Source of the DNA: Lachnospiraceae bacterium
GTDB lineage: Bacteria > Bacillota > Clostridia > Lachnospirales > Lachnospiraceae
Assembly: GCA_017397645.1 (NCBI GenBank)
Contig: JAFQIE010000021.1
Span: 55,240 to 119,239, forward strand
DNA length: 64,000 nucleotides
Reading direction: 5' to 3'
Shown: one piece after another, positions 1 to 64,000 of the stretch
Numbering within the stretch: the stretch's first letter is position 1
Layout of the letters: every line of letters starts with the position of its first letter
Notes under the pieces: generated by a model
What the model was told of the DNA's origin: nothing
What the model saw: only the letters and a program-made list of their open reading frames with translations
Databases searched by the model: none
Position numbers and translations under genes: made by a program

Positions 1-1
1 T

Positions 2-361
2 CCTTTGATGTTGAAAAAACACAGTGGCAAGATCATCAATGTTTCTTCCGTTTGGGGCACGCAGGGTGCTTCCATGGAGGTGGCTTACTCCGCTTCCAAG
101 GGCGCGGTGAACACCTTTACCAAAGCGCTGGCCAGAGAGCTGGCTCCCAGCAACATCCAAGTCAATGCAGTAGCCCCGGGTGTCATCGATACCGATATGA
201 ACGCAGGCTACACTGACGATGAGCGGGCAGTACTGATCGATGAAATCCCCGCCAACCGCATGGGAACCCCCGAAGAAGTGGCTGCCATGATTCTACAGAT
301 AGCGACCGCTCCGGAGTACATGACAGGACAAGTCATTACTGTCGATGGCGGGTGGTGTTAA
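2..361 (+). CDS. SDR-family oxidoreductase, C-terminal part (3-oxoacyl-ACP reductase-like)
   Basis: This is the C-terminal half of a short-chain dehydrogenase/reductase; the N-terminal Rossmann glycine motif lies before the window. The visible part has the catalytic serine region (NVSSVWG), the active-site YxxxK pair (YSASK), a PG motif after strand 6 (NAVAPGVIDTDM) and the classical C-terminal GQVITVDGGW. That pattern fits FabG-like NAD(P)H-dependent ketone reductases. Whether it serves fatty acid synthesis or a catabolic pathway cannot be decided without its upstream neighbours. The frame is open to the window edge, so no start codon can be assigned. A strong hairpin terminator follows. Confidence 0.9.
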   Translation, partial: PLMLKKHSGKIINVSSVWGTQGASMEVAYSASKGAVNTFTKALARELAPSNIQVNAVAPGVIDTDMNAGYTDDERAVLIDEIPANRMGTPEEVAAMILQIATAPEYMTGQVITVDGGWC

Positions 362-390
362 ATTATAACCCACGAATCTACTCATAATCT

Positions 391-419
391 ACGGCATGAC
401 TATGGTCATGCCGTTTTTC
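391..419 (+). terminator. Rho-independent terminator after the SDR gene
   Basis: A 10-bp perfect stem (ACGGCATGAC at 391-400 pairing with 405-414) with a four-base loop is followed directly by a run of five T. It ends the transcript of the partial SDR gene 30 bases after its stop codon. Confidence 0.85.
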
Positions 420-582
420 GTTGACACACGGTGCTTTTTCTTGCAATTAGCTTTTGAAAAAACCGATGAGACATCATATCAGACCGAACAGACCAAATTT
501 ATGACTTTTTTCCTTCCGCTTGCTATGATAACTATTGTAAACAAATACAAACGGCGGATAATCGGGAAAAAGGAGGTGAAAA

Positions 583-1026
583 ATGAAGTTTAAGCTTATT
601 ATCGACAAAAACGCAGAGGAAGAAATCACTGCAGTGGTACACGAGGCATCCTCTCTAACGCAACAAATTGAAACCCTGGTGCGCAGCCATTCAGGCACCG
701 ACAGCATCATAGGGTACAGAGAGGATGAAATACGCAAACTTCCGTTTCAGGAAATCGAGTGCATTACGGTTGTGAACCGAAAGGTAACCGCCATCGACCG
801 GAATGGAATTCAGTTTACACTGAAAGAAAGGTTACGTGACTTAGAGGAAGTTCTGCCCTCTTATTTTATCCGCATCAACAAATCCTCCCTCGCAAACGAA
901 CGTCGCATTACCAAATTTCACACAATCATCAGTGGTGGCGTGGACGCTGTTTTCCGATGCGGATATCGGGAGTATGTTTCCAGACGTTGTTTATCTGAAA
1001 TCAAAAGGAGGTATGAAAGAAAATGA
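583..1026 (+). CDS. LytTR-family DNA-binding transcriptional regulator
   Basis: This 147-residue protein has a short N-terminal region and a LytTR DNA-binding domain from about residue 48 to the end. Diagnostic segments are an EIECITVVNRKV strand, the LRDLEEVLP turn and the FIRINKSSLAN motif typical of LytTR domains. There is no receiver domain, so it is a stand-alone regulator. The start is fixed by a near-perfect AAGGAGGTG ribosome site seven bases upstream. Its stop overlaps the start of the next gene (ATGA), indicating translational coupling. In streptococcal LytTR regulatory systems (HdrRM, BrsRM) such a regulator is paired with a membrane inhibitor. By analogy, this protein is probably held inactive by the DUF3021 protein and controls its own operon. 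Confidence 0.88.
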   Translation: MKFKLIIDKNAEEEITAVVHEASSLTQQIETLVRSHSGTDSIIGYREDEIRKLPFQEIECITVVNRKVTAIDRNGIQFTLKERLRDLEEVLPSYFIRINKSSLANERRITKFHTIISGGVDAVFRCGYREYVSRRCLSEIKRRYERK

Positions 1027-1451
1027 AAAAGTTTGTTTTAGAATTTGTACGCCGGGGATTTATCGCTTGTGGTTTTGGTCCCCTTGTTTTGGCCATAGTT
1101 TATTTAATTTTGCAGAAGGAAGGCAATCTGCAGACGCTCTCGGTAAATGAAGTATGTCTGGGCATCTTTTCCTTGTCCGTGCTCGCTTTTATTGCCGGCG
1201 GTTTGAATGCGCTTTATCAAATGGAGCGGTTACCCTTGATGGCAGCCATACTCATTCACGGAGGCGTTTTGTATGTCTGCTATTTGATTACCTATTTACT
1301 GAACGATTGGTTGGATCGCGGCACCACCCCCCTGCTGGTGTTCTCCGGGATCTTTGTCCTCGGCTACCTGATTATCTGGGCTATCATCTATACTATCACC
1401 AAGAATAAGACCGATAAGCTGAACCAAGCCCTGCAGGAGCAGCAAATCTAA
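1023..1451 (+). CDS. DUF3021-family membrane protein, probable LytTR antagonist
   Basis: This is a 142-residue integral membrane protein with four hydrophobic helices (roughly residues 8-28, 42-62, 70-92 and 100-125) and a short charged C-terminal tail. Size, topology and pairing with a LytTR gene match DUF3021. The start overlaps the upstream stop by four bases (ATGA at 1023-1026). In characterised LytTR regulatory systems the membrane partner inhibits the regulator until an unknown envelope signal arrives. That role is inferred here from gene pairing only. A hairpin terminator follows after about 20 bases. Confidence 0.82.
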   Translation: MKKFVLEFVRRGFIACGFGPLVLAIVYLILQKEGNLQTLSVNEVCLGIFSLSVLAFIAGGLNALYQMERLPLMAAILIHGGVLYVCYLITYLLNDWLDRGTTPLLVFSGIFVLGYLIIWAIIYTITKNKTDKLNQALQEQQI

Positions 1452-1473
1452 AAAGCGCAGCTTAGTACAAAAG

Positions 1474-1532
1474 AATCGCTTAGCCCCTCACGTATGCTTC
1501 ACATCACGTGTAGGGCTAAGCGATTTCTACTT
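1474..1532. terminator. Convergent terminator between DUF3021 gene and cyclophilin gene
   Basis: A 13-bp stem (1474-1486 with 1513-1525) encloses a smaller CACGT/ACGTG hairpin. A T-rich stretch follows on the plus strand. It lies between two genes that converge and probably stops transcription from the left, possibly from both sides. Confidence 0.75.
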
Positions 1533-1534
1533 TT

Positions 1535-2167
1535 TTATCTCTCTATCATCTTTACGCTCTCAATCACAGGGCGGTCGTTTTCTGCCACACTACCGTTTCC
1601 ATCTAAAACCGGTGTATTCTCACAGATATCATCCACGATTTCCATGCCTTCCGTTACATGACCAAAGGCTGCATATTCCCCATCCAGATGAGGTGCATCC
1701 TGATGCATAATGAAGAATTGAGAGCTGGCACTGTTAGGATCATTGGTACGTGCCATGGAAATCACCCCTCTGTTATGCATAATAGGATTGTCATAGCCAT
1801 TGGACTTGAACTCACCCTTGATGGTCTCTGCGCTCCCACCACCGCCAGTCCCTGCAGGGTCACCACCCTGCATCATAAAACCATTGATGATACGATGGAA
1901 CCCGATACCGTCATAGAATCCCTCTTCTACCAACTTCACAAAATTGGTTACCGTGATAGGTGCCGCATCCGCATCCAGTTCTAACTTGATCACGCCCTTA
2001 TCCTGAATGGTCATTTCCACATAGTATTTTCCTGTCAATAAATCCGTGTATCCCGCGTGAAAGTCCTCCGCCTGTGTGCCATCTTTCGCACAGCCGGTCA
2101 ACAGTCCCATGGCAAGAACCAAGGTTGCCAGGGCAAGTGCTGTCATTTTATTCCAAATCTTTTTCAT
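1535..2167 (-). CDS. Cyclophilin-type peptidyl-prolyl isomerase lipoprotein
   Basis: This 210-residue protein catalyses cis-trans isomerisation of proline peptide bonds, here probably outside the membrane. Residues 1-25 form a lipoprotein signal peptide with lipobox LLTGC and lipidation at Cys26. The cyclophilin domain spans about residues 50-208 and contains the core FHRI, FMMQGGD and GTGGGG motifs. The central SQFFI segment also matches the family. The gene stands alone between a convergent terminator and a divergent promoter region. A sigma-A-like promoter lies at 2204-2232 and GGGAG is the ribosome site. It probably folds secreted or surface proteins; no specific client can be inferred. 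Confidence 0.93.
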   Translation of the reverse strand: MKKIWNKMTALALATLVLAMGLLTGCAKDGTQAEDFHAGYTDLLTGKYYVEMTIQDKGVIKLELDADAAPITVTNFVKLVEEGFYDGIGFHRIINGFMMQGGDPAGTGGGGSAETIKGEFKSNGYDNPIMHNRGVISMARTNDPNSASSQFFIMHQDAPHLDGEYAAFGHVTEGMEIVDDICENTPVLDGNGSVAENDRPVIESVKMIER

Positions 2168-2203
2168 ACTATAATGTCTCCCTTGTTTTTTGATGATACC
2201 ACC

Positions 2204-2232
2204 ATTTTATAACACCTCTGTTTCTTCTGCAA
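2204..2232 (-). promoter_or_regulatory. Predicted sigma-A promoter of the cyclophilin gene
   Basis: On the minus strand, TTGCAG (2227-2232) and TAAAAT (2204-2209) are separated by 17 bases. The predicted start of transcription is about 30 bases before the ATG. Confidence 0.6.
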
Positions 2233-2262
2233 GACGAATTATTTGTACCTCACCTCATCTTC

Positions 2263-2291
2263 TTGAAAAACGAATGTCGCTGGCGTATAAT
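2263..2291 (+). promoter_or_regulatory. Predicted sigma-A promoter of the thioesterase gene
   Basis: TTGAAA (2263-2268), a 17-base spacer and a perfect TATAAT (2286-2291) form a strong housekeeping promoter about 45 bases before the thioesterase start. Confidence 0.75.
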
Positions 2292-2337
2292 GACGTTATT
2301 ACCTTAATAGATATCAAGCTATCGTTTGGGAGAATAT

Positions 2338-3069
2338 ATGATTTACACAGAAAAAGTCAAGATAGGAATCAAAGATATAGAAAAAGGACTGTACCTAGGC
2401 AATAGAGCCATTCTGGAATATCTGGAAAACGCCGCCTGCCACCATGCCGACAGCATCGGTTGCGGCACCGCCAGCGAAGGCAACACCACCGCGTGGCTGT
2501 TATTGGACTGGAAGGTGCAGGTGCTACACCGCCCCACATACGGTCAGGAGCTGACTGTGACCACCTGGTCCAGAGATATGGTGGGATGCTTTGGCTTCCG
2601 TGATTTCGAAATTACCGATGAAGTGGGAAATCTCTGTATCATCGCCGCCTCCAAATGGTTGTTGGTAGATACACAGACCAAAGCTATCCGCAAGGTAGAT
2701 AAGGAAGTCATGGCAAAATACGAATCCGAGCCCGACCACTTTTCTTTTCCTTCTGCAGAGGATGAAAAGTTCGAAAAACTTCGCAAGTCGGAAGCCTTTG
2801 ACCATTCCGTGACCTACCCTGTCGTTCGCCGCGATTTGGATTTCATGGGGCATATGCACAATATCTACTATCTGGATTTGGCATACGAAGCGTTGCCGGA
2901 AGAAGTCTATGCCAAGCGCTTGTTTGACAACTTCCGCATCAGTTACAGCAAGGAAATCAAGCCCGGGCAAATCGTCCATTGCAGATATGCTCTTCGCGAT
3001 GGAAAATATACAGTAGTGTTGGAAAATGAAGATGGCAGTTTGAAGCACGCGATTGTGGAGATGTATTAA
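2338..3069 (+). CDS. Acyl-ACP thioesterase (FatA/FatB-like, double hotdog)
   Basis: This 243-residue enzyme is predicted to hydrolyse acyl-acyl carrier protein, releasing free fatty acid. It has the two tandem hotdog folds of the acyl-ACP thioesterase family. The first (residues 1-135) carries the long hotdog helix with ILEYLENAACHHADSIG. The second begins near residue 160 with DLDFMGHMHNIYYL, equivalent to the DxNxHVNN segment that supplies catalytic Asn and His in plant enzymes. An in-frame TTG exists four codons upstream, but the ATG at 2338 is better placed relative to GGGAGAA and the promoter. It is a single-gene transcript ended by a hairpin. Chain-length preference cannot be told. Confidence 0.88.
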   Translation: MIYTEKVKIGIKDIEKGLYLGNRAILEYLENAACHHADSIGCGTASEGNTTAWLLLDWKVQVLHRPTYGQELTVTTWSRDMVGCFGFRDFEITDEVGNLCIIAASKWLLVDTQTKAIRKVDKEVMAKYESEPDHFSFPSAEDEKFEKLRKSEAFDHSVTYPVVRRDLDFMGHMHNIYYLDLAYEALPEEVYAKRLFDNFRISYSKEIKPGQIVHCRYALRDGKYTVVLENEDGSLKHAIVEMY

Positions 3070-3103
3070 ATGCGCGATAGCATAGTTTAATTTTAAATAA
3101 TTA

Positions 3104-3134
3104 CAGGCAGGTCTCACGACCTGCCTGCTTTGTT
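3104..3134 (+). terminator. Rho-independent terminator after thioesterase gene
   Basis: A perfect 10-bp stem (CAGGCAGGTC at 3104-3113 with 3118-3127) has a four-base loop and a T-rich tail. It lies 35 bases after the stop codon. Confidence 0.8.
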
Positions 3135-3180
3135 TTATTTCTATATAGATAAACTAATCGGAGTTTCCGTGCACATCCAA

Positions 3181-4398
3181 TCAAAACAACGCATTCCCCA
3201 GAAACTCTTCTATCTCCCCTCTGTCTCTCACCGATATCTTTCCCTGCGCATATCCTGCCTTGTCACCACCCTTGCCGGCGAACGTTTCATTCAAAGCCTT
3301 CACAAGGGGCTGCACGTCTTCGGTTTTGCTACTTGCCACATAGATACATTCTCCTGCATTTTGTGATAACAAAAGGCACATCCGGCATCCTGTTTCCGCA
3401 TAATGATTCGCACAGAATCTAAGTTCCTCAAAGGAAAGTTCCTCTGCAAAACCATATATCACATCATCCAAGCTCTGAGTCTCTAATTCCAGCAGCGCCA
3501 AACGGCAGGCCTGCTGACGATTCTCATAGCATAAGTCCTGATACTCGTCATATCGCTTGCGCACGGTTTCCACGATTCCTTCTCGGGTCGCGGAAGTCAA
3601 ACGCATCAATTCCCTAACAGATGCATTTAACCGGATATAATCCCGTAACGCCACACTTCCGGCCACCATCTCTATTCTGGTGCCCTGTTTGTGGGGATAG
3701 AAATTGAGCACTTTGATGAGCCCCACTTCTCCTGTTCTCGCCACATGGGGTGCACAGCAGGCGCAGGAATCGATGCCTTCGCCAATGGTTACTATCCGCA
3801 AATCCTCGGTAATATCCAGCTTGCTTCTATATTCCAACGACACCACTTCTTCCGCCGAAGGGTACCATGCCCTAACTTCTGCATTTTGATAAATCGCTTC
3901 ATTTGCTGCCAACTCGATGGCGTCAATATCCTCCCCGGTAAGCGGTCCGTTAAAATCCACCACCATCATGCTATCGTTCATATGGAATCCCACATTATCG
4001 TAGTGAAACCTTTTGTGCACAGTTCCCGACAGAATATGCTCCCCCGTGTGGGCCTGCATTCTGGCATATCGAAGTGCCCAGTCGATGGCACACTCTACCA
4101 TATCACCCACCCGTAATTTGGTCTCTGGATTGGATTTCACATACCATTCCGTTTCACCAGCTTTTCCCTCCGACATTTCCACATCCAAGAAATGCAGCAC
4201 TCTGCCGTCTATTTCCTGCACGTCTTTTACCGGGAACCCTTGGATGGTTCCTTGATCCGCAGCCTGTCCACCGCCTTCCGGGAAAAAGGCAGTACGGTCC
4301 AGTTCAACGCCCCATTGCCCATCTATTTCCAGGCAGGATAAAACCGTAGCACTGAAGTTTTTACAATATGCGTCTTTTAAGTAAAGCCTATCTGTCAT
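3181..4398 (-). CDS. Alanyl-tRNA editing protein, AlaX-L type with DHHA1 domain
   Basis: This 405-residue protein is a stand-alone homologue of the alanyl-tRNA synthetase editing module and should deacylate Ser-tRNA(Ala) or Gly-tRNA(Ala). Residues 30-60 carry the conserved FFPEGGGQAADQG segment. The zinc-binding editing site is visible as HTGEH (His117, His121) and a C-x3-H motif (Cys214 to His218). The C-terminal third resembles the DHHA1 region, ending in a glycine-rich GGDKAGYAQGK stretch. No class II aminoacylation motifs are present, so it is an editing factor and not a synthetase. It is read in the same direction as the MFS gene 77 bases upstream, and co-transcription is possible. Confidence 0.92.
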   Translation of the reverse strand: MTDRLYLKDAYCKNFSATVLSCLEIDGQWGVELDRTAFFPEGGGQAADQGTIQGFPVKDVQEIDGRVLHFLDVEMSEGKAGETEWYVKSNPETKLRVGDMVECAIDWALRYARMQAHTGEHILSGTVHKRFHYDNVGFHMNDSMMVVDFNGPLTGEDIDAIELAANEAIYQNAEVRAWYPSAEEVVSLEYRSKLDITEDLRIVTIGEGIDSCACCAPHVARTGEVGLIKVLNFYPHKQGTRIEMVAGSVALRDYIRLNASVRELMRLTSATREGIVETVRKRYDEYQDLCYENRQQACRLALLELETQSLDDVIYGFAEELSFEELRFCANHYAETGCRMCLLLSQNAGECIYVASSKTEDVQPLVKALNETFAGKGGDKAGYAQGKISVRDRGEIEEFLGNALF

Positions 4399-4475
4399 TC
4401 TCTGTCCTATCTTTCTATACTACCTATGCCTTGTGGAAAACATATCTATATCCTACGAAAACCCAAAACACTTCC

Positions 4476-5672
4476 TCATCTTCTTCTCGGCCACACCACA
4501 AGCATCCCCAAGAACATCAATCCTGCCCAAATCAAAATCAGATTTCCCCAGCCGATTCCTTCCACCGCATTGGCAAACAGGCTGGAGGCAATTGCCGCTG
4601 ACATATAACTGGCAAAATCCAAAAATCCCGTCGCGGTAGAAGTCATGCCGGTGTCACGCAAGCTGGGACAGTATCTGGTCCAAAGCATGGACGATGCCAC
4701 CTGTTCAAAGACAATGGCCACCACCAGCAGTGTGATGTTCACCCATCTTTGCCCGATAAGGTACGCACCCACAAAGGCCGCCGTGCTGACTGCGAATCCC
4801 AGAAAGATTGTGGTGTGCATGTTATTATGTAGCTTGGTATATAGGAACACCGCCAAAAAAGCAGAAGTGGAAATCAATAAAGTCACCACCGTAAACAGAC
4901 CGGAGCTGGTTTCCGATGAAAATCCTAGATACTGCGTCAGGTAGGTGGGGATCCAAAAAACCACCGTGGTCCGCACCACACCGGTTAACATAGCAATGGG
5001 GGTAAACCGGACGATTTCATGCTCCACCAAAGAGCGGATGCCCCCTTTATGTTGGACATTGTTGTTTGCACTGAACTGTTTGTATCTCACAATCCCTTTG
5101 CGGCGCATGATTGCAAACCCTGTCAGGCACAGGCACCCCGCTACGATGAGAGCCACACCACCTGTTTGCAGGACTTGTTTCCATCCCAGAAAAACCGCGA
5201 TTACACCTGCCAAGGGTGCACCCAGCAGTGCCCCAAACTCATAACCCAGACCACAGTACACCGCATGCGTTTCCGTGGTGTTTTCTGCTGTAATCTTAAC
5301 CATCGGGGCAAAGATCATGGATAAAAAGAATCCCATCATACCGTAGATAATGCTAACCACTTCAGGCATTCCCGTGAGGTAGGAAAACCCAACGCCACAG
5401 GCACCCGCAAATATTAATCCAAAACTAATCATGAAATTAGCCCTAATTTTATCTCCGATGATACCATTCAACAACTGGCCAACAGCATAGCAAAAGAAAA
5501 AGAGGGAAGACAGTGTCCCCACAAACTCTGTGTCAAACACACCCTTCTCTATCATCTCCGGCGATACTGCACTCAATATATTTCTTCCTAAATAGGTAAT
5601 CAAATAAGCAACAGAACACATTCCTCCAATGAGAAATGCGTTCTTAGCTTCCTTCGTCTGTAATAGTTTCAT
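4476..5672 (-). CDS. MFS transporter, organophosphate:phosphate antiporter (OPA)-like
   Basis: This 398-residue membrane protein has twelve predicted helices in two halves. The segment after helix 2 (YAVGQLLNGIIGDKIR) is the MFS loop 2-3 motif in the form seen in GlpT/UhpT-like OPA transporters, whose substrates are sugar phosphates or glycerol phosphate. The central loop (about residues 190-215) is basic and cytoplasmic. Its start lies 46 bases downstream of the Gfo/Idh gene on the same strand. This suggests it imports the substrate, or a relative of it, that the oxidoreductase acts on. The actual substrate is unknown. Confidence 0.85.
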   Translation of the reverse strand: MKLLQTKEAKNAFLIGGMCSVAYLITYLGRNILSAVSPEMIEKGVFDTEFVGTLSSLFFFCYAVGQLLNGIIGDKIRANFMISFGLIFAGACGVGFSYLTGMPEVVSIIYGMMGFFLSMIFAPMVKITAENTTETHAVYCGLGYEFGALLGAPLAGVIAVFLGWKQVLQTGGVALIVAGCLCLTGFAIMRRKGIVRYKQFSANNNVQHKGGIRSLVEHEIVRFTPIAMLTGVVRTTVVFWIPTYLTQYLGFSSETSSGLFTVVTLLISTSAFLAVFLYTKLHNNMHTTIFLGFAVSTAAFVGAYLIGQRWVNITLLVVAIVFEQVASSMLWTRYCPSLRDTGMTSTATGFLDFASYMSAAIASSLFANAVEGIGWGNLILIWAGLMFLGMLVVWPRRR

Positions 5673-5718
5673 GGATATCTCCTGCTCATCAGTTTGATAT
5701 ATCTATCGTCATATTTTC

Positions 5719-6723
5719 TTATGACCGACGCGGTACCTGCGTACACTTTGCATTGTCAAACGCTCTGATGACCACGCGCAGAGGATGGAGTTCTTCCTCT
5801 ACAGATACCGGCATAGCATCGCCATGGAGCAAATGTTTGGCAAGCAGCGTGAAGAAATCCACACAATCACTGTCTGTCATATCAATCACACCTTCGTCCC
5901 CATTTGCATTGGTGTAAATATGGGTCTTGGTGCCACCGTCGGTAATCTCCAGCATACCTTCCGTTCCGAAAACACGCACGCTCTCGTTGCCGTATACAGG
6001 GAATCCGGCAGGTCGCAAATAGTTGATACATGCAGAAGCCACACCGCCATTATTCAATGTCATCATCCAAGAAGATGCCGTGTAAAGCCCCTTCTCCGGG
6101 TCCACATTGCCCAAATGGGTCTGACGCACCTGTACTTCTTCCACTTCCAAGCCCGTGATGTGCTCGATAAAACGCATGGCATGGATACCCACCTGACGTA
6201 CCAAACCACCGTCCCGATCCTCATCCTGCGGTCTGTATGCCATATTCAACGGATAGGACTTTTGTGCATATACCTGCACCACCTCGCCGACTTTTCCACT
6301 TTTTACAATTTTTCTGGCGGTCCAATAAGGCTCCACGCAAACACTTCCCGCCATTTCATGAAACTCTACACCATTTTCTTTGGCTGTTGCCAGTAAAAAA
6401 TCCAAACCTTCTTCCGTATAAGTGGCCGGTTTTTCCGCATAGACATGCTTGCCGGCTTTCAGACATTTCAAAGCATCCTCTTCCTGGTCTTTTCTACTAG
6501 GAGAACAAAGACTAATCAATTCTATATTCTCATTCTGCAACATCTCCTCCAAGGTCTCGTATATCTTCACCTCATTGGCGCAGTTTTTACGAATCTCACC
6601 CACGAAATAATCATCTGCTTTGCAGATGGCGGTAAGTTCTGCGTCAGGATGATTGTACAAAGCCTTATATATTTGATGTCCGTTAAAGCCGTATAATCCT
6701 ACTTTGAGTTTCCTCTTCGTCAT
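5719..6723 (-). CDS. Gfo/Idh/MocA-family NAD(P)-dependent oxidoreductase
   Basis: This is a 334-residue sugar or cyclitol dehydrogenase homologue. An N-terminal Rossmann fold begins KVGLYGFNGHQIY, a degenerate form of GxGxxG. The family EKP motif appears as AEKPATY near residue 105, followed by the C-terminal alpha/beta domain. The open frame extends upstream to 6753, but a predicted promoter ends at 6763. That would leave almost no leader, so ATG 6723, preceded by AAGGAGACC, is preferred. The gene leads a two-gene unit with the OPA-like transporter. Its N-terminal glycine motif is weaker than in the second Gfo/Idh protein of this window, so cofactor binding may differ. Confidence 0.85.
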   Translation of the reverse strand: MTKRKLKVGLYGFNGHQIYKALYNHPDAELTAICKADDYFVGEIRKNCANEVKIYETLEEMLQNENIELISLCSPSRKDQEEDALKCLKAGKHVYAEKPATYTEEGLDFLLATAKENGVEFHEMAGSVCVEPYWTARKIVKSGKVGEVVQVYAQKSYPLNMAYRPQDEDRDGGLVRQVGIHAMRFIEHITGLEVEEVQVRQTHLGNVDPEKGLYTASSWMMTLNNGGVASACINYLRPAGFPVYGNESVRVFGTEGMLEITDGGTKTHIYTNANGDEGVIDMTDSDCVDFFTLLAKHLLHGDAMPVSVEEELHPLRVVIRAFDNAKCTQVPRRS

Positions 6724-6762
6724 GTCATGCGGTCTCCTTTTGCTTGTGTTCATTTACTTCCG

Positions 6763-6791
6763 ATTATACCACTCAGAATCGGTATTACAAA
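6763..6791 (-). promoter_or_regulatory. Predicted promoter of the Gfo/Idh-MFS unit
   Basis: On the minus strand a perfect TATAAT (6763-6768) lies 17 bases after TTTGTA (6786-6791). The -35 element is weak, but the position argues for the internal ATG of the downstream gene. Confidence 0.5.
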
Positions 6792-6853
6792 TGCTTTTCG
6801 TGATTGTTTTTATACTTTTCTCGTATAAAACATTGCACGTTCTTTCTTAATAA

Positions 6854-7696
6854 TTAAAAATAGTGGTCCAACACATAAACAACAGCATGCTCCTCGTTGG
6901 AACATATTACCTCGTCTGCCAATTCTTTAAGGGCCGGACTGGCATTGGATACTGCTAAGCCCAATCCCGCTGTTTGAGTAATGCTGCTATCATTATCGCT
7001 GTCTCCGATGCTGATGGTTTCTTCCAGCCCGACACCCAGCATGTCTGCCAAAGCACACAGCGCATTTCCTTTGCCCGCATCAATGTGCATAATCTCCAAG
7101 GCATTCACATCAATCCTTGCAATCCGCAGTCCGCCCAAGGCTTCCAGTCGCTCCATGCACTCTACTGCATCCTCGTCCTTATGGAAAACCACCGTGAAAA
7201 AATCCACCAAATCTACAGTTTGGCACAACGCATCGAAGTTGGTTGAGGTTTGTCCAAAATGATTGAGAACAAACCGGTGCGCCTGAAACATGCGGTAATG
7301 CGCAAAAGCCTCCTCATCGGCCGCATCGGCATCTATGATGGATTGTCCGTCCTTGCGAAGCGTGATGTGGGCATCATATGATTTTAGTACGTCAAGGACT
7401 TCCCTTGCCTTGGTTCCTTCGATGACGGTCTTGTAACTTTCGCCGGTCAATTTATCATAAATAATGGCACCGTTGGAACTGATGATGTATCGTATGGATT
7501 CGCAGTTTCTCAACGCCTCCGGAAGTTCCATAAAGGCACGTCCCGTAGATGGCACAAAATGGACACCTTTCTTCACCAGTTCTTCAATGGCCTGCAGGTT
7601 TTCCACGTCCACCTGTGATTGATTATTCAATAGCGTGCCGTCCAGGTCGCAGCATATCATCTTGTATTTCATTGGTTTCTTCTCTCTTTCTATCAT
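6854..7696 (-). CDS. Cof-type HAD-IIB phosphatase
   Basis: This 280-residue haloacid dehalogenase-superfamily hydrolase is predicted to dephosphorylate small sugar phosphates, nucleotides or flavin-type substrates. Motif I is DLDGT with Asp17 as nucleophile and Asp19 as acid/base. Motif IV is GDSDND (Asp232, Asp236). A type IIB cap (about residues 90-195) lies between them, as in Cof/YbjI/YidA proteins. An alternative start at 7672 would remove eight residues, and the sequence does not clearly favour either. It follows the small DUF3006-like gene by 23 bases on the same strand. The substrate cannot be predicted from sequence. Confidence 0.9.
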   Translation of the reverse strand: MIEREKKPMKYKMICCDLDGTLLNNQSQVDVENLQAIEELVKKGVHFVPSTGRAFMELPEALRNCESIRYIISSNGAIIYDKLTGESYKTVIEGTKAREVLDVLKSYDAHITLRKDGQSIIDADAADEEAFAHYRMFQAHRFVLNHFGQTSTNFDALCQTVDLVDFFTVVFHKDEDAVECMERLEALGGLRIARIDVNALEIMHIDAGKGNALCALADMLGVGLEETISIGDSDNDSSITQTAGLGLAVSNASPALKELADEVICSNEEHAVVYVLDHYF

Positions 7697-7719
7697 TTAG
7701 GCACATAAACCCTCAAATC

Positions 7720-7893
7720 CTATCCCCATATTTCGTATTGGAACATTTCATATTTAAGTTTACTGCCCTCTACAATTTCTGCCGGCAGCAGGGCTCTCGC
7801 CACCAATTTAAGGTCGTCGGACTCGATATCCGTTCTGCGAAGATTCGCATAATCCCCGTCAACACTTACCACTTCATAATACCAGATTTCCAT
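7720..7893 (-). CDS. Small DUF3006-like protein (57 residues)
   Basis: This short acidic protein begins MEIWYYEVVSVDGDYANLRR and ends in an aromatic tail. The pattern of an initial strand, a xDGxYAxLR turn and a later LLPAEIVEGSKLKYE segment resembles small DUF3006 proteins (usually 60-90 residues), whose function is unknown. Evidence that it is real is a strong AAAGGAG ribosome site eight bases before the ATG and a tight fit between flanking genes: 13 bases after the MATE stop and 23 before the HAD start. All three share a strand, so it is probably co-transcribed with MATE and HAD. The family assignment is by eye. Confidence 0.7.
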   Translation of the reverse strand: MEIWYYEVVSVDGDYANLRRTDIESDDLKLVARALLPAEIVEGSKLKYEMFQYEIWG

Positions 7894-7906
7894 TTGTTCG
7901 TCTCCT

Positions 7907-9259
7907 TTATGATATTAGGGAACTTTTTCGTTGTTTTTTACTCCAAAAGTTCCCTATTTTCTCTTTTCTCATTAGGTACAAAAATGCAAATAGCGACACA
8001 ACGCTATCAAACGCGTTACCAATACCAAACAGCAAAGCGATGCCGGTTAATGTCGGTGTCCAAACATTTGTCACATAGAGAACAAATGCCACTCCATAGT
8101 AAACTACATTTGTAATAACCGATTCAAACAGCATATAATCTGTCTTACCCAATCCATAAAAGATGGAATCAAACACATTTTGAACGGCATAGAGCACGTA
8201 AAAGCCCACAAGCAAAATCACTAGTTCAAATAATTTCTCTACCTCATCAAACCCGAGTACCCGAGACATAAATGGTTTCCACGCAGGTATGGTGGCAAAC
8301 CATAGACCGGATATCATCAGTGTAATTGCCAAATATCCCGGAGTATTCCTCTGCACATTATCACGGTCAGCTGCAACCTCCTGTTTGATGAGTTCACCTA
8401 GTTGAATGACCGGCAATAGCAACCATCCCCAGATAAAATTATTTGCCACCCAGTAAGTACCCTGTTCGCCGACTACGTTGACCATTCTCGCAATCATCAC
8501 CATATAAGCAAAGTTGCGGACAAAGGACTCCAGTCCGGAAATTCCACCAACCCTGAAGAATTCCTTCATCCATGTGTATTTTAGTTTGTTCCTAGTCAGA
8601 ACACGGATGCCTTCCTTTGCCAAAAATATCAATGATACGCCAAACAAAACAACGTTCACAATAATATTGGAATAACCGATTCCATTCACGCCTAGATTTG
8701 CCGACACAGGCAAATCAGACACAAGAAAAGTATCGGAGATTAGGCACAAAACCAAGCGGGCGCCCGTAAGAACATACAGATACCTGCTTTTATTTATCGA
8801 AATCAATACTACCAATGCAAACTGGCTAAGAATCATAAAAATATTGGCAATACTTTCGATACGTATATAAGAAGCAGAAAGTTCAAGAATACTTGTATCA
8901 GCCGCCATCAGTTTTAATAGGGGCTTGGCGAAAATATGCATAAGTGCGGATAATATAATGTACACACTGAACGTAATTATCATACCCGTTTTTACGCGAT
9001 TTGTAAACTCCGCTCTGTCTTCCCTAACCTTCCCGACAAAGTAAAATAGCGGCAGAATAATTGCTTCATTCAATACCTCATACAGAAGATTTACCCAGGA
9101 CAGTTGCCCCGCAATAGAATAGGCATAGTCCCCCGGCAGCTGCCCCAGAAAGAATACACGTACTGTGGTGTACACAGACGGTACAAGACCAAGCACAAGA
9201 AGAGCCCCAAAAAGTCTATAATTTATGTTATGTAGCGACAATCTGATTCTAGACAACAT
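7907..9259 (-). CDS. MATE-family efflux transporter
   Basis: This 450-residue polytopic membrane protein has about twelve helices in two pseudo-symmetric halves, as in Na+- or H+-coupled MATE exporters. Recognisable features are a first helix followed by VFFLGQLPGDYA, the NEAIILPLFYFVGK segment and a symmetric second half beginning near residue 235 (RVGGISGLESFVRN). ATG 9259 is preferred over 9265 because AGAGG then has normal spacing. The gene lies directly downstream of the lysS terminator and probably has its own promoter there. The exported compound is unknown; family members move cationic drugs or metabolites. Confidence 0.88.
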   Translation of the reverse strand: MLSRIRLSLHNINYRLFGALLVLGLVPSVYTTVRVFFLGQLPGDYAYSIAGQLSWVNLLYEVLNEAIILPLFYFVGKVREDRAEFTNRVKTGMIITFSVYIILSALMHIFAKPLLKLMAADTSILELSASYIRIESIANIFMILSQFALVVLISINKSRYLYVLTGARLVLCLISDTFLVSDLPVSANLGVNGIGYSNIIVNVVLFGVSLIFLAKEGIRVLTRNKLKYTWMKEFFRVGGISGLESFVRNFAYMVMIARMVNVVGEQGTYWVANNFIWGWLLLPVIQLGELIKQEVAADRDNVQRNTPGYLAITLMISGLWFATIPAWKPFMSRVLGFDEVEKLFELVILLVGFYVLYAVQNVFDSIFYGLGKTDYMLFESVITNVVYYGVAFVLYVTNVWTPTLTGIALLFGIGNAFDSVVSLFAFLYLMRKEKIGNFWSKKQRKSSLIS

Positions 9260-9272
9260 AATCATCCTCTTT

Positions 9273-9308
9273 CAAAAACCCACTCTCAAGTTTTCCTTGA
9301 AAGTGGGT
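9273..9308 (-). terminator. Terminator of the argF-to-lysS gene run
   Basis: Thirteen-base arms (9278-9290 and 9296-9308) form a near-perfect stem followed on the minus strand by five T. It lies 18 bases after the lysS stop codon and separates lysS from the MATE gene. Confidence 0.85.
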
Positions 9309-9326
9309 CTTGTATACTTACATTCC

Positions 9327-10823
9327 TTATTTATCCAAACTCTTCATTGTGGGGAACAGCAACACATCCCTAATCGCAGGGCTATTGGTCAACAGCATTA
9401 CCAGGCGGTCGATACCATAGCCGATACCGCCGGTGGGAGGCATACCGATTTCCAATGCATTCATGAAGTCCTCGTCGGTGGTGTTTGCTTCCTCGTCGCC
9501 TGCTGCCAATGCAGCCTCCTGTGCCTTGAAACGTTCTCTCTGGTCGATGGGGTCATTCAACTCGGAGTATGCATTACACATCTCACGGCCATAGATGAAC
9601 AACTCGAAACGCTCCACATAATCCGGCTTGTCCGGTTTTCTCTTGGTGAGAGGAGAAATCTCCACGGGATGATCCATCACGAAGGTGGGCTGAATCAAAT
9701 GCTCTTCCACGAACTCCTCGAAGAACAGATTCAGGATGTCGCCCTTGGTGTGGCGTGCTTCATAATGTACGCCCTTCTCATCTGCGATTTTCTTCGCTGC
9801 AGCAGTGTCAGCCACTTCGTCAAAGTCCACGCCTGCGTACTTCTTCACTGCTTCTATCATGGTCAAGCGCTCAAAAGGCTTGCCCAAATCAATCATATGC
9901 TCCGCATAAGGAATCAGTGTGGTGCCACATACCTCCTGTGCCACATAACGGAACATATTCTCGGTCAAATCCATCATTCCGTAATAATCCGTGTATGCCT
10001 GGTACAACTCCATCAAGGTAAACTCAGGATTGTGTCTGGTGTCCAGACCCTCATTACGGAATACACGGCCGATTTCGTATACACGCTCCAAGCCACCTAC
10101 AATCAGTCTCTTCAAATACAATTCCAAAGAGATACGAAGCTTCACATCCTCATCCAGTGCGTTGTAATGAGTTTCAAAAGGTCTTGCTGCCGCACCGCCT
10201 GCATTGGATACAAGCATAGGGGTCTCAACCTCTAAAAATCCTTCGTTTTCCAAATAACGACGGATGGCACTGATGATTTTAGAACGCTTCACAAAGGTTT
10301 CCTTTACATCCGCGTTCATAATCAAATCGGTGTAACGCTGACGATAACGGATATCTGTATTGGTCAAACCATGGAATTTTTCGGGCAAAATCTGTAAACT
10401 CTTGGTGAGCAAAGTCACTGCCATTGCATGAATGGATATCTCGCCGGTCTTGGTGGTGAACACTTCACCTTCCACACCTACGATATCACCCACATCAAAC
10501 TTTTTGAAATCAGCATAGGATTCCTCACCGATGCTATCCCTTGCCACGTAGCACTGAATGTTGCCGGGCAAATCCTGGATATTGCAAAAAGATGCTTTAC
10601 CCATCACACGTTTGGACATCACACGTCCGGCGATACGGACTGTTTTGCCCTCCAACTGCGCGTAATTGTCTTTAATCTCGGTACTATGATGTGTCACATC
10701 ATATTTTGTAATAACGAAAGGATCCTTTCCTGCCTCCTGCAGGTTGGCAAGTTTCTCACGTCTTACCTTCAACAACTGGTTAATATCCTGTTCCTGAACA
10801 TTGGTGTTCTGTACGTCTGCCAC
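9327..10823 (-). CDS. lysS: Lysyl-tRNA synthetase, class II
   Basis: This 498-residue enzyme charges tRNA(Lys) with lysine. An N-terminal OB-fold anticodon-binding domain (about residues 55-160, with [11 protein letters not shown]) precedes the class II catalytic core. Motif 1 lies near FLEVETPML, motif 2 is visible as [14 protein letters not shown], and motif 3 is the C-terminal [13 protein letters not shown]. The start is GTG with AAGGAG nine bases upstream. It is the last gene of a housekeeping run, 33 bases after greA. The greA-lysS order is widely conserved in Firmicutes, which supports both assignments. The strong terminator at 9273-9308 ends the transcript. Confidence 0.98.
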
Positions 10824-10856
10824 TTTGCTTCACTCCTTATAATTTGTCTACTGTAC

Positions 10857-11338
10857 TTAGTTACTTCTCTGGATATCCAAAACTTTATACTCGATGATTC
10901 CTGCGCCGGTTTCTACCTGCACCACTTCTCCCACCGCGTGTCCCAAAAGGGCTTTACCTACGGGACTCTCATTGGAAATCTTTCCTTTGATACTGTTTGC
11001 TTCGGTGGAACCTACAATCTTATATTCCAGTTCTTCTTCGAATTCCACATCCCAAAGCTTTACGCGGCATCCGATGTTGATTTTATCCAAATCTACTTCA
11101 TCCTCATCCACGATTTCCACGTTCTTCAGAATGTTTTCCAATTCCTCAATTCTCGCTTCTATGTCGCGCTGTTCATCCTTTGCTGCATCATATTCTGCAT
11201 TCTCGGACAAATCGCCCTGTTCTCTTGCTTCTTTGATTTCTGTGCAACTTCCTGACGACGAACAACCTTCAATTCTTCCAGTTCACTCTCGTACTTCCTC
11301 AGGCCTTCGTAGGTCAGAATGTTCTTTTTTCCCTGCAT
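10857..11338 (-). pseudogene. greA: Transcription elongation factor GreA, interrupted by a one-base frameshift
   Basis: GreA rescues backtracked RNA polymerase by stimulating transcript cleavage. The reading starts at ATG 11338 (GGAAGG ribosome site) with MQGKKNILTYEGLRKYESEL. It runs in frame to EVAQK, then continues in another frame from IKEAREQGDLSENAEYD to the normal C-terminus. One A is missing on the coding strand in a short A run at 11237-11239 (seen as TTT on the plus strand). Restoring it gives exactly 160 codons, the usual GreA length, with the coiled coil and C-terminal domain intact. Because everything else is conserved, a sequencing or assembly error is as likely as a true mutation. 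Read as given, only about 35 native residues are made before the frame is lost. Confidence 0.92.
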
Positions 11339-11357
11339 AGTGCTATACCTTCCAATT

Positions 11358-12308
11358 CTATCTTTGTTCTTTACCTTTGTAACCCCGTGCCCCCACGGTT
11401 TCCAAGGTATTATACCCATTTTCTTCTATACTGTCAAGGAAATATGGACGGTTATATTTTTTTTGCATTTCCGTCCATATTTTGTATAGGGATCTATATT
11501 CTAATACGGCGTTTTTACCCTCTGCAAAGGGCTTCAATTGTTGCCATTTTGCGTAAGATGCACGAACATCCAACCACATACTGCCACGCGCCACCTTCTG
11601 AATGCGGACATTTAACGAGCCCGTAAAGTCGAATACCGTAGTCGCTTCTGCACAGCCCACGCCCTTTTTCGCTAAATATGCCACATCTGTTATCACATGA
11701 TATCGTATAGCCAAACCATGTTCCAGATAAAAATCTTCTATAAAATTTCGAAAGGCCTCATCGTAGTCCTCCCGAAATAGTATCCACCGTACTTCCTTTA
11801 TTTTTCTGGCATGTTTTTCCAATACCTTACAAATACCCAGGCCGTTTCCCAAAATCAGGACATTTGGACACAATGTTTCTTGGATTAACTGCTCCATCCA
11901 TTCCGGGGAACCATATTCACCAAACTCAGGAATCGGAAAATATTCCTGCCACATACGGGCCATTATACTCTCCCGGGCCATTTCAGGCTGTCCCAGCCAG
12001 GCGATTTCCCCATCGTAAACAAGGTGAATATCTCCATCCGGTTCAGGCAAAGAACATATCTTGTGTGCCAGTGCCCGAAGACTATCCTGCACATATCGGT
12101 TGTTTCTGCAATACTCCTCAATCGGTGTCCCACCGGATTCGTCTGCCTTCGGCATCTCTAAGGATATGTCAAACCATCGGTTCCAATCCACATCCAAGCC
12201 GATTCTAATGAGAAGATACCCTCCCATTCCTACCGCCTCTACGCAGGGCTCCTGCAAAGTGGTATCCTTACGGACCAAGCAAATCGTTTCCATATCCACG
12301 CCATCCAC
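11358..12308 (-). CDS. Conserved hypothetical protein between dusB and greA
   Basis: I do not recognise the family. The product is 316 residues from GTG 12308, or 311 from ATG 12293; neither has a clear ribosome site. It is soluble, with no signal peptide or membrane helix, and rich in Trp, Tyr and acidic residues. The middle contains NVLILGNGLGICKVL (near residue 150), shaped like the glycine loop of a Rossmann fold. It is followed about 20 residues later by an acidic strand end (WILFREDYDE), as in nucleotide- or SAM-binding domains. A second hydrophobic strand, TTVFDFTGSLN, lies near residue 225. It sits 21 bases after dusB and 19 before greA on the same strand, so it is probably co-expressed with translation and RNA-modification genes. 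Confidence 0.75.
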   Translation of the reverse strand: MDGVDMETICLVRKDTTLQEPCVEAVGMGGYLLIRIGLDVDWNRWFDISLEMPKADESGGTPIEEYCRNNRYVQDSLRALAHKICSLPEPDGDIHLVYDGEIAWLGQPEMARESIMARMWQEYFPIPEFGEYGSPEWMEQLIQETLCPNVLILGNGLGICKVLEKHARKIKEVRWILFREDYDEAFRNFIEDFYLEHGLAIRYHVITDVAYLAKKGVGCAEATTVFDFTGSLNVRIQKVARGSMWLDVRASYAKWQQLKPFAEGKNAVLEYRSLYKIWTEMQKKYNRPYFLDSIEENGYNTLETVGARGYKGKEQR

Positions 12309-12329
12309 TTCCCCTATCCCATCGATAGG

Positions 12330-13298
12330 TTATGGCATAAATATATGATTCACTCCCTCTAATAATTCCTCCATAGTTTCCATGGAATTGATAGTCTGCC
12401 TAAACTTCGCCGAATGTGGCATGCCGGTGGTGTACCAGGACAAGTGCTTCCGCATCTCCCTAACCGCAGTATACTCGCCCTTCGCCCGCAGTTGCAGGTT
12501 GGCATGTTCCAAAATCACAGTTTTCTTCTCCTCTAACATAGGAGGTTCCGGAATCACACCTGTCTCCAAGAAGCTAACTACATCTCTGAAGATCCAAGGA
12601 TTGCCCTGGGCTGCTCTGCCGATCATAACACCATCGCAACCGGTTTCCTGTAACATTCTCCGGGCAGTCTGGGGCGAATCCACATCTCCGTTTCCGATGA
12701 CTGGGATACGCACTGCCTCCTTCACCTGACGGATAATGTCCCAATCCGCCTGTCCGCTGTAGTACTGTTCTCGGGTTCTGCCATGCACTGCCACCGCCGC
12801 CACGCCACAAGCTTCTGCAATCTTGGCTATCTCCACCGCATTGACATCCTGTTCAGTAAAACCCTTGCGGAATTTCACGGTAACAGGTTTGTCCACAGCC
12901 TTCACCAAAGCTGTGAGAATCTGTTCCACCAGTTTGGGATTCTTCATCAAAGCCGAACCCTCCCCGTTATTTACCACCTTGGGTACAGGACAACCCATAT
13001 TAAAGTCGATGATGGCATAGGGTCCTTCCTGTATCCGCGCCGCCTGGGATGCAATGATATCTGCTTCCGCCCCAAACAGTTGTAAAGACACCGGCACTTC
13101 CTCCGGATGCACCCGGAGCAGTTCCTCTGTATTCTTATTATTGTAATAAATGGCCTTGGCACTGACCATTTCCATACAGACAAGGCCTGCACCCATTTTT
13201 CTGCAAAGCAAACGAAATGGCAGGTCCGTTACCCCTGCCATCGGTGCCAATATTACATTATTGTCCAAAGTTACATTTCCTATTTGTAATTTGCCCAT
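12330..13298 (-). CDS. dusB: tRNA-dihydrouridine synthase DusB
   Basis: This 322-residue FMN enzyme reduces uridine to dihydrouridine in tRNA. It has the TIM-barrel start VILAPMAGVTDLPFR. The Dus signature MGCPVPKVVNNGEGSALM includes the catalytic cysteine. K-to-H active-site strands (VTVKFRKGF, AVAVHGRTREQ) and a GDVDS phosphate-binding loop follow, then MIGRAAQGNPW. A longer frame opens at GTG 13370, but ATG 13298 has a GGAAGG ribosome site and starts at the conserved KLQIGNV. It follows coaX by 71 bases on the same strand. The coaX-dusB-greA-lysS order is typical of Firmicutes. Confidence 0.96.
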   Translation of the reverse strand: MGKLQIGNVTLDNNVILAPMAGVTDLPFRLLCRKMGAGLVCMEMVSAKAIYYNNKNTEELLRVHPEEVPVSLQLFGAEADIIASQAARIQEGPYAIIDFNMGCPVPKVVNNGEGSALMKNPKLVEQILTALVKAVDKPVTVKFRKGFTEQDVNAVEIAKIAEACGVAAVAVHGRTREQYYSGQADWDIIRQVKEAVRIPVIGNGDVDSPQTARRMLQETGCDGVMIGRAAQGNPWIFRDVVSFLETGVIPEPPMLEEKKTVILEHANLQLRAKGEYTAVREMRKHLSWYTTGMPHSAKFRQTINSMETMEELLEGVNHIFMP

Positions 13299-13369
13299 TT
13301 CGTTTTTTCCTTCCACCCTCCCCGGCAATTCCCACACCGGGACAGGTGATTCTCGCAATTTCCTTTTCA

Positions 13370-14140
13370 CTACTTGCAGTTTTTTTCATAGATGATTCGC
13401 AGACCGTCCAATGTCAGAGACGGATCATAAATATCGATGGTGTCTGTCTCCTCGGAAATCAATCTTCCCAATCCGCCGGTGGCTACCACCTTCAGATTCT
13501 CTATGCCGCTCTCTGCCTTCACTTGTTTAATGATATATTCCGTCTGTCCTATCTGACCATAAACCAAACCTGCCTGCATACTGCTGATGGTCTCCTGGGC
13601 CAAGATAGACTTAGGCTTCTTAATCTCAATATTGGGAAGTTTCGCCGCTTGGGTCCACAGCGCCTCAGAACTGATACGGATACCCGGTGCCGTGATACCC
13701 GCCGCAAACTCTCCTGCTTCCGTGATTAAATCATAGGTGGTAGCGGTTCCAAAATCCAGCACAAGTACAGGACCGCCGTATTTCTCATAGGCGGCCACCG
13801 CATCCACAATACGGTCTGCGCCAATGGCTCTGGGATCTTCCGTGATGATACGGATACCGGTCTTTACACCCGGCCCCACCTGCATGGGTTTGGTGTCTGT
13901 GTATCTGACCAGCGCACCCACTAAAGCATGCATCACATCCGGCACTACACTGGACACAATGGAGCCTTCCAATTCCGTTGCCACAATTCCTTTGTTCTGC
14001 AACATCTGCGTGATCAACACACCATACTCATCTGAAGTTCTGACCGTCTTGGTGGTAATACGAAAAGTAGCCATAAGTTCCTTCCCTTCGTACACGCCCA
14101 AGGTCATATTGGTATTTCCCACATCAACTACTAAAATCAT
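13370..14140 (-). CDS. coaX: Type III pantothenate kinase
   Basis: This 256-residue enzyme phosphorylates pantothenate in the first committed step of coenzyme A synthesis. It is an ASKHA-fold kinase. The phosphate 1 motif is [14 protein letters not shown] at the N-terminus. The [15 protein letters not shown] segment and the [15 protein letters not shown] strand (about residues 120-137) are both diagnostic of CoaX. The length is normal. It starts [11 protein letters not shown] and lies between the DUF6145-like gene (54 bases upstream) and dusB. Unlike types I and II, CoaX is not inhibited by CoA and needs a monovalent cation; this is family knowledge. Confidence 0.97.
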
Positions 14141-14194
14141 ATCTGTTACCCTTCTTCCGGCGTCACATTTACGCCATCCAAAACCAATACAGGA

Positions 14195-14542
14195 TTACTG
14201 TTCTAATTCCCCCGTAATATCCTGCTTCAAAACAAACACTCTGTAATACAGACTCAAGGACTCAAACAACTCCTGACGCTTCCTACGCACCTCAGACACC
14301 ATCAAACCACTGCTGATTTCATCATAGTAGATATCGTCATCATCAGCGTTGGTCTCCAGGATGACATTGCCATCCTCTTCAAAAGCAATGGTAAACACAC
14401 CGCCCACTTCCTCTGTAAAGAGTACACATAGGATATGTAATTCTTCCTTGATAGATTCCGGGATTCCCGAAAATTCCTCGTTGAAATAATACTTCATTTC
14501 ATAAGCGTTTGCAGCGCAAAGCACTGTTTTATTATCTTCCAT
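14195..14542 (-). CDS. Conserved small protein, DUF6145-like
   Basis: This soluble acidic protein of 115 residues starts at ATG 14542, chosen because AGGAG lies six bases upstream; an in-frame ATG at 14563 adds seven residues. The pattern VLCAANAYEMKYYFN, then PESIKEELHILCVLFTEEVGG, matches my memory of a Lachnospiraceae family listed as DUF6145. There are no catalytic motifs or membrane segments. Its position between birA and coaX in a compact minus-strand run suggests a housekeeping role, but no function is known. The family name is from memory. Confidence 0.75.
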   Translation of the reverse strand: MEDNKTVLCAANAYEMKYYFNEEFSGIPESIKEELHILCVLFTEEVGGVFTIAFEEDGNVILETNADDDDIYYDEISSGLMVSEVRRKRQELFESLSLYYRVFVLKQDITGELEQ

Positions 14543-14617
14543 TCCGTTCTCCTGTCCGTCCATAGTCTGTTCCTACAGACGTCCAAATCCTTTCTTACAT
14601 AGCCTTATGTTTATTCT

Positions 14618-15364
14618 TTATACGTATCCGTAAATACCGCGCACGGAAACTTCGCCTGCGGTGATACATTCCAAGGACCCATCCGTCCGACGTACCAAAA
14701 GTTCTCCTTTTTCGTTCACGCCCAAGGCGGTCCCACGAAAATCTCCTGCAGGACTTTGGACAAGTACTTCCCTGTTGCAATTGACACAACGGGCATTGTA
14801 CCTGTCTACAAAGGAATCAAATCCACCGCGTTCACAGTATTCTTGATAGTATGTTTCAAACAGTTCTAAAATCTTCAACAACAATGCTTCCCTGCCCTGG
14901 CCCCGGCCTGCCGCCTCCATTATGCCAATGGCAGTATTTTGAAGTTCCTCTTCCAATCCCTGCACAGAAATATTTACACCCACACCGATGATGATAAAGG
15001 GACTGATTCCTCCCTCCACCGGCGCCATTTCCGCTAAAATGCCGCTCACTTTTTTGCCGTCAATGACAATATCGTTGGGCCACTTAATCTTCGCCTGCTC
15101 ACATCCCAGTGCATCCGCCACCGCTAGTCCCATCAGTAGGGTCAACGGCGGTATCTGCTCCAGCGGAAGGGTCGGGCGCAATATAATGGAAAAGTACAAA
15201 TTCCCATCAGGACTGCTCCAACTCCTCCCCCGTCTTCCACGACCATCCGTCTGCTGATTGGCTACAATCACGCGTCCCTCAGGGGCATGCTCCTTGGCCT
15301 GTCTGCGTGCTTCCAAGTTCGTAGAATCCAGGCAATCATAATATTGGATTTCTTTTTCCCACAT
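14618..15364 (-). CDS. birA: Biotin--[acetyl-CoA-carboxylase] ligase, class I
   Basis: This 248-residue enzyme activates biotin with ATP and attaches it to the carrier lysine of biotin-dependent carboxylases or decarboxylases. The catalytic core is clear: CLDSTNLEARR at the start, the biotinyl-AMP loop GRGRRGRSWSSP, KWPNDIVIDGKKVSGILAE and IIGVGVNIS. A C-terminal SH3-like domain occupies about residues 200-248. The N-terminal winged helix of bifunctional BirA repressors is absent, so it is a ligase only. A TTG at 15379 overlaps the argF stop, but ATG 15364 has GAGG at proper spacing and starts just before the core. Confidence 0.96.
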   Translation of the reverse strand: MWEKEIQYYDCLDSTNLEARRQAKEHAPEGRVIVANQQTDGRGRRGRSWSSPDGNLYFSIILRPTLPLEQIPPLTLLMGLAVADALGCEQAKIKWPNDIVIDGKKVSGILAEMAPVEGGISPFIIIGVGVNISVQGLEEELQNTAIGIMEAAGRGQGREALLLKILELFETYYQEYCERGGFDSFVDRYNARCVNCNREVLVQSPAGDFRGTALGVNEKGELLVRRTDGSLECITAGEVSVRGIYGYV

Positions 15365-15375
15365 AGTTATATGCC

Positions 15376-16359
15376 TCAAAGCGTCGCTGCCATCACTGCC
15401 TTGATGGTGTGCATACGGTTTTCCGCCTCTTCAAACACTCTGGAACGGAAGGACTCGAACACTTCATCCGTCACTTCCATTTCACTGATACCAAACTTCT
15501 TCGCGATTTCCACGCCAATCTTGGTCTTCAAGTCATGAAATGCCGGTAGACAATGCATAAAGATTGCCTTGTCGGAGGCATTGGCAAAAACCGCTGCGTT
15601 CACCTGATAGGGGGACAGCTCTTTGATTCTCTCCTCCCAGACTTCGTCCGGCTCACCCATGGACACCCATACATCCGTATATATCACATCTGCATCCTGG
15701 GTACCCTGCGCCACGTCTTCGGTCAACGTGATACTGCCACCGGTCTGTGCCACGATTTTCTGGCAAGTCTTTACCAGTTCTTCCTCAGGAAAATACTTTG
15801 CAGAAGTACACGCCACAAAGTGCATACCCATTTTGGCACAAGCCACCATCAGGGAGTTGCCCATGTTATATCTGGCATCTCCCATATAAGTCAACCTGAT
15901 ACCCTTTAGGTAACCAAATTCTTCTTTGATGGTCAATAAATCTGCCAGCATCTGGGTAGGATGGAATTCATTGGTCAAACCGTTCCATACGGGAACCTTG
16001 CTGTACTTAGCCAATTCCTCCACAATCTCCTGCCCAAAGCCACGGTACTCGATACCCTCGTACATACCTGCCAACACTCTGGCAGTATCTGCAATGCTCT
16101 CTTTCTTGCCTATCTGGGAACCGGTAGGATCCAGATAGGTGGTGCCCATACCCAAATCATGGGCTGCCACTTCAAAAGAGCATCTGGTACGGGTACTGGT
16201 TTTCTCGAAAATCAGAGCCACATTCTTACCACGGAATGTATCTACCGGAATACCCTTTTTCTTTTTATCCTTCAATTCTGCTGCCAAATCCAGCAAATAT
16301 ATGATTTCCTCCGGGGTAAAATCCAATAGTTTGAGAAAATCCCGTCCTCTTAAGTCCAT
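15376..16359 (-). CDS. argF: Ornithine carbamoyltransferase
   Basis: This 327-residue enzyme joins carbamoyl phosphate and ornithine to give citrulline, in arginine synthesis or, in reverse, the arginine deiminase pathway. The carbamoyl phosphate motif STRTRCSFE lies at about residues 55-63. HPTQ lies near residue 133, the ornithine-binding SMG motif in WVSMGEPDE, and the catalytic HCLPAFH near residue 268. The length is normal. No arc or other arg genes are adjacent, so the direction of use in the cell is unclear. It begins a long same-strand run with birA starting 11 bases after its stop. Confidence 0.97.
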
Positions 16360-16442
16360 AATGTGCCTCCGTAAATCACTTGATTTCGTATCTTGTTCCT
16401 GATATCCAATTGCCTATTCTGTTCTTCGATATCACTAAATCC

Positions 16443-17369
16443 TTATTTCTTTTTGGTGGTATCCTTCACCGCCTCAAAGGTGGTTGCCAAGCTTGCGATA
16501 CCCTGCAAATCCGCAGGAAGCAAAATGGTGGTCGCCTGTCCGTCAGCAACTTTTTCAAAGGCTTCCAAACTCTTAATCTTCAAAACCGTAGCATCTGCGC
16601 CTGCTTCCTTCAGCATCTTGATACCATCTGCATTTGCCTGCTGTACCTTAAGGATTGCTTCAGCCTCACCTTCCGCCTCGCGGATCATCTTTTCTCTCTC
16701 TGCCTCTGCACGAAGGATAGCGGCCTGCTTGTCAGCTTCCGCACGAAGAATTTCAGATTCCTTGGCACCCTCTGCTTCCAAAATTCTGGCTTTCTTTTCA
16801 CCTTCTGCACGGGTTACCGCTTCACGTCTTTCACGTTCCGCCTTCATCTGCTTCTCCATAGCGTTCTGAATCTCTGCAGGAGGAATGATGTTTTTCAATT
16901 CCACACGATTTACCTTAATACCCCAAGGGTCTGTTGCGATATCCAATGCCGCACGCATCTTGGTATTGATGGTTTCACGGCTGGTCAGCGTCTGGTCCAA
17001 TTCCAAATCGCCAATGATATTACGCAAAGTAGTAGCGGTCAGATTCTCAATTGCCATCATAGGATTTTCTACTCCGTATGCGTACAGCTTGGGATCAGTA
17101 ATCTGGAAAAAGATGACCGTATCGATTCTCATGGTTACATTGTCCTTAGTAATCACGGGCTGGGGAGGGAAATCCGCCACCTGCTCTTTTAAGTTAATTC
17201 TTCTTGCCACTCTATCGATAAAGGGCACCTTCAAATGAAGTCCCACGGACCAAGTTGCCTGATATGCACCGAGACGCTCTACCACATAAGCCTGCGCCTG
17301 GGGAACAATTTTTACGCTGGTAACAAAAATAGCCAAAATCAAAACTACTAAAATAATAATACCTTCCAT
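16443..17369 (-). CDS. SPFH/band 7 (stomatin/QmcA-like) membrane protein
   Basis: This 308-residue protein has one N-terminal membrane anchor (residues 3-22), an SPFH domain (about 22-200) with VERLGAYQATWSVGLH and a conserved DIATDPWGIKVNRVELK segment. A long Glu/Arg/Ala-rich coiled coil (about 185-265) follows. Such proteins oligomerise into rings or cages in membrane microdomains and influence protease or lipid organisation. It is 98 bases downstream of a NfeD gene on the same strand. SPFH-NfeD pairing is widespread, and the NfeD OB domain is thought to work with the SPFH oligomer. Confidence 0.93.
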   Translation of the reverse strand: MEGIIILVVLILAIFVTSVKIVPQAQAYVVERLGAYQATWSVGLHLKVPFIDRVARRINLKEQVADFPPQPVITKDNVTMRIDTVIFFQITDPKLYAYGVENPMMAIENLTATTLRNIIGDLELDQTLTSRETINTKMRAALDIATDPWGIKVNRVELKNIIPPAEIQNAMEKQMKAERERREAVTRAEGEKKARILEAEGAKESEILRAEADKQAAILRAEAEREKMIREAEGEAEAILKVQQANADGIKMLKEAGADATVLKIKSLEAFEKVADGQATTILLPADLQGIASLATTFEAVKDTTKKK

Positions 17370-17467
17370 ACTCTACCTCTTTCTGCACGCAGTGTGCTGT
17401 TTATTTTATTTATTGTTCCAATACATTTTCGCGATAACACGCCTTTTTCTGCAATTGTACCGTTCTC

Positions 17468-17896
17468 CTACTCTTCCACAGGTTTCACATACAACTTCAC
17501 GCCTTCAATAGCCTCTACGACGACTATCGTGTCCTTTGCAATCTGCGGATATTCTGCCACACCTCTTGCACTCCATTCCTGACCGTGTACCAGTACCTCA
17601 CCTGCTTCCTTCACATTGTCAATCTCTACAGTGACCACTGCCTGCTGTCCTACCACGCTCTCAGCGTTAGTTTTCAACCTGTCTCTGTTGAAATACTTTG
17701 TCGCAATTGGTCTGGTAAATACCACCAATACCAACGAAACAACGAAGAACAACAGCAGCTGCAGCCAAACCGGTCCCCCCAGCAGAGCCACCACCATGGC
17801 CACTAAGGCACCGCCTGCAAACCATATGGTTGTCAGCCCCAATGTAGCAGCCTCCATCACCAGACAGACAATCAATAAAATTAACCAATAAATCAT
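17468..17896 (-). CDS. NfeD-family membrane protein (short form)
   Basis: This 142-residue protein has three predicted helices in the first 75 residues (LILLIVCLVMEAATLG, WFAGGALVAMVVALLGG, LLLFFVVSLVLVVF). A small beta-barrel OB-like domain follows (about 80-140: VGQQAVVTVEID, GEVLVHGQEWSARG). This is the short NfeD architecture without the ClpP-like protease domain. It is upstream of the SPFH gene and should be its membrane partner. Its leader region is the 53-bp repeat array at 18046-18378, so the repeats would lie upstream of, or inside, its transcript. Confidence 0.9.
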   Translation of the reverse strand: MIYWLILLIVCLVMEAATLGLTTIWFAGGALVAMVVALLGGPVWLQLLLFFVVSLVLVVFTRPIATKYFNRDRLKTNAESVVGQQAVVTVEIDNVKEAGEVLVHGQEWSARGVAEYPQIAKDTIVVVEAIEGVKLYVKPVEE

Positions 17897-18045
17897 CTTA
17901 AGTGCCTCCTTCCCATTTCTTCTGATTTCTTCTTTTTACTCTTGCTCTAATTTTATGCGAATTCTCTATTCTTTGCAATATTCTAATCAAAAAATTCACA
18001 TTCTTTTTACCCTTTTCGGAATTGTGTTTTTTAGACTCCTCCATG

Positions 18046-18378
18046 CACTTTACGGTTGAAGATAGAGTTTCCTCAAATAGCACCGTATAATTTACCAAGC
18101 ACTTACGGTCAGAAATAAAGTTTCCTCAAATAGCACCGTATAATTTACCAATCACTTACGGTCAGAAATAAAGTTTTCTCAAATAGCACCGCATAACATA
18201 CCAAGCATTTGCGGTCAGAAATAAAGATTTCTCAAATAGCGCCGCATAACTTACCAAGCATTTGCGGTCAGAAATAAAGATTTCTCAAATAGCGCCGCAT
18301 AATTTACCAAGCATTTACGGTTAAATATAAAGTTTCCTTAAATAGCACCGTATTTGCTACCCGGCGTTTACGGTTAAA
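18046..18378. repeat. 53-bp tandem repeat array with inverted-repeat arms
   Basis: A unit of exactly 53 bases recurs about six times. The core ACGGT/GCGGT starts at 18052, 18105, 18158, 18211, 18264, 18317 and 18370. Each unit contains a left arm (ACCGTA or variant) and a right arm (TACGGT or variant) able to pair, separated by AAAGTTTCCTCAAATAGC-like and TAATTTACCAAGCA-like spacers. In the middle copies both arms change together (ACCGCA with TGCGGT). The array sits in the 605-base gap between the NfeD start (17896) and the SleB-like gene end (18502), which otherwise holds no convincing gene. The outer copies are more diverged. It is not CRISPR because the whole unit repeats without variable spacers. 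Confidence 0.93.
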
Positions 18379-18446
18379 AACGCAGAATGAAGAATTCAAC
18401 CGCAATGGTTCGTTTTTTATAGCGATAAGCACACCAGACATACTTT

Positions 18447-18480
18447 GAAAAAAAGGTGGCATACTTTCGTATACCACCTT
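18447..18480 (-). terminator. Terminator of the SleB-like hydrolase gene
   Basis: Arms of 12 bases (18453-18464 and 18469-18480, one mismatch) are followed on the minus strand by about eight T. It starts 22 bases after the stop codon of the hydrolase gene. Confidence 0.8.
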
Positions 18481-18501
18481 CATTTACCGAATAACGATTA
18501 T

Positions 18502-19572
18502 CTAATTAAATACATGATTTCCGATGACCAGACCTTCCTGGCCTCTATTTCTACGGAAATACACTCTGTCTCCTACATTGGAATATCCGGACAACGCATC
18601 CTTCGCTGCCTCAATGCAACTCGCTTTGATGCCACCGGATGCCACCAGTTGGTCCAATCTGCCCGTCATAGCCGGAGTAAATTGTCCGGGTGCATAGATA
18701 ACACCGCGGATAGAATTGGGCCATGCCTTGCTGCGGACACGGTTCATAACCACCGCACCTACGGCAACTTGTCCCTCATAACTTTCGCCCTGTGCCTCAC
18801 AGTGAATGAGCGCCGCCAACAACATCATCGTCTCTTCATCTGTTGTAAACTCACCATAATTCACAAAACGTTTCGCGTACATCTCAGCCTTTTCACGTGC
18901 TTCAATCTCCGCCACTGTCTCGCCTGTAGCCAAAATAAAGTCTACATCCGCAAATTCTGCGCGCACATAACCGTCCGCGCCTTCGTAGTCCACACAAATC
19001 CAGTTTTCTACATCCTGGTGTACGACCTCTACGATTTCTCCCATGGGCAGTAGTCCAAGAACCTCTGCCGTCCTCTCGGGAGCAGTTCTAACACGGAGCG
19101 TCTCCGTGTTAATGGTGGCAATGGTTTTGCCGACTTGGTCAGCAAGGGCTTTTGCCTCTTCCCCAAAAAGCAGAAATTCATCAGATGCCCATCCGATGAT
19201 ATTGCCGGATTGGAGTCTTGTCCAGCCATCCTTTCTTTCCAGAATGGTGCCACCACAATCCTTATACAGCATACCCACCCTTTTAGAGTTAGGGTCTGCT
19301 TCACTTCTTACGTTTAATGCGTCTTTTACATTGGCCATGACTAGTTTACTTTCCTGATAGTCCCCGGAAAGTTCTATATTCAATTGTTTCGCCATCTCAT
19401 CCACCACCCGGGCAGAATTCGCATCCACCGGATTTAGGACTGAGGCTATGCCACCTCTTAATTGATGCAGATAATCGTCGTTGGCATAAGCAGTCGTGCT
19501 ACTCACTACGCAAAGTACCAGGCTCATCACAAGCCCAAGCATAGTGGCGAACACTTCTCTTCTTTTCGCCAT
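18502..19572 (-). CDS. SleB-like cell wall hydrolase with SH3 domains
   Basis: This is a 356-residue exported protein. Residues 1-30 form a signal peptide ending STTAYAN. Two bacterial SH3-type domains follow: about 82-135 with ALNVRSEADPNSKRVGML, and about 147-205 with LRVRTAPERTAEVLGLL. The C-terminal hydrolase domain (about 245-356) has the SleB/CwlJ pattern LAALIHCEAQGESYEGQVAVG, where the glutamate is the likely catalytic residue, then AVVMNRV and GQFTP. SleB-family enzymes cleave spore cortex or vegetative peptidoglycan as lytic transglycosylases or amidases. SH3 domains probably bind the wall. It is downstream of proC with 127 bases between. Confidence 0.92.
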   Translation of the reverse strand: MAKRREVFATMLGLVMSLVLCVVSSTTAYANDDYLHQLRGGIASVLNPVDANSARVVDEMAKQLNIELSGDYQESKLVMANVKDALNVRSEADPNSKRVGMLYKDCGGTILERKDGWTRLQSGNIIGWASDEFLLFGEEAKALADQVGKTIATINTETLRVRTAPERTAEVLGLLPMGEIVEVVHQDVENWICVDYEGADGYVRAEFADVDFILATGETVAEIEAREKAEMYAKRFVNYGEFTTDEETMMLLAALIHCEAQGESYEGQVAVGAVVMNRVRSKAWPNSIRGVIYAPGQFTPAMTGRLDQLVASGGIKASCIEAAKDALSGYSNVGDRVYFRRNRGQEGLVIGNHVFN

Positions 19573-19699
19573 GCTTACCCTCCATTTTTACAAATCGCCC
19601 ATCTTATAATCATTATATTCCGTTCCTTGGAAAAATATTACAAGGCTGTGAAATTTGTTACGGGGGTTATCATAACAGATGTTTTTGATATTGTCAAAT

Positions 19700-20497
19700 T
19701 TACAAATTCTTGGACTTATCGATGCAAGCCTCCATGGCCGCCATGACAGTGCCTCTTAAGCCCATCTCTTCCAGCACTTTGACCGCCTCAATGGTGGTAC
19801 CTCCGGGAGAACAAACCATATCCTTTAACTGTCCCGGATGCATGCCCGTTTCCAGCATCATTTTGGCACTTCCGTACACTGCCTGTGCGGCAAATTCATA
19901 GGCCTGCTCTCTGGGCATACCGGCTGCCACTGCGCCGTCTGCCATGGCCTCAATAAACATAAAGACATAAGCGGGTGAGCTGCCACTGACACCCACTACT
20001 GCGTCCATCAGACGCTCCGGTACCACGCTTGCCTTGCCAAAGGCGCGAAGCAGGGAAAGCACCTTCTGCAGTTCCTCCTCGGACACCAGTTCGCAGGGAC
20101 TTACCGCAGTACATCCCTCCAACACCAAGGCAGGCGTATTAGGCATGCAACGGATGATTTTCGCTTTCACTTCACCAAAGGCATTTTGCATAAACTCAAT
20201 GGTGCGACCTGCAGCAATGCTGACCACCAAAGTGTCCGGTTTCAGTGCCGTTTTCACTTCCTCGATAACGCTTCCCAGATAATTGGGCTTCACTGCCAAA
20301 AACAGCACATCCACTGCCCCTGCCACCGCCTTATTATCCATGCAAATCTGCATTCCGTAGGCGTTAGCCGCCTTATCACAGGCTACAGCAGAAGGGTCAG
20401 CACCGTACACATCTGTGGGTTGCACCAATCCCTTACCTAAAATACCGCCAATGATGGCACTGGCCATATTTCCAAGTCCGATAAATCCTATTTTCAT
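19700..20497 (-). CDS. proC: Pyrroline-5-carboxylate reductase
   Basis: This 265-residue NAD(P)H enzyme makes proline from pyrroline-5-carboxylate. The N-terminal dinucleotide fold begins KIGFIGLGNMASAIIGG, followed by FLAVKPNYL and VVSIAAGRTIEFM. The C-terminal dimerisation and substrate part has the family signature segment GSSPAYVFMFIEAMADGAVAAGMPR (shown only in outline: residues near 165-190) and the late SPGGTTIEA motif. The length is normal. It starts nine bases after the methyltransferase gene, so the two are co-transcribed. Confidence 0.97.
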   Translation of the reverse strand: MKIGFIGLGNMASAIIGGILGKGLVQPTDVYGADPSAVACDKAANAYGMQICMDNKAVAGAVDVLFLAVKPNYLGSVIEEVKTALKPDTLVVSIAAGRTIEFMQNAFGEVKAKIIRCMPNTPALVLEGCTAVSPCELVSEEELQKVLSLLRAFGKASVVPERLMDAVVGVSGSSPAYVFMFIEAMADGAVAAGMPREQAYEFAAQAVYGSAKMMLETGMHPGQLKDMVCSPGGTTIEAVKVLEEMGLRGTVMAAMEACIDKSKNL

Positions 20498-20506
20498 ATT
20501 CTTCTC

Positions 20507-21301
20507 CTATCCGCGCTGTCTGTGCGCTTCATACATTAACAGTGATGTGGCAATGGCTGCATTCAGCGACTCCACCTGCCCCTCCATGGGAATCTTCAGG
20601 TATTCATCTGCTGCCGCTGCCAGTTCTTCCGTTAATCCATTCCCCTCATTTCCTATGAGGAATGCACAACCTGTTCGCAAATCACATTCGTTGTAATACT
20701 TTTCTCCTGCCAAATGAGCTGCATAGCTTTTTATATTCCGTTTACGCAACAATTCTGTGACTTCCACCAAATTCCCGGCATACACTACCGGCACCCTGTA
20801 AATAGAGCCCATAGTAGCACGAATGGTTTTGGGATTGTAGATATCCACACTTCCCTCACTGAGGATAACTCCCGTGACGCCGGCACCTTCTCCGGTGCGG
20901 ACAATGGTGCCTACATTGCCGGGGTCCTGAAGATTTTCCAGAACCACAAGCATGGGATTTTCTGACGCTAACAAATCCTCTATTCCGTAGGACGGTCGCT
21001 TTACCACACATAGAATTCCCTGTGGCGTCTGAGTATCGGACATCTTGCGAAACACCTCTGCAGACACCTCTTCGAAAACCACCTGGTCCAGTTTCTTCTT
21101 AATAGATATGTATTCTCTATTCTCCGTCACCTTCGCCAACGCATCTGTAGAGATATAAACCTCCCGGATCCATTCCATGGGGGCTTCCTCAAACATCTTA
21201 AAGCCTTCCACCAAAAAGACACCGGCCTCTTTTCTCTCCTTCGCTTTGGTCTGCCAAAGCACCACTTGTTTTACCCGTGGATTGGACACCGCAGTAATCA
21301 T
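20507..21301 (-). CDS. TrmH/SpoU-family RNA 2'-O-methyltransferase
   Basis: This 264-residue protein methylates ribose 2'-OH in rRNA or tRNA using SAM. An N-terminal substrate-binding domain (residues 1-90) is followed by the knotted SPOUT domain. Motif 1 is NLQDPGNVGTIVRTGEGAG, motif 2 LIGNEGNGLTEEL and motif 3 IPMEGQVESLNAAIATSLL. The N-terminal domain and length fit the RlmB/TsnR-like group acting on 23S rRNA. It is the first gene of a two-gene unit with proC, just after the pfkA terminator, so it must have its own promoter in or after that terminator. Confidence 0.93.
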   Translation of the reverse strand: MITAVSNPRVKQVVLWQTKAKERKEAGVFLVEGFKMFEEAPMEWIREVYISTDALAKVTENREYISIKKKLDQVVFEEVSAEVFRKMSDTQTPQGILCVVKRPSYGIEDLLASENPMLVVLENLQDPGNVGTIVRTGEGAGVTGVILSEGSVDIYNPKTIRATMGSIYRVPVVYAGNLVEVTELLRKRNIKSYAAHLAGEKYYNECDLRTGCAFLIGNEGNGLTEELAAAADEYLKIPMEGQVESLNAAIATSLLMYEAHRQRG

Positions 21302-21317
21302 CTGTTACACCTTTCTT

Positions 21318-21360
21318 ATAAAAAGCCGCAAGGAACTCCTATCACGGAACCTTGCGGCTT
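21318..21360 (-). terminator. Terminator after pfkA
   Basis: An 11-bp stem (AAGCCGCAAGG at 21323-21333 with 21350-21360) and a longer loop are followed by five T on the minus strand. It lies directly after the pfkA stop codon at 21380. Confidence 0.85.
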
Positions 21361-21379
21361 ATGTTTACATTATCTGAAA

Positions 21380-22354
21380 TTAAATGGTCAATAATTTAGC
21401 CACTTCGAATTCGTATTCGTTAATTTCCTTTTTCTGGCTCATAGCCTCGTCAATGTCAAAATCCTGGAAGGTTCCGTTACAGAATCCGATGACACGATTG
21501 CTCTTGCCTGCCAGCAAAGTATCTACTGCGTGAGCACCCATAATAGACGCATAATAACGGTCCTTGGCTGTAGGATTACCACCACGCTGCATGTAACCCA
21601 AAATCGTAGCTCTGGTCTCGATACCTGTTGCCGCCTCAATTCGGCGTGCCATGGAAGTGGAATGTCCAATGCCTTCTGCATTGATAATCAAATGATGGCT
21701 CTTACCTCTCTTACGGCTCTGGATAATATGGTTGATGATGGTCTGCTCATCAAAATCGTATTTTTCCGGAATCAACACATCCTCTGCACCATTGGCAACA
21801 CCACACCACAACGCAATATATCCTGCATTTCTTCCCATAACCTCGATAATACTGCATCTCTCATGGGAAGAGGAAGTATCCTTTACCTTATCGATAGCTT
21901 CCATTGCCGTATTCACTGCAGTATCAAAGCCGATGGTATAATCCGTACAAGGAATATCCAGATCAATGGTACCGGGGATACCGATGGTTTTGATGCCCTC
22001 TCTTGCCAGCGCCTGTGCACCACGGAAGGATCCGTCGCCACCGATGACAACCATGCCGTCAATACCGTGCTTTCTACAAATATCCGCACCCATTTTCTGA
22101 TACTCTTTTTCTTTAAACTCCAAACACCTTGCAGTACCCAGTACCGTACCGCCACGCTGGATAATATCGGAAACATGACGTGGTTCCATATCTATGATTT
22201 CTTCATGAAGAAGACCGTTAAAACCTCTCTTAATACCCTTTACCTTCAAACCTCTGGAAATAGCAGTACGCACCGTCGCACGAATGGCTGCATTCATACC
22301 GGGTGCATCTCCTCCACTGGTTAAAACTGCAATCGTCTTAATCTCGTTACTCAA
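21380..22354 (-). CDS. pfkA: ATP-dependent 6-phosphofructokinase
   Basis: This 324-residue glycolytic enzyme phosphorylates fructose 6-phosphate. Motifs are the ATP-binding SGGDAPGMNAAIR, GGDGSFRGA, the catalytic TIDLDIPCTDYTIGFDTA (with the proton-abstracting Asp) and EVMGRNAGYIALW. The start is TTG 22354 with a textbook AGGAGG seven bases upstream; the frame continues upstream to 22375 without a ribosome site. GGDGS, with Gly after Asp-Gly, fits ATP rather than pyrophosphate use. It lies 99 bases after dnaE on the same strand and is closed by a strong terminator. Confidence 0.97.
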   Translation of the reverse strand: MSNEIKTIAVLTSGGDAPGMNAAIRATVRTAISRGLKVKGIKRGFNGLLHEEIIDMEPRHVSDIIQRGGTVLGTARCLEFKEKEYQKMGADICRKHGIDGMVVIGGDGSFRGAQALAREGIKTIGIPGTIDLDIPCTDYTIGFDTAVNTAMEAIDKVKDTSSSHERCSIIEVMGRNAGYIALWCGVANGAEDVLIPEKYDFDEQTIINHIIQSRKRGKSHHLIINAEGIGHSTSMARRIEAATGIETRATILGYMQRGGNPTAKDRYYASIMGAHAVDTLLAGKSNRVIGFCNGTFQDFDIDEAMSQKKEINEYEFEVAKLLTI

Positions 22355-22453
22355 ATTGAAACCTCCTAGAATCACTCTCTCCTCATTCTTTTCGATTCAC
22401 TATTTTAATCCTTTTTTTTACAGTTTTCAATAGGTTTATAACAGGTTTTTGCC

Positions 22454-25400
22454 TTAGTTTAATCTAATTTTTACATTTTCTGCCCCAAAAATCTCTATCA
22501 GACGCTCTTTGAGTTCTTCATCTGCCTGCACACGCCTGTTGACGGGCAAAACCTTATACGCCTTTGTATCCTTCAGGAAGATCACAACATCATCGTTTCC
22601 GTCGGAATCCTTGATGGCTTCAAGCAATACCTGTTCCTTTTGTGCATATTCCTTTGCATCTGCAAACTGTATCCAGATACCATTGGGAACGGTCCGTCTG
22701 CCGTTTGAATCACTCTGCACGGGACGGGGTGAGGATTGTCTGTAGCCTGCACTACCACCATAGTTACCGCCATATCTTCCGCCACGATTTTGAAAAATCG
22801 GGCCATCACCGGCTGTCTGTGCTTCTTCAAACGTCACCAGCTGGTCGCAAATAAGTTTACCATCCTTGTCGTCTTCCACAGATACATGCCCCTTGATGAA
22901 CACCTTGGCGTCCTCCATCAATAGCGGTCCATATTTCTCGTAGGTGGCAGGGAATACAATCACTTCTACGGAACCAATCAAATCTTCTACACTCAGGAAA
23001 GCCATAGCCTTGTCATTCTTGGTATATTTGATGCTCTTTTCCGCGATCATACCACCTATGACAGCGTCCTGGTTGTCCACCACGCGGACATCTCCTGTTT
23101 CCTCATCCATAAAGAAATCACTGGTATTGTGGGTCACATGTTTCTGCCACAATTCCTGGTAGGATTCCATGGGGTGGCCACTCAAATAAATGCCAAGTAC
23201 CTCTTTTTCAAAGGCAAGCAGCATCTCTTTGGGATACTCCTCCACCTTGGGCAGACGGATGTCAAAAGCTTCCTTCTGGGAATCATCCACAATATCAAAC
23301 AACGATACCTGCCCTGCCAGTGTGGTCTTCTTATCCTTCGCCACATGATCCATGAACTGTACATAGACGCTCATGAACTGCTGACGGTTGCCTCCCAAAC
23401 TATCCAATGCGCCTGCTTTAATAAAGTTTTCTACAGCGCGCTTATTCAAATCCTTGTCTGCCATACGGGTAAGGAAATCCTTCAAGCTGGTAAAAGGTCC
23501 TCTTTCTTTGCGTTCCTCCACCACAGAGTCAATCACCGGTCTACCCACGCTCTTGATGGCGGTAAGGGCATAGCGGATTCCTCCGTCAGACACTGAGAAA
23601 CCGCTCTGTCCCTGATTAATATCGGGGGGCAAAAGAGGAATGCCCATACTTCTGCATGTCAAAATATATTCCGACACCTTCTCTGACTTATCAATGACAG
23701 AGGTCATAAGTGCCGCCATAAACTGTACAGGATAATAGTATTTCAAATATGCCGTCTGATATGCAACCACTGCATAACAAGCCGCATGGGATTTATTAAA
23801 GGCATATTTTGCGAAGTCCATCATATCGTCATAAATGGAAGAAGCCACAGACTCACTGATGCCCTTGGATACACAGCCGGGAACATTTTCCTCCGCGTTT
23901 CCGTAGACAAAATTCGCCCGCTCTTTTTCCATCACTTCCTGTTTCTTTTTACTCATGGCACGACGCACCAGGTCACTTCGTCCCAAAGTATATCCGCCTA
24001 AATCGCGCACAATCTGCATTACCTGCTCCTGATATACAATACATCCGTATGTAGGTGCCAGAATAGGCTCCAATTGAGGACAGGAATAAGCCACCAAATC
24101 GTGGTTATTTTTACCCTTAATGTATTTGGGAATAAAGTCCATGGGACCGGGACGGTACAGAGAAATACCCGCAATCACATCTTCCAAATTTTGAGGGCGC
24201 AACTCCTTCATGAAGTTCTTCATACCACCACTCTCCAATTGGAAAATACCATCTGTTTTGCCGGTTCCGATAGAAGCAAGCACTTCCGGGTCATTATAAT
24301 CAAGGTGATCAATATCTATCTCCACACCGGTGGTTTCTTTCACAAATCTCACCGCATCGTGAATTACCGTCAAGGTACGAAGGCCCAAAAAGTCCATCTT
24401 AAGTAAGCCCAACTCTTCCAAAGTAGTCATGGTAAACTGGGTGGTAATAGAACCGTCACTGCCTCTGGAAAGGGGTACAAACTCGTCCGCTGCCTGGGGA
24501 CAAATTACCACACCTGCCGCATGCATGGAAACATTCTTGGGCATACCCTCCAATTTCTTACACATATCTATCAGCGTGTGGACCGTTTCATCCTCCTGGT
24601 ACATCTTGCGCAATTCCGGATTCATCTCCAGTGCACGGTCCAGAGTAATATTCAGCTCCTTGGGTACCATTTTCGCAATGGAATCTGCCGTGGAATAGGG
24701 CAAATCCATCACTCTCGCCACATCACGTACCACTGCTCTTGCCGCCATGGTACCGAAGGTGACAATCTGCACTACCTTTTCCGCACCATATTTGCGTCCC
24801 ACATAATCAATCACTTCCTGTCTGCGATTAAAACAAAAGTCTATATCGATATCGGGCATGGACACACGCTCCGGATTCAGGAAACGCTCAAACAGTAAGC
24901 TGTAGCGGATAGGGTCAATATTCGTAATTTTCAAACAGTAGGAAACGATACTTCCCGCAGCGGAACCACGTCCCGGGCCCACAGGAATATCATTCGATTT
25001 CGCATAATTGATAAAATCCCAAACAATGAGGAAATAGTCCACATAACCCATTTTGCGGATGACGGACAATTCATAGTCCAATCTCTCCTGCAAGGTTTGG
25101 CCCGTATCTCCTGCCGGCTGGCTGGGATCTCCGTATCTCTCCTTCAGTCCATCCAGACACAATTTGTTGAGATAACTCCAAGAATCATACCCATCCGGCA
25201 CCTCATAATGGGGCAATTTGGTGTGACCAAACTCGATTTCCACATTGCACCGGTCTGCAATTCTTTGCGTATTTTCTACAGCTTCCAAAGCATAGGGGAA
25301 TAGTTCTCTCATTTGGGCTTCACTTTTTACAAAGTATTGTCCGCCCTCGTAGCGCATTCTATCCTCATCGCTGAGTTTTTTGCCGGTCTGCATACACAAC

Positions 25401-26062
25401 AGCACGTCGTGTGAATCCACATCTGTGTCGTAGGTATAATGCACGTCATTGGTGGCAACCAGAGGTATAGAAAGTTCCCGGCTCATTTTCAAAAGTTCCG
25501 TGTTCACCTGACGTTGCTCAGGTATGCCATGGTCCTGTAATTCCAAAAAGTAGTTGTCCTTACCAAAGCATGCCTGATATTTGAGGGCACACTCTCTGGC
25601 CTCAGCCATCATACCTTTCATGATGAAACGGGGCACCTCGCCTGCCAAACAGGCGGACAAAGCGATAATTCCTTCGTGATAGCGGTTCAATACCTCCATA
25701 TCCACGCGGGGTCTGTAGTAATAGCCTTCGGTAAATCCTTTACTGACAATCTTAATCAAATTGGCATAGCCCACATTGTTTTCCGCCAACAAAACCAGAT
25801 GATGATATCTCTCCTCACCGCCGCCGATTTCTTTGTCGAAACGGGAATTGGGTGCTACATACACTTCACAACCCAAAATAGGCTTCACTCCCGCCGCTTT
25901 GGCCGCACGGTAAAAATCAATGGCACCATACATCACACCATGGTCCGTTATGGCAGCACTATCCATCCCAAGTTCTTTCACTCGGGCTACATACTCTTTT
26001 ATTTTGTTAGAGCCGTCCAAAAGGGAATACTCCGTATGGACATGGAGATGTGTAAATGCCAT
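22454..26062 (-). CDS. dnaE: DNA polymerase III alpha subunit, DnaE type
   Basis: This 1202-residue replicative polymerase starts with a PHP domain (HLHVHTEYSLLDGSNK, residues 1-200). The catalytic palm has the metal-binding PDIDIDF pair near residue 400. The finger and beta-clamp-binding regions follow, then tandem helix-hairpin-helix (about 830-930) and a C-terminal OB fold (about 1000-1090). The length matches Firmicutes DnaE, the second alpha subunit beside PolC, thought to extend primers in lagging-strand synthesis. It begins 11 bases after metK ends, so it is very likely co-transcribed with metK and exposed to SAM-riboswitch control unless an internal promoter exists. Confidence 0.98.
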   Translation of the reverse strand: MAFTHLHVHTEYSLLDGSNKIKEYVARVKELGMDSAAITDHGVMYGAIDFYRAAKAAGVKPILGCEVYVAPNSRFDKEIGGGEERYHHLVLLAENNVGYANLIKIVSKGFTEGYYYRPRVDMEVLNRYHEGIIALSACLAGEVPRFIMKGMMAEARECALKYQACFGKDNYFLELQDHGIPEQRQVNTELLKMSRELSIPLVATNDVHYTYDTDVDSHDVLLCMQTGKKLSDEDRMRYEGGQYFVKSEAQMRELFPYALEAVENTQRIADRCNVEIEFGHTKLPHYEVPDGYDSWSYLNKLCLDGLKERYGDPSQPAGDTGQTLQERLDYELSVIRKMGYVDYFLIVWDFINYAKSNDIPVGPGRGSAAGSIVSYCLKITNIDPIRYSLLFERFLNPERVSMPDIDIDFCFNRRQEVIDYVGRKYGAEKVVQIVTFGTMAARAVVRDVARVMDLPYSTADSIAKMVPKELNITLDRALEMNPELRKMYQEDETVHTLIDMCKKLEGMPKNVSMHAAGVVICPQAADEFVPLSRGSDGSITTQFTMTTLEELGLLKMDFLGLRTLTVIHDAVRFVKETTGVEIDIDHLDYNDPEVLASIGTGKTDGIFQLESGGMKNFMKELRPQNLEDVIAGISLYRPGPMDFIPKYIKGKNNHDLVAYSCPQLEPILAPTYGCIVYQEQVMQIVRDLGGYTLGRSDLVRRAMSKKKQEVMEKERANFVYGNAEENVPGCVSKGISESVASSIYDDMMDFAKYAFNKSHAACYAVVAYQTAYLKYYYPVQFMAALMTSVIDKSEKVSEYILTCRSMGIPLLPPDINQGQSGFSVSDGGIRYALTAIKSVGRPVIDSVVEERKERGPFTSLKDFLTRMADKDLNKRAVENFIKAGALDSLGGNRQQFMSVYVQFMDHVAKDKKTTLAGQVSLFDIVDDSQKEAFDIRLPKVEEYPKEMLLAFEKEVLGIYLSGHPMESYQELWQKHVTHNTSDFFMDEETGDVRVVDNQDAVIGGMIAEKSIKYTKNDKAMAFLSVEDLIGSVEVIVFPATYEKYGPLLMEDAKVFIKGHVSVEDDKDGKLICDQLVTFEEAQTAGDGPIFQNRGGRYGGNYGGSAGYRQSSPRPVQSDSNGRRTVPNGIWIQFADAKEYAQKEQVLLEAIKDSDGNDDVVIFLKDTKAYKVLPVNRRVQADEELKERLIEIFGAENVKIRLN

Positions 26063-26073
26063 TTTCTTTCCTC

Positions 26074-27261
26074 TTACAGATACTTCTTCAAATCTTCCGC
26101 TTTGTCACAATTCTCCCAGGGCAGGGACACATCATCTCTTCCGAAATGTCCGTACGCTGCAGTGGGTTTATAAATAGGTCTGCGCAGATCCAACATCTTG
26201 ATGATGCCTGCAGGGCGCAAATCAAAGTTCTCACGAACAATTTCCACCAATCTCTCATTAGAAAGCTTACCTGTACCAAAGGTATCTACCATGATGGATG
26301 TGGGCTGTGCCACACCAATAGCATAAGACAACTGAATTTCACACTTGTCAGCCAAGCCGGCTTTTACGATATTCTTTGCCACATAACGGGCCGCATAAGC
26401 CGCACTTCTGTCCACCTTTGTACAATCCTTTCCGGAGAAAGCACCGCCACCGTGGCGGGCCATGCCACCATAGGTGTCTACAATGATTTTTCTACCGGTC
26501 AATCCCGCATCACCCTGAGGACCGCCAATTACAAATCTGCCGGTAGGATTGATAAAGAACTTGGTATTTTCATCGATAAGTTCTGCAGGAAGCACAGGGT
26601 CAAACACGTATTTCTTAATATCTGCGTGAATCTGCTCCTGAGTCACTTCCTCATCATGCTGGGTGGAGAGTACCACTGCCTCTAAACGTACAGGTTTATT
26701 ATTTTCATCATATTCCACTGAAACCTGACTCTTTCCATCGGGGCGCAGGTAAGGCAGAGTGCCGTCTTTACGCACCTTGGTCAACTGTCTTGCCAGTTTG
26801 TGGGAAAGAGATATGGGATAGGGCATAAGTTCCGGGGTCTCATTGGTAGCATAACCAAACATCATACCCTGATCTCCCGCACCGATGGCTTCCAACTGTT
26901 CATCACTCATGTTGGACTCTCTCGCCTCAAACGCACGGTCCACACCCATAGCGATATCAGGGGACTGTTTGTCCAAAGCCACCATCACGGCACAGGTATT
27001 GCCGTCAAAACCGATTTTAGAACTGTTATAGCCGATATCCACTACTGTTTTACGTACAATTGCCGCAACATCCAAATTAGCTTTGGTGGTAATTTCTCCT
27101 GTCACCAATACAAATCCGGTACAGCTTGTTGCCTCACAAGCCACGCGGCTCATGGGATCCTGTTCCATACATGCGTCCAGTATTGCGTCGGAGACTGCAT
27201 CACAAAGTTTATCGGGATGTCCTTCTGTTACTGATTCTGATGTAAATAAATGCTTTTCCAT
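26074..27261 (-). CDS. metK: S-adenosylmethionine synthetase
   Basis: This 395-residue enzyme makes SAM from methionine and ATP. The sequence has the N-terminal [21 protein letters not shown], the flexible-loop residues near SPDIAMGV, the hexapeptide region [12 protein letters not shown] and the P-loop-like [19 protein letters not shown]. All are MetK hallmarks and the length is normal. It lies behind a SAM-I riboswitch and intrinsic terminator (27326-27474), so high SAM should stop transcription before the gene. dnaE follows after 11 bases. Confidence 0.98.
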
Positions 27262-27325
27262 TTGTTTTTCCTTTTCTTTCTTTTTATAGGATAAAGAATC
27301 CTTTTAGGTTTCTTGATTTCTTATG

Positions 27326-27355
27326 CCAAAAGGTCCGCTTGCAACAAGCGGACCT
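27326..27355 (-). terminator. Riboswitch-controlled terminator before metK
   Basis: A perfect 10-bp stem (AGGTCCGCTT at 27331-27340 with 27346-27355), a five-base loop and a T-run on the minus strand form the expression platform of the SAM riboswitch, 65 bases before the metK start. Confidence 0.9.
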
Positions 27356-27374
27356 CAATCTAACGATTTAAATC

Positions 27375-27474
27375 CTCTTATTGATCGATTATACTCGCTC
27401 AGGTAGGCACCTTCCTGTAAGGGGTTGCCGTGGCTTCGTTGACCCTATGTGTCTCCACCAACTCTGAATAAGAG
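27375..27474 (-). ncRNA. SAM-I (S-box) riboswitch controlling metK
   Basis: Reading the minus strand, the element has P1 arms CTCTTATT (27467-27474) and AATAAGAG (27375-27382). Between them are the S-box blocks GGTGGAGACA, then a GGGTCAACGAAGCCACGGCAACC region, GGAAGGTGCC and CCTGAGCGAG. Kink-turn and pseudoknot parts are in the conserved order. It is followed by a strong terminator and then metK. When SAM is bound, the aptamer is stabilised and the terminator forms; without SAM an antiterminator can form from P1 3' sequence and the terminator 5' arm. The start of transcription must lie at the very end of murA or just after it. Confidence 0.95.
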
Positions 27475-27491
27475 AAACTATATAAAACGAA

Positions 27492-28784
27492 TTAACTGGT
27501 TTTTAGTTTGAATTTCCTGACATCTTTTTCTGTCTGCACCAATTCTATCTGTGCACCCAGTGCTTTGAGTTTCAAATGGAAGTCCTCATAGCCACGTTCG
27601 ATGTATTTAATCTCATCCACCAATGAAACACCCTCTGCCACCAGTGCCGCCAAAACCAAAGCTGCACCTGCGCGTAAGTCCGGAGATGAAATACTTGCAC
27701 CGGTATAATGGCTCACACCGGTGATAATCGCTGTGTTACCTTCCACCTTGATATTGGCACCCATCTTGGTCAGTTCGTCCACGTATTTAAAGCGATTCTC
27801 AAAAATGCTCTCAGTCACAATACTCGTTCCGCCGGCCAGTGCCAAAGCCACTGTAATCTGAGGTTGCATATCCGTAGGATAACCCGGATAGGGAAGCGTC
27901 TTCACGTGAGTGGATTTTAAAGGCTTGGACGCCACCACCCGCACGCAATCGTCCGCTTCTTCTACTTCACAGCCTATTTCCAAAAGTTTCGCGGTAATGG
28001 ACTCCAAGTGCTTTGGAATCACATTCTTTACCGTGATATCTCCTTTTGTTACAGCTGCTGCCATCATAAAGGTACCCGCTTCTATCTGGTCAGGAATAAT
28101 CGTATATTCTGTTCCATGAAGGGTGGGTACTCCCTTGATTCGGATCACATCTGTACCGGCACCTTTAATATTAGCGCCCATACTGTTCAAAAAGTTGGCC
28201 ACATCAACCACATGGGGTTCTTTTGCGGCATTTTCTATGGTAGAGGAGCCCTCCGCCATAGCTGCTGCCATCATCACATTGATGGTAGCACCTACACTGG
28301 AAACATCCATATAAATGTGGCTGCCTGACAGTTTCTCAGCCTTTGCTTTAATCATACCGTACTCAATGGTGATTTCGGCACCCAAAGCACGGAAACCTTT
28401 GATATGCTGGTCGATGGCTCTCATTCCAATGTCACAACCACCCGGAAGTACCACCTCGGCCTGCTTATATTTACCTAACAGCGCCCCCAAAAAATAATAG
28501 GAAGCACGAATCTTTTTCACACCTTCTCCATTCACCACCAGGCTGTGAATGTTGCCACCATTGACCACCACTTTGTGACGTTGGGCACGCTTGATGGAAG
28601 CACCAATATCGCGCATGGCATCCAGTAGTACATTGGTATCTCTTACATCCGGCATATTGTCGATATACACGGTCTCATCAGTCATCACAGAAGCAGCAAG
28701 AATAGGAAGCGCAGCATTCTTTGCACCCCCTATTTCAACGTCTCCTACCAATGGATTACCGCCTTTGATTGCGTACTGTTCCAT
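27492..28784 (-). CDS. murA: UDP-N-acetylglucosamine 1-carboxyvinyltransferase
   Basis: This 430-residue enzyme transfers enolpyruvyl from PEP to UDP-GlcNAc, the first committed step of peptidoglycan synthesis. Lys22 in GGAKNAALP and the active-site Cys117 in LPGGCDIGMRAIDQH are present, so the enzyme should be sensitive to fosfomycin. The six repeated alpha/beta units of the inside-out barrels and the late SSPDLRAGAALVLAAL motif fit the family. Firmicutes often have two MurA paralogues; which one this is cannot be told here. Its stop lies 18 bases before the SAM riboswitch, so the metK leader promoter probably overlaps the gene's end. Confidence 0.97.
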   Translation of the reverse strand: MEQYAIKGGNPLVGDVEIGGAKNAALPILAASVMTDETVYIDNMPDVRDTNVLLDAMRDIGASIKRAQRHKVVVNGGNIHSLVVNGEGVKKIRASYYFLGALLGKYKQAEVVLPGGCDIGMRAIDQHIKGFRALGAEITIEYGMIKAKAEKLSGSHIYMDVSSVGATINVMMAAAMAEGSSTIENAAKEPHVVDVANFLNSMGANIKGAGTDVIRIKGVPTLHGTEYTIIPDQIEAGTFMMAAAVTKGDITVKNVIPKHLESITAKLLEIGCEVEEADDCVRVVASKPLKSTHVKTLPYPGYPTDMQPQITVALALAGGTSIVTESIFENRFKYVDELTKMGANIKVEGNTAIITGVSHYTGASISSPDLRAGAALVLAALVAEGVSLVDEIKYIERGYEDFHLKLKALGAQIELVQTEKDVRKFKLKTS

Positions 28785-28891
28785 TTTTATACCTCAGTTA
28801 AAGTTTTGCTAAACTAACTCTGTCTTTCATACTACCACAAAGTCTATCATTTGTAAACCGAACATATGTCCAAACTTCTATGATATTTCGT

Positions 28892-30481
28892 TTACTTCAC
28901 ATATTTGAACGGGTCCACGGGAACACCATTGATTCTCATCTCAAAGTGAAGGTGCGGTCCTGTGCTGACGCCGGTATTACCGCTCTTCGCAATGGTCTGC
29001 CCCTGTTTTACGCTCTGACCTACGGATACCAATACCTTACTCAAATGTCCGTACCTTGTCTCCGTACCGTCGGGATGCTTGATGGTAACTAAATAACCGT
29101 ATCCGCTGGCCCATCCGGCATGGGTGACGGTTCCGCCACTGGAAGCCTTGATGGTGGTGCCTGTAGGTGTCGCTATATCCACGCCCTTATGATTGGTACT
29201 TGCACCTGCAGTGGGTCTTTGCCGATATCCGAATTTAGAAGTAATTCTGCCACCTGTAAGCGGTCGGATATAGGTAGGAGGAACCTTTGTACCTCTCTCC
29301 ACAATCTTGGGAACCGCTTCCTTGAGAACCTCTTCCTTTAGGATTGTACGCTGTACTTCCTTGTCATTGACATAGGATTCTTCTGCCACTACTTTACGAA
29401 AGCCGGAGGAAGGCTGCTGTCTGACCTCCTGCTTAGTCGTATACCATTCATCGTTGTCGATGTAGACAACTTCCGCATCATAGTTTTCTTCATAATACTG
29501 TACCTGTGTCCTGTGTACAGACAATTCAGGTTCGGGAATAGTAATATATAGTTTATCCCCAACACGGATGGTTGATTCGGAATTCTTGAGCAAATTGCTG
29601 TTCATTTCCACAATTTTATCGATAGTAATGTTCAGATTAATAGCAATCTCATACAGCGTATCTCCGGATTTTACATCGTAAATTGCCGCCGATGCCTGCT
29701 CTTTTGTCACCCTTTCGATAGCCTCATCCAAACTTGTCAACTGACTGGATGGCAAATACACTTCTACCACTTCCACTTCCTCAACAAATCCGATTTCGGT
29801 AGTGCCCAATTCATAATCTTCGAATCCCAGCTCTTCTTTTTCTTCTTCTACCTCACCGGTGAGTCCGGACATAAAGGACTGGATACCCGCCTCAAAATTG
29901 CCCCCTTGCATGGTGGCAGGTTCTTCTTCCACCTGTTCCACGATGTTAGTGGTGAGCACGTTGAACTCTCTTAAATTATCCAACACCAGTTCCACTTGAA
30001 AACGGTTCTCGGGATCATACTTAGAAACTGCCGTCTGAAGAATCTGACGGACATCCTCCAAAGTGGGAACATTGATGATGTATTCATTGATTTTCATAGT
30101 GTATGCACGATGCAAGGTACTCTCCTGCACTGCCTCTGCCACCACGGATTCCATACGCAGAAGCACATCCTCTTCTGTATCCACATCCGCCCACAGAACC
30201 TTCTCTTCTTCCACCACCAGTTCTGTTTCCATAAACATCAGTTCATCCGTAGCAGACGCCACATTTTTGCGTGCCTGTAATAATAATTTTTCTACTCTGC
30301 TGCCATCTAACAGGGTACCCACATTGTGCCCGTTTAAGGAAACGTGGTATACCTTTTCACCAATGCCACCAAAGAATCCACATCCGCGCATGAAAAAAAG
30401 GCTCAACACCAAAATGAAAAGCGTAGTTTTAGCATGTATATATTTTACACTCTTTAGATTCAAGTTAAACTTCATAAACAT
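28892..30481 (-). CDS. M23 metallopeptidase with LysM and G5 domains
   Basis: This 529-residue cell-wall endopeptidase is exported or membrane-anchored through an N-terminal hydrophobic helix (about residues 20-40). An acidic region up to 240 is followed by LysM (about 268-315, YDVKSGDTLYEIAINLN), G5 (about 319-398) and the peptidase domain (about 415-525). Zinc ligands are visible as HKGVD (His431, Asp435) and HLH (His510, His512), with His479 in RYGHL as the catalytic histidine. LysM and G5 bind glycan. Such proteins cut peptide cross-links in growth, division or sporulation. A Glu-rich linker (around 210-240) is unusual in its acidity. Confidence 0.94.
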   Translation of the reverse strand: MFMKFNLNLKSVKYIHAKTTLFILVLSLFFMRGCGFFGGIGEKVYHVSLNGHNVGTLLDGSRVEKLLLQARKNVASATDELMFMETELVVEEEKVLWADVDTEEDVLLRMESVVAEAVQESTLHRAYTMKINEYIINVPTLEDVRQILQTAVSKYDPENRFQVELVLDNLREFNVLTTNIVEQVEEEPATMQGGNFEAGIQSFMSGLTGEVEEEKEELGFEDYELGTTEIGFVEEVEVVEVYLPSSQLTSLDEAIERVTKEQASAAIYDVKSGDTLYEIAINLNITIDKIVEMNSNLLKNSESTIRVGDKLYITIPEPELSVHRTQVQYYEENYDAEVVYIDNDEWYTTKQEVRQQPSSGFRKVVAEESYVNDKEVQRTILKEEVLKEAVPKIVERGTKVPPTYIRPLTGGRITSKFGYRQRPTAGASTNHKGVDIATPTGTTIKASSGGTVTHAGWASGYGYLVTIKHPDGTETRYGHLSKVLVSVGQSVKQGQTIAKSGNTGVSTGPHLHFEMRINGVPVDPFKYVK

Positions 30482-30482
30482 C

Positions 30483-31049
30483 CTACTTTTTCTTTTTTAC
30501 ACTGAACCCGAAGGTTCCCAGCTGCTCACCGCAACCAAAATAGGTGCCATGGGAATACACAATAGGCTTGGCTGCCTCCAAATGGAATTTCTGATTCTCA
30601 TCCATATATTGCTCGTCGGCATGCACCGCCACCACCTCCGCCAGGAACATATCATGGGATCCCAGCGAAAGAATATCCTTCACCTTACACTCAATGTTCA
30701 CAGGGCTTTCTGCGATCATAGCCGCTTTTACCTCACTGCCGAAAATCGGAGTGAGCCCTGTTTCCTTAAACTTATCCACATCTCTTCCGCTTTTAACACC
30801 ACAATAATCTGTAGCAAAAGCCAAATCCTCCGTCGTCAGATTGACCACGAATTCCCCGGTTTCCTTCAAAATGGCATGGGAATACCGCTCCGGTCTCACG
30901 GATATACTCAACATCGGTGGATTGGTACAAATAGTTGCCGTCCAGCCAATGGTGATAATATTATGTTTGCCATTTTTATCCGTCATGCTGACCATGACCG
31001 CAGGCAAAGGATATAACATATTGCCGGGTTTCCACAACTGCTTCGCCAT
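30483..31049 (-). CDS. Flavin reductase-like FMN-binding protein
   Basis: This 188-residue protein has the split-barrel FMN-binding fold of the flavin reductase/DIM6-NTAB family. Typical segments are the N-terminal PAVMVSMTDKNGKHNIITIGW, shown here in part (VMVSMTDKNG), then NPPMLSISVRPERYSHAIL and GEFVVNLTTEDLA. A SHDMFLAEVVAVHADE segment forms the C-terminal strands. Members bind FMN and act as NAD(P)H:flavin reductases or unknown flavoproteins in anaerobes. The M23 peptidase gene starts directly after it (one base gap), so the two are likely co-transcribed, though no functional link is evident. Confidence 0.88.
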   Translation of the reverse strand: MAKQLWKPGNMLYPLPAVMVSMTDKNGKHNIITIGWTATICTNPPMLSISVRPERYSHAILKETGEFVVNLTTEDLAFATDYCGVKSGRDVDKFKETGLTPIFGSEVKAAMIAESPVNIECKVKDILSLGSHDMFLAEVVAVHADEQYMDENQKFHLEAAKPIVYSHGTYFGCGEQLGTFGFSVKKKK

Positions 31050-31098
31050 TTCACACCTCTAACATCAACTCATACTTACTGCATTCAAGACAGTTTGC

Positions 31099-31533
31099 TT
31101 AGAACAATTTGATCCCAAACAATTGTAATACCACAAAAATCGCCACGCCAAAACTCACCACGGACATAGAGAATGCCGCAATTGCCAGGCCTAACATCGT
31201 GTTGGTTTTTTTCAATATCTTAGACGTAGTGACAGCGACTTCTTCTTCCAGTTCTTGAATTTTCCCGGATTCCTCCACCACCACTGCCTGCATGTTGCGG
31301 TATACTTTTATGCATTCTTTGTGAAGGCTTGCATCTATCTTCGCGATAAATTCTCCACCTTCCTTTGTAGCACCGTTCTCTTCCAAAAGTGCCTGCAATC
31401 TATCTAAACATTCATTATATTCAGCCACACGGTTTCTCATTCTTTTCAAATCCTCTGCATCCGCTGATGTATTTGCTTTCGTCGTTTCCTGGGGTGTAAA
31501 TTTTTGCACCAACTTATCCATAAACATGTCCAT
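31099..31533 (-). CDS. Tail-anchored coiled-coil protein of unknown function
   Basis: This 144-residue protein starts at ATG 31533, preceded by GGGAGGAG. Residues about 20-110 are charged and helical with heptad-like spacing (LKRMRNRVAEYNECLDRL, GKIQELEEEVAVTTSKIL). The C-terminus is a single hydrophobic helix (about 118-142, AIAAFSMSVVSFGVAIFVVL), so most of the protein would face the cytoplasm. I do not recognise the family. Tail-anchored coiled coils can act in cell-division or membrane scaffolds, but nothing here shows that. It lies between the alarmone synthetase terminator and the flavin reductase gene. Confidence 0.75.
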   Translation of the reverse strand: MDMFMDKLVQKFTPQETTKANTSADAEDLKRMRNRVAEYNECLDRLQALLEENGATKEGGEFIAKIDASLHKECIKVYRNMQAVVVEESGKIQELEEEVAVTTSKILKKTNTMLGLAIAAFSMSVVSFGVAIFVVLQLFGIKLF

Positions 31534-31640
31534 TCTTTCTCCTCCCGAACACAAACCACACTTCGAGCAATATAAATATCATACCATCTACGACAAGATA
31601 TTACAACAAAAACTGTCAAAAACCATCGGGGTGCACTTAC

Positions 31641-31664
31641 AAAAAGAACCTCTTAACGAGGTTC
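31641..31664 (-). terminator. Terminator overlapping the alarmone synthetase stop codon
   Basis: On the minus strand GAACCTC, a GTTAA loop, GAGGTTC and five T make a compact intrinsic terminator. The TAA stop codon of the upstream gene (31653-31655) is the loop itself. Confidence 0.8.
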
Positions 31665-32300
31665 CTTTTCCTGCCCGAGGGCCGATATTTCTTCATTTAA
31701 CTGTAGCATTCTATTATCCAAGTCTGACACCATTCTGGCACATTCTATCAACTCATTCTTGATATGCTCCGGTGCATCACCCTCGAATTTGTAATGGATT
31801 TTATGTTCCAGGCTGGCCCAGAAGTCCATAGCTACTGTTCTAATCTGAATCTCTACCCTGGTATCCACCGTCCGGTCCGATAAATACACCGGCACCGTAA
31901 CAATCATATGATAGCTCTTATACCCACTTGGTTTGGGGAAGGTAATATAATCCTTGACAGCAATTACCTTAATATCCCTCTGGTCGCTGATCATTTCAGC
32001 GATTCTGAAAATATCAGAGGTAAAAGAACAGATGATACGGATGCCTGCAATATCATTGATGTACTTCACCATATTGTCAATGGTGGATTCGTACCCGTTT
32101 CTCTTTAATTTTTTCACAATACTTTCCGGCGTTTTGATACGGGACTTGATATGTTCTATGGGATTGTACTGATGTACATGCTGGAACTCATCATTCAAAA
32201 TGGCCATCTTGGTCTCAATTTGCTTCAGTGCAGCCGTGTAGATCAGAGTGACTTCCCGCCAGCTTTCAATACCCTCGCCGTGGTCAACTTTTAATTCCAT
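31653..32300 (-). CDS. Small alarmone synthetase (RelQ/YjbM-like GTP pyrophosphokinase)
   Basis: This 215-residue protein contains only a RelA/SpoT synthetase domain. It should transfer pyrophosphate from ATP to GTP or GDP, making (p)ppGpp. Motifs are RIKTPESIVKKLKR, DIAGIRIICSF, FPKPSGYKSYHM and VEIQIRTVAMDFWASLEHKI, which holds the catalytic Glu. The hydrolase HD, TGS and ACT domains of long RSH proteins are absent. The long C-terminal helix fits RelQ-type tetramers. Start ATG 32300 has AGGAG six bases upstream; the frame continues to 32363 without a ribosome site. The stop codon lies in the loop of its own terminator. Confidence 0.95.
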   Translation of the reverse strand: MELKVDHGEGIESWREVTLIYTAALKQIETKMAILNDEFQHVHQYNPIEHIKSRIKTPESIVKKLKRNGYESTIDNMVKYINDIAGIRIICSFTSDIFRIAEMISDQRDIKVIAVKDYITFPKPSGYKSYHMIVTVPVYLSDRTVDTRVEIQIRTVAMDFWASLEHKIHYKFEGDAPEHIKNELIECARMVSDLDNRMLQLNEEISALGQEKEPR

Positions 32301-32388
32301 CTTAACTCCTTGCTTTGCAACCTGTGCAACTTCAGTATAACATAAATGAAAACACAAATACATAGTTTCACATAAAATTTACGCTTTG

Positions 32389-32417
32389 TTTACAATTACC
32401 CTGCTTCTCCCTATAAT
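32389..32417 (+). promoter_or_regulatory. Predicted sigma-A promoter of the 88-residue gene
   Basis: TTTACA (32389-32394), a 17-base spacer and perfect TATAAT (32412-32417) lie about 80 bases before the ATG. The divergent alarmone synthetase gene starts 89 bases to the left. Confidence 0.7.
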
Positions 32418-32495
32418 TACGATTCTTCTCTTGCCAACTATAAGGAAATAGATTAACATAGAGACGTACAATCTTTCAGAAGACGAGGAGAATCC

Positions 32496-32762
32496 ATGTT
32501 TCGCTTATGGGCTAAAATATTTGAAAACAATCGTATGATTTCTGACACATGTGTCATGGACGAATCCGTAGACACACGCACACATAAGGTGTTCCGGGCC
32601 ATCGAGAAAGCTTGCAATCAATTTGATTTGAGTGTTCCTGTGTGGCTGGATAAAAACATTGCAGATTTCAAACGTTTGAGTAAAACCCGTTTCAATCAGG
32701 ACAATTTTATTGAGTCCGTGTCCTTTGACTATCTGGAAATCCAAGTCATTGAAGAAGACTAA
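32496..32762 (+). CDS. Small conserved hypothetical protein (88 residues)
   Basis: This short soluble protein begins MFRLWAKIFENNRMISDTC and ends in an acidic tail. It has an alternating charged/hydrophobic pattern suggesting an alpha/beta fold (HKVFRAIEKACNQFDL, VPVWLDKNIADFKRL, SFDYLEIQVIE). Support for it being real is the strong promoter at 32389-32417, a GAGGAG ribosome site and a perfect terminator 30 bases after the stop. It is therefore an independent single-gene transcript. I do not recognise a family and no function can be proposed. It is divergent from the alarmone synthetase gene. Confidence 0.82.
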   Translation: MFRLWAKIFENNRMISDTCVMDESVDTRTHKVFRAIEKACNQFDLSVPVWLDKNIADFKRLSKTRFNQDNFIESVSFDYLEIQVIEED

Positions 32763-32787
32763 TTCAAATATTGCAAGCATCACCCGC

Positions 32788-32823
32788 AAAAAAGACGCAA
32801 AACCTTTCCGTTTTGCGTCTTTT
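32788..32823. terminator. Bidirectional terminator between the 88-residue gene and galE
   Basis: A 14-bp near-perfect stem (about 32790-32803 with 32810-32823) has A-rich and T-rich ends, so it can terminate transcripts arriving from both convergent genes. Confidence 0.85.
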
Positions 32824-32859
32824 GTAATCTTAATATGTCTTTCTGTTCATCGGTCACAA

Positions 32860-33879
32860 TCAGTCCTCATAACCGTTGGGATTATTCTTCTGCCATCTCC
32901 AGGCATCTTCACACATTTCCCTAATACCATATTCTGCCACCCAGCCGAGCTCCTCTTTTGCGAGGCTTGCATCGGAATAACAGGTAGCAATATCGCCGGG
33001 GCGTCTGTCCTTTATCACATAAGGGATCGGCACGCCGTTGGCCGCTTCGAAATTCTTCACGATATCCAATACACTGTAGCCCACGCCCGTTCCCAGATTG
33101 TAAATGCGAAGACCGGAATTCTGCTCTACCTTCTTCAGCGCCTTCACATGACCTCTTGCCAAATCCACCACATGGATATAGTCGCGGACACCGGTACCAT
33201 CGGGCGTATCATAGTCATCCCCGAAGACACCCAATTTCTCCAACTTGCCAACTGCCACTTGGGTAATGTAGGGCATCAGATTGTTGGGGATGCCGTTAGG
33301 GTTCTCGCCCATGGTTCCACTCTTATGTGCGCCGATGGGATTGAAGTAACGCAGCAGGATGATGTTCCATTCCTGATCTGCCTTCTGAATATCAGAAAGA
33401 ATCTGCTCCAGCATGGACTTGGTCCATCCGTAAGGATTCGTACACTGTCCCTTGGGGCACTCTTCCGTGATGGGGATAATGGCAGGATTGCCGTAAACCG
33501 TTGCACTGGAGGAGAAAATCATATTCTTCACGCCGTGCTTCCTCATTACATCAACCAAAGTCAAGGTGCCTGCAATATTATTCTCATAATACTCCCAAGG
33601 CTTTGCCACGGACTCGCCTACAGCCTTCAGGCCTGCGAAGTGAATCACTGCTCCGATTTCTTCCTTAGAAAAAATCTCTTCCAATGCTTCTCTATCCAAA
33701 ATGTCAGCCTTGTAAAAGGGAACCTTCTTCCCTGTAATGGCTTCCACTCTCTCCAAACTCTTTTCGCTGGAGTTGCTTAAATTATCCAATACCACTACAT
33801 CATATCCGGCTTCCTGTAATTCCACTACCGTGTGGCTACCGATATAGCCTGCGCCACCGGTAACTAATATTTTCTTCAT
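32860..33879 (-). CDS. galE: UDP-glucose 4-epimerase
   Basis: This 339-residue extended SDR enzyme interconverts UDP-glucose and UDP-galactose, with bound NAD. The N-terminal [13 protein letters not shown], the catalytic YxxxK in [22 protein letters not shown] and the substrate-binding [10 protein letters not shown] are all present. The length is normal from ATG 33879, and a ribosome site lies just upstream (GGGAAAAGG). It follows the UDP-sugar pyrophosphorylase by 60 bases on the same strand. Together the two supply UDP-hexoses for galactose use or envelope polysaccharide. Confidence 0.97.
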
Positions 33880-33939
33880 CCTTTTCCCTCCATTCGATTG
33901 TCTGTCCAACCGATGTTTTCTATACTTGGCTTATCAATA

Positions 33940-35172
33940 TTACAGCACTACCCCGTTCTGCTGCAGGAGCGCTCTTGCACTTTCTACAGAGTCGATACCG
34001 GTCTTATTCTTAATAGGTGCAAATTCTCTTTCGCGCACTACCTCGAAGGGCAGACAGCTGGACATCTGATGAATCATATCCAATACCAGATTCTCGAATT
34101 TATAACCATTGGGTTCCTCAGGTTTTACAAGTTCACCCGCTTCGTTAAGATATGGAATCTTCTTCTCTACGATGTGCAGAGGGAGATTCTGCTCCAGTAC
34201 TCTTTCAAGCTCAGCCACATTGAACAGATAGTTCAAGATAACGCCAAAATAATATGCGGGATCGCCGTTGGCGTCCTTAGCAGTCATCAATTCCTCGGTC
34301 AACTCATAGTACTCTACGATAGAAGGTCTGCCGTCCTCCAAGCAGATGACACCCACCTTCTCATCCGGTGCATTTTTCTTAACCACCTTAGCACCTACCA
34401 CACATTCCTTCTGAATGGTAGCACCGATAAAGCAAGGATCTGCAATTCTCTGGCATACATTATCCACTGCGAATACGTTCAGCCACTCAATGCCGGCTTC
34501 TTTGACCAAATCCAAAAGACCGGAACGCACAAGCGAAATGAACCAACCACCGTTGCCATTGGGAGAGGTAGACAGTTTGCCCTTCTCTTCCAAATAAATC
34601 TTGCCATCATAATCGGTAGCCGGTGCCATCTCCTGCTGGAAGAAATGCACATATTCCGCATTATATCCAAAGAAATTATGCTCCGTCAGGAAATTCACGG
34701 TTGCCTCGTGGTTCTTATCACTGGTCATCACAAAGAGATGGAACCAGGCGCCTGCCTGCTTTACAACATCCATCATGTTATTTACCAAGCACTCAAATAT
34801 GTAAAGTTCTCTGGTGACACCTACATTGTACATACCCTTAGGATTGTCAGAACCAAGACGGGTTCCCATACCACCTGCCAAAAGCACTGCTGCCACCTTG
34901 CCATCCTGAATGGCCTTGATGCCGGTGGCGGTAAAGCTCTCTCTATTTGCTTCAATCTCAGGAAGCTGCATTGCTGCCAGAGGAGAAATCTCACCCTTCT
35001 GTGCCAGTGCCTCCTTATTCTTGCATGCGTCCAGGATGCTCAAATCTGTCGCTTCGATCTGTGCAAGCAATCCTTTCTTGCCTTCTGCATCCAATTCATC
35101 ATAGTACTTCAAAACATGTTCCTGGCCGTATGCAGCCAGCTTGTCCTTAATCTGCTCCAATGTCATAGACAT
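33940..35172 (-). CDS. UDP-sugar pyrophosphorylase, eukaryotic-type UDPGP family
   Basis: This 410-residue nucleotidyltransferase is predicted to make UDP-glucose or UDP-N-acetylhexosamine from UTP and the sugar 1-phosphate. The GT-A nucleotide loop is VLLAGGMGTRLGSDNPKGMY near residue 105. NGNGGWFISL and VFAVDNVCQRIADP are typical of the UDPGP family (PF01704), which is distinct from the 290-residue bacterial GalU. Start ATG 35172 has AAGGAG at proper distance; the frame opens upstream to 35301 without one. Its galE neighbour suggests UDP-glucose or UDP-galactose supply. Substrate preference between glucose and N-acetylglucosamine cannot be decided by eye. Confidence 0.93.
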   Translation of the reverse strand: MSMTLEQIKDKLAAYGQEHVLKYYDELDAEGKKGLLAQIEATDLSILDACKNKEALAQKGEISPLAAMQLPEIEANRESFTATGIKAIQDGKVAAVLLAGGMGTRLGSDNPKGMYNVGVTRELYIFECLVNNMMDVVKQAGAWFHLFVMTSDKNHEATVNFLTEHNFFGYNAEYVHFFQQEMAPATDYDGKIYLEEKGKLSTSPNGNGGWFISLVRSGLLDLVKEAGIEWLNVFAVDNVCQRIADPCFIGATIQKECVVGAKVVKKNAPDEKVGVICLEDGRPSIVEYYELTEELMTAKDANGDPAYYFGVILNYLFNVAELERVLEQNLPLHIVEKKIPYLNEAGELVKPEEPNGYKFENLVLDMIHQMSSCLPFEVVREREFAPIKNKTGIDSVESARALLQQNGVVL

Positions 35173-35320
35173 ATTGATATTCTCCTTTTCACACTTTATC
35201 AATATTGGAAGACTTCTTCCGTTGTCCATTCTACCACATTCAAATGGTAATGTCATCCATTGTTTTCTTAAAAATAGGTACATTTCATGCAAGAAACGCA
35301 CACAATATGACTGAATACAA

Positions 35321-35347
35321 CAACAAAGAGTCCGCTTGCGGACTCTT
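35321..35347 (-). terminator. Terminator after spoIIID
   Basis: A perfect 22-base palindrome (AAGAGTCCGC/GCGGACTCTT, 35326-35347) lies seven bases after the spoIIID stop codon, followed by a T/G-rich stretch on the minus strand. Confidence 0.75.
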
Positions 35348-35353
35348 CAACTC

Positions 35354-35608
35354 TTATTTATGCATTTGCAAATACTTCTCCTTCGTAGCCAATCCGCCCC
35401 TGATGTGACGCTCTGATTTATTGTGTTCCAAAATCTTTCTGGCTTCCGACGCCAAAGAAGCATTCAACCCCGGAAGACGGTCCGTGACGTCTTTATGTAC
35501 CGTACTCTTGCTCACCCCAAAGGCTTTGGCCGTCTGTCTCACTGTGGCGTTGTGTTCGATAATATAATTTGCGATACCCAAGGCACGCTCTTCGATGTAG
35601 TCTTTCAA
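35354..35608 (-). CDS. spoIIID: Stage III sporulation transcription factor SpoIIID
   Basis: This 84-residue DNA-binding protein activates or represses many mother-cell genes during sporulation and helps switch from sigma-E to sigma-K. The helix-turn-helix is TVRQTAKAFGVSKSTVHKDV, followed by the basic C-terminal region NKSERHIRGGLATKEKY; both are near-invariant in SpoIIID. The frame is open from ATG 35626, but TTG 35608 is preferred. Family members begin at the KDYIEERAL segment, GAGGG is properly spaced, and the predicted sigma-E promoter would leave almost no leader for the upstream ATG. Its presence supports a spore-forming host. Confidence 0.97.
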   Translation of the reverse strand: MKDYIEERALGIANYIIEHNATVRQTAKAFGVSKSTVHKDVTDRLPGLNASLASEARKILEHNKSERHIRGGLATKEKYLQMHK

Positions 35609-35636
35609 AAAAAGTCCCTCATACATGCTTTTTTAC

Positions 35637-35665
35637 ATTGTATGAGGGTTGCTTTTTCAGTATGA
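35637..35665 (-). promoter_or_regulatory. Predicted sigma-E promoter of spoIIID
   Basis: On the minus strand TCATACT (35659-35665) and CATACAAT (35637-35644) are 14 bases apart. They match the Bacillus sigma-E consensus (KMATATT, CATACAHT) in 6 of 7 and 8 of 8 positions. spoIIID belongs to the sigma-E regulon in studied spore formers. Confidence 0.75.
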
Positions 35666-35677
35666 TAAAAAACTATT

Positions 35678-38600
35678 TTAGTCTTCCTTTTTGCGCCATA
35701 TTGTTCCGTACAGCATTGCTCCGCCGCTGACAACCATCAGCACCACCCAAAGCATCCTATGGCTTTCGTCTCCTGTTTTGGGTGACATCACATTGGCTGC
35801 ACCTGTGGAAGCAGAGGCCGTCTCTGTGCTGCCGGAGACTTGTGTGCCACCGGTGGTGTCACTGCCTCCATGCTGTGTGCCTGCATTGTCATCATAAATC
35901 AGCACATAGGTGGAAAACTTATCGGTCTTGATGGTAAAGGTAGCATTTCCGGAATCAAAAACGCCATCTAAAATTGTGGCTTCACCATTGTGTACCCGTA
36001 CCATACGATAGGTCCGCTTGATGCCTGCGGTGTGATTCATCCACTCCTCGGGAATCGTTATGGTAACATCCAATTCCCGGCTGGTGGAAGTGATTTTTTG
36101 GGCCGCCTCACCCTCCACCTGCTTATACAGGGAAATATCCATCCACAAACATGCCGCGCTATTCACCAGAGCCCTTTCCACACAGGCCTTATCCTCCGGA
36201 GAAACCGTGGCAAAAATATCCGTCACCTCCAGATAGATATCGATATCCTTGCCCAGCGCAATCATGGGCGTATCATTATCATCTAATACCGCCCCTATAA
36301 TCTCTGTATCCTCCGAGGTAATATCCCCACAAAAGGCGTTGCCCTCAGGGCGCGTCACATGCTCTGTGACGCCCGGCGTATTTTGGGTATACACCGCATG
36401 GATTACAAGGTCTGCAGTCACATTGGTGCCATCCATTTCCCATACGGGAGCCACATCATCATATCCCGCCTTGGGTGGAATGACAGGAAGCACAGCATCC
36501 TGCCCATAACCAACGGTCTGGGTATCCACCGTGACACCGTCCACCTTAAATTCCACTTGGTAATTCTTATAAACCGTAATACTATATTCCGTCACATTGC
36601 CGGCATTGTCCGTCACCTTCACCGTATGCAGCCCGTTATCTGCTGCAATCAGGGCCTGATTCTGGGTCAGGGTCACAGGGGTTCCGTCCACAATGACCTC
36701 CTTCACTCCAGCCAGTGCGTCCGTCACCGTACAGGTAATGTCCCCATAATAAACCCCGCCATCGGTAATGCCCGCTAAGACTGCCTGTGTAGCGTCCAGC
36801 ACAACACCCTGGGAATTCACAATCACACTGTTGCCATCATTGTCCAAGGCCTTCACATATACCACATACTTTCCATCGGGGTTGACATCAAAGGCCGTGA
36901 TGTACACCTGCCAGGAAACCGCAGAAAGCTCCGTTTCCGCAAGCTCCCGGTCTGCCACATAATACAACACTTCCCGTAAGCCACTGCCATCTGCATTGTC
37001 ATATGCCGTCACTGTAGCCGTCTGTGTTTCCCGAAAAAACAGGCCAAAGGTAATGTTGTTCAAAAGAGTTTTCCAGTTTTGGTCTGCAAAATGAAGCTCT
37101 ACAGAAGGACTCACGGTATCAAGTACATCAATCTGCACCTGTCCCCCGACAGGATAATAGTTATCCCCATCTGTAGGAATAAAGGTCCAGTCATAGACAC
37201 TTACATTGGCCTTCATGGCCGTCACCGAATTTGCCAGCTTCAAAGACCCCGGCACTGTAGTGTTGACACGATTGAGCACCACTTCACCGGGCGCAGTGGT
37301 ATCCATAATCACGCCGGAGGGTGTTACATCTCCCAACACAGGGGTTGCTTTTCCAATCACAAAATCAAAGGTCAAAGGCGCCGTACTTCCGTCCGCCCAC
37401 ACATACTTGTCCGTATTCTTCAAGGCAACCGTTACTGTATAGCTTCCGGCATTCTTCTGCACATTACCGCTGATGGTATAGGCATCATTTCCCTCTCCCG
37501 TGATGACATAGGTCTGGTCTTCACCACTGTAAGTAAATGTACGGGCATCTCCCGTAGGCTTTGCCACCTCTGTAATGGGGCTTTCAATGGAATAAGTCAA
37601 GGCCACCGTCACATCACCCATGGTAATGCCGGCCCTATACTCTCCCACCTCCGTGGGCACCCCCGTCATAAGCTGGTAAATCCCCCCATTTTTGTACTCA
37701 TAAACAATGGCAGGGCATACAATCTGTCCGTCCAACGCATTTGTCAAAGTGCCCGGTTTGGCTGTGCCATCAGCCAAAATCGGCCCCGTGGGTACTGTCA
37801 GTGTGACACTTCCCATGGGCTCTGCGCACCCTGTCTCCGAACAGCTTACTTCAATGGTATTCCCATTCTTATGATACCCCGGGGTATGGGGAATACTGTT
37901 TTCGATATTTACCAGGTTGGCAACGCCCTCTATTCTTACCTGAATCACGCTTTGACAGGTCAGGCCTGCGCTCTCCTTAAATTGAATCACCGGGTTCACA
38001 CCCGTAGCATCTTCTATGGTGTAATCCGTGCCATAAACCAAAATATTTTCGGATGCCAGTCCATCCACATAAACCGTAAAGCTCTCCGCACCGGCAACCG
38101 GCTGCTCCAGCTCAATTTCCACCGAGCCGTCTTTTGAGGACACCCCTCCTCCGGAGGCCGCATTTTCGCTGCCGGCACCACCGATACCTATCAATACGGA
38201 ATAGGTCTTTTCTTCTCCTGCAGGCAGAATTTCATCCTTCCAATGCCATGCTCCGGCGGAGTCAAAGTTTCCACTTTGACTTTGCTCCACGCCGCAAAAA
38301 GTGTAGATATCCCTATCGAGCACCCAGTCGGAATATCTTCCGTACCAAAAATCGTCAACGGAGGTCACGCCGGCATAACTCTTTCCAAAGAAATTAAACT
38401 GCGCATAATCCCCCTCCGGTCCCATATCATTATCACGGTCCGACACCATCTTATAACCGCTGCCATCATCAAAAGGAGTGATTACCGCGTTATCATCGCT
38501 ACCAATCTGGATGTCCGCACTGCTTCCCATGGAAAAAGTGATGGCATCCCCGGTGGTGTTTTTTACTCTATATACAATCTGCAAAGTTTTTCCTTCGTTG

Positions 38601-39172
38601 GCAAATACAAAATCAAGTGCAACATTTAATCCCAGCTGCGTATCACCACCCTCTGCATAAGGCTTTGCGGTTATCCGTTCTGTGTTGCTTCCCACCTCCA
38701 CATAGGTATAATACCCGTAATCCTTATATGTGGTTTGTCTCCACGCATCTGCGAAATACCCGTAAATATCAAAATTCATGGACAAATACCGATAAGCCAT
38801 AACGCCATGGTGATTTGTGGTGTACTCCCCATTTTGGGACCCCACCTCCACCGACACAACCGCAGGGGCCGCCGTAGGAGCCGGTGCCATCATCATCGGC
38901 CCGGAATTTTCCATAGGAGCCATAGTCGCTTCCGGTACGGGGCTCTCTGTAGGTGCCGCCGTCGCCTCCGGTGCAGGGCTTTCTGTAGGTACCGCTGTCG
39001 CTTCCGGTGCAGGGCTTTCTGTAGGTACCGCTGTCGCCTCCGGTGCAGGACTTCCCGCAGGCGCACCTGTTTCTAACGCCTGCGCAGTCATAGGTTCGGG
39101 CACAAAAATACCCCCTGTGGCGATCAGCGCAAGGGCGATTACATAAATCATTATCTTCTTACAATATTTCAT
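35678..39172 (-). CDS. Large sortase-anchored surface protein (SPKTG motif)
   Basis: The product is 1164 residues from ATG 39172 (GGAGG upstream). Order of parts: signal peptide (1-32, ending MTAQA); a Pro/Glu/Ala/Thr spacer of four 12-residue repeats (41-88); an aromatic beta-rich domain (about 105-350) of unknown fold; and an X2/Ig-like region (about 355-450). MBG-like beta domains follow (about 480-700), then Ig-like repeats with DNAGNVTEY (about 730-870) and an InlB-like repeat (about 875-935, VEFKVDGVTVDTQTVGYG). A further domain ends in the cell-wall sorting signal SPKTG (1130-1134), a membrane helix and RKKED. SPKTG is the form used by class B-like sortases such as that of Clostridioides difficile. 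It is probably an adhesin or glycan-binding protein; the ligand is unknown. Confidence 0.9.
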   Translation of the reverse strand: MKYCKKIMIYVIALALIATGGIFVPEPMTAQALETGAPAGSPAPEATAVPTESPAPEATAVPTESPAPEATAAPTESPVPEATMAPMENSGPMMMAPAPTAAPAVVSVEVGSQNGEYTTNHHGVMAYRYLSMNFDIYGYFADAWRQTTYKDYGYYTYVEVGSNTERITAKPYAEGGDTQLGLNVALDFVFANEGKTLQIVYRVKNTTGDAITFSMGSSADIQIGSDDNAVITPFDDGSGYKMVSDRDNDMGPEGDYAQFNFFGKSYAGVTSVDDFWYGRYSDWVLDRDIYTFCGVEQSQSGNFDSAGAWHWKDEILPAGEEKTYSVLIGIGGAGSENAASGGGVSSKDGSVEIELEQPVAGAESFTVYVDGLASENILVYGTDYTIEDATGVNPVIQFKESAGLTCQSVIQVRIEGVANLVNIENSIPHTPGYHKNGNTIEVSCSETGCAEPMGSVTLTVPTGPILADGTAKPGTLTNALDGQIVCPAIVYEYKNGGIYQLMTGVPTEVGEYRAGITMGDVTVALTYSIESPITEVAKPTGDARTFTYSGEDQTYVITGEGNDAYTISGNVQKNAGSYTVTVALKNTDKYVWADGSTAPLTFDFVIGKATPVLGDVTPSGVIMDTTAPGEVVLNRVNTTVPGSLKLANSVTAMKANVSVYDWTFIPTDGDNYYPVGGQVQIDVLDTVSPSVELHFADQNWKTLLNNITFGLFFRETQTATVTAYDNADGSGLREVLYYVADRELAETELSAVSWQVYITAFDVNPDGKYVVYVKALDNDGNSVIVNSQGVVLDATQAVLAGITDGGVYYGDITCTVTDALAGVKEVIVDGTPVTLTQNQALIAADNGLHTVKVTDNAGNVTEYSITVYKNYQVEFKVDGVTVDTQTVGYGQDAVLPVIPPKAGYDDVAPVWEMDGTNVTADLVIHAVYTQNTPGVTEHVTRPEGNAFCGDITSEDTEIIGAVLDDNDTPMIALGKDIDIYLEVTDIFATVSPEDKACVERALVNSAACLWMDISLYKQVEGEAAQKITSTSRELDVTITIPEEWMNHTAGIKRTYRMVRVHNGEATILDGVFDSGNATFTIKTDKFSTYVLIYDDNAGTQHGGSDTTGGTQVSGSTETASASTGAANVMSPKTGDESHRMLWVVLMVVSGGAMLYGTIWRKKED
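38909..39052 (-). repeat. 36-bp coding tandem repeats (Pro/Glu/Ala/Thr spacer)
   Basis: Four consecutive 36-base units encode variants of SPAPEATAVPTE. The units nearest the signal peptide are almost identical at DNA level and the last is diverged, so copy number probably changes by slippage. They form a flexible wall-spanning stalk. Confidence 0.92.
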
Positions 39173-39292
39173 GGTCACTTCCTCCAAATTTATCTGAGAA
39201 GTCCGAACATAAAACTGTCGGGATAATGATTTTATCACACAGAGGGAATCATATTTTTCAATTCACATAATTTCTTATTTTTTTCACATATT

Positions 39293-40576
39293 TTATTTTT
39301 GAATGACAATGCGCAGGGCAAAAATCCCGTCCTCTATTTTGTAGTCCATCAGGGCATTATGTTTTTCACAAAAGGCCCGAATAGAGCGGGTGCCAATCCC
39401 GTGGTCTTTCTCCTCATTCACGGGAACCCCCTGCTCGTCCAGAGAAATCTTCCCGTCAAAGGAATTACTGAACTGCAACATAAACTGAGGGTGCTCAATG
39501 CACCGGCATTTGATGAAGCGCACGTCCGGCGCAAGCTTTCCACAGGCATGAATGGCATTTTCCAAGGCATTGGCAATCACCACTGACAATTCTGCGTCCT
39601 CCACAGGCAGCGGGTCCGGTACCTGCAGGGAATGCTCTACCACAATCCCCCTGTCCTCCGCCATCTTGAAATAATAACTGAAAATGGCATCCAGCACCGC
39701 ATTTTTACTGTACTTTTCGTCGGTGGTAGTGACCATAGTCTCCAAAGAAGACCGGATATAATTCCTGGCCTCCTCCACCTCCCCCTTCTGCAGCATCACA
39801 TCAATGCCGGAAAGACGGTGTCTAAGATTGTGCCGCTCCGTGCTGACACGCTCCTCGGCCTCCGCCATTTGCCGGATTTGACGCTGCATCTGGTCCGACT
39901 GAATCTGCCACAATTCCCGCTCTCTCTCCACCACATAAAGCTTCTTTTGGGTAGAAAGAATACGGAAAATATTCAGGTACATCAAGGGCATCAGCACCAT
40001 CAAAACCAGTACCACCGGCATATCCTGGGGACGGTTGATGATATTTGTGGGGAAAGCAATCATCATCAGGATAAGCACATAAAAAATCACTGACACGAAA
40101 GAAAACAGTCCCCATCCCTTTTTCACACTGTCCTGAATCTCAAAATAAGGCTTCCTCAGCTTCTTGACAGCAAAATATTCCACCAGTGGGAAGCCAAGGA
40201 TGCGGATAATAAACATCACAATATTACTGTCCGGCGTAAAATACTGATTCAAAATCAAGGATAAAATAACAATCTCTGCAGAGATGGTGTCCACTACACA
40301 AAAAGTGAAGACAAACCGGAAATCCCTGTGCTTTGCCAACAGAATGAAAAACACAAAGCTGGGAATCACCAAAAGAAACAGCATGCATTTTCCATAAAAT
40401 TCCTGTCCCCAAACCACAAGCAGCAGTAAATTGAGAAACACCAACGGAAGCATTGTGGCGCAGGTGTAGGCAAAGGTCTTTTTCTTCGGGTACCGGGGCG
40501 CATAAAAGAATAAAAACAGCAAAAGAATATGAAGCAACGACCATGCTGCAGATGATAATCTCAACACTTCACTCAT
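39293..40576 (-). CDS. Sensor histidine kinase, AgrC-like (GHKL/HPK10)
   Basis: This 427-residue protein has about six N-terminal membrane helices (residues 8-195), a coiled linker (about 200-240) and a GHKL ATPase domain. The phosphoacceptor box is RHNLRHRLSGIDVML, where His sits as in AgrC. The N box is VVIANALENAIHA and the G box DHGIGTRSIRAF. Start ATG 40576 overlaps the stop of the LytTR response regulator (ATGA), so both are translationally coupled. AgrC-type kinases sense peptides, but no agrB/agrD-like gene is visible in the window. The signal may be made elsewhere or not be a peptide. Confidence 0.93.
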   Translation of the reverse strand: MSEVLRLSSAAWSLLHILLLFLFFYAPRYPKKKTFAYTCATMLPLVFLNLLLLVVWGQEFYGKCMLFLLVIPSFVFFILLAKHRDFRFVFTFCVVDTISAEIVILSLILNQYFTPDSNIVMFIIRILGFPLVEYFAVKKLRKPYFEIQDSVKKGWGLFSFVSVIFYVLILMMIAFPTNIINRPQDMPVVLVLMVLMPLMYLNIFRILSTQKKLYVVERERELWQIQSDQMQRQIRQMAEAEERVSTERHNLRHRLSGIDVMLQKGEVEEARNYIRSSLETMVTTTDEKYSKNAVLDAIFSYYFKMAEDRGIVVEHSLQVPDPLPVEDAELSVVIANALENAIHACGKLAPDVRFIKCRCIEHPQFMLQFSNSFDGKISLDEQGVPVNEEKDHGIGTRSIRAFCEKHNALMDYKIEDGIFALRIVIQK

Positions 40577-41322
40577 AGTTTTATTTCCCCCTCCATCCAA
40601 TAATCCAGCCATGCCGACAACAAAGGTGCCACGGCATTTTGAGGCAGATACCTGGCATTCACGGCAGGTGTTTTGAACACAACCTTCGTCTTCTCAATGG
40701 CACCGATATAAAAAAGATTTAACACCAGACTTGCCCCGCATTTTTCAAAACGGCTGTCCGTCAAAAGCGGTATCATCACCTCCGCAAAGGAGGTTCTCTG
40801 CTGCGTGCCATGGAGCACGGTGCCGTCCTTCAGGTAGTAATGACAGGCTCTGTCCGCGTATTCCACATACACGATATCCTCGTAGGGAACTCTGGTAGTG
40901 GCACTTTTTGACTTCACCGAAACAGACTTGTTTTTCCGGTTGAGAAACATTTCCGTGGCCTGCCCCAGAAGCTTGTACAGCTTGTCTTCCTGCACCGGCT
41001 TGATGAGATAGCCGATTGGCTGGGCATCGTATGCGTCCAACGCAAAATCCTTAGAGGTGGTAAGATACAATATCAGCCCTCTGCTGCCCTTTTCCCGCAG
41101 TTTTTTGCCCAACTCAATACCGGTCATCTTAGGCATCACCACATCCAGCACATACAAATCAAAGGAGCCAAAATCCTCCAGCGCATCTAACAAATCCTGT
41201 CCGGAGGAAAAGGTATGTATCTTGGCCGTTGTGTTGCCCCGGGCAACATAATATGCATTTATCAGTTCTTGGGTGTTCCGAAGCCATATTGGCTCGTCAT
41301 CGCAAATAGCAATGTTCAGCAT
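40573..41322 (-). CDS. LytTR-type response regulator, AgrA-like
   Basis: This 249-residue regulator has an N-terminal receiver domain (1-120) with the acidic pair CDDE, phosphoacceptor Asp60 in DLYVLDVVMPKMTG and the conserved Lys in YLIKPVQ. A C-terminal LytTR DNA-binding domain (about 137-245) contains VPYEDIVYVEYADR. It is phosphorylated by the adjacent kinase and should bind direct repeats in target promoters. It lies four bases after the flavoprotein gene on the same strand, so the flavoprotein gene may share its transcript. The surface protein gene downstream of the kinase is a plausible target, by proximity only. Confidence 0.94.
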   Translation of the reverse strand: MLNIAICDDEPIWLRNTQELINAYYVARGNTTAKIHTFSSGQDLLDALEDFGSFDLYVLDVVMPKMTGIELGKKLREKGSRGLILYLTTSKDFALDAYDAQPIGYLIKPVQEDKLYKLLGQATEMFLNRKNKSVSVKSKSATTRVPYEDIVYVEYADRACHYYLKDGTVLHGTQQRTSFAEVMIPLLTDSRFEKCGASLVLNLFYIGAIEKTKVVFKTPAVNARYLPQNAVAPLLSAWLDYWMEGEIKL

Positions 41323-41325
41323 ATC

Positions 41326-43320
41326 CTATATCTTCCTTCTCTCCCGGTACAATCTCCACTGGTTCTCAAAAAAATCATCTCTCTCAGGCAAAGGACGCAC
41401 CTTACGCCATTCAAAGCCGATGCCCTCCGCAACACAAGACACATCCTGGGTCAGATGATTGTGCTTCGCTGCATCTAAAACACAACGAAAGGAGTCGGAC
41501 AATACCTCCAAGGGCTTTTCTCCCCGGGCGTTGGTGTACAGTGCAGAACCCCTGCTGCCCACGCCTTTTTTCGCGTAATCCAGCATGGCCGCCAGATACA
41601 CCTTCTGGCAATACAGCATCTGATGCAATCTATAGTAGTGGAACAGATTCTGCCCGCCGGGCTTCTTCACCACCTTGGTAAAATTGGCAAGCAGGTCATC
41701 AATGAATGCAAGTCCACTTTCGATTTGCTCTGCGTTACGGATAATACCGCCGATTTCACTCATCTTTTTGGTGGCAGCTTCCTTGATGTCATTGACAAGG
41801 GAATCGCCGTCGGCACTTTCAATGAAGCTAATGTAAGCTTCTGCCTTTGCTCTCATGGCATCCTTTATTTCTTCTGTATAGAAGTTACATTCATGTGCAT
41901 CACAACGATTCTTTGCGATTGTCCCATCATGGGTTGCCGAAGGACAGGCTTCTGCGTCTTCTTGCTGCAGCTTTCTGATATGTATGCTCTCCGCACTGCG
42001 GATAGCTCCCACCTGACCGGAGTTCAATGCGCTTCCACCGGGTCTTGTGACACCGTGGGTTCCGCACACCTCGCCGGCACCGAACAGTCCCTTAATAGAG
42101 GTCTCCCACTGGGCATCTGTTGCTAAACCGCCATTGTTGTGCTGGGCGCAGATGGCAATCTCTAATCTATCTTTGTGTAAATCCACACCATGGTCCAAAT
42201 AGAAATTGATGGCCGGCTGATTCATCAGCTGCAATCTCTCGACGGGCGTACCAAACAGAGCCCCCGCCTTTTTCAAATATGTGTATGCCTCCTCCGACAG
42301 GCCCTCGAAATCAATCTCACTATCACCGGGATTACTTCTAAAGTCCAGATACACCTTACGGCCTTTCAGAATCGTCTCCTGATACACCAATATATCTATG
42401 ATAGAGGACCCACCGAAAATCTTATTCACGTCAAAGGGCCACTGATAACCCTTCATAAACACATGGGACAACATCAGGGAACGGCTGTCAAAATACTCTG
42501 TCAGAAATTCTCTCTCATCGGTTCCGTCTGCTGCAGTGGAAACGAATTTGGGCAACACCTGCATATAGGTACCGCTGACATTCCATCTGGGCTTCAGGGA
42601 AGCCATACCGAACTGCCACTCGGTCAGGTTTCTCCCCTTGGCCCCGGCCAAAAATGCCACACCCGTGGCACCAAATTGGGAATAGGGATAGACACTGTCA
42701 TGGTAAATACCTGCCGGTCCCCCGGTAGCCATAATGATATTTTTACACCAAACAATCAAATAAGGATTCTCTACTGCCTTTCCCGTGGTGACAAACACTG
42801 CGCCCCTGATTTCATTATTTTCCACCAAATACTGAATCAGCTGATAGTTCTCCAACACCGGAATCTGCAATTCTTCCACCCGCTTCTCCAGGCACTGGGT
42901 CATCATCTTAGAAGTATAGGGCCCCGCACTGGTGGCGCGTCTGCCTCTGTCGTGATCCGTCTTGTAACCCATATATTCATTGAATTCATTGCAGGGAAAA
43001 GGAACTCCCAATTCCACCAAATGGTAAAACCCTCTGGGGGACAAAGCAGCTTCGCATAGGGAAATCTCCCCGTCTATACAACCACCGGAGAATAAATCCT
43101 CCGCCATAGCCTCCACAGAGTCCATATCCCCTCCGGAAAGCGAGAGTTTATAATAGGTCTGCTTGTCCGAACCGGTGTTACGTGAGGTGCCGGATTTTCT
43201 GTTCTCTGTGATAATAGCCACATTGCGTTCATTGTTCTGAAAAAGACGAATGGCCGCCGCGAACCCTGCCGCGCCGGAGCCAATCACTAAATTTTCAATA
43301 TATTTTTCTTCAAATTTCAT
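41326..43320 (-). CDS. FAD-dependent oxidoreductase, fumarate reductase/L-aspartate oxidase-like flavoprotein
   Basis: This 664-residue flavoprotein begins with the dinucleotide motif VIGSGAAGFAAAIRLF, followed by NTGSDKQTYY at the flavin site, a capping domain and the second FAD motif GGLATDAQW...GLFGAGEVCG. A GGSALNSGQVGAIRSAESI segment and a C-terminal helical domain resemble succinate dehydrogenase and fumarate reductase flavoprotein subunits. There is no FMN-binding domain, no twin-arginine or secretion signal and no iron-sulfur partner subunit nearby, so it is a cytoplasmic enzyme using an unknown electron donor. It lies 67 bases after the SDR gene on the same strand, consistent with a redox pathway shared with the SDR and old yellow enzyme. 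Confidence 0.85.
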   Translation of the reverse strand: MKFEEKYIENLVIGSGAAGFAAAIRLFQNNERNVAIITENRKSGTSRNTGSDKQTYYKLSLSGGDMDSVEAMAEDLFSGGCIDGEISLCEAALSPRGFYHLVELGVPFPCNEFNEYMGYKTDHDRGRRATSAGPYTSKMMTQCLEKRVEELQIPVLENYQLIQYLVENNEIRGAVFVTTGKAVENPYLIVWCKNIIMATGGPAGIYHDSVYPYSQFGATGVAFLAGAKGRNLTEWQFGMASLKPRWNVSGTYMQVLPKFVSTAADGTDEREFLTEYFDSRSLMLSHVFMKGYQWPFDVNKIFGGSSIIDILVYQETILKGRKVYLDFRSNPGDSEIDFEGLSEEAYTYLKKAGALFGTPVERLQLMNQPAINFYLDHGVDLHKDRLEIAICAQHNNGGLATDAQWETSIKGLFGAGEVCGTHGVTRPGGSALNSGQVGAIRSAESIHIRKLQQEDAEACPSATHDGTIAKNRCDAHECNFYTEEIKDAMRAKAEAYISFIESADGDSLVNDIKEAATKKMSEIGGIIRNAEQIESGLAFIDDLLANFTKVVKKPGGQNLFHYYRLHQMLYCQKVYLAAMLDYAKKGVGSRGSALYTNARGEKPLEVLSDSFRCVLDAAKHNHLTQDVSCVAEGIGFEWRKVRPLPERDDFFENQWRLYRERRKI

Positions 43321-43387
43321 GTTCGTCCCATCCTGTAAAAGATGTTGTGTTACTTCCTATGCCATGCCTTGTTGCACGTTTTTCTAT

Positions 43388-44155
43388 TCACAGTTTCTTA
43401 ATATGGAATCCACCATCTACGTCCACGTAGTTGCCGGTGGTATAAGCCACCTGATCGGAGCAGAAGAAACTGACCATGTTTGCCACGTCCGCACCTGTGC
43501 CCCATCTTGCAATAGGGAACACACCTTGGGCAATCAAAGCATCATATTTGCCTGTGACAGTGCTGGTCATATCCGTTGCAATCACGCCCGGGCGGACCTC
43601 ATTAACGATAATACCCTCGGCTGCCAAACGGTCAGCAAACAGTGTGGTAATCATGGATACTGCTGCCTTGGAAATACAATACTCTCCGCGGGACACAGAG
43701 GAAACCTCTGCGGAGCAGGAACCCACATTGACGATGTGACCCTTTAAGTCAAACACCTTCTCCTGGGCAATCATTTGATTGGCCACCATCTGGGTCAAAA
43801 ACAAAGTACCCTTGGTGTTGATGCCCATCACTCTGTCGTAACTTTCCTCGGTCATCTCTAACAGATCATTTCTCTGCAAGGGAGCCACGCCTGCGTTATT
43901 CACTAAAATATCGATTCGTCCGAAAGTTTCCACGGTCTCACGCACCAGTTTTTCCCGGTCTGCCGCAGAATCAATGGAACCTTGTACGAAATGCCAGGTG
44001 ATTCCCTGCTTGGTTAAATCATCCAAAGTTTCTTTATATTTTTCCTGACCGCCGGTAGAGAAAATCACCACCTGGCAGCCATCACGACCTAATTTTTCAG
44101 CAATGGCCAAACCGATCCCCCGGCTACCGCCTGTAATAATCGCTGTTTTTTTCAT
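43388..44155 (-). CDS. SDR-family oxidoreductase in redox cluster
   Basis: This 255-residue NAD(P)-dependent dehydrogenase has the cofactor motif TGGSRGIGLAIAEKLG, the NNAGVA motif, a catalytic Ser in VGSCSAE, the active-site YCISKAA pair and a C-terminal VDVDGGFH. Residue 36-38 (FST) lacks the acidic residue that selects NAD, hinting at NADP, but this is weak. It starts 27 bases after the old yellow enzyme gene and precedes the flavoprotein gene. It probably oxidises or reduces a hydroxyl group of the same substrate, as in ring-hydroxyl oxidations that create enones for old yellow enzymes. Confidence 0.93.
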   Translation of the reverse strand: MKKTAIITGGSRGIGLAIAEKLGRDGCQVVIFSTGGQEKYKETLDDLTKQGITWHFVQGSIDSAADREKLVRETVETFGRIDILVNNAGVAPLQRNDLLEMTEESYDRVMGINTKGTLFLTQMVANQMIAQEKVFDLKGHIVNVGSCSAEVSSVSRGEYCISKAAVSMITTLFADRLAAEGIIVNEVRPGVIATDMTSTVTGKYDALIAQGVFPIARWGTGADVANMVSFFCSDQVAYTTGNYVDVDGGFHIKKL

Positions 44156-44182
44156 CTCAAATCCTCACATCCTTTTCCGTCA

Positions 44183-45535
44183 TTAACCGCGGAAGTTCTT
44201 GGGTAAATCCTTCTTAGTCGCCATGAATTCCTGATAGAAAGGCATAAAAGTCTCTCTATCTCTGATTACACAACCGGTGGGCTTATGCGCACGGATCAGG
44301 TCACCACACATACCACAGGTAAGGCATACTTTGGCAGGGTTGATTCTGCCGTTCTTTACGATATCGTTGGCAAAATCAGGATTTGCAAAGGACATTCTAC
44401 CGAACAGCATACCATCACACATGCCCTGTTCTACCATACCCGCACACAATAAATCGGAGTACTCTCTCAAATATGTGGGTGCCGAGCCAAACACTACCAT
44501 TTCAGGTACCGCCTTCTTGATGGCTTCGATTCCATGCACCATACGGTCAATACCCACAAAAGGATGCTCATCAGGAATGTACTTTCCATTGTCGTAAGGT
44601 CTGGTCACATGGGTGGTTGCGTAAGGATTACCCATGGTGATATCAATCATCTTCATCCCAAAATCTTTATGTAATTCTGTAACCAGTTTGATAGGCTCTG
44701 TATAATCAGGCTCCACACCGCCTTCGGGAGATACGCCGAAACCATAGGGATATGCATAACCATCGTAGATACCCAAACGACAGGTCACTGCGAAGTCCTT
44801 GTCCTCATATGTTTTTGCCGCAGTCACACAGTTCTTCAACATACGGGTACGGTTTTCGTAGCTGCCACCATACTGACCTGGACGATTGTAGGCAGACAAA
44901 AGTTCCACAAACAGATAACCATGGCAGGATTTAATATCCACTGCATCAAAGCCTGCCTCCTTTGCCAACTTGGTTGCCTCGCCGTATTTTTCCTCCAATC
45001 CCTTCAGATAATCATCAGATACAATACAAGAATCATCTGCTGCACGGAACTGTTCCAATTCAGGATGACGGTACGCAATCAAGGGTGCCGGCTTATTGTC
45101 AGGGTTGGAGTATCTACCACTGTGATTTGCCTGCATGATAAGATAAGGCGCAAAACCGTTGGCCTCCATACCTGCCTTCTTTACCGCATCGGTCAATTTC
45201 TTATATTCGTCCACGTTGTCCTTGGTCAAAAGCAACTGGGTCTTGGAAGAACGTGCTTCTTCCACGATAGAAATAGCCTCAAACCAAATCACTGCACTAC
45301 CGCCCACAGCATCCTTGATATAGCGGCGATATGTAAATTCAGAAGGAGCGCCGTCGGGCAAAGAATCTGCGCCCTCCATAGGTGCAATTCCCAAGCGGTT
45401 AGGTAAAGTAATACCTCCCACCTGCAAAGGTGTGGACAAAATATCGGTTTTGTCCGCAAAAGGGAGAGAAATCCCCAGTGCTTTTTCCTTCTGTTTGATA
45501 TCCTCAAAATTTTTATAAGTAAATCTTTCGTGCAT
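44183..45535 (-). CDS. Old yellow enzyme-type NADH:flavin oxidoreductase with Fe-S motif
   Basis: This 450-residue protein has the FMN TIM barrel of the old yellow enzyme family: LGIAPMEGADSLPDG near the N-terminus, QANHSGRYS, GFDAVDIKSCHGYLFVELLSAYNR and a C-terminal phosphate loop region (FGSAPTYLREY). A cysteine set Cys404, Cys407, Cys410 and Cys422 follows the barrel, as in 2,4-dienoyl-CoA reductase and BaiCD-type enzymes. The C-terminal NAD(P)/FAD domains of those 650-residue enzymes are missing, so electrons must come from a separate donor. It likely reduces a C=C bond conjugated to a carbonyl. It is first in the redox run, behind an inverted repeat (45577-45615) and an AraC gene. Confidence 0.92.
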   Translation of the reverse strand: MHERFTYKNFEDIKQKEKALGISLPFADKTDILSTPLQVGGITLPNRLGIAPMEGADSLPDGAPSEFTYRRYIKDAVGGSAVIWFEAISIVEEARSSKTQLLLTKDNVDEYKKLTDAVKKAGMEANGFAPYLIMQANHSGRYSNPDNKPAPLIAYRHPELEQFRAADDSCIVSDDYLKGLEEKYGEATKLAKEAGFDAVDIKSCHGYLFVELLSAYNRPGQYGGSYENRTRMLKNCVTAAKTYEDKDFAVTCRLGIYDGYAYPYGFGVSPEGGVEPDYTEPIKLVTELHKDFGMKMIDITMGNPYATTHVTRPYDNGKYIPDEHPFVGIDRMVHGIEAIKKAVPEMVVFGSAPTYLREYSDLLCAGMVEQGMCDGMLFGRMSFANPDFANDIVKNGRINPAKVCLTCGMCGDLIRAHKPTGCVIRDRETFMPFYQEFMATKKDLPKNFRG

Positions 45536-45576
45536 TTCTATAGAGTCCTTTCTTACATTTACACTAGCATACCATT

Positions 45577-45615
45577 TTTTTGCTATCCTGTGAATTATCT
45601 ATACTTTAGCAAAAA
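45577..45615. promoter_or_regulatory. Inverted repeat, candidate operator before the redox genes
   Basis: TTTTTGCTA (45577-45585) and TAGCAAAAA (45607-45615) are perfect 9-base arms 21 bases apart. They lie in the 103-base gap between the AraC gene and the old yellow enzyme gene. A weak promoter (TTCACA, 17 bases, TATGCT) overlaps on the minus strand. The centre-to-centre distance of 30 bases (about three helical turns) suits a dimeric regulator. Confidence 0.45.
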
Positions 45616-45638
45616 TATATATTTCTGTACATTTACCA

Positions 45639-46490
45639 CTATGCGGAAAACTTCTTTCGATATTGCAATGGTGTGATATCCTCTTTTTTCTTAAATATTT
45701 GCACGAAATTATTTACATTCATGTATCCCACCGCTCCGGCAATTTCCTCCACAGATTTGTGGGTGGTAACCAGCATTTTCTTGGCTTCCAGAATACGGAT
45801 TCCGATGAGATAGTCTTTAAAAGATATTCCCACACACTCCTTGAATGCCAAAGACAGGCCATGACTGCTGATGAAATTTTGCGTAGCCAGACTTTCCAGT
45901 GAAATCCTCTCACTGAAATGCTCATTGATATATTTTTGGGCATTAATCACCGCCAACGATGCCTGGGTGAGCTTCCCTTGAAACATTTCCGGATGTGTGC
46001 GATACAAGTCAATCAAAATCGCCACTACCACAGAAGCGCTTCTGGAAATATAAAACGCGTCTTTGTTGCGATTCTCACGCTCCAAACGCTCAAACAACGG
46101 AAGGAGCATATTATACGCCTGACTGCTCAGGGAAATCACATGGGGGAATCGTTTGGAACTCTGTACAAAGATAGCCGCCAGCTCCACATCCCTAATATTG
46201 GATAAAATTAAATCGCTGGACATAGTTACCACATAACGGCAATAAACGTCCGTTTCAATCTGAAAATAATGCTTCTCATAGGGGCTGATAAAAATCAGCG
46301 ATTTCTCTTGGATGGGATACGCCTTATGATTGATGGTAGCCGTGCCTTTACCACCGGTCACCAAAATCATCTCATATTCGAAATGTGCTTCCGGTTCGGC
46401 AAGCATCACCGGCTCACCTGCAGAAAATGACTTTAGATTTTTTTCGTTAGAATAAAAGCAACTAATTGCCGGAAGATGAAAATAATCCAT
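45639..46490 (-). CDS. AraC-family transcriptional regulator
   Basis: This 283-residue regulator has an N-terminal cupin ligand-binding part (about residues 15-110, with HFEYEMILVTGGKGTATIN and ISPYEKHYFQIE). The C-terminal double helix-turn-helix spans about 180-282 (ISLESLATQNFISSHGLSLAF; EEIAGAVGYMNVNNFVQIFKK; DITPLQYRKKF). It lies upstream of, and reads toward, the old yellow enzyme/SDR/flavoprotein genes. It is therefore the probable local activator, with the inverted repeat at 45577-45615 as a candidate site. The inducer is unknown but may be the substrate of those enzymes. Confidence 0.94.
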   Translation of the reverse strand: MDYFHLPAISCFYSNEKNLKSFSAGEPVMLAEPEAHFEYEMILVTGGKGTATINHKAYPIQEKSLIFISPYEKHYFQIETDVYCRYVVTMSSDLILSNIRDVELAAIFVQSSKRFPHVISLSSQAYNMLLPLFERLERENRNKDAFYISRSASVVVAILIDLYRTHPEMFQGKLTQASLAVINAQKYINEHFSERISLESLATQNFISSHGLSLAFKECVGISFKDYLIGIRILEAKKMLVTTHKSVEEIAGAVGYMNVNNFVQIFKKKEDITPLQYRKKFSA

Positions 46491-46515
46491 AGGGTCCTCC
46501 TCTTTTGTCTATCAA

Positions 46516-47787
46516 TTACTCCTTTGCAGGCTGTAGCACCGCCGCCACAACCGCCAAAACCACAATGGCAAAATTACGACAGGTGTACGCCCAATGCTCC
46601 TGGGAATGATTCTGCATGACAAACCACCATACAAAGGGTAACACCGCAACACCCAGTAACACGCTCATCTGTTGCAATTTGGCTATAAATTGCAATTTAG
46701 TTTTCAACCATGTCCGTTCACGCCTTGCCAGGAACCAGATCAGGCACACCAAAACAGCCAACATAAATAATACAAAACTCAAATTCATAAATGGTGCCAG
46801 ATTGCTCTGTACCACTTGGACAAATCCTCCGAATCTTCCGCTTCCTTCGGCGCTGCCCGCGCGGGTAAAAATGGTCGCAAACGCATCTGAAACAGTGCTG
46901 CCTCCGGTCATCAAATCGGACAAAATCCATTTGCTTCCCCACATCACAGCATAACCAACGCCCCACTCCAGCAGACACGCAAATGCCATTTTCCACTTGT
47001 TCTTTACGCCACTCTCGCTTATGTACAGACACGCGCACAGGGGGAAACATAGAGTCACCAAAGGATAGGTTAGAAAATCAAAATACGCCGTAGCAATTCC
47101 CGTCGCCAAAAACCATAATGGCCAATACTCTTTTTTCTTCATCAAGAGCACGCCCAATACGGACCCAAAAGCGATATAGAAACAGATACTCAAGGATAAG
47201 GAGGCAAAACTGGTGCCATAGTACAAAAACGGCAAAGCTGCTAAATACGCCACTCCCAAGCCAATTTTTTTCGTGTATCCGCATATCAGAAGCACTGCCC
47301 CCAACAGTACCATCATTCCCATCACATTCATCATGCGAATGCCATTTAAAGAAGTCAACATCAACAGTGGTTTCAGCAGCACAAGATACCCGTGCCAATA
47401 TCTGGGATACTGCGCTTCCTTGGGTTGCTGTGCGCCATCCAAATAATCGACCAGGGACTGACCTGCCCACCAGGCATCGCCCCCTTCCGGACAACTCTCA
47501 CTGCGGTACATTCTCATAGACTGCTCCAAAGCAGAATGCTCTTCGCTTTTATATATGGCATGATGTAACATCAGGCAATCCGTAAAACTACCTGTCATAG
47601 TGGATTCATATCCATCTATTACAAGCTGGTCTTCGAACTCTGCCAGAATAGTGTCCTTGGACCAATACACATTTTCCTGCATTTTATCTGTAGGCAAAAG
47701 ATGTACCAGCAAAAGGAGCAAAAATCCTGCCACAACGGAAGCACCCAATATCCATACATTTTTCCATAACATTTTTTTCATGTCCAT
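46516..47787 (-). CDS. Polytopic membrane protein of unknown function
   Basis: This 423-residue protein has an N-terminal membrane helix (12-30), an extracytoplasmic domain (about 35-135, with WSKDTILAEFEDQLVIDG and an acidic EGGDAWWAGQSL segment) and about ten further helices. The arrangement of one helix, an exposed loop and many helices recalls bacterial GT-C-type glycosyltransferases or polymerases, but no catalytic DxD-type motif is clear. I do not recognise the family. It has the same orientation as the AraC gene 25 bases downstream and the trkH gene runs the other side of it (28 bases upstream). Co-transcription with the trk genes is possible. Confidence 0.7.
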   Translation of the reverse strand: MDMKKMLWKNVWILGASVVAGFLLLLLVHLLPTDKMQENVYWSKDTILAEFEDQLVIDGYESTMTGSFTDCLMLHHAIYKSEEHSALEQSMRMYRSESCPEGGDAWWAGQSLVDYLDGAQQPKEAQYPRYWHGYLVLLKPLLMLTSLNGIRMMNVMGMMVLLGAVLLICGYTKKIGLGVAYLAALPFLYYGTSFASLSLSICFYIAFGSVLGVLLMKKKEYWPLWFLATGIATAYFDFLTYPLVTLCFPLCACLYISESGVKNKWKMAFACLLEWGVGYAVMWGSKWILSDLMTGGSTVSDAFATIFTRAGSAEGSGRFGGFVQVVQSNLAPFMNLSFVLFMLAVLVCLIWFLARRERTWLKTKLQFIAKLQQMSVLLGVAVLPFVWWFVMQNHSQEHWAYTCRNFAIVVLAVVAAVLQPAKE

Positions 47788-47815
47788 AACCTCTCGTTTG
47801 GTATGCTCCCAAAAT

Positions 47816-49270
47816 CTACTTACGTCTCCAAGTGGATCTGGAAATTAGTATCAATATTGGAAAGATTTCCAATCTCCCAACCAGCATGTCTACAATCAGC
47901 ACGAGTTTCGACAAAATACTATATCCACCATAATTTCCGGTAGGTCCAACCAATCCAAATCCGGGACCCACATTATTTACGCATGCCATAACAGCAGAAA
48001 TATTAGTGGTAAGATCATATCCATCTACCGAAATCAGGAAAAAACTGGATGCAATAATCAACACATACAGCACCAAATAACTGCTAATATTATCCAGCAC
48101 TTTTTCCCCTACGGCATGTCCGTTACAGCGTACTGCCTGCACCTTTTGAGGACGCACTACCTTACGGATGCTTCTTCTTGCATTTTTCATTAAAAGCAGT
48201 ACTCTGGAGCATTTGAAACCACCTGCTGTACTTCCGGCACAGGCACCTATGGCCATTAGACATAACAGCACTGCCTTTGAAAACTCCGGCCACTGTGCAA
48301 AATCCGTGGTAGCAAATCCCGTTGTCGTAATGATACTGGACACCTGAAAAAGCGCATGTCTTAGAGTCTCTCCAAAACCATCATAGACTCCGCGCAAATT
48401 CCAAACAATCAGACATACCGCTATCAGTACGCAACCTAAATACATCCGCAGTTCCTCTTCTTTGAAAAATTCCCTGAACCGCTTCATCATCAACAAATAA
48501 TAAAAAGAGAAATTTACACCAAACAGCAACATAAAAATGCTGGTTACATTCTGAATATAGGGGCTATATCCCGCCAAGCTATCATTTGCCACTCCAAACC
48601 CGCCGGTTCCTGCCGTGCCGAACGCTGTACAAAGTGCCTCAAACACAGGCATTTCACCGAGTAGAAGAAATACCACATTAAGCGCTGTCAAAGCAATATA
48701 CATCCAATACAAAATAGAGGCTGTGGTCTTCATCTTGGGAGTCAGTTTACCCACATTGGGTCCGGCGCTTTCCGCACGGAGCAGGTGCATGGTAAATCCG
48801 GTTTCACTACCGCCGACGGAAGTAATGGCCAATACAAATACCAGCACTCCCATTCCGCCAATCCAGTGACTGAAACTTCTCCAATATAAAAGTCCTTTGG
48901 ACATATCTTCAACGGATGATAAAATGGAGGCTCCGGTGGTGGTAAAGCCTGAAACCGTCTCAAATAATGCGTCCACAAAAGAAGGAATTTCGCGCGATAT
49001 ATAAAAAGGCAAACATCCTAATACACTTAATAATATCCAGCTAAAGCCGACGCAAACCATGCCTTCTTTGGCGTAGAATCTGCGTTCCGATTTATTGCCA
49101 TACAGAGAACATAACAGCGACAGCAACAGAATTACACCAATGCTCCACGCGAATCCTTTTACCGACATTGTCTCTTTTTGAAAAACGCTGATGCCAAGGG
49201 CGGGAAGCATAAACAACCCTTCCATCATAAGAATTTTTCCGATAAATTTTGACATCATTCTATAATTCAT
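47816..49270 (-). CDS. trkH: TrkH-family potassium uptake protein
   Basis: This 484-residue membrane subunit of a K+ transporter has four M1-P-M2 repeats. Selectivity-filter-like P-loops can be seen as TTTGASIL, GTAGTGGFG, TTGFATTDF and NNVGPGFG. The pore-gating loop contains GACAGSTAGGFKCSR. The gene follows trkA by 13 bases on the same strand, so channel and regulator are co-made. Trk systems import K+ and hold turgor and pH. The second TrkH at 52149-53501 is only distantly similar. Confidence 0.95.
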   Translation of the reverse strand: MNYRMMSKFIGKILMMEGLFMLPALGISVFQKETMSVKGFAWSIGVILLLSLLCSLYGNKSERRFYAKEGMVCVGFSWILLSVLGCLPFYISREIPSFVDALFETVSGFTTTGASILSSVEDMSKGLLYWRSFSHWIGGMGVLVFVLAITSVGGSETGFTMHLLRAESAGPNVGKLTPKMKTTASILYWMYIALTALNVVFLLLGEMPVFEALCTAFGTAGTGGFGVANDSLAGYSPYIQNVTSIFMLLFGVNFSFYYLLMMKRFREFFKEEELRMYLGCVLIAVCLIVWNLRGVYDGFGETLRHALFQVSSIITTTGFATTDFAQWPEFSKAVLLCLMAIGACAGSTAGGFKCSRVLLLMKNARRSIRKVVRPQKVQAVRCNGHAVGEKVLDNISSYLVLYVLIIASSFFLISVDGYDLTTNISAVMACVNNVGPGFGLVGPTGNYGGYSILSKLVLIVDMLVGRLEIFPILILISRSTWRRK

Positions 49271-49283
49271 ACAAAATCACCAT

Positions 49284-50642
49284 CTATTCAAATATTTCAT
49301 TTAAATGATATATTGTTTTGTCCTTGTCTGTCACAACCACCAGCGTATCTCCCACAGCATAACTGGAACCACCATGGGCGATATCGATTTGGGCCCCCTT
49401 TGCAATGGAAGCAATCAAAACACCTTTTTTCAATTTAATATCCTTCAGAGGCACACCACAGTGCGGCGTACTAGCCTCCACCACAAACTCCAAGGCCTCC
49501 ATCTGCCCATCTGCAATTCGATGAATGGATTTCGCTGCCCCCACCTGGTTGTTCATGGCACGTACATAACGCACAATACGGTTGCGGCACAGTTCTCCGG
49601 GATTCACCACAGAACCGATGGATAAATCTCCCAGAATACCTGTACTATCCAGCCGGCCCAACTTAGTAATCACCTGCGCAACTCCGCATCGTTCTCCAAA
49701 CAAAGAAACCATCATATTCAACTCGTCCAGTCCGGTCAAAGTAATCAGCGCATCCACATCCTTGATCCCCTGGCTATCTAACAGGAACTGACTGCTGACA
49801 TCGCCATGGGTGATATCCACATCAGGTAATATTGCCGCCAGCTCTTCGCATCTTTCTCTGTCCTTTTCAATGATTTGCAAATTCAATCCATTCTTTTCCA
49901 ATAACTTTACGAGGTAATAGCTTATGCGGCCACCCCCACAAATCATCACGTTTTTCACTTTATGCGTAACGATACCCAGATTTTTCAACAGCACAGCCAA
50001 GGTGTCATTCATTGCTGTGACGAAAATATGATCACCCTCCTGCAGCACAAAACCACCACCGGGTGCCACTGCTTCACCATCTCTAAGCACTGCACATACC
50101 AAGACTTTGCACTTCACCACTTCCTGAATACTGCTCAAGGGCACGTTACAAAGTTTACTGTCTGCATCCACACGCAATTCCACGATTTCAACGCGCCCTT
50201 TTGCAAAAGTATCCCTCTGCAAAAAACCGGGATATTTTAATAAGTTTGCGATTTCAACCGCCGCCTGACGTTCAGGATTTACAATCATAGACAGCGCAAA
50301 CTGACTGCGCATCTCATACACCTGCTGGGTATATTCCGGATTGCGCACCCGCGCAATAGTATGAAGGTTAGGGTTCAGTGTGTGCGCCGTCATACAACAC
50401 AGCAAATTGACCTCATCTGCTTCCGCTACAGCAATAAGCAAATCCGACTCCTTGACTCCCGCATGCATCAATACATCTTTGGACACACAGTTGCCGCTTA
50501 CCACCATAACATCATAACGCTCTTCGCTGTCTTCCAATACCCCTTCTTTATAATCTATGATTGTGATGTCATTCCCCTCAGCTGACAATTGCCTAGCCAG
50601 GGAAGAACCCAATTTACCGTCTCCGGCAATAATTATTCTCAT
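49284..50642 (-). CDS. trkA: Trk system regulatory subunit TrkA, two RCK domains
   Basis: This 452-residue cytoplasmic protein has two Rossmann-type RCK_N domains and two RCK_C domains. The first starts RIIIAGDGKLGSSLARQLS and the second, near residue 225, NVMICGGGRISYYLVKLLE. RCK proteins bind NAD(H) or adenine nucleotides and gate the TrkH channel. Start ATG 50642 has GAGGA seven bases upstream; a TTG two codons earlier lacks this spacing. It forms a two-gene unit with trkH. The double-RCK architecture matches classical TrkA, unlike the single-RCK partner at 53516. Confidence 0.95.
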   Translation of the reverse strand: MRIIIAGDGKLGSSLARQLSAEGNDITIIDYKEGVLEDSEERYDVMVVSGNCVSKDVLMHAGVKESDLLIAVAEADEVNLLCCMTAHTLNPNLHTIARVRNPEYTQQVYEMRSQFALSMIVNPERQAAVEIANLLKYPGFLQRDTFAKGRVEIVELRVDADSKLCNVPLSSIQEVVKCKVLVCAVLRDGEAVAPGGGFVLQEGDHIFVTAMNDTLAVLLKNLGIVTHKVKNVMICGGGRISYYLVKLLEKNGLNLQIIEKDRERCEELAAILPDVDITHGDVSSQFLLDSQGIKDVDALITLTGLDELNMMVSLFGERCGVAQVITKLGRLDSTGILGDLSIGSVVNPGELCRNRIVRYVRAMNNQVGAAKSIHRIADGQMEALEFVVEASTPHCGVPLKDIKLKKGVLIASIAKGAQIDIAHGGSSYAVGDTLVVVTDKDKTIYHLNEIFE

Positions 50643-50704
50643 AATCAATTCCTCTGCTTCTATCTATTTCTTTATTTCACCGATTCGCTTGACAACGCCT
50701 GGCT

Positions 50705-51970
50705 TTACGGGATAATTCTCCGCACCGTAATGTATGGTCTATAGCCTGCCGTACCCACCTTGATACCACCTTGAGGATAGGGCTTACTATTGCTGGCATG
50801 GACAATCAATCCACCACCAATATAGATGGCCACATGGCCTTCATAACAAATAATATCCCCCGGTTCCATCTTGTCATAAGAAACTGCTCGTCCATCATTT
50901 CTTTGAGAAGAAGAACTTCTGGATATTCTGTAGCCAAAATGCAGATACACTTGTTGGGTAAATCCGGAACAATCAATACCATTGGTCAAACTGTTACCGG
51001 CATATTTGTAGGGATTGCCAATGTACTGGCAGGCAAATCTGGCCACCTGTTTACCCAGTTCACTGCCCGATGCGTTGTCAATGACAGAACTGTACTCTGT
51101 GGGCTTGTAATTCTGGTTGGCAGCGTTATTTCCTCCCTGTAGGGAATTCAGTTTTGCTTCCTCCTCTTGAATTCTCTTAACAGCGGCTTCCGCATCCTTT
51201 CTCGCCTTGGCCATCTCCGCTTCAAAATTAGCAGACTGCTTCTTTTTCTTGGCAAGCATACCATCTAATTCTTTCTTTTGAGCTTCGGCCTTAGCCTTTT
51301 CCTCTTCCAACTGCTGCTTATCTGTCTCCAGTGCTTGTTGGGCTTCTTCTAACTGTGCTTTTTCCTCTTCCAGCTGCTGCCATAGAATGGTTGCCTCTTC
51401 TTGAATGCGCAGATATTCTAACAGACGGTCTTTTTCGTAGCTGTATACCCGCTCCACATAATCCATTTGATTCAGGATATCCCTCACTCCTGTTCCCTGC
51501 AATATAGCACCCAGATAAGAAGTGGTACCCTTTTCATACATTGCCCTGGTACTCAGTCGGATACTTTCTCTCTGCTCTAACTCGTTCTCGTGGGCTGCAT
51601 TATACCGGGCCTCCGTTTGCGCTATCTGCTCCCTTTTCACAGTAATCTCCACCTCTTTGGCAGTGATTTGTTCCTGAGTCGCAGCAATCTTTTGCTCCTT
51701 TAACCCAATCTCTGTCATGATATGCAGAATTTCTGCATTTAAATCATCAATCTCTTCCTGCAACAAATCCTGCTGAGTTTCAAGTGCACTGATTTGGTCG
51801 TAAAGTTCCTGCAACTTATTCTTATCCGTCTGAATCTGGCCTTTCAATCCCTCTATGGTGGTAGCATGAACAACACCCGGCAGTTCAGTTTTCGCACAAA
51901 AACAAACTAAGCCGGCGGCAAATACACCACACCCTATGAACTTCATCATTTTATACTTTATTTTACTCAT
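50705..51970 (-). CDS. NlpC/P60 peptidoglycan endopeptidase with long coiled coil
   Basis: This exported protein of about 421 residues has a signal peptide (hydrophobic stretch GCGVFAAGLVCFC), a long Gln/Glu-rich coiled coil (about residues 35-275) and a C-terminal NlpC/P60 domain (about 295-420). The catalytic Cys is in GIDCSGFTQQVY, the His in EGHVAIYIGG, and a later IVHAS completes the site. PcsB/CwlO-like proteins have this layout and are activated by FtsEX at the septum or side wall; no ftsEX gene is adjacent. No clear ribosome site distinguishes ATG 51970 from 51988, so the start is uncertain. It sits between two divergent K+ transport loci. Confidence 0.93.
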   Translation of the reverse strand: MSKIKYKMMKFIGCGVFAAGLVCFCAKTELPGVVHATTIEGLKGQIQTDKNKLQELYDQISALETQQDLLQEEIDDLNAEILHIMTEIGLKEQKIAATQEQITAKEVEITVKREQIAQTEARYNAAHENELEQRESIRLSTRAMYEKGTTSYLGAILQGTGVRDILNQMDYVERVYSYEKDRLLEYLRIQEEATILWQQLEEEKAQLEEAQQALETDKQQLEEEKAKAEAQKKELDGMLAKKKKQSANFEAEMAKARKDAEAAVKRIQEEEAKLNSLQGGNNAANQNYKPTEYSSVIDNASGSELGKQVARFACQYIGNPYKYAGNSLTNGIDCSGFTQQVYLHFGYRISRSSSSQRNDGRAVSYDKMEPGDIICYEGHVAIYIGGGLIVHASNSKPYPQGGIKVGTAGYRPYITVRRIIP

Positions 51971-52080
51971 GGTTATAGAATAACACATATAAAAGAAAAA
52001 CGGAAGAGTATTCCTGACTATATAAATTGATGTTACGATTGATAAAGACTATCAAAACATCCATAATTTATCGCATTGCA

Positions 52081-52109
52081 TTGACAAAAAGTCTAATTTT
52101 TGTTGTAAT
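52081..52109 (+). promoter_or_regulatory. Predicted sigma-A promoter of the second Trk/Ktr operon
   Basis: A perfect TTGACA (52081-52086) and TGTAAT (52104-52109) are 17 bases apart, 40 bases before the transporter start. Confidence 0.75.
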
Positions 52110-52148
52110 AATGCTTAATTAATGCAAGTGTGTGGCAAGAAGGAAAGT

Positions 52149-53501
52149 ATGAAAAGAATAAGATTAACAACGACTCAAATTATTCTGATAAGTTTTCTTT
52201 TGGTGATTTTCACCGGAAGTATTCTTTTGGCAATGCCGATAAGTTCAGCAAACGGGATTGCAGTACCGTATATCGATGCCCTATTCACGGCAACAACTTC
52301 AACCTGCGTTACAGGACTTGTAACGCTTCCAACTTTTTCCACATGGAGTGTTTTTGGACAGGTTGTCATACTGGTACTAATACAGGTTGGCGGACTCGGA
52401 GTAGTCACAATTATGACGGGACTGATGCTCCTTTTGAATAGGAAACTGGGCGTCAGCGACAGACTGCTTATTCAAGATGCTTTTAACCTTAACACCATGG
52501 CCGGACTTGTCAAGTTTGTCAAGAATGTGCTATTTGGTACGCTTATCATCGAGGGAATCGGAGCAATTCTATATATGCTCATTTTCATCCCCGAGTTTGG
52601 CGTCAAAGGCATCTGGATATCCATATTCAATTCCATTTCAGCCTTTTGTAACGCAGGAATTGACATTGTGGCAGAAAACAGCCTGTGCAATTACGCCACG
52701 AACCCTTTGATCAACACTGTAACCTGCGCCCTTATAATTCTCGGAGGCCTCGGGTATATCGTATGGTGGGATTTAATTCGTGTAGTGAAGAGCCGTTCAC
52801 CTAAAAACAAAAAAATATTCAGGCACCTGACCTTGCATAGCAAAATCGCTATTACCGCCACAGCCGGACTCATTGTTTCCGGTGCAATTCTTATATTGGT
52901 TTTTGAATATTATAACCCTATGACGCTCAAAGAGATGGCATTTTTTGATAAAATTCAGATAGCCTTCTTTCAGTCGGTCACCACAAGAACAGCAGGATTT
53001 GCTACAATCCCGCAAGAGAATTTAACAAACGCCTCTGCTACTGTATCCATGGTTTTGATGCTGATTGGTGGTTCACCCGTAGGAACTGCAGGCGGTATGA
53101 AGACAGTAACCATTGCCGTTCTTTTTTGTTCTGCAATGGCAACCATTAGGAATAAAAATAATGCGACCCTGTTCGGTCGCCAAATTGCTGAAAAATCAAT
53201 TAAAAAAGCAGTTGCCGTAGCAACAGCCTTTTTCATCATCTGCACCACCTCAACTGTATTCTTATTGGCAACCAGTGATGCCTCGGTCATTGATGCGGTT
53301 TATGAAGTCGTTAGTGCAACAGCAACTGTTGGTCTTTCAAGAAATTTTACGACAACACTTAATGCAATCGGAAAATTCATTATAATTATAACTATGTATT
53401 TAGGTAGAGTCGGCCCCATATCCCTTGCAATCGCCTTGGGCAGTAAGAATGAAAGTCAAAATGTCATTTCTGAACCGACAGAAGATATAAGTATTGGATA
53501 A
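52149..53501 (+). CDS. TrkH/KtrB-family potassium (or sodium-coupled) channel subunit
   Basis: This 450-residue membrane protein has four M1-P-M2 repeats, with P-loop glycines in STCVTGLVTL, NAGIDIVAEN, RTAGFATIP and ATVGLSRNF. The gating loop holds GGSPVGTAGGMKTVT. The shorter N-terminus and the single-RCK partner gene 14 bases downstream fit the KtrB type. Start ATG 52149 follows AAGGAAAG; the frame opens nine codons earlier without a ribosome site. It is transcribed divergently from the NlpC/P60 gene behind a strong promoter. Ktr systems are usually Na+-dependent K+ importers. Confidence 0.94.
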   Translation: MKRIRLTTTQIILISFLLVIFTGSILLAMPISSANGIAVPYIDALFTATTSTCVTGLVTLPTFSTWSVFGQVVILVLIQVGGLGVVTIMTGLMLLLNRKLGVSDRLLIQDAFNLNTMAGLVKFVKNVLFGTLIIEGIGAILYMLIFIPEFGVKGIWISIFNSISAFCNAGIDIVAENSLCNYATNPLINTVTCALIILGGLGYIVWWDLIRVVKSRSPKNKKIFRHLTLHSKIAITATAGLIVSGAILILVFEYYNPMTLKEMAFFDKIQIAFFQSVTTRTAGFATIPQENLTNASATVSMVLMLIGGSPVGTAGGMKTVTIAVLFCSAMATIRNKNNATLFGRQIAEKSIKKAVAVATAFFIICTTSTVFLLATSDASVIDAVYEVVSATATVGLSRNFTTTLNAIGKFIIIITMYLGRVGPISLAIALGSKNESQNVISEPTEDISIG

Positions 53502-53515
53502 AGGAGTGTAATATT

Positions 53516-54166
53516 ATGAAAACAAAGAAAACATATGCCGTCTTCGGCCTGGGAAGATATGGTATTGCAGTTGCAAAAGAACTTGTGGAGAATGGCATGG
53601 AAGTAATTGCAATAGATGCCGAACAAAAAATTGTGAATGACGTAGCAGCGTATCTGCCGGTTTGTAAATGTGCGGATGTCACAGATCCCGAGGTCATCTC
53701 CCGCCTCGGTATAAGCAACATCGACACAGTAATCATTTGTATGGCAAGTAATCTCGAAGCGAGCGTGATGGCAGTCACACTGTGCAAAGAAGCAGGTGTC
53801 AAAAGAGTGATTGCAAAATGCGCTAATGAAATGCATCAAAAAATATTGCTTCGTGTGGGAGCAGATCAGGTGGTTTTCCCCGAGAACGAGTCCGGCATCC
53901 GCCTTGCCAAGAACCTATTGAGTTCAGGATTTATTGATATGATTTCTCTGTCCAAAGACGTATCTGTGATTGAAATCGACGTCAAAGATGAGTGGTGCGG
54001 TAAAAACTTGATTGAACTGAATCTCCGCCAAAAATATGGACTCAATATTGTCGCTTTCAAAAAAGGAGAAAATGTAAACGTAAATATCAACCCGGAACAG
54101 CCTCTTGAAGCAGAAACCACGCTGATCGTAATTGCTAATATAGCCAAGTTGGGTAAATTGAAATAA
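53516..54166 (+). CDS. KtrA/TrkA-family potassium channel regulator, single RCK
   Basis: This 216-residue regulator has one RCK_N domain beginning YAVFGLGRYGIAVAKELVENG, with the second-strand acid AIDAEQ typical of NAD/ATP-binding RCK. An RCK_C domain follows from about residue 140 (VIEIDVKDEWCGKNLIELNL). Single-RCK proteins form octameric rings beneath KtrB. It lies 14 bases after the channel gene with an AAAGGAG ribosome site, so both are one operon. Confidence 0.95.
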   Translation: MKTKKTYAVFGLGRYGIAVAKELVENGMEVIAIDAEQKIVNDVAAYLPVCKCADVTDPEVISRLGISNIDTVIICMASNLEASVMAVTLCKEAGVKRVIAKCANEMHQKILLRVGADQVVFPENESGIRLAKNLLSSGFIDMISLSKDVSVIEIDVKDEWCGKNLIELNLRQKYGLNIVAFKKGENVNVNINPEQPLEAETTLIVIANIAKLGKLK

Positions 54167-54174
54167 ACTCCCTA

Positions 54175-54193
54175 TGCCGCCCTTGGGGCGGCA
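54175..54193. terminator. GC-rich hairpin between convergent genes
   Basis: TGCCGCCC (54175-54182) and GGGCGGCA (54186-54193) form a perfect 8-bp stem with a three-base loop. No T-tract follows on either strand, so it is only a weak terminator candidate, between the ktr operon and asnS. Confidence 0.35.
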
Positions 54194-54207
54194 ACAAAAA
54201 TCCGAAT

Positions 54208-55599
54208 TTATAATTCACAGTTCTTCACTGTTCTGGGGAAGGGAAGCACATCACGGATATTGCTCATACCGGTCAAATACATCACGCAGCGCTCAAAGCC
54301 CAAGCCAAAGCCTGCATGTCTCACGGAACCGTATTTGCGCAGATCCAAGTAGAAGCCGTAATCTTCCTTGTTTAAGCCAAGTTCGTCCATTCGTGCTTCC
54401 AAAAGCTCCAGCTTATCTTCACGCTGACTTCCACCAATGATTTCGCCGATTCCGGGTACCAGGCAGTCCATTGCTGCCACTGTCTTACCATCGTCATTCA
54501 GCTTCATGTAGAAGGCCTTAATCTCTTTCGGATAATCCGTTACAAACACAGGACGCTTGAACACCTCTTCGGTGAGATAGCGTTCATGCTCTGTCTGTAA
54601 ATCACATCCCCAAGATACCTTATAATCAAAAGCATCGTTATTCTTCTCCAAGATTTCGATTGCTTCTGTGTAGGTCACATGACCAAAATCGGAATTTGCT
54701 ACATGCTCCAGTCTCTCAATCAATCCCTTGTCTACAAACTGGTTAAAGAATGCCATTTCTTCCGGTGCGTGTTCCAATACATAACGGATCACATACTTTA
54801 GCATCGCCTCTGCCAGCATCATATCGTCCGTCAAATCCGCAAATGCCATCTCCGGCTCTATCATCCAAAACTCAGCCGCATGACGGGTGGTATTGGAATT
54901 CTCTGCACGGAAAGTAGGGCCAAAAGTATATACATTTTTAAATGCAAAAGCATAGGTTTCCACGTTCAACTGTCCGCTTACCGTCAAATTGGTGGGCTTG
55001 CAGAAAAAGTCCTGTGAAAAATCCACCTGACCATCCTCTGTACGGGGCAGGTTATTCAAATCCATAGTGGTCACCTGGAACATTTCTCCCGCACCCTCAC
55101 AGTCACTTCCCGTGATGATGGGGGTATGCACATAGACGAAACCTCTCTCCATAAAGAAACTGTGAATCGCATATGCTATCAGGGAACGCACACGGAACAC
55201 CGCCTGAAAAGTATTTGTTCTGGGGCGAAGATGTGCAATGGTACGCAAATACTCAAAAGTATGACGTTTTTTCTGCAAAGGATAATCTGCGGTAGAAGCA
55301 CCTTCCACCAACACCTCCAACGCCTGCATTTCAAAAGGCTGCTTGGCATTAGGTGTTTCCACAATAGTTCCCTTGACAATCACAGCTGTGCCTACGTTCA
55401 TTTTGCACAGGTCTTCAAAATTGGATAACCCCTCTCCATATACTACCTGCAAAGGCTCAAAGAAAGTACCATCATTGATAACCAAGAAGCCGAAACTTTT
55501 GGAGTCTCTATTGCTTCTCACCCAACCACCCACGGTCACTTCCTTGCCAATATACTGTTTTTTCTCATGATATAAATCCCTGATATCTGTCAGTTCCAT
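54208..55599 (-). CDS. asnS: Asparaginyl-tRNA synthetase
   Basis: This 463-residue class IIb enzyme charges tRNA(Asn). The N-terminal OB fold begins [16 protein letters not shown]. Motif 1 lies in [16 protein letters not shown], motif 2 in [21 protein letters not shown], shown here in part as FRAENSNT. Motif 3 is [15 protein letters not shown]. Residues distinguish it from aspartyl-tRNA synthetase, for example the [13 protein letters not shown] segment and absence of a large insertion. A single gene, convergent with the ktr operon; 67 bases separate its start from the next gene upstream. Having AsnRS means Asn-tRNA can be formed directly. Confidence 0.96.
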
Positions 55600-55666
55600 A
55601 TCCTTACACCTCGTATAATATCTTTATACTAATATTATTTCACCATTCTTTTTGTTTCCGGCAGGA

Positions 55667-56863
55667 TTACTCTGCTGCCGCAGAACTCTCCACAGCTTCA
55701 TCAGATGCTGCCACGTCAGAAGCTTCTGCTTCTACAGATGCCTCTGCCTCGGAAGCTTCTGTCTGCACCTCAGGCGCCAACACATCTGTTTCTACACTGG
55801 GTTCCACCTCAGTAATGGTAGCCTTCTCCGCCAGGAATTCCAGCACTTTTCTGCATACATAGAAGTTTACATACTGTTCCTTAGACGCGGTTCCGAACAA
55901 CTCTTCCTCCGTCTCAATGCCGTATTTTTCCATCTCCTCCGCCATCTTAGCCTGGATTTCTTCCTCGGTCATTACAATGCCTTCTTTATTGGCAATGGCC
56001 TGCAACAATACCTGCTGCTGTGCCTCATTCAAAGCCATTTCCTCCACATACTCTTCAGAGGTAGTGCCAAGTGCATAGCTGGCAAACATTTCCACATCCA
56101 TGCCATACTGACCTGCAATGCTCTCCAACTGTGCATTGATGCCAACACGATAAGGGTTCAGGAAATCCTCGGGTAATTCGTTGAAAGAACTGGTCTCCAA
56201 CAATTGTGCTATAATTGCGCTCTGTACATTATTATTATACTGCGCCTTAGCATTCTCTGCCAAAGTCTCCTCTATATAAGTGCGAAGCTCTGCCAAAGTG
56301 GTTACATTAGGGATCTCCATGGAAGGCACCAATTCATCCCTCATATCATCTGCACTTCCCATGATGTAGTTCACAGTAACGGTAAATACCACAGCTGCAC
56401 CGGCCAAATCCTCACTCTGATAATCCTCAGGGAAGGTCAAGTCCAAATCTACAGTTTCACCGGGCATTACACCAACCAAGCCCTCTTCAAATCCTGCAAT
56501 AAAGGAGCCTGAGCCGATTTCCAAAGGATATCCTTCAGAGGTACCGCCTTCGAACGCAACTCCGTCTTTTTTGCCTTCAAAATCAATCACAACCGTGTCT
56601 CCGTTTTCCACTGCACGGTCCTTCACCTTTGCACCATCCTCATAAAGAGCAGTATAGTAGTAGTCCACTTCCTCCTGGGTCACTTCCACCATAGGTGCTA
56701 CCTCGATGGCAAGATTACTGTAGTCGCCTACAGTCACATAGTCTTCCACCGTCAATTGCTGAAGTGCGCCGGAAACAGGAGTACCCTTTTCTTCCTTTGC
56801 ACATCCGCCCAATACGCTAATCGTCATTAACACTGCCAAAAATAATGCTAAACTCTTTTTCAT
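55667..56863 (-). CDS. Trigger-factor-like FKBP peptidyl-prolyl isomerase lipoprotein
   Basis: This 398-residue exported protein starts at ATG 56863. Residues 1-20 are a lipoprotein signal peptide with lipidation at Cys21 (VLGGC). An FKBP domain follows (about 75-170), with GDTVVIDFEGKKDG, PLEIGSGSFIAGFEEGL and the GETVDLDLTFPEDY strand. A C-terminal helical trigger-factor-like chaperone domain spans about 175-345 (EELFGTASKEQYVNFYV). An acidic Ala/Glu/Ser tail of about 50 residues ends it. The ribosome-binding N-domain of trigger factor is absent. It should fold proteins outside the membrane, like PrsA, but by a different domain set. The frame continues upstream to 56935 without a ribosome site. 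Confidence 0.9.
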   Translation of the reverse strand: MKKSLALFLAVLMTISVLGGCAKEEKGTPVSGALQQLTVEDYVTVGDYSNLAIEVAPMVEVTQEEVDYYYTALYEDGAKVKDRAVENGDTVVIDFEGKKDGVAFEGGTSEGYPLEIGSGSFIAGFEEGLVGVMPGETVDLDLTFPEDYQSEDLAGAAVVFTVTVNYIMGSADDMRDELVPSMEIPNVTTLAELRTYIEETLAENAKAQYNNNVQSAIIAQLLETSSFNELPEDFLNPYRVGINAQLESIAGQYGMDVEMFASYALGTTSEEYVEEMALNEAQQQVLLQAIANKEGIVMTEEEIQAKMAEEMEKYGIETEEELFGTASKEQYVNFYVCRKVLEFLAEKATITEVEPSVETDVLAPEVQTEASEAEASVEAEASDVAASDEAVESSAAAE

Positions 56864-56963
56864 AACTTTCCTCTTTCTCAATTCTTTTGCATAACGCAAG
56901 ATTAAAAAATTTAGTACATTTAATATATATAACACATTCTCGACACTTTTAAAAGACTTTTGT

Positions 56964-56993
56964 ACTATAAATATGTGATAATTTTGTGTACAA
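56964..56993 (-). promoter_or_regulatory. Predicted promoter of the trigger-factor-like lipoprotein gene
   Basis: On the minus strand TTGTAC (56988-56993) and TATAGT (56964-56969) are 18 bases apart, about 100 bases before the start codon. Confidence 0.5.
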
Positions 56994-56999
56994 ATGTAG

Positions 57000-57029
57000 T
57001 TGCCTATCCACTCACTTCTGTGATAAAAT
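57000..57029 (+). promoter_or_regulatory. Predicted promoter of the 162-residue membrane protein gene
   Basis: TTGCCT (57000-57005) and TAAAAT (57024-57029), 18 bases apart, lie 30 bases before the ATG, which has an AAAGGAGG ribosome site. Confidence 0.55.
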
Positions 57030-57059
57030 ACCTTTTATGAAAAAGGAGGCTTACAATTT

Positions 57060-57548
57060 ATGAAACCTTGGACAATTGTCTTACTCGTAATTGCAGTGAT
57101 TTTAGTGGCGGCACTGGTGGTGCTCTACTTTTTAGGAAAAAAAGCACAGAAAAAACAGGCAGAACAACAGGAAATGATGGATGCTAATAAGCAGACGGTC
57201 TCCATGCTGATTATCGACAAAAAGCGTATGCGACTGGCAGATGCAGGTCTTCCTGCCGCAGTGATGGAGCAGGCACCGAAAATGATGCGTCGGGCAAAAC
57301 TCCCCATCATCAAGGCAAAACTCACCACACAGTTTGGTTCCCAGGTAATGTCCCTGATTTGCGAGGAAAAAATCTTTGATTCCGTTCCCGTGAAGAAAGA
57401 AGTAAAAGCTGTAATCAGCGGTATTTATGTAATGGACGTGAAGGGGCTTCACGGCAAAGCTGCTGTGGAACCTGCTAAGAAAAAGAGCCGTTTCAAACAG
57501 GCTTTGGAACGTGCACAGGAAAAAGCAGGTGCAAAGCCCATAAAATAG
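57060..57548 (+). CDS. Conserved membrane-anchored hypothetical protein
   Basis: This 162-residue protein has one N-terminal membrane helix (residues 5-27, VLLVIAVILVAALVVLYFLG). A strongly basic cytoplasmic part of about 130 residues follows. Within it a compact domain (about 45-130) with TVSMLIIDKKRMRLADAGLP and LTTQFGSQVMSLICEEKIF looks like a small all-beta fold. A Lys/Arg-rich tail follows. I recall similar proteins in Lachnospiraceae without a known role. Promoter and ribosome site are clear. It is a single-gene unit between divergent and convergent neighbours. Confidence 0.8.
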   Translation: MKPWTIVLLVIAVILVAALVVLYFLGKKAQKKQAEQQEMMDANKQTVSMLIIDKKRMRLADAGLPAAVMEQAPKMMRRAKLPIIKAKLTTQFGSQVMSLICEEKIFDSVPVKKEVKAVISGIYVMDVKGLHGKAAVEPAKKKSRFKQALERAQEKAGAKPIK

Positions 57549-57564
57549 TTTTCAATTTAAGGCA

Positions 57565-57595
57565 CAAAAAAGGAGAGGCGAAAACCGTCTCTCCT
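57565..57595 (-). terminator. Terminator of the tpi-SIS-yjbQ-fsa operon
   Basis: AGGAGAGGCG (57571-57580) pairs with 57586-57595 over a five-base loop, then six T on the minus strand, 20 bases after the aldolase stop codon. Confidence 0.85.
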
Positions 57596-57617
57596 CTTCT
57601 TATGGGAAAAATCCCTT

Positions 57618-58292
57618 CTACATACCAAGAATTGTCTTGTCGCCGTAAGCGCCTGCCCAGTCCTTTTCAAAGCCTGCGATTGCCGCATCGGTCATAGGAT
57701 GGGAAATGATATTCTTCAGAATATCTGCGGAAACAGTCACGCTATGGCAGCCGTACAGTGCGCATTTATGAACCTGTTCTGCGTTTTTAAAGCTTGCAGC
57801 CAAAACCTTGCAATCCAACTTGTAATTTTCCAACTGCTCTACAATCTGAGCCACCACTTCTGTACCGTCACCGATGATATTATCCAATCGGTTTACATAG
57901 GGTGCCACGAAAGATGCACCTGCCTTTGCAGCGATCAAAGCCTGCGCCGGAGTAAAGATTGCTGTCATGGTCACGCCAATACCCAATTTCTTTAATTCCA
58001 TGGTTGCCTTCAAGCCCTCTTCCCCAATGGGAATCTTCACATAGAAATCACCGCCCAACTCCTTCTTCAGAAGTTTTGCTTCTTCCACCATTTTTTCTGC
58101 AGTGGTCTGCACGGTCTGTACATGAAGCATTTTGTCTTTACCGATAATCGCACGGATTTCCTTTACCAATTGCCAGAAATCACCGCCCTCTTTCGCAATG
58201 ATGGAAGGGTTGGTGGTAACGCCCGCCAGAGGGTAAAATTCGTTACAATGCTTGATAGCTGTCAAATCTGCTGTGTCTAAAATGTATAACAT
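57618..58292 (-). CDS. fsa: Fructose-6-phosphate aldolase/transaldolase-like enzyme (FSA/TalC family)
   Basis: This 224-residue TIM-barrel aldolase forms a Schiff base through Lys86 in FYVKIPIGEEGLKA. Other family hallmarks are the N-terminal YILDTADL, GVTTNPSIIAKEG, PYVNRLDNIIGDG and KVLAASFKNAEQ. The length equals E. coli FSA (220) and TalC enzymes, much shorter than classic transaldolase (about 320). It cleaves or forms a C-C bond at a dihydroxyacetone unit; the exact sugar phosphate is unknown. The frame continues upstream to 58394, but ATG 58292 has AGGAGCG and starts exactly at the family N-terminus. It is last in a four-gene operon, 19 bases after yjbQ. Confidence 0.93.
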   Translation of the reverse strand: MLYILDTADLTAIKHCNEFYPLAGVTTNPSIIAKEGGDFWQLVKEIRAIIGKDKMLHVQTVQTTAEKMVEEAKLLKKELGGDFYVKIPIGEEGLKATMELKKLGIGVTMTAIFTPAQALIAAKAGASFVAPYVNRLDNIIGDGTEVVAQIVEQLENYKLDCKVLAASFKNAEQVHKCALYGCHSVTVSADILKNIISHPMTDAAIAGFEKDWAGAYGDKTILGM

Positions 58293-58311
58293 AATCTCGC
58301 TCCTATCTGAA

Positions 58312-58932
58312 TTATCTCTGCAACTGAAGGGTGTAGTGAACATCATCTGCTTTCTCTTCGGGTGTGTACTTACGAAGCGTATTGATGACTTCACCGTTGT
58401 TGAACTTTCTATCCTCTACATCCTCGGTAGTACCCATAACGGTAACATTCACCTGACGTCTTCTTGCGCGCACCTGATCCCAGTCGATGAAATAAACATG
58501 TGCAAATTCACCACCGTCCAAAACGCCGTCCTTGATGGTCATAGCTTCGCTTCTGCCAAAGAACACACTTCTCAAGTGTCCGTCGGTATTCAAGCTGGTG
58601 AAGTCACCGGGTTCGTTTACGAAACGGCCGAACTGGGTGTGGATGGGACCGGGATGCATATACTCGTTCTCTTCAGAATAATCAGGCACCAATTTTCTCA
58701 TGATGTTGAGAATATCATGCTGCAAATATTCCATATCGTATTTATCCAAGTCATGAGAACATTCCTGCACCATGACAGAGCAGGTGGTGTGGTGGGAAGC
58801 GATGGTAACGGTACCATTCTTTACACCGGATGCCTTTACGATCTCGATAATCTCCTTTGAGATGTCGTGGAAAGTAGGTCTCCAACCTCTTGACTGCAAT
58901 TCAATTTCTTTTTGGTAAACTTTAAATTCCAT
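58312..58932 (-). CDS. YjbQ/UPF0047-family protein, divergent long form
   Basis: This 206-residue protein has the YjbQ fold signature ASHHTTCSVMVQE (near residue 45), a central HPGPIH segment and a C-terminal DGHLRSVFFGRSEAM...RRRQVNVTVMG block. YjbQ proteins are described as secondary thiamine-phosphate synthases, but their natural substrates are doubtful and they often lie in sugar-use operons. Two things are unusual: it is about 65 residues longer than the usual 140. Also, the usual GTWQ active-site signature is replaced by GGEFAH (140-145), so its chemistry may differ. It is third in the tpi-SIS-yjbQ-fsa operon. Confidence 0.85.
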   Translation of the reverse strand: MEFKVYQKEIELQSRGWRPTFHDISKEIIEIVKASGVKNGTVTIASHHTTCSVMVQECSHDLDKYDMEYLQHDILNIMRKLVPDYSEENEYMHPGPIHTQFGRFVNEPGDFTSLNTDGHLRSVFFGRSEAMTIKDGVLDGGEFAHVYFIDWDQVRARRRQVNVTVMGTTEDVEDRKFNNGEVINTLRKYTPEEKADDVHYTLQLQR

Positions 58933-58955
58933 TATTTCTCTCCTTTTGTCTTTAT

Positions 58956-59549
58956 CTATTTGTTTAATCTCTCCCCCACAGCTCCTCCGGGGTGAATGAG
59001 AGCAAACTGCTCATTTTGATAATTCATCTCTTCCATCAACGCTGTTTGCAGCAAATGGCAAATCACTGCCAACGAAGTGGAAGAAGTTGTTCCCTGGGCA
59101 TTGTATCTGTCTGTTTCGCGATTCACATATTGCTTTAGTACTACATCTGCCGCCTGTGCCAGAGGGGATTCCAGATTCTCGGTAATGGTAATCACCTTTA
59201 CGCCCTTTGCCTTGCATATATCCAAAATAGGAAGAAGCTCTTTGGTCTTACCTCCCCGGGAAGCAAACACACATACATCATCTTTCTTCAAAAAGCCCGT
59301 TCCACCGTGCACCGCCTCCGCCGGAGAAATAAACTTCGCAGGTAACTCGATGCAACACATCAAGTGTGCAAAATGCTGGCAAATAATCCCCGAATGTCCG
59401 CAACCGGTGGCACCGATACGAGGGGCATTCTTTAAGAGCTCTACAGCCTTATCAAAAGCTTCTTCTTCAAAGTAGTTTTCCATCTCACGGATACATTCCG
59501 ACTCGATGGTAAATACATCTCTTACTCTTTTTATGGTTTCTTCTTTCAT
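58956..59549 (-). CDS. SIS-domain sugar-phosphate isomerase, KpsF/GutQ-like without CBS
   Basis: This 197-residue protein has one SIS domain. Ser/Gly-rich phosphate loops are RIGATGCGHSGIICQHFAHL and VCVFASRGGKTKELL. A helix with STSLAVICHLLQTALMEE and a late HPGGAVGERL follow. This final motif is characteristic of arabinose-5-phosphate isomerases (KdsD, GutQ, KpsF), which convert ketose and aldose phosphates. The CBS pair of those enzymes is missing. It begins four bases after the upstream gene ends, so translation is coupled. It probably isomerises the sugar phosphate that the FSA-type aldolase cleaves, but the sugar is not known. Confidence 0.88.
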   Translation of the reverse strand: MKEETIKRVRDVFTIESECIREMENYFEEEAFDKAVELLKNAPRIGATGCGHSGIICQHFAHLMCCIELPAKFISPAEAVHGGTGFLKKDDVCVFASRGGKTKELLPILDICKAKGVKVITITENLESPLAQAADVVLKQYVNRETDRYNAQGTTSSTSLAVICHLLQTALMEEMNYQNEQFALIHPGGAVGERLNK

Positions 59550-59553
59550 ATGC

Positions 59554-60261
59554 TTACTCCGCCTTATGTAATTCATCCCATGCTTTTCTAACTGCCGCAA
59601 TCATTTCCTCTGCCAATGCCAAGGGATTCTCTGCCTTTGCGATGGCGCTGGAGCAACCGGAAGCGGAGGAACCTGCCTTGATGATATTGTAGCAATCCTC
59701 ACCCTTGCTGATGCCGGCAGAAGGGAAGGGCTTAATATCAGGATTAATCTCACGGATACACTTGATGACTGCGTCCACATACTCCTTGTCAGCGGGCTTG
59801 CCGGTACCGATCAGTTCTGTAGGTTCTGCCACCAAAATATTGGGACCAAGCTTGGCAATTTGCTGTACTTCCTCAATGCTGTCCGCACAAACCATGGTAG
59901 CCAGTCCCACTTCATCGGCACGTTTGATGGCTTCCTCTAATTCCTCCATGGTAAGCTTATGCTCTGCATGATTCAGCATGACACCCACAGCACCTGCTGC
60001 CTTCACAGCTTCCGGTAAAGTTCTGCCCATGCCCTTACCTACAGCCAATCTGCTCATATGCTGGGAATATACATGGATTCTTTTGGTATTATGTGCAATG
60101 TTGTAAATTTCGGTATCGGGCACATCCAAAATCACATCTACATCATATTTTTCAGAAAGTTCGTCCAAGCCCTTGGCAATATTCAAAAGCACGTCGCCGT
60201 ACATATAACATTTAGGACCATACTCAAAAAAAGGCTCTTTGATTTGATAATTCTTAACCAT
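59554..60261 (-). CDS. Triose-phosphate isomerase homologue of archaeal type
   Basis: This 235-residue TIM-barrel protein keeps the catalytic residues of triose-phosphate isomerase: Lys17 (GPKCYMYG), His98 (LNHAEH) and Glu146 (VAEPTELIGTG). The short length and the blocks VYSQHMSRLAVGKGMG, PEAVKAAGAVGVMLNHAE and AGISKGEDCYNIIKAGSSASG resemble archaeal TIM (about 225 residues) more than ordinary bacterial TIM (about 250). Glycolytic TIM is usually elsewhere, next to pgk. This one heads an operon with sugar isomerase and aldolase genes and is likely a catabolic isomerase for triose or tetrose phosphates, as in other TIM homologues of erythritol pathways. Confidence 0.88.
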   Translation of the reverse strand: MVKNYQIKEPFFEYGPKCYMYGDVLLNIAKGLDELSEKYDVDVILDVPDTEIYNIAHNTKRIHVYSQHMSRLAVGKGMGRTLPEAVKAAGAVGVMLNHAEHKLTMEELEEAIKRADEVGLATMVCADSIEEVQQIAKLGPNILVAEPTELIGTGKPADKEYVDAVIKCIREINPDIKPFPSAGISKGEDCYNIIKAGSSASGCSSAIAKAENPLALAEEMIAAVRKAWDELHKAE

Positions 60262-60326
60262 TTATCTGCATCCTTTCAAGTTTTCTTTCTTTCGTTTACT
60301 TTCGTTTTATGTTTTGATTTATTTCT

Positions 60327-60356
60327 ATTTTACATATGCAACGTTTATTTTGTCAA
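60327..60356 (-). promoter_or_regulatory. Predicted promoter P2 of the tpi-like operon
   Basis: On the minus strand a perfect TTGACA (60351-60356) and TAAAAT (60327-60332), 18 bases apart, lie about 65 bases before the first gene of the operon. Confidence 0.65.
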
Positions 60357-60391
60357 TAACCCGCATGGAGAAATTTCAGTCGTTTTTTTAC

Positions 60392-60427
60392 ACAAAAAGA
60401 GCCTATCCGAGGAACCTTCGGATAAGC
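60392..60427 (-). terminator. Intrinsic terminator in the leader between P1 and P2
   Basis: On the minus strand a 10-bp stem (60401-60410 with 60418-60427) is followed by five T (60394-60398). It faces the operon and would stop transcripts from P1 before they reach the genes. Confidence 0.7.
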
Positions 60428-60453
60428 CCTTATATTTGCCGTCAATTGCTTTC

Positions 60454-60483
60454 ATTCTACACATTGTGTTTATACTTTGTCAA
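60454..60483 (-). promoter_or_regulatory. Predicted promoter P1, giving a very short leader transcript
   Basis: On the minus strand TTGACA (60478-60483) and TAGAAT (60454-60459), 18 bases apart. Transcription would start near 60447 and reach the terminator after about 55 bases. The rest of the 401-base gap 60262-60662 holds only P2, the ribosome site of the divergent gene and AT-rich sequence. Confidence 0.55.
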
Positions 60484-60662
60484 AAAAAACAAGAAAATGC
60501 TTTAAGAGTATCCCAAAAGAACAAAAAAATAAAGTTCTACAGAAAAAAGTACAATAAATTAAAGGCTAACCCCCCAAAAAATATTGTATACTATGAACAA
60601 AAGCGAATATATGTTTTAGAAGGGATTTTCATCGCTTAACAACAGAAAAGGAGATTCTTATT

Positions 60663-61946
60663 ATGGCAAAAAAACGTTATGCACATGTGGGTACCGGAGG
60701 CAGAGCGAAATTCTGGTATCACGGAATTGCAGAACAGTTTAATGAAACCTGTGAATTGGTAGCATTCTGTGATGTGAACCAGACCAGAATGAATTATGCC
60801 AATGACTATTTGGAAAGTGTGGGATTGGAAAAAGTACCTACCTACAAGCACTATGAATTTGAAAAAATGATTGAGGAGACCAAGCCTGATGTAGTCATCG
60901 TTACCAGCGTGGACAGAACTCATGACGATTATATTATCCGTGCCATGGAACTGGGCTGTGACGTTATCACAGAAAAACCTATGACCATCGACGAAAAACG
61001 TGCACAGGCAATCATTGACGCTCAGAAACGCACCGGCAGAGAGGTTCGTGTCACCTTCAACTATCGTTATGCACCTCACAACACCAAGATCCGCGAGTTG
61101 ATTATGGATGGTGTTATCGGCGATGTATACAGTGTTCATTTCGAATGGTTCCTGAACACCGAACACGGTGCAGATTACTTTAGAAGATGGCATCGTAACA
61201 AAGAAAACAGCGGCGGTTTATTGGTACATAAAGCAACCCACCATTTTGACCTTGTAAACTTCTGGTTGGGCACACAGCCCGATACCGTATTTGCCATGGG
61301 CGGACTGAATTTCTACGGCCGTACCGCAGCTGAGCGTAGAGGTGTGAAGGAATTCTACTACCGTTGCCACGGCAGTGAAATCGCAAAGAACCAGCCCTTC
61401 TATTTGGATATGGAAGCCAGTGAAACCCAGAAGGCTCTTTATTTAGATGCAGAACACGAAGATGGATACATCCGCGATAAGAGCGTATTCTCTGAGGAAA
61501 TCAACATTGAGGATACTATGGCAGTTATGGTTCGCTATAAAAACAATGTAGTCATGACCTACTCCTTGAATGCTTACATTCCCAAGGAAGGCTTCCGTGT
61601 GGTATTTAACGGCAGCAAGGGACGCATGGAAGTAGATGTGTTAGAAGACTCCTACACAAATGGCGGCGGAGACAGCGCAAAAGAAGGTGCAACAAAATAC
61701 AAAAAGATTACCATTACCCCTATGTTCTCGGGCCCTTATGAAGTACCGGTTCCTGAAGGAAAGGGCGGTCACGGTGGCGGAGACCCGCTTCTTTTGAATG
61801 ATATCTTTGGCGAACCCGTAGAAGATAAGTTCCACAGAGCAGCAAATCATGTCGATGGCGCAATGTCCATTCTGACCGGTGTAGCAGCGAACAAATCCAT
61901 TGCTTCCGGTATGCCAGTGAAGATTGACGATTTGGTAAAATTCTAG
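60663..61946 (+). CDS. Gfo/Idh/MocA-family oxidoreductase, divergent from tpi-like operon
   Basis: This 427-residue dehydrogenase has the cofactor loop VGTGGRAKFWYHGI, second-strand acid FCDVNQTR, the family EKP motif in ITEKPMTIDE and an HKATHHFDLVNFWLG segment with the probable catalytic His. C-terminal beta-sheet domain to about residue 420. It is about 70 residues longer than a typical member; the extra region (about 325-400) is glycine-rich (GGHGGGDPLL). It oxidises or reduces a sugar, cyclitol or derived lactone. It is divergent from the four-gene operon and convergent with the dehydroquinase-like gene, with a strong terminator after it. AAAGGAG is the ribosome site. Confidence 0.93.
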   Translation: MAKKRYAHVGTGGRAKFWYHGIAEQFNETCELVAFCDVNQTRMNYANDYLESVGLEKVPTYKHYEFEKMIEETKPDVVIVTSVDRTHDDYIIRAMELGCDVITEKPMTIDEKRAQAIIDAQKRTGREVRVTFNYRYAPHNTKIRELIMDGVIGDVYSVHFEWFLNTEHGADYFRRWHRNKENSGGLLVHKATHHFDLVNFWLGTQPDTVFAMGGLNFYGRTAAERRGVKEFYYRCHGSEIAKNQPFYLDMEASETQKALYLDAEHEDGYIRDKSVFSEEINIEDTMAVMVRYKNNVVMTYSLNAYIPKEGFRVVFNGSKGRMEVDVLEDSYTNGGGDSAKEGATKYKKITITPMFSGPYEVPVPEGKGGHGGGDPLLLNDIFGEPVEDKFHRAANHVDGAMSILTGVAANKSIASGMPVKIDDLVKF

Positions 61947-61973
61947 TTTAAGTTAAGGAGCAAATTGCGACTT

Positions 61974-62025
61974 TAAAAAACATCCGAAATCTCTCAACAC
62001 GAGAAATTTCGGATGTTCCTTTTTG
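61974..62025. terminator. Bidirectional terminator
   Basis: A 12-bp perfect stem (61979-61990 with 62005-62016) encloses a TCTC/GAGA inner stem. Runs of A on the left and T on the right allow it to serve both convergent genes. Confidence 0.85.
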
Positions 62026-62045
62026 CCTTTAAAATACATAGTTTA

Positions 62046-62804
62046 TTATAAATCTATGGTATCACGAATGGTTTTCATAGTAGACAGCAACGGCTGAGGC
62101 GGATGAGACAATGCATCATGTTCATAAACGCATAAGCCCATACAACACCCCAATGTGGGGCCCAGTCTTCTGTGAAGCTTGCTTTCACCACCGGATAAAA
62201 ACAGGAAGGGCGCGCCCAGTTCCTGCTTCAGCAGATTGGTAATCCTGAGATTTTCCATCTGCTGCTCCATGGTATCGGCACCGGTTACAATTTTAATGAT
62301 ATCTGCTCCCCTGCGCTTCTGCTCTTTGGCGATTTCCAGCACACGCTCTGCGGGTGCAAATTTGTATAGATGAGAAGACATCAGAACCTCTACTCCCATT
62401 CCATGAAGCTCGTCTATGTATTCCATCTGTTTTTTGATTGCCGCCGGATCATCCGTAAGTTCCTCCGGGTGTTTGCAAAACATATCTCCCATCACATCAC
62501 ACAGAGTCGCTCCGCTTTTTGCGATTTCTAACATCCCCTGTGCCAGTTCTTCGTCCGACTGTCCGGTGTTGTGCTTAAATCGATAGTTGGTTACATACGC
62601 CGGTCTGCCCTGCATCTCTCCAATAATTCTACGATATATATCAGGATTGTGATACTCCGGCTTTAGTGACTCCACCTGCAACCCATATGCATCAGCTCCC
62701 GTGCAATTGGCATTTCGTATCTTTCGAATAACATCTTCAGGAATCTCGTTCTCCAGCATTACGGTCAGCAACGGTCTTTCATGATTCAAAAAAGTCATAT
62801 CCAT
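62046..62804 (-). CDS. Type I 3-dehydroquinate dehydratase-like enzyme
   Basis: This 252-residue TIM-barrel protein resembles type I dehydroquinase (class I Schiff-base enzymes). The catalytic His is in VLMSSHLYKFAP, the Schiff-base Lys in ADIIKIVTGADTMEQ, and the late loop is FLFLSGGESKLHRRLGPTLG, similar to the substrate-binding S-R-G segment. Start ATG 62804 overlaps the upstream SDR stop as TGATG; two ATGs further up and down are possible. It is not in an aro operon, so a catabolic reaction on a quinate-, shikimate- or cyclitol-like compound is more likely than chorismate synthesis. Sequence divergence leaves the true substrate open. Confidence 0.8.
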   Translation of the reverse strand: MDMTFLNHERPLLTVMLENEIPEDVIRKIRNANCTGADAYGLQVESLKPEYHNPDIYRRIIGEMQGRPAYVTNYRFKHNTGQSDEELAQGMLEIAKSGATLCDVMGDMFCKHPEELTDDPAAIKKQMEYIDELHGMGVEVLMSSHLYKFAPAERVLEIAKEQKRRGADIIKIVTGADTMEQQMENLRITNLLKQELGAPFLFLSGGESKLHRRLGPTLGCCMGLCVYEHDALSHPPQPLLSTMKTIRDTIDL

Positions 62805-63571
62805 CAGCTCCATTTCCTTGACATGGCATTTCTGCCACCATCAATCATAATATTTTCACCGTTGATGAACTGTCCTTTCTCTGACGCAAGGAACAACACC
62901 AAATCAATAATTTCCTGAGGCTCGGCAGCTCTGCCCAAAAGTGTGGGCATCTCAGCCATATTAGCTCTGGTAAGGACAGGTCCGGGAGATACACAGACAC
63001 AACGGATACCATATTTTGAACCAAACTGTGCAATACTCTTTGTCAATCCATGCATCAGACCGGCTTTTGCGGTAGGGTAATCCATACCATAACCATCGCC
63101 CTCTGCTCCGGTAATGGAACCGATATTGATGATAAGCCCGCTATTCTGCTCCCGCATCTGTTTTAAGACAGCATGCGCAAAATAAAAAGGTCCCTTCAAA
63201 TTTACATCCAATCCCCAATCAAAAACATCAATGGGCACATCAGGGAACTCGGGGTGCTGTTTTCTATCCACGCCCCGCATTCTATACGCGGTACCACCTG
63301 CAAAGTTCGCCATCACATCGATGCGTCCCCACTCAGACACCGCTCTGTCGCGGGCTGCACACACCTGCGCATAGTCGCGCACATCACAGATAACACCTAC
63401 AGCTCTGCCACCATCCTTGGCGTTAATCTCTCCTACTTTTTCTTTCAGGACCACTTCATTGACATCACACAATAATACATTTCCGCCGAGCGCTGCAAAA
63501 TTCTGAGCAAAAAGCAAGCCCATGCCGGATGCCGCGCCTGTGGAAATTGCAACTTTACCTGTAAAATCCAT
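62804..63571 (-). CDS. SDR-family dehydrogenase coupled to the dehydroquinase-like gene
   Basis: This 255-residue NAD(P)-dependent enzyme has the motif STGAASGMGLLFAQNF, acidic LLCDVNE at the end of strand 2 (suggesting NAD), NFAGG, catalytic Ser in NIGSITGAEG, YPTAKA in place of the usual YxxxK at the right spacing (Tyr-Pro-Thr-Ala-Lys), and GENIMIDGGRN. It overlaps the next gene by one base (TGATG), so expression is coupled. It probably oxidises a hydroxyl of the compound the next enzyme acts on, as quinate/shikimate dehydrogenases do before dehydroquinase. Confidence 0.93.
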   Translation of the reverse strand: MDFTGKVAISTGAASGMGLLFAQNFAALGGNVLLCDVNEVVLKEKVGEINAKDGGRAVGVICDVRDYAQVCAARDRAVSEWGRIDVMANFAGGTAYRMRGVDRKQHPEFPDVPIDVFDWGLDVNLKGPFYFAHAVLKQMREQNSGLIINIGSITGAEGDGYGMDYPTAKAGLMHGLTKSIAQFGSKYGIRCVCVSPGPVLTRANMAEMPTLLGRAAEPQEIIDLVLFLASEKGQFINGENIMIDGGRNAMSRKWS

Positions 63572-63675
63572 TGTTATATCCTCCTTTTCTCTTTCTTCAT
63601 TGCAAGTTGTATACTGTTAGAAAAGCCGCAGAGTACATATATAATTCGTACCCTGTGTTTTTTTGTCGCCTTTCC

Positions 63676-64000
63676 TTATATGGTTAAAAACTCCACAATC
63701 ACCGGGCAATGATCTGAACTAATCAACGCCCTCTCATCCACCAATACCTCGAAACTTTTCGCATCTATCTTGGTTTCATCTGATACAAACACATAGTCCA
63801 GCGTCATGTAAGGACCTTCTGAATAGATATAGGTGCCATTTCCGTCATGCTGGGGATTACTGTGGAAAGTGTATGTATCACAGGTTTTTCTTGCCAGTTT
63901 CCGCACATCCTTCATCCCGTGACTTATCATTTCCTCATATCCTGCCAGAGTAAGGTTGGTGGCATCCGTACTGTTCAAATCCCCTGCCACTAAAACAGGA
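63676..64000 (-). CDS. Endonuclease/exonuclease/phosphatase family protein, C-terminal part
   Basis: The last 108 residues are visible; the N-terminus lies beyond the window. The metal and catalytic motifs AGDLNS (Asp, Asn), TLDYVFVS (Asp) and the final SSDHCPVIVEF (Asp-His) define the EEP superfamily (DNase I/exonuclease III/inositol phosphatase fold). There is no membrane segment in the visible part. Small EEP proteins in gut anaerobes may cut DNA or remove phosphates; the substrate is not determined. A weak hairpin (63629-63655) follows its stop. Confidence 0.9.
   Translation of the reverse strand, partial: PVLVAGDLNSTDATNLTLAGYEEMISHGMKDVRKLARKTCDTYTFHSNPQHDGNGTYIYSEGPYMTLDYVFVSDETKIDAKSFEVLVDERALISSDHCPVIVEFLTI

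Follow-up and report, generated by a model that had tools for sequence, protein, structure and literature searches.

A paralogue of triose-phosphate isomerase (TIM) and a long YjbQ protein are encoded together in a four-gene operon of the window (the whole stretch of Lachnospiraceae DNA analysed here, 64,000 nucleotides), and the company they keep in related loci suggests that both act in the breakdown of an unusual sugar phosphate. Our main reading is that the operon encodes the lower part of a pathway that breaks down a ketose phosphate, and we put the probability of the whole proposed pathway, including genes found elsewhere in the assembly, on contig C21 (the second locus), at about 0.4. 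It draws on the gene content, the recurrence of the pair, the modularity of its partners, the catalytic residues, the second locus, and a signature of fructose-6-phosphate aldolase (FSA) rather than transaldolase. From these we infer each reaction, the order of the steps, the position of the kinase's phosphate, and the substrate. The result suggests a route for unusual sugars of which we found no description.

All four genes lie on the minus strand. The first (59554-60261) encodes a TIM-like protein of the archaeal-type PRK04302 subfamily, a proposed carbonyl-shifting isomerase of ketose phosphates. It is followed by a gene for a single-domain, KpsF-like SIS protein (58956-59549), a proposed aldose-ketose or 3-ulose/2-ulose phosphate isomerase, by a long YjbQ (UPF0047) gene (58312-58932), whose product may be the next ketose-phosphate isomerase, and by a gene for an FSA-type fructose-6-phosphate aldolase (57618-58292). 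We placed the SIS start at the ATG at 59549 and the FSA start at the ATG at 58292; the mechanical reading frames begin further upstream, at TTG and GTG, respectively. Given these starts the intergenic gaps are 4, 23 and 19 bases, and the four genes, their order, their spacing and the catalytic residues listed in the earlier note (Lys17, His98 and Glu146 of TIM, Lys86 of FSA) are confirmed. Upstream of the TIM gene is a promoter-like site, TTGACA-18-TAAAAT (60327-60356, minus strand), with 11 of 12 matches to the consensus, which is a consensus match only. Downstream of the FSA gene is a terminator-like hairpin (57571-57595), after which the minus strand carries a T-run; the hairpin's minus-strand RNA folds with z = -4.06, and the pattern scan assigns the hairpin to the plus strand. 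Over the whole region, though, such patterns occur near chance (9 promoter-like patterns where shuffled sequences average 6.0, and 5 terminator-like patterns where they average 3.5).

The window TIM scores 171.8 bits against NF003302/PRK04302 (cut-off 132) and 78.7 bits against the equivalog TIGR00419, below the cut-off of 130.6. Its closest solved structure is 1hg3. With archaeal-type TIMs (1hg3, 2h6r) it has in common the sequence family, the loop LIGTG and the catalytic Lys, His and Glu, and these residues (Lys17, His98, Glu146) are invariant across all 51 aligned clade members. It differs from the two structures in that NFK is GPK (Gly15), NHSE is NHAE (Ala99) and the LLASG loop is GCSSA, and in that genes of its type mostly adjoin YjbQ and sugar genes. 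We took the Asn of NxK and the Ser after the catalytic His as typical of TIM from 1hg3, 2h6r and the Natrinema TIM, all three of which have NHSE; the window protein has neither residue. Across the clade alignment, Asn occupies position 15 in 19 of 51 sequences and Ser follows the catalytic His in 2 of 51. The state of residue 15, Asn versus Gly or Ser, matches the partner genes perfectly (19/19 and 68/68), but one change on the tree, built from 52 of 110 sequences after thinning, explains the pattern, so this link is not independent support. The earlier note had raised the case that this homologue might be the organism's sole glycolytic TIM. A canonical TIM is separately encoded in the assembly, so the window protein is a paralogue, and we rejected it as the glycolytic enzyme. 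Genes of this clade that are annotated as triose-phosphate isomerase, for example on plasmids, may encode another enzyme.

Partners were scored in 111 loci, 51, 17 and 38 of them from three retrievals and 5 from plasmid records. TIM hits were excluded if they scored no more than 100 bits or spanned no more than 140 residues, TIM genes identical over the last 150 residues were merged, and L053, L197, L199, L202 and L205 yielded no TIM. The resulting set holds 107 TIM genes in 106 loci (two in L174), the window itself being excluded. Genes in fetched loci were simple longest-ORF calls, and partners among them were scored with phmmer, using seed proteins taken from these loci. Pfam or NCBIfam confirmed the seeds for the window YjbQ, TIM, SIS and FSA, together with those for FGGY, NagA, HxlB, Rpe, class II aldolase, Dak, EIIA, EIIB, EIIC, sorbitol PTS, Lyx_isomer, BtpA, PF01261, Fe-ADH and zinc dehydrogenase. 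For RpiB, GmhA and the FucA/RhaD-like proteins the seeds were identified by eye, and the names NagB-like, FucI-like and ceramidase-like denote weak or sub-cut-off matches. According to record titles, the named relatives come largely from animal-gut metagenomes.

YjbQ, which the earlier note had treated as an accessory, is instead the gene found most often near the TIM paralogue: 94 of 107 distinct loci have it within 5.5 kb. This fraction is not an unbiased frequency because of the sourcing, since the genome-contig scan brings back TIMs closely related to that of the window. By source, YjbQ was present in 42 of 50 (genome-contig scan), 47 of 52 (sampled genomes) and 5 of 5 (plasmids). The flanks of the canonical-TIM control loci extended only about 1.5 kb, so we compared the two sets at that distance, where YjbQ accompanies 91 of 107 TIM paralogues and 0 of 43 canonical TIMs. 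Among the 13 TIM loci near which YjbQ was not scored, L030, L042 and L050 have a contig end just 3′ and L019 has a fragment, while L026, L041, L043, L047, L114, L117, L192, L195 and L201 lack it despite room. YjbQ lies downstream of TIM in 81 of 82 single-pair loci. For 83 pairs (the window plus the 82 loci that have a single same-strand YjbQ within 1.5 kb and a TIM longer than 200 residues), the TIM and YjbQ distance matrices correlate at r = 0.78, and the highest value in 500 permutations was 0.18.

Other partners are more variable. Within 5.5 kb, a KpsF-like SIS gene occurs in 65 of 107 loci, an FGGY kinase in 49 and FSA in 18 (21 when distance is measured differently). The co-occurrence of all four genes, which the earlier note proposed to check, is borne out for TIM, SIS and YjbQ (59/107), but the full set appears in only 15. 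FGGY kinase and GAT/sorbitol PTS never occur together (0/107), nor do SIS and class II aldolase (0/107), so these partners look like interchangeable ways in and out. Such recurring kinase, isomerase, PTS and aldolase genes lend good support to the idea that the operon serves the catabolism of an unusual sugar phosphate. The proposed order of isomerisation, cleavage and isomerisation is probably wrong. FSA is absent within 5.5 kb from 77 of the 94 loci with TIM and YjbQ, and both FSA and class II aldolase from 60, so the TIM paralogue is unlikely to exist for the triose product of FSA.

To our knowledge, YjbQ has no known reaction. The window protein scores 86.1 bits against PF01894 (cut-off 27) and 68.7 bits against TIGR00149, barely above the cut-off of 67.75. 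It has the His-x-Thr and Asn-x-Asp-x-His motifs in common with TM0723 but is longer, at 206 residues against 132 for the TIGR00149 model, and the TIM-linked form carries added HD, LQxD and PGxxH motifs. An alignment of TIM-linked YjbQ proteins identified invariant residues, and nothing in the sequence proves an isomerase. All seven PDB matches are named without a stated function, and E. coli YjbQ is given as of unknown function in PMC7954711. Among the matches listed from open-licence PMC papers, no title or abstract opening paired YjbQ with TIM. As a frequent partner in defined catabolic operons, YjbQ acquires a function that can be tested.

The window SIS protein has a PF01380 domain and shares EAVHG, Glu145 and HPGG with KpsF/GutQ/KdsD. 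It differs from these enzymes in having no CBS domains, in residue changes relative to 5uqi (GKSG to GHSG and SGET to GGKT), and in scores far under the cut-offs (115.6 bits against 203.7 for kpsF and 109.3 against 505 for KdsD). We rejected it as a canonical arabinose-5-phosphate isomerase on these scores and residue changes. Its score against HxlB is also below the cut-off (53.7 bits against 160). A true HxlB, the 6-phospho-3-hexuloisomerase of the RuMP pathway, joins TIM and YjbQ in three related clusters without a KpsF-like SIS, arranged TIM-YjbQ-HxlB-Rpe (L127-L129; 204.9, 194.5 and 202.4 bits). These differ from the RuMP pathway in that none of the three genomes has an HxlA above cut-off, and the window SIS is KpsF-like rather than HxlB. 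An IIBC PTS gene and an HPr-EI gene lie nearby in L127 and L129.

The window FSA scores 222.9 bits against PRK12656 (cut-off 214) and falls short of TIGR00875 fsa_talC_mipB (229.5 against 245.95) and PRK12653 (227.4 against 306). Its residues are Asp6, Asn28, Gln59, Lys86, Thr110, Ala130, Tyr132 and Arg135. PMC13259622 describes roles for Gln59, Lys85, Tyr131 and other residues in the pocket of E. coli FSA, and by those reference residues the window protein (Q59, K86, Y132, D6, N28, T110, A130) is of the FSA type. Lys86 is kept in all 25 FSA-like proteins from the fetched loci, a set that includes the window protein and was not de-duplicated, and 24 have the Gln59/Tyr132 signature, the exception being L190 with Glu/Phe. 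Transaldolase was rejected for the window protein on this Gln/Tyr signature. It is the only TAL_FSA match found in the assembly.

The earlier note called the operon self-contained and its route complete, but the second locus holds a suitable kinase and aldose isomerase. On C21 an FGGY kinase lies beside a FucI-like isomerase, with a ceramidase-like gene also present, and the three are 78, 86 and 77% identical, respectively, to genes of L007, where kinase and FucI-like isomerase are grouped with TIM-SIS-YjbQ-FSA. That no kinase is visible is true of the stretch then described, but the C21 kinase is a 62% identical relative of a related-cluster kinase; it is tied to the operon by the assembly bin only. 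The C21 FucI-like, 671-residue and ceramidase-like proteins had no PDB matches.

In the proposed pathway, the FucI-like isomerase of C21 would convert an aldose to a ketose, and the FGGY kinase would phosphorylate it. The TIM paralogue would then move the carbonyl of the ketose 1-phosphate from C2 to C3 (R-CHOH-CO-CH2OP to R-CO-CHOH-CH2OP), a type of step known from EryH and LerI on erythrulose phosphate. YjbQ may carry out the next isomerisation, on the product of the TIM paralogue, and the SIS protein a last shift to a 2-ketose phosphorylated at its far end, which FSA would cleave to dihydroxyacetone and glyceraldehyde 3-phosphate. A more specific form, which we regard as rather doubtful, is a "carbonyl walk" along a ketohexose 1-phosphate, with TIM acting from C2 to C3, YjbQ from C3 to C4 and SIS or HxlB from C4 to C5, to give a ketohexose 6-phosphate turned end for end that FSA could cleave. 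If so, each shift would rewrite one stereocentre and bring sugars of the wrong stereochemistry to an intermediate like D-fructose 6-phosphate; YjbQ would gain a function, and HxlB without HxlA would be explained. Points against our main reading include the TIM loci that lack YjbQ despite room for it, a YjbQ sequence that does not prove an isomerase, and the link of the C21 kinase through the assembly bin only. In addition, the best-scoring model for the cluster FGGY kinase is xylulokinase (308 bits, below the cut-off of 380), which favours a far-end phosphate over C1, and no Dak1 dihydroxyacetone kinase was found in the assembly, which is 74% complete.

The closest known system is tetritol catabolism (EryABCHI; EltD-LerK-LerI-DerI). 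Between them, LerI and DerI turn L-erythrulose 1-phosphate into erythrose 4-phosphate, eryH is described as a tetrulose-phosphate isomerase, and tpiA2 and rpiB adjoin eryABCD, with fbaA nearby (PMC10733421, PMC5468441 and PMC3522698, respectively). The likeness lies in a kinase, an isomerase of the TIM family or another that shifts the carbonyl of a ketose phosphate, and a second isomerase; in Brucella, fbaA is also close by. The differences are the archaeal-type TIM, YjbQ in the place of RpiB, and the addition of SIS and FSA. The main rival to our reading takes the route itself to be a tetrulose-phosphate one, and we judge it unlikely but worth serious weight. The TIM paralogue would make D-erythrulose 4-phosphate from L-erythrulose 1-phosphate, YjbQ would replace RpiB (EryI/DerI) in making erythrose 4-phosphate, with SIS as an alternative last isomerase, and the aldolase would use or make a C4 phosphate. 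The gene set of the Shinella plasmids (SDR, PF01261 protein, TIM, YjbQ and FGGY kinase, with ABC transporters and DhaL nearby) parallels eryABC with tpiA2-rpiB and fbaA nearby (PMC3522698), and L114 has a Dak1/Dak2 kinase, RpiB (by eye) and TIM without YjbQ. But no role for HxlB and FSA is evident with a C4 phosphate, the FucI-like isomerase and the PTS genes of galactitol or sorbitol type suggest longer chains (by family resemblance only), and the exchange of YjbQ for RpiB rests on few loci, RpiB occurring in 2 of 107, L114 without YjbQ and L198 with it.

The retained Lys, His and Glu and the very name of the subfamily would also suit an ordinary second triose-phosphate isomerase handling the triose of the aldolase, with YjbQ as a bystander. 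The canonical TIM of the assembly, the 60 pairs with neither aldolase and the replacement of Ser after the catalytic His in 49 of 51 clade members make this quite improbable. Least probable, in our view, is a route from an N-acylated amino sugar, in which NagA- and NagB-like enzymes would act upstream along with ceramidase-like hydrolases and the operon would take the deaminated ketose phosphate. Such genes occur in 16, 19 and 14 of 107 loci, respectively, often in one gene run, and our main reading leaves the NagA- and NagB-like neighbours unexplained. Most of the 107 loci, though, have none of them within 5.5 kb, and neither the NagA nor the NagB family was seen among the scanned window genes. 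The NagB-like protein reaches 41.6 bits where the cut-off is 236.9 and has, by eye, Thr at what we take to be the position of the catalytic Asp, which also counts against the amino-sugar route.

The operon's YjbQ was found in none of 24 sampled congeners, so the four genes (TIM-SIS-YjbQ-FSA) were probably gained by transfer.

The window TIM lies in an operon of four minus-strand genes (57618-60261), ordered TIM, SIS, YjbQ and FSA with gaps of 4, 23 and 19 bases when ATG starts are taken for SIS and FSA, as the earlier note had described. Profile searches agree with its family names (PRK04302 TIM, SIS without CBS domains, YjbQ, FSA), with the YjbQ score marginally above cut-off and one of three FSA models reaching it. 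All catalytic residues named there were found. A promoter-like site lies 5′ of the TIM gene, and FSA is followed on its 3′ side by a T-run hairpin that folds far under its shuffles (z -4.06), but such patterns occur near shuffled expectation regionally. Pattern scans placed promoter-like sites at 60483-60454 (minus strand) and, before the TIM gene, at 60356, with a 14-pair hairpin and T-rich tail between them (60431-60397, minus strand), so arranged that 60397-60483 is a possible attenuated leader.

The TIM of the operon is a paralogue. It had been asked whether it is the organism's sole glycolytic TIM; a canonical TIM (315.7 bits) on contig C44 of the same assembly (1.81 Mb, 74% complete) rules this role out. 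Its best alignments are to the archaeal TIMs 1hg3 and 2h6r, from which it differs in having GPK for NFK (1hg3), NHAE for NHSE and GCSSA for the LLASG loop. Lys17, His98 and Glu146 are invariant across 51 aligned clade members, and Ser directly follows His98 in only two of them. At E 1e-15 the window TIM matched 48 of 391 sampled genomes of its class; TIMs over the NF003302 cut-off occurred in 6/150 genomes of the family and 12/398 of the phylum (own genome included in each count).

YjbQ is the most constant partner of this clade. We read 111 loci (51 distinct ones from a scan of genome contigs, 17 and 38 regions, and five plasmid records) and scored 107 distinct TIM-clade genes, leaving out the window. 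Within 5.5 kb, YjbQ accompanied 94 of the 107, KpsF-like SIS 65, FGGY kinase 49, class II aldolase 19, NagB-like proteins 19, FSA 18, NagA-like proteins 16, EIIC-GAT 8, Rpe 8 and HxlB 3. Co-occurrence of the whole operon was partial: TIM, SIS and YjbQ stood together in 59/107, but all four window genes in just 15/107. Within 1.5 kb, YjbQ was found at 91/107 TIM-clade genes versus 0/43 canonical-TIM loci, and it was downstream of TIM in 81 of 82 single-pair loci (median gap 45 bases). TIM and YjbQ distance matrices correlate at 0.78, as would also be expected from shared descent of a co-transferred pair. YjbQ was not scored near 13 of the 107 genes, nine of which had room downstream. The pair is also plasmid-borne in Shinella, Enterococcus and Lacticaseibacillus. 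An excerpt of PMC7954711 gives YjbQ function as unknown and lists it among seven genes that, when overexpressed, relieve a pdxB defect; among the matches listed from open-licence PMC papers, none dealt with YjbQ paired with a TIM paralogue.

In eleven loci (L171, L172, L175, L177, L179, L180, L182, L184, L185, L189, L191) a single TIM paralogue has two YjbQ genes nearby. Where the length of each was determined, a long form was mostly combined with a short one; L185 has two short ones. On a plasmid of the haloarchaeon Halobellus limi (L208, 2986-5904), a divergent TIM paralogue, an AMP phosphorylase and a YjbQ of the ordinary short form follow one another, possibly a comparable pairing.

Other partners are modular. 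FGGY kinase never occurred with scored GAT or sorbitol PTS genes (0/107), nor SIS with class II aldolase (0/107). Residue 15 of TIM (Asn versus Gly/Ser) tracks this split in 19/19 and 68/68 cases; on the TIM tree the partner split needs a single change, so the agreement reflects one evolutionary event, not repeated evidence. EIIA, EIIB, EIIC-GAT, class II aldolase, TIM and YjbQ are found together in L116, L118, L120-L122 and L124, with regulators bearing PRD and EIIA domains confirmed in L116, L120 and L124. Sorbitol-type PTS genes occur in L125, L126 and L188 (Pfam support for L126). L119 combines ABC transporter genes, FGGY kinase, zinc dehydrogenase, TIM, YjbQ and SIS, and two Shinella plasmids carry SDR, a PF01261 protein, TIM, YjbQ and FGGY. 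The NagB-like proteins of L005 (8948-9898) and relatives, in the same gene runs as NagA-like genes and the TIM operon, by eye have TGH where DGH, the NagB motif, is expected; they are probably not ordinary glucosamine-6-phosphate deaminases.

Three clusters (L127-L129) suggest a possible chemistry. Each encodes HxlB over cut-off, and no HxlA passes in their genomes (98, 97 and 79% complete), where the matches reach 19 to 27 bits against a cut-off of 200 and include the neighbouring Rpe; 3-hexulose 6-phosphate must therefore come from elsewhere. A ketohexose 1-phosphate acted on first by TIM and then by YjbQ would yield it, and on this basis we infer that TIM, YjbQ and SIS/HxlB may move the carbonyl stepwise along the sugar. 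L127 and L129 also have IIBC PTS and HPr-EI genes nearby. FSA is absent from 77 of the 94 loci with TIM and YjbQ, so we favor TIM acting before cleavage over the isomerise-cleave-isomerise order first proposed.

Isomerisations of this sort have precedents among ketose phosphates. We take tpiA2 to be eryH. Excerpts of the literature describe eryH as an isomerase gene of tetrulose phosphate (PMC5468441), tpiA2 and rpiB directly downstream of eryABCD, followed by fbaA (PMC3522698), and, in an E. coli system, joint conversion of L-erythrulose 1-phosphate to erythrose 4-phosphate by LerI and DerI (PMC10733421). The TIM paralogue fits a ketose-phosphate step of this kind. A tetrulose-phosphate route is the main rival; it explains the Shinella plasmids and L114 better than the stepwise carbonyl shift.

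The earlier note saw no kinase; the window has none, but contig C21 of the same assembly encodes one that shares 62% identity with the kinase of the L005 cluster. It adjoins a FucI-like isomerase, with a ceramidase-like gene within 5 kb, and the three have counterparts in L007 at 78%, 86% and 77% identity; that locus holds kinase, isomerase, TIM, SIS, YjbQ and FSA in one place. In this organism the pathway therefore seems to be divided between two sites, with C21 tied to the operon only by their shared assembly bin. Near the kinase and FucI-like gene, positions 5279-11235 of L169 (the C21 locus) encode, besides the ceramidase-like protein, a 671-aa protein with no match in Pfam or PDB, an AraC regulator and a MatE transporter.

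Gln59, Lys86 and Tyr132 (equivalent to Tyr131 in the E. coli enzyme) mark the window FSA, by sequence, as an aldolase. The residues named for E. coli FSA in an excerpt of PMC13259622 are Asp6, Asn28, Gln59, Lys85, Thr109, Ala129 and Tyr131, and swapping residues that organise the catalytic water is reported there to interconvert FSA and TalB activities. Gln and Tyr occur in 24 of 25 FSA-like proteins (fetched loci, window included, not de-duplicated); the lone Glu/Phe protein (L190) is from the class II aldolase group. With no other member of its Pfam family detected in the incomplete assembly (74%), the window FSA could have an additional housekeeping use; no Dak1 kinase was found in that assembly. 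Among solved structures the window SIS is closest to 3fxa, an SIS protein without stated function, and differs from phosphosugar isomerase 5uqi in having GHSG for GKSG and GGKT for SGET. Its clade keeps Arg98-Gly-Gly-x-Thr, Glu145, Asp147 and His186 in 20/20 aligned sequences.

The operon was probably acquired by transfer. Window-type YjbQ (E 1e-15) matched none of 24 sampled congeners and, among 41 genomes, only its own, and the window TIM nests with Oscillospiraceae and other Clostridia sequences. Regions of 12.5-14 kb surrounding the conserved YajC-like gene were compared in six congeners: AsnS occurred in five and the lipoprotein in four; the operon and the three genes to its right (60663-63571) had no match there. 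A single misplaced contig in the metagenome bin is conceivable instead, but the window contig also bears the genus's own AsnS and YajC-like genes. The three genes to the right encode an oxidoreductase of the Gfo/Idh/MocA family, a protein resembling type I dehydroquinase (PF01487 at 57 bits, missing the aroD cut-off by far) and an SDR, and are possibly a second acquired catabolic set.
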